Source: Desulfuromusa sp.
GTDB lineage: Bacteria > Desulfobacterota > Desulfuromonadia > Desulfuromonadales > Geopsychrobacteraceae
Reading direction: 5' to 3'
DNA length: 14,231 bases
Assembly (NCBI GenBank): GCA_029933365.1
Contig: JAOZOH010000075.1
Location: 1-14,231, forward strand
Part shown: positions 1 to 14,231 of the stretch, piece by piece
How positions within the stretch are numbered: position 1 is the stretch's first letter
Layout: every line of letters begins with the position of its first letter
Program-made: the position numbers and the translations under genes
The notes under the pieces: generated by a model
Databases searched by the model: none
Told to the model about the DNA's origin: nothing
The model's input: the letters and a program-made list of their open reading frames with translations, nothing else

Positions 1-13
1 TGTCTGTGGCTAA
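1..13. repeat. Right end of a TTAGCC-type repeat element
   Basis: These 13 bases are the exact reverse complement of 1564-1576, just after the acyl-CoA ligase. The first ten match the end of the GTCYG array seen at 1931-1939 and, with small changes, at 2852-2860, 3844-3852 and 4620-4628. I infer that a further copy of the intergenic element lies upstream of the window and ends here, three bases before the ligase start codon. Confidence 0.7.
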
Positions 14-16
14 TAG

Positions 17-1567
17 ATGACTTACAACCCAACATTAATTCATCACTTCCTCGAAAACAGCGCCCAGCGCTTTCCGGACAAGATCGCTCTGGTTCACGAA
101 GAAGTACGGGCAACATATCAACAGCTGAATTCTCAAGCCAATCAGCTGGCCCGATTTTTCATCGAGCAAGGTGTTGTCTCCGGTGATCGGGTTGTTCTTT
201 TGCTTGAGAACAGCCTGGAATACGTGGTCAGTTATTACGCAGTACTAAAAGCTGGTGCTATAGCCGTACCGATGAATACGGAGTTAAAACCAGATGGCCT
301 GTTACCACTGTTGCAGGAGCTGGACGCAAAGAGTCTGGTCACAGCTCGGAAATTTGAACGTCTTTTGCGAGCTGTCGATCTTTCTACAACAACAATCAAT
401 GCGCTCGTCATAAAATCGCCGAAGTTAAGCCTGAATCAGAATATTGCTGTTTTTGACTGGGATAACGTTATTCATGATTGCAACTCTTCTGATTTGAATC
501 TTGATATTTCATCCTCTTCACTTGGGAGTATCATTTACACTTCAGGATCGACTGGTCAACCAAAAGGGGTGATGCTTTCTCACGGTAATATTGTTGCCAA
601 CGCGACATCGATTTGCCAGTATTTGCAGCTGACCGACAATGATATTCAGATGGTGGTATTACCGTTCTTCTATGTCATGGGAAAATCATTGTTGAATACC
701 CACTTTGCTGTTGGCGGTAGTGTCGTTATAAATAATAAATTTGCGTATCCGGCAACAGTGATTCAGCAAATGATTGATGAGAAGGTCACTGGTTTTTCCG
801 GGGTACCATCGACCTATGCTCATCTGTTGCACAAATCACCGCTGGTAGCTTCTCGTGAAAAGCTGACCTCATTACGCTATTGTTCTCAAGCTGGAGGGCA
901 CATGGCCGGTACCACTAAACAGCAATTATTAGAAGTTTTGCCTGAACATACAAAATTATATGTCATGTACGGAGCTACCGAAGCCTCAGCACGACTAGCC
1001 TATGTCGGACCTGCCATGCTCAATGAGAAAATTGATTCTATCGGCCAAGAAATTCCCGGTGTAACGCTCAAGGTTCTGGATCAGACCGGTCTTGAACTAC
1101 CTGTGGGGAAAGTTGGTGAAATTGTTGCTTCGGGTAACAATATCATGCAGGGCTACTGGCGCAATCCTGCGGCTACGGCAGAAGTATCAAGCCAACATGG
1201 TTATCATACTGGTGATCTGGGTTATAGAGATGAGGATGGTTATTTTTTTGTTGTGGGGCGTAAGGATAATCAACTGAAGGTCGGTGGGCACCGGATTAAC
1301 ACTCAAGAAGTCGAAGATGTTATTATGGCCACAGGGTTGGCTGTAGAAGTTGCAGTGTTGGGTATCCCTGATCCATTGCTGGAAAACCGACTGGTCGCAG
1401 TGCTAGTCCCAGTAGATTCGGATCTGAAAACTAAAGAAGTCCTTTTTGCCTGTGGCAAGAGATTACCAAATTATAAAGTTCCGCAAGATATCTATTTTTG
1501 TAGCATCTTACCCAAAAGTGCCAGTGGTAAAGTTGATCGCAAGAAATGCCTGGAAAAAGCTATTTAG
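17..1567 (+). CDS. Acyl-CoA ligase (AMP-forming), exosortase-system associated
   Basis: A 516-residue ANL-superfamily adenylating enzyme, expected to activate a carboxylic acid as acyl-AMP and load it on CoA or a carrier protein in the cytoplasm. The ATP-binding loop YTSGSTGQPKG starts near residue 174, YGATE is at 318-322, the TGDLG/GRKDNQLKVGG hinge lies around 400-425, and the catalytic lysine is K505 in SASGKVDRKK. Length and the opening LIHHFLENSAQRFPDK resemble the ligases found with exosortase A/PEP-CTERM gene clusters (TIGR03098-like); the true substrate is unknown. In-frame TAA and TAG immediately precede the ATG, so no upstream extension is possible. No Shine-Dalgarno sequence is visible: a repeat end sits directly upstream. 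The stop codon lies inside the next repeat. It is about 3.2 kb from the other EPS genes. Confidence 0.9.
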   Translation: MTYNPTLIHHFLENSAQRFPDKIALVHEEVRATYQQLNSQANQLARFFIEQGVVSGDRVVLLLENSLEYVVSYYAVLKAGAIAVPMNTELKPDGLLPLLQELDAKSLVTARKFERLLRAVDLSTTTINALVIKSPKLSLNQNIAVFDWDNVIHDCNSSDLNLDISSSSLGSIIYTSGSTGQPKGVMLSHGNIVANATSICQYLQLTDNDIQMVVLPFFYVMGKSLLNTHFAVGGSVVINNKFAYPATVIQQMIDEKVTGFSGVPSTYAHLLHKSPLVASREKLTSLRYCSQAGGHMAGTTKQQLLEVLPEHTKLYVMYGATEASARLAYVGPAMLNEKIDSIGQEIPGVTLKVLDQTGLELPVGKVGEIVASGNNIMQGYWRNPAATAEVSSQHGYHTGDLGYRDEDGYFFVVGRKDNQLKVGGHRINTQEVEDVIMATGLAVEVAVLGIPDPLLENRLVAVLVPVDSDLKTKEVLFACGKRLPNYKVPQDIYFCSILPKSASGKVDRKKCLEKAI

Positions 1568-1973
1568 CCACAGACAAATGCGGACAACTGCTAGACAAAA
1601 GAAAGGCATAATTTACAGGGATGGATGGTATCTAGGGGATAGAGCCAAAAACATTTTTTTCTTGGTTTTACCCAAAAGGACGGGGCTTAGAGACTTATCC
1701 CTTTTATCCCCCATATCCCTGTGAAATGATTTTCAGGGAATGAAAAAGTTTTTAGACAGGATGAAAATCTGATAAAATCTGATATGGATCAAGAGAAAGA
1801 AATGTTTTCTTGATTTTAACCAAAAGAAGGGTTTTTAAAGCTTTTGTTTGTCATCAGATTCTATCCTGTTGATCCTGTCAAAAGAAAGATTTTTTGAATT
1901 GACTGGTTTTGTCCGCACTTGTCTGTGTGTGTCTGTGGCGAAGAAAAGATTGTGATGTTGACCTTTATCTGCG
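1564..1973. repeat. Intergenic repeat element R1 (longest copy)
   Basis: This fills most of the gap between the ligase and the first TA module. It opens with TTAGCCACAGAC and 10-bp-spaced GGACA-type units (1564-1600). A segment shared with R3 follows (about 1601-1643). Next comes a region shared with R2 with repeated ATCTGATA units (about 1750-1830). A reversed version, ATCAGATTC...GATCCTGTCA, lies at 1853-1880. It closes with an arm of three GTCYG units phased at 10 bp (1911-1939), roughly complementary to the left arm. The usual GCGGCTAA right end is missing: sequence diverges after GCG at 1973. No transposase or credible ORF is present. 1974-2081 holds only the antitoxin leader. Confidence 0.75.
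1615..1722. repeat. Imperfect inverted repeat inside R1
   Basis: ACAGGGAT at 1615-1622 is exactly complementary to ATCCCTGT at 1715-1722. The inner flanks (GGTATCTAGGGGATAG against CTTATCCCTTTTATCCCCC) also pair partly. The loop is long and no T-run follows, so I do not call it a terminator. R3 carries only the left half (3651-3679), which shows the element is modular. Confidence 0.45.
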
Positions 1974-2070
1974 TTTTTTACTCTTCGCCTCAAGGTGCCT
2001 ACTTTTGGTAAGTGAGTGAAACAAACGGGTGAGAGTTGGCAGTTTGTTTTTTTTGGTTTTTGCTTAAAAA

Positions 2071-2075
2071 AGGAG
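2071..2075 (+). promoter_or_regulatory. Ribosome binding site of the first antitoxin
   Basis: AGGAG lies six bases before the ATG at 2082. It fixes that start rather than the in-frame ATG at 2016, which has no such signal and would add a 22-residue tail unlike the family. Confidence 0.7.
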
Positions 2076-2081
2076 AGTTCT

Positions 2082-2300
2082 ATGCCAACAACAGCAGATA
2101 TTATTAAGCAAATTGAACAGTTCACTCCTGCCGATCGAGTTAAAATTATCGATATGGTGATACGTGACACGATAAAACCCGACACAGAAATTGAAAATAT
2201 TTGGATTCGGGAGGCTGAGGTGCGTTGGGATGCTTTTACTCGCGGTCAAGTCAAACCCATCCCATATGCAGAAGTTATGGCTAAGTATCAGGAAAAGTGA
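2082..2300 (+). CDS. Addiction module antitoxin (Unstab_antitox-like)
   Basis: A 72-residue acidic protein starting MPTTADIIKQIEQFTPADR. It resembles the small addiction-module component family (TIGR02574/PF09720), whose members neutralise RelE/ParE-type toxins. Features of that type are the helical N-terminal half with the phrase FTPADRVKIIDMVI, a central tryptophan-containing stretch IWIREAEVRWDAFTRGQVKPIP, and the ending YAEVMAKYQ. It is followed by the toxin with a one-base TGATG overlap, so the two are translationally coupled. As in other type II modules it probably also takes part in autoregulation, but no DNA-binding domain or operator is obvious. Confidence 0.85.
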   Translation: MPTTADIIKQIEQFTPADRVKIIDMVIRDTIKPDTEIENIWIREAEVRWDAFTRGQVKPIPYAEVMAKYQEK

Positions 2301-2596
2301 TGGAAGTAAACTTTCTGCCAATTGCGCAAATGGAGATTGATGCTGCTTTTGACTGGTATGAAAAACAGGCGATAGGTCTTGGTTACGATCTTCTTGATGC
2401 ACTCAACGACACGTTACGACTTGTCGTGTCTTATCCTGAGCTGCATCCCTTGGCAGGAGACAATATCCGACGTTGTTTGTTTAACCGATTTCCATATGCT
2501 CTATATTATGGCACCACTGAAGGCCAGATTCTTGTCGTTGCCGTTGCTCACCTACGACGAAAGCCCGGATACTGGCACGGTAGGTTGAAAGTATGA
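2300..2596 (+). CDS. RelE/ParE superfamily toxin
   Basis: A 98-residue toxin paired with the antitoxin just upstream. The ATG at 2300 overlaps the antitoxin stop by one base; a GTG one codon earlier is possible but less likely. The pattern is typical of RelE/ParE-fold proteins: an N-terminal strand and helix (FLPIAQMEIDAAFDWYEKQ), a second helix, then the core RRCLFNRFPYALYY, ILVVAVAHLRRKPGYW and a final arginine. RelE members cleave mRNA and ParE members poison gyrase; the sequence does not tell which applies. The frame is intact with tandem TGA stops. A repeat element begins about 30 bases later. Confidence 0.87.
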   Translation: MEVNFLPIAQMEIDAAFDWYEKQAIGLGYDLLDALNDTLRLVVSYPELHPLAGDNIRRCLFNRFPYALYYGTTEGQILVVAVAHLRRKPGYWHGRLKV

Positions 2597-2627
2597 TGAA
2601 GATAGATGCTGGGCGAGAGACCAGGTT

Positions 2628-2919
2628 TTAGCCACAGACAAATGCGGACAACTGCGGGACAAGGAATCAAAACCAATTTTGCCACAGATGAAAACAGATA
2701 GGTGCTGATTGGAGCTTAAAACCTTTTTTGACAGGATGAACATCTGATGAAATCTGATACGAACCAAGAAATTGAAATGTTTTTTTGATTTTAACCAAAA
2801 GAAGAGTAGATTTTTTGAATTGACTGGTTTTGTCCGCACTTGTCCGTGTGTGTCCGTGGCAAAGAAAAGATTGTGATGTTAATCTTTATCCGCGTTAATC
2901 AGCGAGTATCTGCAGCTAA
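2628..2919. repeat. Intergenic repeat element R2
   Basis: About 290 bp with inverted ends: TTAGCCACAGAC at the left and TCTGCAGCTAA at the right. The left arm has 10-bp-phased GGACA units, then a second GCCACAGATG motif at 2681. The centre (about 2736-2810) matches R1: GACAGGATGAA, ATCTGATGAAATCTGATA and TTTTAACCAAAAGAAG. The right arm carries GTCCGCACTT, GTCCGTGTGT and GTCCGTGGC at 2832-2860, then CTTTATCCGCG, TTAATCAGCG and AGTATCTGCA, again spaced by 10 bp. Nothing in the 2597-2950 gap looks coding. Confidence 0.8.
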
Positions 2920-2950
2920 GGACTGGGAATTTTAGAAAGGATTAATTCTT

Positions 2951-3241
2951 ATGAACAAGGAAGAAATTACCGATTTTCTTGTTCGGCACAAAGCTGAATT
3001 AGAATACCGCTTCGGTGTTGAACGAATCGGACTGTTTGGTAGCTACGCACGTAACGAGGCTGGTGTAGATAGTGATATCGATATTTCAGTGGTGTTGAAT
3101 AACGAAAATATTGCGGACAGTTATTTCGGTGTTCTCCATTATCTTGAGGATCATCTGCAACACAAAATTGATCTGGGACTTGAGTCCAGTATCCGCCCAG
3201 AGATCCGTGAACAGATTATGAAAGATATTATTTATGTCTGA
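2951..3241 (+). CDS. mntA: MNT-type nucleotidyltransferase antitoxin
   Basis: A 96-residue minimal nucleotidyltransferase. The signature GSX10DXD is complete: G30-S31 in GLFGSYARNEAG, then D42 and D44 in SDIDISVV. In characterised MntA/HepT modules this enzyme AMPylates a tyrosine of the HEPN toxin and so silences it. The reading frame is intact, with a plausible AAGG ribosome site about ten bases before the ATG. Its end overlaps the start of the HepT reading frame by eight bases (3234-3241), the usual coupled arrangement. The partner toxin is frameshifted, so this antitoxin may now be an orphan. Confidence 0.88.
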   Translation: MNKEEITDFLVRHKAELEYRFGVERIGLFGSYARNEAGVDSDIDISVVLNNENIADSYFGVLHYLEDHLQHKIDLGLESSIRPEIREQIMKDIIYV

Positions 3242-3579
3242 GCGTAACAGCCTTCTTTATTTACGGGATATGCTTGAATCTATAGCAGCCCATAGAATCG
3301 TTTTTACCCGGGGTTGACCGCGATAGTTTTTCCCTTGATCGGAAAACTTACTCAGCTACGATTAGGGAGTTAGAAATTATCGGTGAGGCGGCAGGAAAGG
3401 TATCGAAAGATATACAAAATTTAAATCCCGAAGTTCCCTGGAGATTATTAACTGACTTCAGGAATGTTCTCGCTCATCATTATTTTGGAGTTAATATCGA
3501 CATCGTCTGGGATATTATTCAACGTAAATTGCCAGAACTTAAAATACAGATTACAGAGATGTTGACTACTATAAAATGA
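3234..3579 (+). pseudogene. hepT: Frameshifted HepT-like HEPN toxin (DUF86)
   Basis: The frame beginning MSERNSLLYLRDMLESIAAH stops at TGA 3315-3317 after 27 codons. The next frame then continues the family sequence without a break: DRDSFSLDRKTYSATIR, ELEIIGEAAGKVS, then RNVLAHHYFGV at about 3460-3492, ending at TGA 3577-3579. The HEPN RNase motif RX4HXY is therefore present, including the tyrosine expected to be AMPylated. An indel equal to one inserted or two lost bases near 3305-3318 explains the break; restored length would be about 115 residues, normal for HepT. It could be real inactivation of the toxin or a sequencing or assembly error in the CCCGGGG stretch. Confidence 0.85.
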
Positions 3580-3599
3580 ACGGTTGAGAGGCAAAGGTT

Positions 3600-3911
3600 T
3601 TAGCCACAGACCGATGCGGACAATTGCGGGACAAAAGAAAGGCATAATTTACAGGGATGGAGGGGATCTAGGGGATAGAATCACAGGCTGTATTAGCCGC
3701 TGATAAGGTCTGATAAGGTCTGATGTTTAAAACCTAGAAATAACAAAAAGGTAAAGTCCTTGAACTATCAGATTTCATCAGACTGTATCCGCGGCAACAA
3801 GATTTTTTGAATTGACTGGTTCTGTCCGCATTTGTCCGTGTGTGTCAGTGGCAAAGAAAAGAATTTGCTGTTGATCTTTATCTGCGAACATCAGCGTGTA
3901 TCAGCGGCTAA
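3600..3911. repeat. Intergenic repeat element R3
   Basis: About 310 bp with ends TTAGCCACAGAC and ATCAGCGGCTAA (inverted). The left arm, including the GGCATAATTTACAGGGATGGA segment to 3661 and the GATCTAGGGGATAG that follows, closely matches R1. A short tandem repeat CTGATAAGGTCTGATAAGGT is at 3710-3729. The right arm has GTCCGCATTT, GTCCGTGTGT and GTCAGTGGC at 3824-3852, then CTTTATCTGCG, AACATCAGCG and TGTATCAGCG. The sequence AGGTTTTAGCCACAGAC that begins it is also at the start of R2. The gap 3580-3945 holds nothing else recognisable. Confidence 0.8.
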
Positions 3912-3945
3912 GGATTTAGAGTGGGATTAAAAGAAGGGAGCAATC

Positions 3946-4131
3946 ATGTCTACTGTCAAGGAAAGAATACACGGGATCATTCAATCGCAACCGGAAGATG
4001 CGTCCTACGAAGAAATTCTTCGTGAACTTACTTTTGAGCGAATGGTTGACAGAGGGTTGGACGATTATCGGAAAGGGAGACTTTTGACCAGCGATGAAAT
4101 GGAGCATCGGATTCGTCAATGGAGCGAGTAA
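3946..4131 (+). CDS. Small antitoxin of a ParE-like module
   Basis: A 61-residue charged protein, MSTVKERIHGIIQSQPEDAS onward, with the helical phrase YEEILRELTFERMVDRGLDDYRKGRLLTSDEMEHRIRQW. The ending resembles short antitoxins of the type that precede ParE toxins, where a C-terminal helix wraps the toxin. GGGAG at 3936-3940 lies five bases before the ATG and supports this start. It overlaps the downstream toxin gene by 13 bases. No clear DNA-binding domain is visible. The assignment rests mainly on size and on the neighbouring toxin. Confidence 0.8.
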   Translation: MSTVKERIHGIIQSQPEDASYEEILRELTFERMVDRGLDDYRKGRLLTSDEMEHRIRQWSE

Positions 4132-4415
4132 TATGGACAAATGAAGCCCAGACGTGGCTTCAAGATATTCACGATTATATCGCTGCAGACAACCCACAAG
4201 CTGCTCAAAAGGTCGTAAGTGGAATTTACCATAGAGCCCAGGGGCTTTCTTCTTATCCTGAGTCAGGTTCTTATTATCGATCTGAACCGGAAGGCGTTAT
4301 CAGAATATTGCTTTATGGTCATTATCGAATTGCATATTTGTTGACTCCTTCAAGGAAGATTGTAATTTTAGGTGTATTTCACGGTGCTCTGGATATCAAC
4401 CGTTATCTTCTATAG
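4119..4415 (+). CDS. ParE-family toxin
   Basis: A 98-residue RelE/ParE-superfamily toxin. The N-terminal part VIWTNEAQTWLQDIHDYIA followed by ADNPQAAQKVVSGIYHRAQGLSSYP is the helical hairpin typical of ParE. The core then runs RILLYGHYRIAYLLTPSRKIVILGVFHGALDI. In characterised ParE proteins the target is DNA gyrase; that is family knowledge, not shown here. The frame is complete and starts within the last codons of the antitoxin gene, so the pair is coupled. Unlike the other two TA modules, it is not followed by a TTAGCCACAGAC left arm. Confidence 0.87.
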   Translation: MERVIWTNEAQTWLQDIHDYIAADNPQAAQKVVSGIYHRAQGLSSYPESGSYYRSEPEGVIRILLYGHYRIAYLLTPSRKIVILGVFHGALDINRYLL

Positions 4416-4540
4416 CTATATTATTAGTTCTCTCAGTGTGATCCATTTAGAGGTTAACTGATCTTAGAGATATACAGGCGAATCATTGTTTTGAAGTTTG
4501 TTTTAACTGATAGGAAAGCTTCTTAAGATTCAAGTTTAAT

Positions 4541-4687
4541 ATCAGACCTTATCCTGTTGATCCTGTCAGAAGAGTAGGTTTTCTGAATTGACCGGTTCTG
4601 TCCGCTGTTGTCCGTGTGTGTCCGTGGCAAAGGAAATATTGTGATGTTGATCTTTATCTGCTGTTATCAGCGAGTATCTGCGGCTAA
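4541..4687. repeat. Intergenic repeat element R4 (right half only)
   Basis: Only the right-hand part of the element is present: ATCAGACC, TTATCCTGTTGATCCTGTCAG, CTGAATTGACCGGTTCTG, then GTCCGCTGTT, GTCCGTGTGT and GTCCGTGGC at 4600-4628. CTTTATCTGCT, GTTATCAGCG, AGTATCTGCG and GCTAA follow, ending at 4687. After the end, GGATTTGAGTGGGATT is nearly the same as after R3. The left arm is missing; 4416-4540 is AT-rich and holds nothing I recognise. It lies directly upstream of the FemAB-like gene and may include or displace that operon's promoter. Confidence 0.75.
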
Positions 4688-4739
4688 GGATTTGAGTGGG
4701 ATTGTCGATAAGAAGAGATGTGAAGAAAAAGTATGAATT

Positions 4740-5819
4740 ATGGCTGTTGAAATTAAATTATTGAATCCTGTCGATACCAATCTTTGGAATGCATACGTGG
4801 CAGCCCACCAACATGGGAGTGTATATCATCACTCCGTCTGGGGGAGGGCGATTCAGCAAACCTATGGTCATCAGATTTTCAACCTGATAGCTAATGACTC
4901 TACTGGAACAGTCATCGGAGTATTGCCTCTGGTCCATATAAAACACTTTCTGTTTGGGAATAATCTTTTCTCTTTACCGTTCGCCGATTTGGGTGGAATT
5001 CTGGCGGATGATACAGAAGTTGAAAAAGCTCTTTTGACCAAGGCAATGGAGATTGCAGCTGAACATGGTATTCCCACTATTGAGCTTAGACAAACATATG
5101 AATTGAATGTGTCCGCGCTGCCATCAAACACAGCCTATAGATATGATACTAATGCCTCGCAGCAAACAGCCAAGGTTCGGATGCTACTGGATTTACCCGA
5201 TTCCTCGGAAGAATTGATGAGTTCATTTAAGTCAAAATTGCGCAGTCAAATTCGTCGACCACTGAAAGACGGATTAACAGCTAAAGTTGGCGGAACAGAA
5301 TTGTTAAACGATTTCTATATTGTCTTTGCGGAGAATATGCGTGATCTGGGCTCTCCAGTTCATTCGAAAAGATTTATTGAAAATTTACTGAATGAACTTC
5401 CAGAAAGCACACGGATATTTATTGTTTATAAAGATGATACCCCTTTAGCCTGCAGTCTCACTCTGGGGCACGGAAAGATCCTCGCAAATCCCTGGGCTTC
5501 ATCATTACGCAGGTATAGTCGTTTGAGTCCAAATATGCTTCTGTATTGGACTATGCTCGAATATGCTTGTGCTAATGGTTTTTCTGTCTTTGATTTCGGT
5601 AGATCAACGCCTGATGAAGGGACCTATAAATTTAAAAAGCAGTGGGGGGCAAAGGAGTCACCACTTTGTTGGCAGATTCTTTCCAATCAAACTGAAACAT
5701 CAAATTCTTCAACAACTGACAAGTCAAAATTTGAGCTGGCAATGCAGGTTTGGAAAAAACTACCCGTTTCTGTCAGTAAAGTCCTTGGTCCAGTTGTCCG
5801 TAAGAATATAGGTTTATAA
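4740..5819 (+). CDS. FemAB-like protein, exosortase/PEP-CTERM system associated
   Basis: A 359-residue protein with the double-GNAT architecture of FemAB-like enzymes, which transfer amino-acid or other acyl groups. It belongs with the family found in exosortase/PEP-CTERM clusters (TIGR03019-like). Evidence: the N-terminal phrase VYHHSVWGRAIQQTYGH, the middle SSFKSKLRSQIRRPLKDGL, and the highly typical FDFGRSTPDEGTYKFKKQWG near residues 283-302. No signal peptide is seen, so it should act in the cytoplasm. The substrate is unknown; a sugar or amino acid of the EPS precursor is plausible. It opens the compact operon: its stop overlaps the next ATG by one base. The ribosome site is weak, and an out-of-frame ATG at 4733 opens a five-codon frame running over this start. 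Confidence 0.88.
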   Translation: MAVEIKLLNPVDTNLWNAYVAAHQHGSVYHHSVWGRAIQQTYGHQIFNLIANDSTGTVIGVLPLVHIKHFLFGNNLFSLPFADLGGILADDTEVEKALLTKAMEIAAEHGIPTIELRQTYELNVSALPSNTAYRYDTNASQQTAKVRMLLDLPDSSEELMSSFKSKLRSQIRRPLKDGLTAKVGGTELLNDFYIVFAENMRDLGSPVHSKRFIENLLNELPESTRIFIVYKDDTPLACSLTLGHGKILANPWASSLRRYSRLSPNMLLYWTMLEYACANGFSVFDFGRSTPDEGTYKFKKQWGAKESPLCWQILSNQTETSNSSTTDKSKFELAMQVWKKLPVSVSKVLGPVVRKNIGL

Positions 5820-7021
5820 TGCGTATTAGTAGAACTCTCCCCCCTGCGGCAGCACCCATTGGCTGGAAAAGCTTGTTTTCCGGCATCGGTGCAGTGTTCA
5901 GCGGGGAGTCAGAACCCAATCGATTCTCAGATGAATTAAAAAGTTATTTTGGCAAAAGAGATTGCTATTTAGTTTCTTCTGGCAAAGCGGCTTTAACCCT
6001 GATTCTTAGTGCGCTGAAAGAGCAGTATCCTGAGCGGGATGAGGTTATTATACCGGCGTATACTTGTTATTCTGTACCATCAGCAATTGTTCGTGCTGGG
6101 CTCAAGGTCAAGCTTTGTGACATTGCAGCTGATAGTTTTGATTTTGATTTTGAACAATTAAAACCAATGCTTGAAAGTAAAAACCTATTGTGTGTTGTAC
6201 CGACTCACCTATTTGGTTTGCCAGCTGATGTCAAGCGTCTGAAGGATATGATTAATTCTCCTGAAGTGACGGTGCTTGAGGATGCTGCCCAGGCTATGGG
6301 TGGGGAATGGCGTGGAAAAAAGCTGGGTACTCTGGGGGATGTCAGTTTTTTTAGTCTGGGGAGAGGAAAGGCTTTTTCGACGGTCGAGGGTGGTGTCATC
6401 TTAACTGATTCTGAAGAGTTAGCTGCCAACCTCAAAATGCAGATAGGTAAAATTCCAAATTACACTCATTCAGAAACATTCAAACTGTTTCTTTATACAG
6501 TGGTTTTGAATCTATTGCTCCACCCGATGCTGTTCTGGATACCGAAAAGTCTCCCTTTTTTGAAGTTAGGGGAGACAATTTTTGATCCCGATTTTGAGAT
6601 TAAAAAATTATCTTCTTTTCAAGCTGGATTGGCAAAAAACTGGGTTGATAAATTGCAAAGTTTCCGGCAGGTACGTCAGGAAAATACAAAGGGATTATTG
6701 TCTATCCTGGATATGGAGGGTTTTAAAATGTTTGTTGAGGGACAGGCTGATGTTCCTGATCTGATCAGATTTCCAATTGAAATGCAAGATGAACGAGAGA
6801 GAATAGAGTTTCTGGATATAGCTAATCAGCGTGGGCTAGGTGCTGCTATTGCTTACCCGAGTGCAATCAATGGTATAACTGAATTAGCTACTAAGTTCGG
6901 GGATGAAAACTATCCTCTAGCAGAAAAACATTCAAAACTGTTGGTGACACTTCCAGTACACTTATTTTGTACAAAAAACGATCAGAAAGCATTTGTTTCA
7001 GCGTTGAAATTTACGTCTTAA
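5819..7021 (+). CDS. DegT/DnrJ/EryC1/StrS-type PLP aminotransferase
   Basis: A 400-residue aminotransferase of the family that converts keto sugars to amino sugars on nucleotide-sugar precursors. The PLP lysine is K184 in SLGRGKAFSTVEGG, with E190-G-G at the expected distance. D155 and Q158 in VLEDAAQAMGG match the cofactor-contacting Asp and Gln. The substrate end has VSSGKAALTLILSAL (52-66) and the stretch IIPAYTCYSVPSAI. GRGKAFST in place of the commoner HATKNLTTG marks a subgroup; some members lie in EPS and exosortase loci, and the sugar substrate cannot be read from the sequence. A hydrophobic segment around 220-245 is unusual for a soluble aminotransferase. The start overlaps the preceding stop by one base. 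Confidence 0.88.
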   Translation: MRISRTLPPAAAPIGWKSLFSGIGAVFSGESEPNRFSDELKSYFGKRDCYLVSSGKAALTLILSALKEQYPERDEVIIPAYTCYSVPSAIVRAGLKVKLCDIAADSFDFDFEQLKPMLESKNLLCVVPTHLFGLPADVKRLKDMINSPEVTVLEDAAQAMGGEWRGKKLGTLGDVSFFSLGRGKAFSTVEGGVILTDSEELAANLKMQIGKIPNYTHSETFKLFLYTVVLNLLLHPMLFWIPKSLPFLKLGETIFDPDFEIKKLSSFQAGLAKNWVDKLQSFRQVRQENTKGLLSILDMEGFKMFVEGQADVPDLIRFPIEMQDERERIEFLDIANQRGLGAAIAYPSAINGITELATKFGDENYPLAEKHSKLLVTLPVHLFCTKNDQKAFVSALKFTS

Positions 7022-7035
7022 TCCAGTCAGTCAAA

Positions 7036-7041
7036 AAGGTG
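7036..7041 (+). promoter_or_regulatory. Ribosome binding site deciding the lipoprotein start
   Basis: AAGGTG sits one base before the ATG at 7043 but seven bases before the in-frame ATG at 7049. Normal spacing favours 7049; both give the same lipoprotein signal peptide. Confidence 0.6.
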
Positions 7042-7048
7042 AATGCCA

Positions 7049-7957
7049 ATGAAATCTATAATGGTAATTATGTCCTGTATCACTTTTATATTGGTATCCG
7101 GATGTCAAAACACACAAAGTGGAGACAACGTTAATAGTAGCGGTTCAGTTTCTTCTTCTGTGTCAAGTGTGAGTCATGCTGCAGGAGGAAAAAAAATGAG
7201 CGATATTCTATCAGGAAAAATAGGGATTAAGGACGTTTCACAGGAAAAATGGGATAAGTTAGCTGGGCAAAAAATTTATTTTGGTCATCAATCCGTTGGC
7301 GTTAATATTATTGATGGGGTCAAAGCCATTCTTTCTGAAAACCCACACATCAAGCTCAATATTGTTGAATCACGCAACCCTTCTGATTTTAATGTCGGTG
7401 TGTTTGCCCATTCCAGTGTTGGCAAAAATGAAGATCCGCAATCAAAGACCGAGGATTTTTCTCAGATCATGGATTCTGGAGTTGGTGAAAAAACGAATAT
7501 TTCTTTTCATAAATACTGTTACATCGATGCAAACAGTCGATCCGACAGCAATAATATTTTTGAGAACTACGGCAAGCAAATGCAGCAACTAGTCAACATA
7601 TACCCTGATGTGCAATTTGTTCACCTGACTATGCCTCTGACTACAGTTCAGTCTGGACCTAAGGCGTGGATTAAGAAAATTCTTGGTAAGCCCGTTGGTG
7701 GTCTGGATGCGAACATAAAAAGAAATGAATATAATCGGTTGCTAAAAAACACTTATCAAGAAAATGGTTTGATTTTTGACATTGCAGCTGTTGAGGCACA
7801 AAGACCAGAGGGGGGCTTTGAGTCTTTTACCAAAAATAGTCAATCTTATCTGTCCATGTACAAGGGTTACACCAATGATGGCGGTCATTTGAATCAGTTA
7901 GGCCAAAAAGTAGTTGCAGAAAAGTTACTGATTTTTCTAGCCATAATTCAAAAGTAA
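7049..7957 (+). CDS. SGNH-hydrolase-like lipoprotein
   Basis: A 302-residue predicted lipoprotein, numbering from the ATG at 7049. The signal peptide MKSIMVIMSCITFILVSGC has a good lipobox (VSGC, Cys19). Gln follows the cysteine rather than Asp, which favours the outer membrane in proteobacteria. A Ser/Gly-rich linker reaches about residue 50. The domain then opens with KIYFGHQSVGVNIIDG (Ser82) and ends with NDGGHLNQLGQ (D277, H280), reading like the nucleophile block and the D-x-x-H block of SGNH/GDSL esterases. I infer a periplasmic esterase or O-acyltransferase acting on the polysaccharide, comparable in role to AlgJ/AlgX-type proteins, but I do not recognise the exact family. It sits 21 bases after the aminotransferase and 5 bases before an acyltransferase. 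Confidence 0.75.
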   Translation: MKSIMVIMSCITFILVSGCQNTQSGDNVNSSGSVSSSVSSVSHAAGGKKMSDILSGKIGIKDVSQEKWDKLAGQKIYFGHQSVGVNIIDGVKAILSENPHIKLNIVESRNPSDFNVGVFAHSSVGKNEDPQSKTEDFSQIMDSGVGEKTNISFHKYCYIDANSRSDSNNIFENYGKQMQQLVNIYPDVQFVHLTMPLTTVQSGPKAWIKKILGKPVGGLDANIKRNEYNRLLKNTYQENGLIFDIAAVEAQRPEGGFESFTKNSQSYLSMYKGYTNDGGHLNQLGQKVVAEKLLIFLAIIQK

Positions 7958-7962
7958 TCAAT

Positions 7963-8517
7963 ATGTTGCATTCCTGCTTACGTTCAAAATTTGCAATAGC
8001 AGTTCATCGTTTTGGGTATAAAATTGACCATGATTTTAAGAGGAAATTTATCCTCACAAAGTCATTGCAAGTCGTGTCTTTACTTGGCCGATACTTGTCT
8101 GTTGTCTTTTGTAAAATTATGATTGATGAAAGGGCAAAACTGCATCGACAATTATGGTTGTCGCCTAAAGGAAATATCATTTTAGGGGTGCAGAGTATGG
8201 GTGATGGCTGCGTTATTCATCACAATGTAACTTTGGGGATGGGGCTTGGAAATATTGGTTATGCAGTAGCGCCCACAGTCAGAGATAATGTTTGGATTGG
8301 CCCCAATTCAATTATTCATGGAAATATAGTTGTCGGCGCCGGGGCAACCATCCTTGCTGGTTCCGTCCTGGCTAAAAATCTCCCGCCTGGTTGCGTTGTT
8401 GCTGGAAATCCTGCACGTATGATCAGACGGAGTTATGATAACCAGAATTTACGTTCTTCGTCTCGGTACGATTTTACCGCAGATACAATAAACACCGAAG
8501 ATCAGTCTAATGTTTGA
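7963..8517 (+). CDS. Hexapeptide-repeat acyltransferase 1 (serine acetyltransferase-like)
   Basis: A 184-residue enzyme with a left-handed beta-helix in its second half. The first ~60 residues are helical and basic. The helix coils include GNIILGVQSMGDGCVIHHNVTLG, then TVRDNVWIGPNSIIHGNIVVGAGATILAGSVLAKNLPPG, closing with the usual VVAGNPARMI. The phrase VIHHNVTLG resembles CysE-like serine and sugar O-acetyltransferases. In this setting it probably acetylates a sugar of the EPS repeat unit in the cytoplasm rather than serine, but the acceptor is unknown. A Ser/Asp-rich C-terminal tail follows. It overlaps the next gene by eight bases. Confidence 0.85.
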   Translation: MLHSCLRSKFAIAVHRFGYKIDHDFKRKFILTKSLQVVSLLGRYLSVVFCKIMIDERAKLHRQLWLSPKGNIILGVQSMGDGCVIHHNVTLGMGLGNIGYAVAPTVRDNVWIGPNSIIHGNIVVGAGATILAGSVLAKNLPPGCVVAGNPARMIRRSYDNQNLRSSSRYDFTADTINTEDQSNV

Positions 8518-9115
8518 TTCTATAAAAATTGATTATCGCCATGCATGTGCAGTTGAGCCTGGACTGTTAATCACAGGTATTTTTCGAAGAATAAGAGTGT
8601 TTTTTAGAGTTCTTTTTTATTCTTACGGTCTTCAGGTGGTGATTTCGTACCGATTTTATCGCTGGACAACCTCTTATCGAGGGTGTGCCAATGCTTTAGC
8701 CAAATATTTGTTAGGTACAATTGCATTGCTATTACATAAGTTGTTAGGGGCTATGTACGATATCAATATCTCACTGAATGCAGACATTGAACCGGGTCTT
8801 TATATCGGCCATTTTGGTGGAATTTACATTGGTCGCTGTACCATTGGTCGGTGGTGTAATATAAACCAGCAGGTTGCTATTGGTGAGAGTAATGTTAATG
8901 AGATGAATAATCAGATTACGATTGGGGATAAAGTTTGGGTCGGGGCACACTCCACAATTGGGTCGGGAGTGACTATTGGCAATGGAGTAACGATATCGGT
9001 AGGGACTCCAGTGTCAAAGGATATCCCTTCCAATGCGCTTGTTGCAGGAGCTTCTTGTCGGATATTACAAAAAGAATATGATAATTCTGTTTTATTAGGT
9101 TTGTGGGGGAAATAA
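8510..9115 (+). CDS. Hexapeptide-repeat acyltransferase 2 (CysE/WcaB-like)
   Basis: A 201-residue second left-handed beta-helix acyltransferase. A helical N-terminal half with a hydrophobic stretch (YSYGLQVVISYRFYRW and LAKYLLGTIALLLHKLLG) suggests membrane association. The coils are ISLNADIEPGLYIGHFGGIY, IGRCTIGRWCNINQQVAIG, KVWVGAHSTIGSGVTIGNG and VAGASCRILQKEY. The phrase IEPGLYIGHFGG is typical of EPS acetyltransferases related to serine acetyltransferases. It is clearly different from its upstream neighbour, so this is not a recent tandem duplicate. The exosortase starts three bases after its stop, with the exosortase ribosome site (GGGGGA) inside its last codons. Confidence 0.85.
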   Translation: MFDSIKIDYRHACAVEPGLLITGIFRRIRVFFRVLFYSYGLQVVISYRFYRWTTSYRGCANALAKYLLGTIALLLHKLLGAMYDINISLNADIEPGLYIGHFGGIYIGRCTIGRWCNINQQVAIGESNVNEMNNQITIGDKVWVGAHSTIGSGVTIGNGVTISVGTPVSKDIPSNALVAGASCRILQKEYDNSVLLGLWGK

Positions 9116-9118
9116 AGT

Positions 9119-9982
9119 ATGTCTTCTAGTGAAAATGATTGCTCCTCTTCTCGTTCCGGAACGTATCTGCTTTTGTTGGTCATTGTAGGTCTGTTTGTTG
9201 TCGGTTATTATGATATTTTTCAATGGATGTATGGAAGATATATGGGGGAAGACTCCTATTATTCACATGGATTTCTGGTTCCATTTGTCAGTGGGTATCT
9301 CATCTGGCTAAAAAAAGAAGAACTCGCCCTGGCGCAAAAAAAAGGATCTTGGATTGGGTTGCTGCTGATTGTTTCAGCTGTTCTGATCCATATTTTCGGT
9401 ACGGCTATTTATATTTTTTCTGTGTCGGGTTTTTCTATATGGATCCTGATTGTCGGTGTTTCACTTTTCCTCTATGGAACAGAGGTAACTAAAATCATCC
9501 TTTTTCCATTGTTTTTTTTACTGTTCATGTTCCCACTTCCTGGCGCAATTATCACCATGATTTCCTTTCCGTTGAAGGTTCTGGTAGCGCAGATGGGCGT
9601 CAAAATAGCCTCTTTGCTCGGGGTCCCACTGTTGTTGGAAGGGTTTGTCATTACCATTCCCCAAGGTGATTTACTGGTTGGCAACCCCTGTAGTGGATTA
9701 CGTTCGTTAATAGCATTTTTAGCGATGGGTTCTCTGTTTGCTTATTTTAGCGACCTTTCAAGGGGGAAACAAATCTTCCTTTTCCTTTTGACTATTCCAA
9801 TTGCAATTGCATCTAACTTGGTACGGGTGCCGATACTGATTTACTGGTCCTATAAATGGGGGCTGGAGTCTGCTGCTCCTGATACTCTGGTTCATACCGG
9901 TTCAGGTTTTGTTGTTTTTATCCTGGGTCTCATACTGTTGTTCATTGCTCTCCGTTGCCTTGGAGGAACTTTTGAAAAATAG
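9119..9982 (+). CDS. Exosortase
   Basis: A 287-residue polytopic inner-membrane protein with about eight hydrophobic segments. Exosortases are transpeptidase-like enzymes that recognise PEP-CTERM-type C-terminal signals and release or relocate the protein at the cell surface. All hallmark residues are present: Cys191 in VGNPCSGLRSL, Arg236 in SNLVRVP, and His259 in LVHTGSG. The early motif EDSYYSHGFLVPFVSGYLIW and the FPLPG loop are also typical. It lacks the fused C-terminal EpsI region of the long exosortase A form; EpsI is a separate gene just downstream. The ligase and FemAB neighbours point to an exosortase A-like EPS-linked system, but I cannot fix the subtype. No PEP-CTERM protein is encoded here. 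Confidence 0.93.
   Translation: MSSSENDCSSSRSGTYLLLLVIVGLFVVGYYDIFQWMYGRYMGEDSYYSHGFLVPFVSGYLIWLKKEELALAQKKGSWIGLLLIVSAVLIHIFGTAIYIFSVSGFSIWILIVGVSLFLYGTEVTKIILFPLFFLLFMFPLPGAIITMISFPLKVLVAQMGVKIASLLGVPLLLEGFVITIPQGDLLVGNPCSGLRSLIAFLAMGSLFAYFSDLSRGKQIFLFLLTIPIAIASNLVRVPILIYWSYKWGLESAAPDTLVHTGSGFVVFILGLILLFIALRCLGGTFEK
9962..9966 (+). promoter_or_regulatory. Ribosome binding site for a TTG start of epsI
   Basis: A perfect GGAGG is followed after five bases by TTG at 9972, in frame with EpsI. The in-frame ATG at 9909 lies deep inside the exosortase gene and lacks such a site, so TTG is the better start. Confidence 0.65.
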
Positions 9983-10607
9983 ATATTTATGGCTCATTAT
10001 TATTTTATTTTTGCAAGTTCTGGCAGTACGGGCTGTCAGTTATGATTCCCAAGTATCAGCTGCACAGGGACTAGAAGCCATCAGTAAAATTCCTCACAAT
10101 GTTGGTGACTGGAAAGGGACCGACTATCCTCTTGACCCACAGATTTATGACATTCTTGAAACCCGTTCTATCATCCATCGATCATACGAAAATTCTTCTG
10201 GGCAAAAGGTGTTTCTATCGATTGTTTACTATGCAGAAACTAAAGTTGATTTCCATGCTCCGGAATCTTGTTTGGGGGGGCGGGGGGTTGAAACTACAAA
10301 ATCTCCCGACACGGTACTGATAGATAAACTTAAGACGATAATGACGGTCAGTAAACTCGTCCAGCAAAGTGAACATGGAAAAAATGATTTGGTCTATTAT
10401 TTTTTTAAAGCCGGCCCGTTTATTGGACGTAGCTATCTGAAGTTGAGATTGAATCTGGTTCTGAATAAATTTGGTAATGCATCCAAAAGTGGTTCATTGA
10501 TCCGTGTTTCAACCGCCATGCACAACGTACTTGATGATCAGCAGGAATCTGTTTTGCTCAAAGAATTTATTAATCAAATTCACCCTTATATTGCTGGATA
10601 CTTATAG
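9972..10607 (+). CDS. epsI: EpsI-family exosortase-associated protein
   Basis: About 211 residues from the proposed TTG start. An N-terminal membrane anchor (YLWLIIILFLQVLAVRAV) is followed by a periplasmic domain. The family hallmark is FHAPESCLGGRG with H95 and C100, preceded by VGDWKGTDYPL and VFLSIVYYAETK. EpsI proteins occur fused to or next to exosortases in EPS loci and are thought to assist polysaccharide or sorting functions; the biochemical role is not established. It overlaps the exosortase by 11 bases, and GGAGG lies five bases before the TTG. If translation began at ATG 9909 instead, 21 residues unlike the family would be added. The next gene begins two bases after the stop. Confidence 0.88.
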   Translation: MKNRYLWLIIILFLQVLAVRAVSYDSQVSAAQGLEAISKIPHNVGDWKGTDYPLDPQIYDILETRSIIHRSYENSSGQKVFLSIVYYAETKVDFHAPESCLGGRGVETTKSPDTVLIDKLKTIMTVSKLVQQSEHGKNDLVYYFFKAGPFIGRSYLKLRLNLVLNKFGNASKSGSLIRVSTAMHNVLDDQQESVLLKEFINQIHPYIAGYL

Positions 10608-10609
10608 AC

Positions 10610-11167
10610 ATGTTTTTTATAAAGTTTCTCCGTAAATTTTACCATCTGTTGCTGCAGAAAAAGCAAGAATTATATCTTTATGCTCTGAAGGAAAGGGGGC
10701 TGCAGATTGGAAAAAATGTGACCATTATGGATGAATGTTTTTTTGATCCGACACACTGTTTCCTCATTTCTATTGAGAGAGATACGACATTGGCTCCTAA
10801 AGTACGTTTGATTGCCCATGATGCTAGTACCAAATATTCATTGGGACATACACGAATTGGACGAATAATAATTGGCAAAGAGTGTTTTATTGGTGATTCG
10901 ACCATTGTCCTTCCAGGGGTATCCATTGGTGATGGATCTGTTGTCGCTTCGGGGTCTGTTGTTACAAAAGATATTCCTGCTGGGAGTATAGCGGCTGGAA
11001 GTCCCTGTAAAGTAATATCTAGTAAAGACATATTTGTTAAGAAACACGAGAAGCTAATTTTACAAAGAAAAGCACCATACGTAGAAGAATTACAGAGTAC
11101 GCTTACAGATAGACAAAAAAATGAGATTCTAAAGTTTTTAGAATTTGAAATTGGATATATTAGATGA
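10610..11167 (+). CDS. Hexapeptide-repeat acyltransferase 3 (WbbJ/maltose acetyltransferase-like)
   Basis: A 185-residue third left-handed beta-helix acyltransferase, of the WbbJ or maltose/galactoside O-acetyltransferase type. The likely catalytic His70 is in VRLIAHDAS. The coils run from LQIGKNVTIMDECFF to IGKECFIGDSTIVLPGVSIG, DGSVVASGSVVTKDIP and AAGSPCKVI. A charged helical C-terminal tail of about 45 residues follows (VKKHEKLILQRKAPYVEEL). It probably O-acetylates a sugar of the EPS or a lipid-linked precursor in the cytoplasm. The ribosome site is weak, so it probably depends on coupling to EpsI. It overlaps the glycosyltransferase by four bases (ATGA). Confidence 0.86.
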   Translation: MFFIKFLRKFYHLLLQKKQELYLYALKERGLQIGKNVTIMDECFFDPTHCFLISIERDTTLAPKVRLIAHDASTKYSLGHTRIGRIIIGKECFIGDSTIVLPGVSIGDGSVVASGSVVTKDIPAGSIAAGSPCKVISSKDIFVKKHEKLILQRKAPYVEELQSTLTDRQKNEILKFLEFEIGYIR

Positions 11168-12276
11168 GTAAACCAATCCGTTTAATGCAAATAACCCATG
11201 ACCTGGCCATTGGTGGATTACAGCAGGTTGTTGTTAGCATTTGTCGATCTATTGATCGTGATAAATTTGATGTATCTGTACTCTGCTTAAGATCGTTGGG
11301 AGAGTTTATTCCTGAAATTGAGGATTTGGGAATAAAAGTTCATTATCTCCCCCAAAAAGAGTCAGGGACTGATTATTTGTCTTTTCTTAATGTAGCTAGG
11401 ATATTACGTCAGGAAAAAATAGATGTCATTCACACCCACAATACTCAGCCGTTTATAGATGGTACTATTGGTGCGTGGTTATCTGGTGTTAAAACAATTG
11501 TTCATACCGATCATGCAAGGGATTTTCCTGATAAAAAAAGATACATGTTTGCTGAATGGTTGATGTCTCATTGGGCTTATGGTGTAGTTGGCGTTTCTGA
11601 ACATACGACTGCTAATTTACGAAAATACGAAAAAATTACAAAGAAAAAGTTATTGACTATTCCAAATGGGGTATCTCAGGAAAAATTTGAATTGTCTATT
11701 GATAAAGAGAAGTTGCGGCAAGAATTGGGGATACGTAATACTGGGCCTGTGATTGGGCTTGGAGTGCGCTTAAGTGAGCAAAAGGGAATAACCTATCTAA
11801 TAAAGGCAATGAAAGATGTAATTAAAGAAGTACCTGACATCTCTCTTGTTATTGCTGGCGATGGCCCACTTCAGGCGACTCTTGATCAGGAGGTTTTGTC
11901 ACTTGAGCTTTCTGAAAATATTTTTTTTGTTGGGCCAAGGACGGATATGCCCCGCCTCTTAAAGTTATTTGATCTCTATGTTCTTCCTTCGTTATGGGAG
12001 GGTTTGCCGATGGTTTTATTGGAGGCAATGGCTGCTGGTTGTCCAATTATTGCGACAAATGTTGGAGGCAATATGTCTGCTATTAAAGATGGTTTTAATG
12101 GTTTTCTTGTGCCATCCAAAAATACTGAAGAATTAGCAAGGACAATAATTAATTTACTTAATGATGTAGGGTTGCAAGATGTGTTTATACGGAACTCTTA
12201 TGAGGTGTTTAAACGTAAATTCAGTGCTGAGAAAATGACAAAGGAATATGAACAATTGTATGCGCGAGAAATATAG
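11164..12276 (+). CDS. Glycosyltransferase family 4 (GT-B)
   Basis: A 370-residue retaining GT-B glycosyltransferase. The N-terminal domain has the usual opening ITHDLAIGGLQQVV (G17-G18) and VIHTHNTQPF near residue 88-97. The C-terminal nucleotide-sugar domain has VIGLGVRLSEQKGITYLIKA, LVIAGDGPLQ and the EX7E motif E279...E287 in EGLPMVLLEAMAAGCPIIAT. It should transfer a sugar from a nucleotide donor to the growing EPS unit on the cytoplasmic face of the membrane; donor and acceptor cannot be told. It begins with a four-base ATGA overlap and ends with a normal family C-terminus. It is the last gene of the tightly packed run. Confidence 0.92.
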   Translation: MSKPIRLMQITHDLAIGGLQQVVVSICRSIDRDKFDVSVLCLRSLGEFIPEIEDLGIKVHYLPQKESGTDYLSFLNVARILRQEKIDVIHTHNTQPFIDGTIGAWLSGVKTIVHTDHARDFPDKKRYMFAEWLMSHWAYGVVGVSEHTTANLRKYEKITKKKLLTIPNGVSQEKFELSIDKEKLRQELGIRNTGPVIGLGVRLSEQKGITYLIKAMKDVIKEVPDISLVIAGDGPLQATLDQEVLSLELSENIFFVGPRTDMPRLLKLFDLYVLPSLWEGLPMVLLEAMAAGCPIIATNVGGNMSAIKDGFNGFLVPSKNTEELARTIINLLNDVGLQDVFIRNSYEVFKRKFSAEKMTKEYEQLYAREI

Positions 12277-12459
12277 GATGTTGAAAAACTGAGCAGAAGA
12301 AATAAATCTTTTCTAGAAAATAATCTTCACTTTTTGTTAACGCCTAACAGCATACCTCCCAGTGAAATGGTTTGTTGGGCTAAATTTTACGCGCCGACTT
12401 GGTGTCTCACTGATTTAGGTTTGAATTATAACATGCCGACAGTCTTGAACTTGATATGA
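12277..12459 (+). other. Unassigned open frame, possible gene remnant or small coupled gene
   Basis: In the glycosyltransferase frame, after its TAG, about 60 codons remain open up to a TGA at 12457-12459. That TGA forms an ATGA overlap with the start of the next gene. The end reads like a protein: NSIPPSEMVCWAKFYAPTWC, then LTDLGLNYNMPTVLNLI. Base use matches the upstream locus and is much less AT-rich than the next gene. There is no ATG except an internal one at about codon 38, and no clear ribosome site. It may be the 3' tail of a lost gene, a small gene with an unusual start, or chance. I do not recognise the sequence. Confidence 0.35.
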
Positions 12460-14219
12460 TAGAATCAGTAATAAAAAAAACAAATATGTACTATTCTGAT
12501 TCTTCTTTGAATAATTTATTAAATATTATTCCCTCTTTAAAAAATAAGAGTATATTGTTTATAGGTAAAAGTAGTTCTGAAATAATTGATACTATTCTTA
12601 ATTATGATTGTGAATTATTTATTTTAGAACAGAAGGAAATGATTAAAATAAAAAGTAAACAATCAGATTCTTTGGAACAATGTAAATCATTACAAGTAAA
12701 TAAATATGACTTCTGTATAATAGTAGAGCCAGATATTTTATTGGGAAACTGCTCATTTTCAACTTCCAGAAAAATATTTCATAATATATTTAAATGCCTT
12801 AGTGAATCAGGAATACTATTTATTGGAAATTTGAAATTCATTAGAAGCAAAATCTTTATTAAGTTCATTCTTGATAGAGGTATATTTAATAAAATAGAAA
12901 ATTATTATTGTTTACCGTCAATTTTTGACCCTCAGGTGATCTATCCATTGTCACAGGATCGAAAGTACACAGTACGTATTATAACGGAAAATTTTTTCAA
13001 AAATTGGACTTTAAAAATACTTTTTAAAAATATCGTAAAGTATTTTTTTGTTAAAACTACTTCAACATTAAACCCTTTCATGGATACTATTTTAATTGCT
13101 AGAAAATCTACCAATAGTAAAATGCCGTCAATTAAACACCGCACAATAAATTGTGAGGTGCGGTCATTCCTGTTTGATTACAGAAAACTTTTACCCTCAC
13201 GCAATGGACACTTTAATAAGCAAAAAATAAATATTTACAATGTGAAGCCCAACTTTACGGATTTATATATTGTCTGGTTGTCTAAGGGGTCAAAATATGT
13301 AGGGTTAGGATATTCAAAAGGTAAAAACGGTATGGAACTTGTTAAAATAATAAAGAAATGTAATGTTAATTCTAAGCATTATGAAAACGTTTATAATCAA
13401 TATAAAATAACTAATTTACTTAATGAATATAAAAATGAATTTAAAAATAATAGCTTAGATATCCCATTATGTATTTATTTTGAAAAAAACAGTGAAAATA
13501 TAACATTTATAGAGTCACCAGTTAAAGGTAAAATACTATCAACCCTAAGGAGAAAATTTATTCATAAAAATTCGTACCATAAATATGAATTTCTTATTGA
13601 TGGTTTTATTGATAAACAAAATTATATGCATCGATTTTTATCTGAGAATATTAAAGATTTATTGCCTGTAGTCCCATGCAAATATTTTATAAATAACATA
13701 GATAAAAACTGCAAATACCTGAATGATTATTCAAGGTATAATAACTATAGTGCTAATGTTCAGCATGGTGATTTTACAATAGAAAATTTACTATATAATA
13801 ATATTAATAATACCTGGGGTGTTATTGATTTTGAATGGATGGCTCGAGGATATCCTTTCATGTTTGATTTATTTTATTTAATTATTTCTATTGAATATAG
13901 GGAGATTACTAAAATAAATGATGTGTACATAGATCGTTGTTTTGTGTCTTTTGTTGACACTTTTTTTAGAGTGAACTGGTATTCAAAAAAAATAAAAAAT
14001 ATTCTTATTAAGTATTGTGATCAGAATAAAATTACATATGAGAGAATTTATGATTATCTGTTAGATACTCTGTTGTTAACTTTTAATAGAATTTATTACT
14101 CTGAAGAGAAAAAAGACTATTCTGAACTGTATAGGAAGATGTTATGTTTTAGTTTGAAAAATAAACATAATTTTATAGGCTCGTCAGCAGAATCTGTGGA
14201 GATACTCAGGTTCCGGTAA
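12456..14219 (+). CDS. Methyltransferase-like / phosphotransferase (APH-fold) two-domain protein
   Basis: A 587-residue protein. The C-terminal part carries the kinase signature of the APH/choline-kinase fold: H437-G-D439-FTIE-N444 in VQHGDFTIENLLY, then D458 in VIDFEW and ARGYPFMFDLFYL. It should phosphorylate a small molecule or sugar. The first ~210 residues look like a degenerate class I methyltransferase: ILFIGKSSSE where a glycine-rich SAM loop is expected, YDFCIIVEPD, and SGILFIGNL. The glycines are mostly lost, so SAM binding is doubtful. The gene is far more AT-rich than its neighbours, with many ATA, AAT, AAA and TTA codons, which suggests separate acquisition. It starts 179 bases after the glycosyltransferase with no good ribosome site. 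The substrate and link to EPS are inferred only from position. Confidence 0.7.
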   Translation: MIESVIKKTNMYYSDSSLNNLLNIIPSLKNKSILFIGKSSSEIIDTILNYDCELFILEQKEMIKIKSKQSDSLEQCKSLQVNKYDFCIIVEPDILLGNCSFSTSRKIFHNIFKCLSESGILFIGNLKFIRSKIFIKFILDRGIFNKIENYYCLPSIFDPQVIYPLSQDRKYTVRIITENFFKNWTLKILFKNIVKYFFVKTTSTLNPFMDTILIARKSTNSKMPSIKHRTINCEVRSFLFDYRKLLPSRNGHFNKQKINIYNVKPNFTDLYIVWLSKGSKYVGLGYSKGKNGMELVKIIKKCNVNSKHYENVYNQYKITNLLNEYKNEFKNNSLDIPLCIYFEKNSENITFIESPVKGKILSTLRRKFIHKNSYHKYEFLIDGFIDKQNYMHRFLSENIKDLLPVVPCKYFINNIDKNCKYLNDYSRYNNYSANVQHGDFTIENLLYNNINNTWGVIDFEWMARGYPFMFDLFYLIISIEYREITKINDVYIDRCFVSFVDTFFRVNWYSKKIKNILIKYCDQNKITYERIYDYLLDTLLLTFNRIYYSEEKKDYSELYRKMLCFSLKNKHNFIGSSAESVEILRFR

Positions 14220-14231
14220 CTTGCCAAGTTC

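What the first reader, a model, noticed from the sequence alone, without database searches (positions are those of the whole stretch)
1564..4739. Alternating array of TA cassettes and related repeat elements inside an exosortase EPS locus
Three unrelated TA modules (addiction-module/RelE-ParE, MNT/HepT, small antitoxin/ParE) are each set between copies of the same mosaic repeat. The junctions are conserved: AGGTTTTAGCCACAGAC follows two of the modules (at 2624 and 3595), and GGATTTRGAGTGGGATT-like sequence follows the right ends at 3912 and 4688. The different gene contents with common borders suggest exchangeable cassettes captured by recombination between repeats, without a visible recombinase.
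Basis: partly seen in the sequence, partly recalled or inferred. Interest (0 to 1): 0.72.

Follow-up and report, generated by a model that had tools for sequence, protein, structure and literature searches.

The report
Toxin-antitoxin genes among palindromic repeat elements
Three small toxin-antitoxin gene pairs sit between copies of a palindromic, transposon-like repeat inside a polysaccharide operon; related bacteria carry other small accessory genes in the same kind of operon, but whether the repeats captured these genes is not shown.

Summary
Three full elements and one half element alternate with three toxin-antitoxin (TA) modules in a 3.2-kb gap between an acyl-CoA ligase and FemAB of an exosortase EPS locus. 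The elements are nested palindromes (TTAGCC...GGCTAA). The shared borders are element ends: one abuts the core gene femAB. Toxins 1 and 3 both resemble ParE; HepT is frameshifted.

A homologous EPS locus (G153) has an element at the ligase stop codon, as here, without TA genes; elsewhere it holds other small modules beside such ends. FemAB loci of 22 genomes gave 16 TA, GxxExxY or 23S-IVP hits in 367 kb, HU regions of the same genomes 1 in 372 kb.

For capture: direct repeats lie within 750 bp on both sides of 10 of 43 HepT and ParE loci, against 1 of 52 controls. Against: 21 of 26 repeat places read lie beside ordinary genes, and HepT and ParE genes are rarely inside inverted arms. 23S-IVP and GxxExxY genes mostly are (20 of 23, 13 of 19, 16 of 23; controls 0 of 24, 0 of 28). 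Exchange between strains could not be tested.

The parts
1..13 (+). probable right end (TGTCTGTGGCTAA) of a further element that starts outside the window, just upstream of the ligase start codon
   Evidence: direct sequence; repeat family D15, 80% over 20 nt; a right arm ending TGTCTGTGGC also precedes the ligase in G153
17..1567 (+). AMP-forming acyl-CoA ligase, exosortase-system type; its TAG stop lies inside the element terminus TTTAGCC
   Evidence: PF00501; TIGR03098 371.8 bits, below that model's cut-off
1563..1975 (+). element 1: nested palindromes (TTTAGCCACAGAC...GTCTGTGGC), right part degenerate to about 2001
   Evidence: 1563-1945 folds with z -6.46
2082..2300 (+). module 1 antitoxin (Unstab_antitox)
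   Evidence: PF09720 34.1 bits, cut-off 23.3
2297..2596 (+). module 1 toxin, ParE/RelE-like
   Evidence: PF05016 20.2 bits, below cut-off 23
2623..2922 (+). element 2, both ends present (AGGTTTTAGCCACAGAC...CTGCAGCTAAGGA)
   Evidence: fold z -3.21, 1 of 200 shuffles as good
2951..3241 (+). module 2 antitoxin, MntA-like nucleotidyltransferase
   Evidence: PF01909 58.9 bits; NF047752 45 bits, below cut-off 60
3234..3579 (+). module 2 toxin region, HepT; reading frame broken before 3317
   Evidence: three-frame translation; stop-to-stop piece 3286-3576 matches a local HepT profile at 8e-32
3595..3928 (+). element 3, both ends present; border GGATTTAGAGTGGGATT
   Evidence: 3595-3914 folds with z -5.49
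3946..4131 (+). module 3 antitoxin candidate, 61 aa, no family match
   Evidence: no match
4119..4415 (+). module 3 toxin, ParE
   Evidence: PF05016 51.6 bits, cut-off 23
4541..4703 (+). element 4, right half only; border GGATTTGAGTGGGATT before femAB
   Evidence: 4416-4690 shows no excess folding (z +0.36)
4740..5819 (+). FemAB family XrtA/PEP-CTERM-associated protein, native EPS gene
   Evidence: TIGR03019 315.3 bits, cut-off 260.35

Best explanation
The array is an insertion-tolerant gap of an exosortase EPS operon that has collected two kinds of passengers: nested palindromic, MITE-like elements (termini TTAGCC...GGCTAA) that insert beside and into one another, and toxin-antitoxin modules that lie between elements. 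Shown: the elements and their ends, the palindromic folding of three copies, a border shared with a native gene, the recurrence of such elements plus other small modules in a homologous EPS locus, and the excess of small modules in FemAB loci. Inferred: that the elements moved by transposition (a relative in one genome shows exact 5-bp target duplications), that TA modules arrived beside resident elements and that direct element copies then helped duplicate or shuffle element-plus-module units by homologous recombination, and that the long hairpins in the transcript separate module mRNA from EPS mRNA (for example by RNase III) and so make the insertions tolerable.
For: Element copies at 85-94% identity stand before and after each module, the last one as a half. 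Copies 1-3 fold far better than dinucleotide shuffles, and the element after the G153 ligase is a near-perfect 175-nt hairpin, z -14.73. The ligase stop codon lies inside TTTAGCC in both species, with no TA gene in the G153 gap. In G153, 8 of 13 places of the pattern lie in 8.5 kb of the EPS locus, the reversed control pattern having 0. Module density: 16 hits in 367 kb (6 of 22 FemAB loci) against 1 in 372 kb (1 of 22 HU regions of the same genomes) and 0 in 315 kb (18 further HU regions). Tandem modules (PF24732, PF09720, PF05016, two nucleotidyltransferases, HicA) stand upstream of femAB in L019. Of 33 open-frame hits in the FemAB loci (some genes split over two frames), 29 are on the FemAB strand. 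In G145 all 7 copies with both ends, of 10 read, have exact 5-bp AT-rich flanking duplications.
Against: TA families show little affinity for inverted periodic arms: unit clusters in flanks of HepT 2 of 26 and ParE 1 of 28 loci (that detector also finds only 3 right ends of the window's own elements, so it misses some); inverted pairing with 750/300-bp flanks HepT 1 of 20, ParE 0 of 23. The direct-repeat excess around TA loci (10 of 43 against 1 of 52) fits cassette exchange as well or better. The G145 element shares the arm word but not the ends of the window element. No target-site duplication is evident at the window copies. No related transposase was found in the 12 ORFs scanned. The ligase (over 45% identity) was found in only 2 of 80 FemAB loci, 2.1 and 3.7 kb before FemAB, so no true empty site exists for this gap. 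The EPS excess is clustered: by locus, 6 of 22 against 1 of 22 has a two-sided Fisher p of 0.095.
Confidence: 0.5

Rival explanations
1. Exchangeable cassettes: TA modules are moved between element copies by homologous recombination across the repeats, without a dedicated recombinase.
For: Similar ends beside different modules in the window, in G153 EPS and at the G153 Phd/PIN site; flanks of the window modules match in direct orientation (152-165 against 28-39 inverted); with 750-bp flanks direct repeats bracket HepT 5 of 20 and ParE 5 of 23 loci against HU 1 of 24 and response regulators 0 of 28, Fisher p 0.002, six of the ten over 90 nt long. This last test was made after the others and at the widest of three flank widths; narrower flanks gave fewer (0 and 1, then 2 and 3). 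Some of the repeats may be duplicated gene parts.
Against: One such end abuts femAB and another probably the ligase; 21 of 26 repeat places read lie by ordinary genes; elements are palindromes with their own ends; no strain comparison was possible.
Confidence: 0.3
2. Coincidence in a tolerant region: EPS gaps accumulate any small insertion, and elements and TA modules arrived independently with no functional link.
For: The FemAB loci also hold IVP, GxxExxY and HicA genes and another EPS locus a caspase-domain gene; TA families are not tied to inverted arms elsewhere; the L019 array has TA modules with little sign of elements by eye.
Against: Three modules in a row, each with element copies on both sides; element places in G153 are concentrated in the EPS locus and at a TA site rather than spread over 5.4 Mb; direct repeats around 10 of 43 TA loci.
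Confidence: 0.15
3. The hairpins are functional RNA regulators of the EPS operon (attenuators or processing sites) and were duplicated for that reason.
For: Strong folding of copies 1-3 and of the G153 element; element at the same place after the ligase in two species.
Against: No Rfam match at gathering thresholds; the copy-4 stretch does not fold well; related repeats also lie in unrelated places.
Confidence: 0.05

Closest known systems
[quoted passage not shown]
   Same: Short, non-coding, inverted-repeat ends; in G145 related near-identical copies with exact 5-bp flanking duplications (7 of 7 copies with both ends).
   Different: Arms are built of about 10-nt periodic units and nested inside one another; no parent transposase identified; no duplication seen at the window copies.
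TA islands / clustered TAS (Makarova, Wolf, Koonin 2009, PMC2701414; passages read)
   Same: Neighbouring TA pairs of different classes on the chromosome; preferential incorporation or transfer of multi-pair cassettes is proposed there.
   Different: Here the modules are separated by a repeat element and lie inside an EPS operon; 'polysaccharide', 'inverted repeat' and 'palindrom' do not occur in that main text.
23S rRNA intervening sequences with an S23p/IVP ORF (PMC4990558; passages read, some from the abstract)
   Same: A small ORF between complementary ends that form a long stem; called selfish; horizontal transfer proposed.
   Different: The window modules lie between palindromes, not inside one, and include no IVP gene; related EPS loci do contain IVP genes within arms, as IVP genes do in general.
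Integron cassette arrays
   Same: Alternation of short repeats and small accessory genes, TA modules included (recalled).
   Different: No integrase among the 12 window ORFs scanned; the repeats are composites of roughly 300-440 nt and one borders a native gene.

Membership tests
MITE | short non-coding element with terminal inverted repeats | tested here: met
   elements 1-3 have inverted arms and fold with z -3.2 to -6.5; element 4 lacks a left half and does not
MITE | target-site duplication | tested here: inconclusive
   none evident at the window copies by eye; in G145, 7 of the 10 copies read have both ends and all 7 have exact 5-bp duplications, but its ends differ from the window's
MITE | many copies in the host genome | not testable with these tools
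   no genome held; related repeats: 18 places in G145, 13 in G153
MITE | related autonomous transposase | not tested
   not searched for by end sequence; none among the 12 window ORFs scanned
TA island | adjacent TA pairs of different class | tested here: met
   PF09720/ParE-like, MntA/HepT (HepT frame broken), small ORF/ParE; toxins 1 and 3 are of one family
23S-IVP type element | ORF inside complementary arms | tested here: not met
   window modules have direct element copies on both sides (direct score 152-165, inverted 28-39)
Integron | tyrosine integrase next to the array | tested here: not met
   none in the 12 distinct window ORFs scanned; the locus continues outside the window
Integron | attC sites | not tested
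   no attC model was run

The most novel reading that the evidence does not exclude
The window shows one face of a widespread, apparently undescribed class of small mobile cassettes: a short gene (23S-IVP four-helix-bundle protein, or GxxExxY PD-(D/E)XK-fold protein) held between arms of about 10-nt periodic units whose sequence differs from locus to locus but whose two arms stay complementary. Gene-less palindromes are the non-autonomous form. EPS operons are preferred harbours, and TA modules ride between the palindromes. The preserved complementarity points to excision or processing as a hairpin at the RNA level, as for rRNA intervening sequences.
Probability: 0.3. Interest if true: 0.85.

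Novelty: new variant of a known kind. Interest (0 to 1): 0.6.

Why it matters
Which chromosomal genes collect TA modules was asked by a reviewer of a main TA survey in 2009, and the authors said that they were looking into it (PMC2701414, passage). Here one class of locus, the exosortase EPS operon, collects unrelated small modules in several lineages, and the repeats next to some of them give defined borders, so gain and loss can be tested by sequencing strains. The by-product may be more general: two gene families sit inside locus-specific complementary arms in most loci tested, one of them also in a second phylum-level sample, which suggests that an arrangement known from rRNA intervening sequences occurs in ordinary operons.

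Tried and rejected
Generic inverted-repeat scans around genes were uninformative, because terminators dominate (HU controls scored highest). The exact 19-base right-arm word gave nothing in viral contigs, and element 3 nothing in plasmids. The right half of element 2 gave one weak match in 22 genomes of FemAB relatives, and BLAST of the elements against the 80 FemAB loci gave only weak matches, E 0.025 or more. A stricter word (TTGTCCGTGTGTGTCCGTGGC, one mismatch) was in 2 of 395 genomes. Rfam gave no match at gathering thresholds. Paper searches for the repeat words, for GxxExxY and for TA modules in EPS loci listed no paper that I recognised as describing this arrangement (listings only, plus passages of PMC8934634, PMC12085832, PMC2701414 and PMC4990558); that open-access library lacks most subscription journals and all preprints. 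The view that TA modules in general live inside these palindromes was rejected. The local profiles missed window module 1, so their counts are lower bounds; their seeds came from the window, L103, L112, L113, L125, L276, L281, L282 and L291 and from the family loci L126-L155, L186-L215 and L246-L275, none from L001-L080.
Full report
What is there. The stretch between an AMP-forming acyl-CoA ligase (17-1567) and FemAB (4740-5819) of an exosortase EPS locus holds four copies of a composite repeat and three TA modules. All six pairs of repeat copies match at 85-94% identity over stretches of 36-129 nt, E 9e-13 to 8e-44. Three copies have left ends (1563, 2623, 3595); the fourth is a right half (about 4541-4703). 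Complete copies are sets of nested palindromes: an outer arm of the type GCCACAGAC..GCGGACAA, with inner palindromes of other unit words. Copies 1-3 fold with z -6.46, -3.21 and -5.49 against dinucleotide shuffles; the stretch 4416-4690 with copy 4 does not (+0.36). The first 13 bases of the window look like the right end of a further copy just before the ligase start codon.

The modules. Module 1 is an Unstab_antitox (PF09720) plus a ParE-like toxin under the Pfam cut-off. Module 2 is an MntA-like nucleotidyltransferase plus HepT whose frame, opening at 3234, is broken before a stop at 3315-3317. Module 3 is a small ORF without family match plus ParE. So two of the three toxins belong to one family, although BLASTP finds no similarity between them. 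All these genes run in the EPS direction.

The borders. AGGTTTTAGCCACAGAC is the left end of the element. The 17-nt border GGATTTAGAGTGGGATT (16 nt at copy 4) follows two right ends, one before module 3 and one before femAB. Because femAB is a native EPS gene, the border belongs to the element, not to a cassette.

Comparison with a homologous locus. No genome is held for the window, and the best FemAB in named genomes is 57% identical. Genome G153 has an EPS locus with a 59% identical ligase, a 49% identical SGNH-like protein and exosortase-like genes. There the ligase stop codon also lies inside TTTAGCC of an element, which folds as a near-perfect 175-nt hairpin (z -14.73), and no TA gene is in that gap. 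Upstream of the ligase stand a full palindrome, a GxxExxY gene and a right arm. Further on, right ends stand on both sides of a nucleotidyltransferase that matches DUF6036 and AbiEii, and other small modules follow, among them AbiEii-like, DUF2283, 23S-IVP and nucleotidyltransferase/HEPN genes. In the whole of G153 the pattern has 13 places (0 for the reversed control); 8 lie in 8.5 kb of this locus. Two others, 879 bp apart, bracket a Phd/PIN module next to an AbiEi-type ORF; one is at a GxxExxY gene, one lies 0.5 kb before a gene that looks like GDP-mannose dehydratase, and one lies inside a long ORF and may be chance.

Are EPS loci special? With local profiles, 22 FemAB loci (367 kb) gave 16 hits in 6 loci; HU-centred regions of the same 22 genomes (372 kb) gave 1 hit; 18 HU regions from 10 repeat-bearing genomes (315 kb) gave 0. 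All 80 FemAB loci gave 31 hits in 10 loci. By hits the difference is strong (binomial p 1e-4), by loci it is marginal (6 of 22 against 1 of 22, two-sided Fisher p 0.095). At a looser threshold 33 open-frame hits were listed, some being halves of one gene; 29 are on the FemAB strand, and in 6 of the 66 loci with more than 1.5 kb upstream a module lies within 1 kb upstream of femAB. The clearest is L019 (Candidatus Desulfobacula maris MAG), with ParE-like, PF09720, ParE, two nucleotidyltransferases and HicA in a row before femAB. FemAB and the following aminotransferase are 0-18 bp apart in 14 of 24 loci where both were found, but 749 bp (L007) and 530 bp (L014) where an IVP gene stands between them; the other 8 have gaps of 45-2045 bp or another order, without a listed module there. 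Two further EPS loci, L281 and L282, are crowded with such modules; they were chosen because their contigs carry the repeat, so they are illustrations and not a test.

Do the repeats collect TA genes? Pattern GCCACRGACANANRCGGACAA with one mismatch allowed was found in 18 of 395 genomes (45 places; reversed control in 4 of 395, one place each). Of these places 37 were listed; I read the neighbours of 26 independent ones by eye: 5 were next to TA, GxxExxY or IVP genes and 21 next to other genes, which I call ordinary, though one is beside a Uma2-like ORF and one lies in an EPS contig that has TA modules farther off. In G145, 10 of 18 copies were read: near-identical, 166 bp in the commonest form, beside ordinary genes with one exception (a PF09720/ParE-like pair), and all 7 that have both ends show exact 5-bp AT-rich duplications. 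That element shares the arm word with the window's but not the ends. Taking genes first: clusters of at least three periodic units in 700-bp flanks were found at HepT 2 of 26, ParE 1 of 28, HU 0 of 25 and response regulators 1 of 30 loci, but at GxxExxY 20 of 26 (30 fetched per family, short loci dropped). That detector finds only 3 right ends of the window's own elements, so its low counts are not decisive.

A motif-free test. Aligning 300 bp upstream with the reverse complement of 300 bp downstream, score 30 or more: IVP 20 of 23 (7 dropped), IVP in a second sample (phylum of the genome of L018, a Nitrospirota MAG) 13 of 19 (11 dropped), GxxExxY 16 of 23 (7 dropped), HepT 0 of 20 (10 dropped), ParE 0 of 23 (7 dropped), HU 0 of 24 (6 dropped), response regulators 0 of 28 (2 dropped). 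Flanks swapped between loci reach 30 in 1-5% of pairs, except response regulators at 17%, for which I have no checked reason. With 750 bp upstream, to clear partner genes, HepT gives 1, ParE 0 and HU 1; with 750 bp on both sides HepT 3, ParE 2 and HU 2. So IVP and GxxExxY genes lie inside arms that are complementary within a locus but mostly differ between loci; at GxxExxY, 12 of 23 loci match in direct orientation as well.

Direct repeats. The window modules have flanks that match in direct orientation (152-165 against 28-39 inverted), because they lie between elements. With 750 bp on both sides, direct matches of 30 or more occur at HepT 5 of 20 and ParE 5 of 23 loci, against HU 1 of 24 and response regulators 0 of 28 (Fisher p 0.002); six of the ten are over 90 nt long, among them the G362 array, and the rest are 20-34 nt. 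I ran this last, at three flank widths; narrower flanks gave 0 and 1, then 2 and 3. Some may be duplicated gene parts.

Reading. I favour an EPS-operon gap that collects both MITE-like palindromes and TA modules, with copies later rearranged by recombination, over a true cassette-exchange system, but by a smaller margin after the direct-repeat result. Strain comparisons at the element ends would decide it. The most novel reading is that palindromic arms around small genes form a general class of mobile cassette related in structure to rRNA intervening sequences; the arm test supports the structure, not yet the mobility.

Noticed in passing
L337-L396 and L186-L215 (flanks of 23S-IVP and GxxExxY genes): These genes lie between complementary arms of about 10-nt periodic units whose sequence mostly differs by locus: IVP 20 of 23 and 13 of 19, GxxExxY 16 of 23, against 0 of 24 and 0 of 28 control loci.
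   Followed up: partly
L130, L139, L142, L255, L258, L265: HepT or ParE loci with direct repeats over 90 nt long on both sides within 750 bp.
   Followed up: partly
window 3234-3317: HepT toxin frame of module 2 is broken while its MntA partner is open.
   Followed up: no
L114-L123 (genome G145): Near-identical palindromic MITE-like element, 166 bp in the commonest form, 18 pattern places in 1.8 Mb; exact 5-bp AT-rich flanking duplications in all 7 copies with both ends of 10 read.
   Followed up: partly
L276:16268-16738, L282:2036-2422: 23S-IVP proteins also match the bAvd family (accessory protein of diversity-generating retroelements; role recalled): 45.2 bits, above its cut-off of 40, in the first and 34.6, below it, in the second.
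   Followed up: no
L007:11190-11930: An IVP gene in the FemAB-aminotransferase gap is interrupted by an ORF that looks like a GIY-YIG nuclease (by eye).
   Followed up: no
L282:6553-7377: A caspase-domain (Peptidase_C14) protein lies among the small modules of an EPS locus.
   Followed up: no
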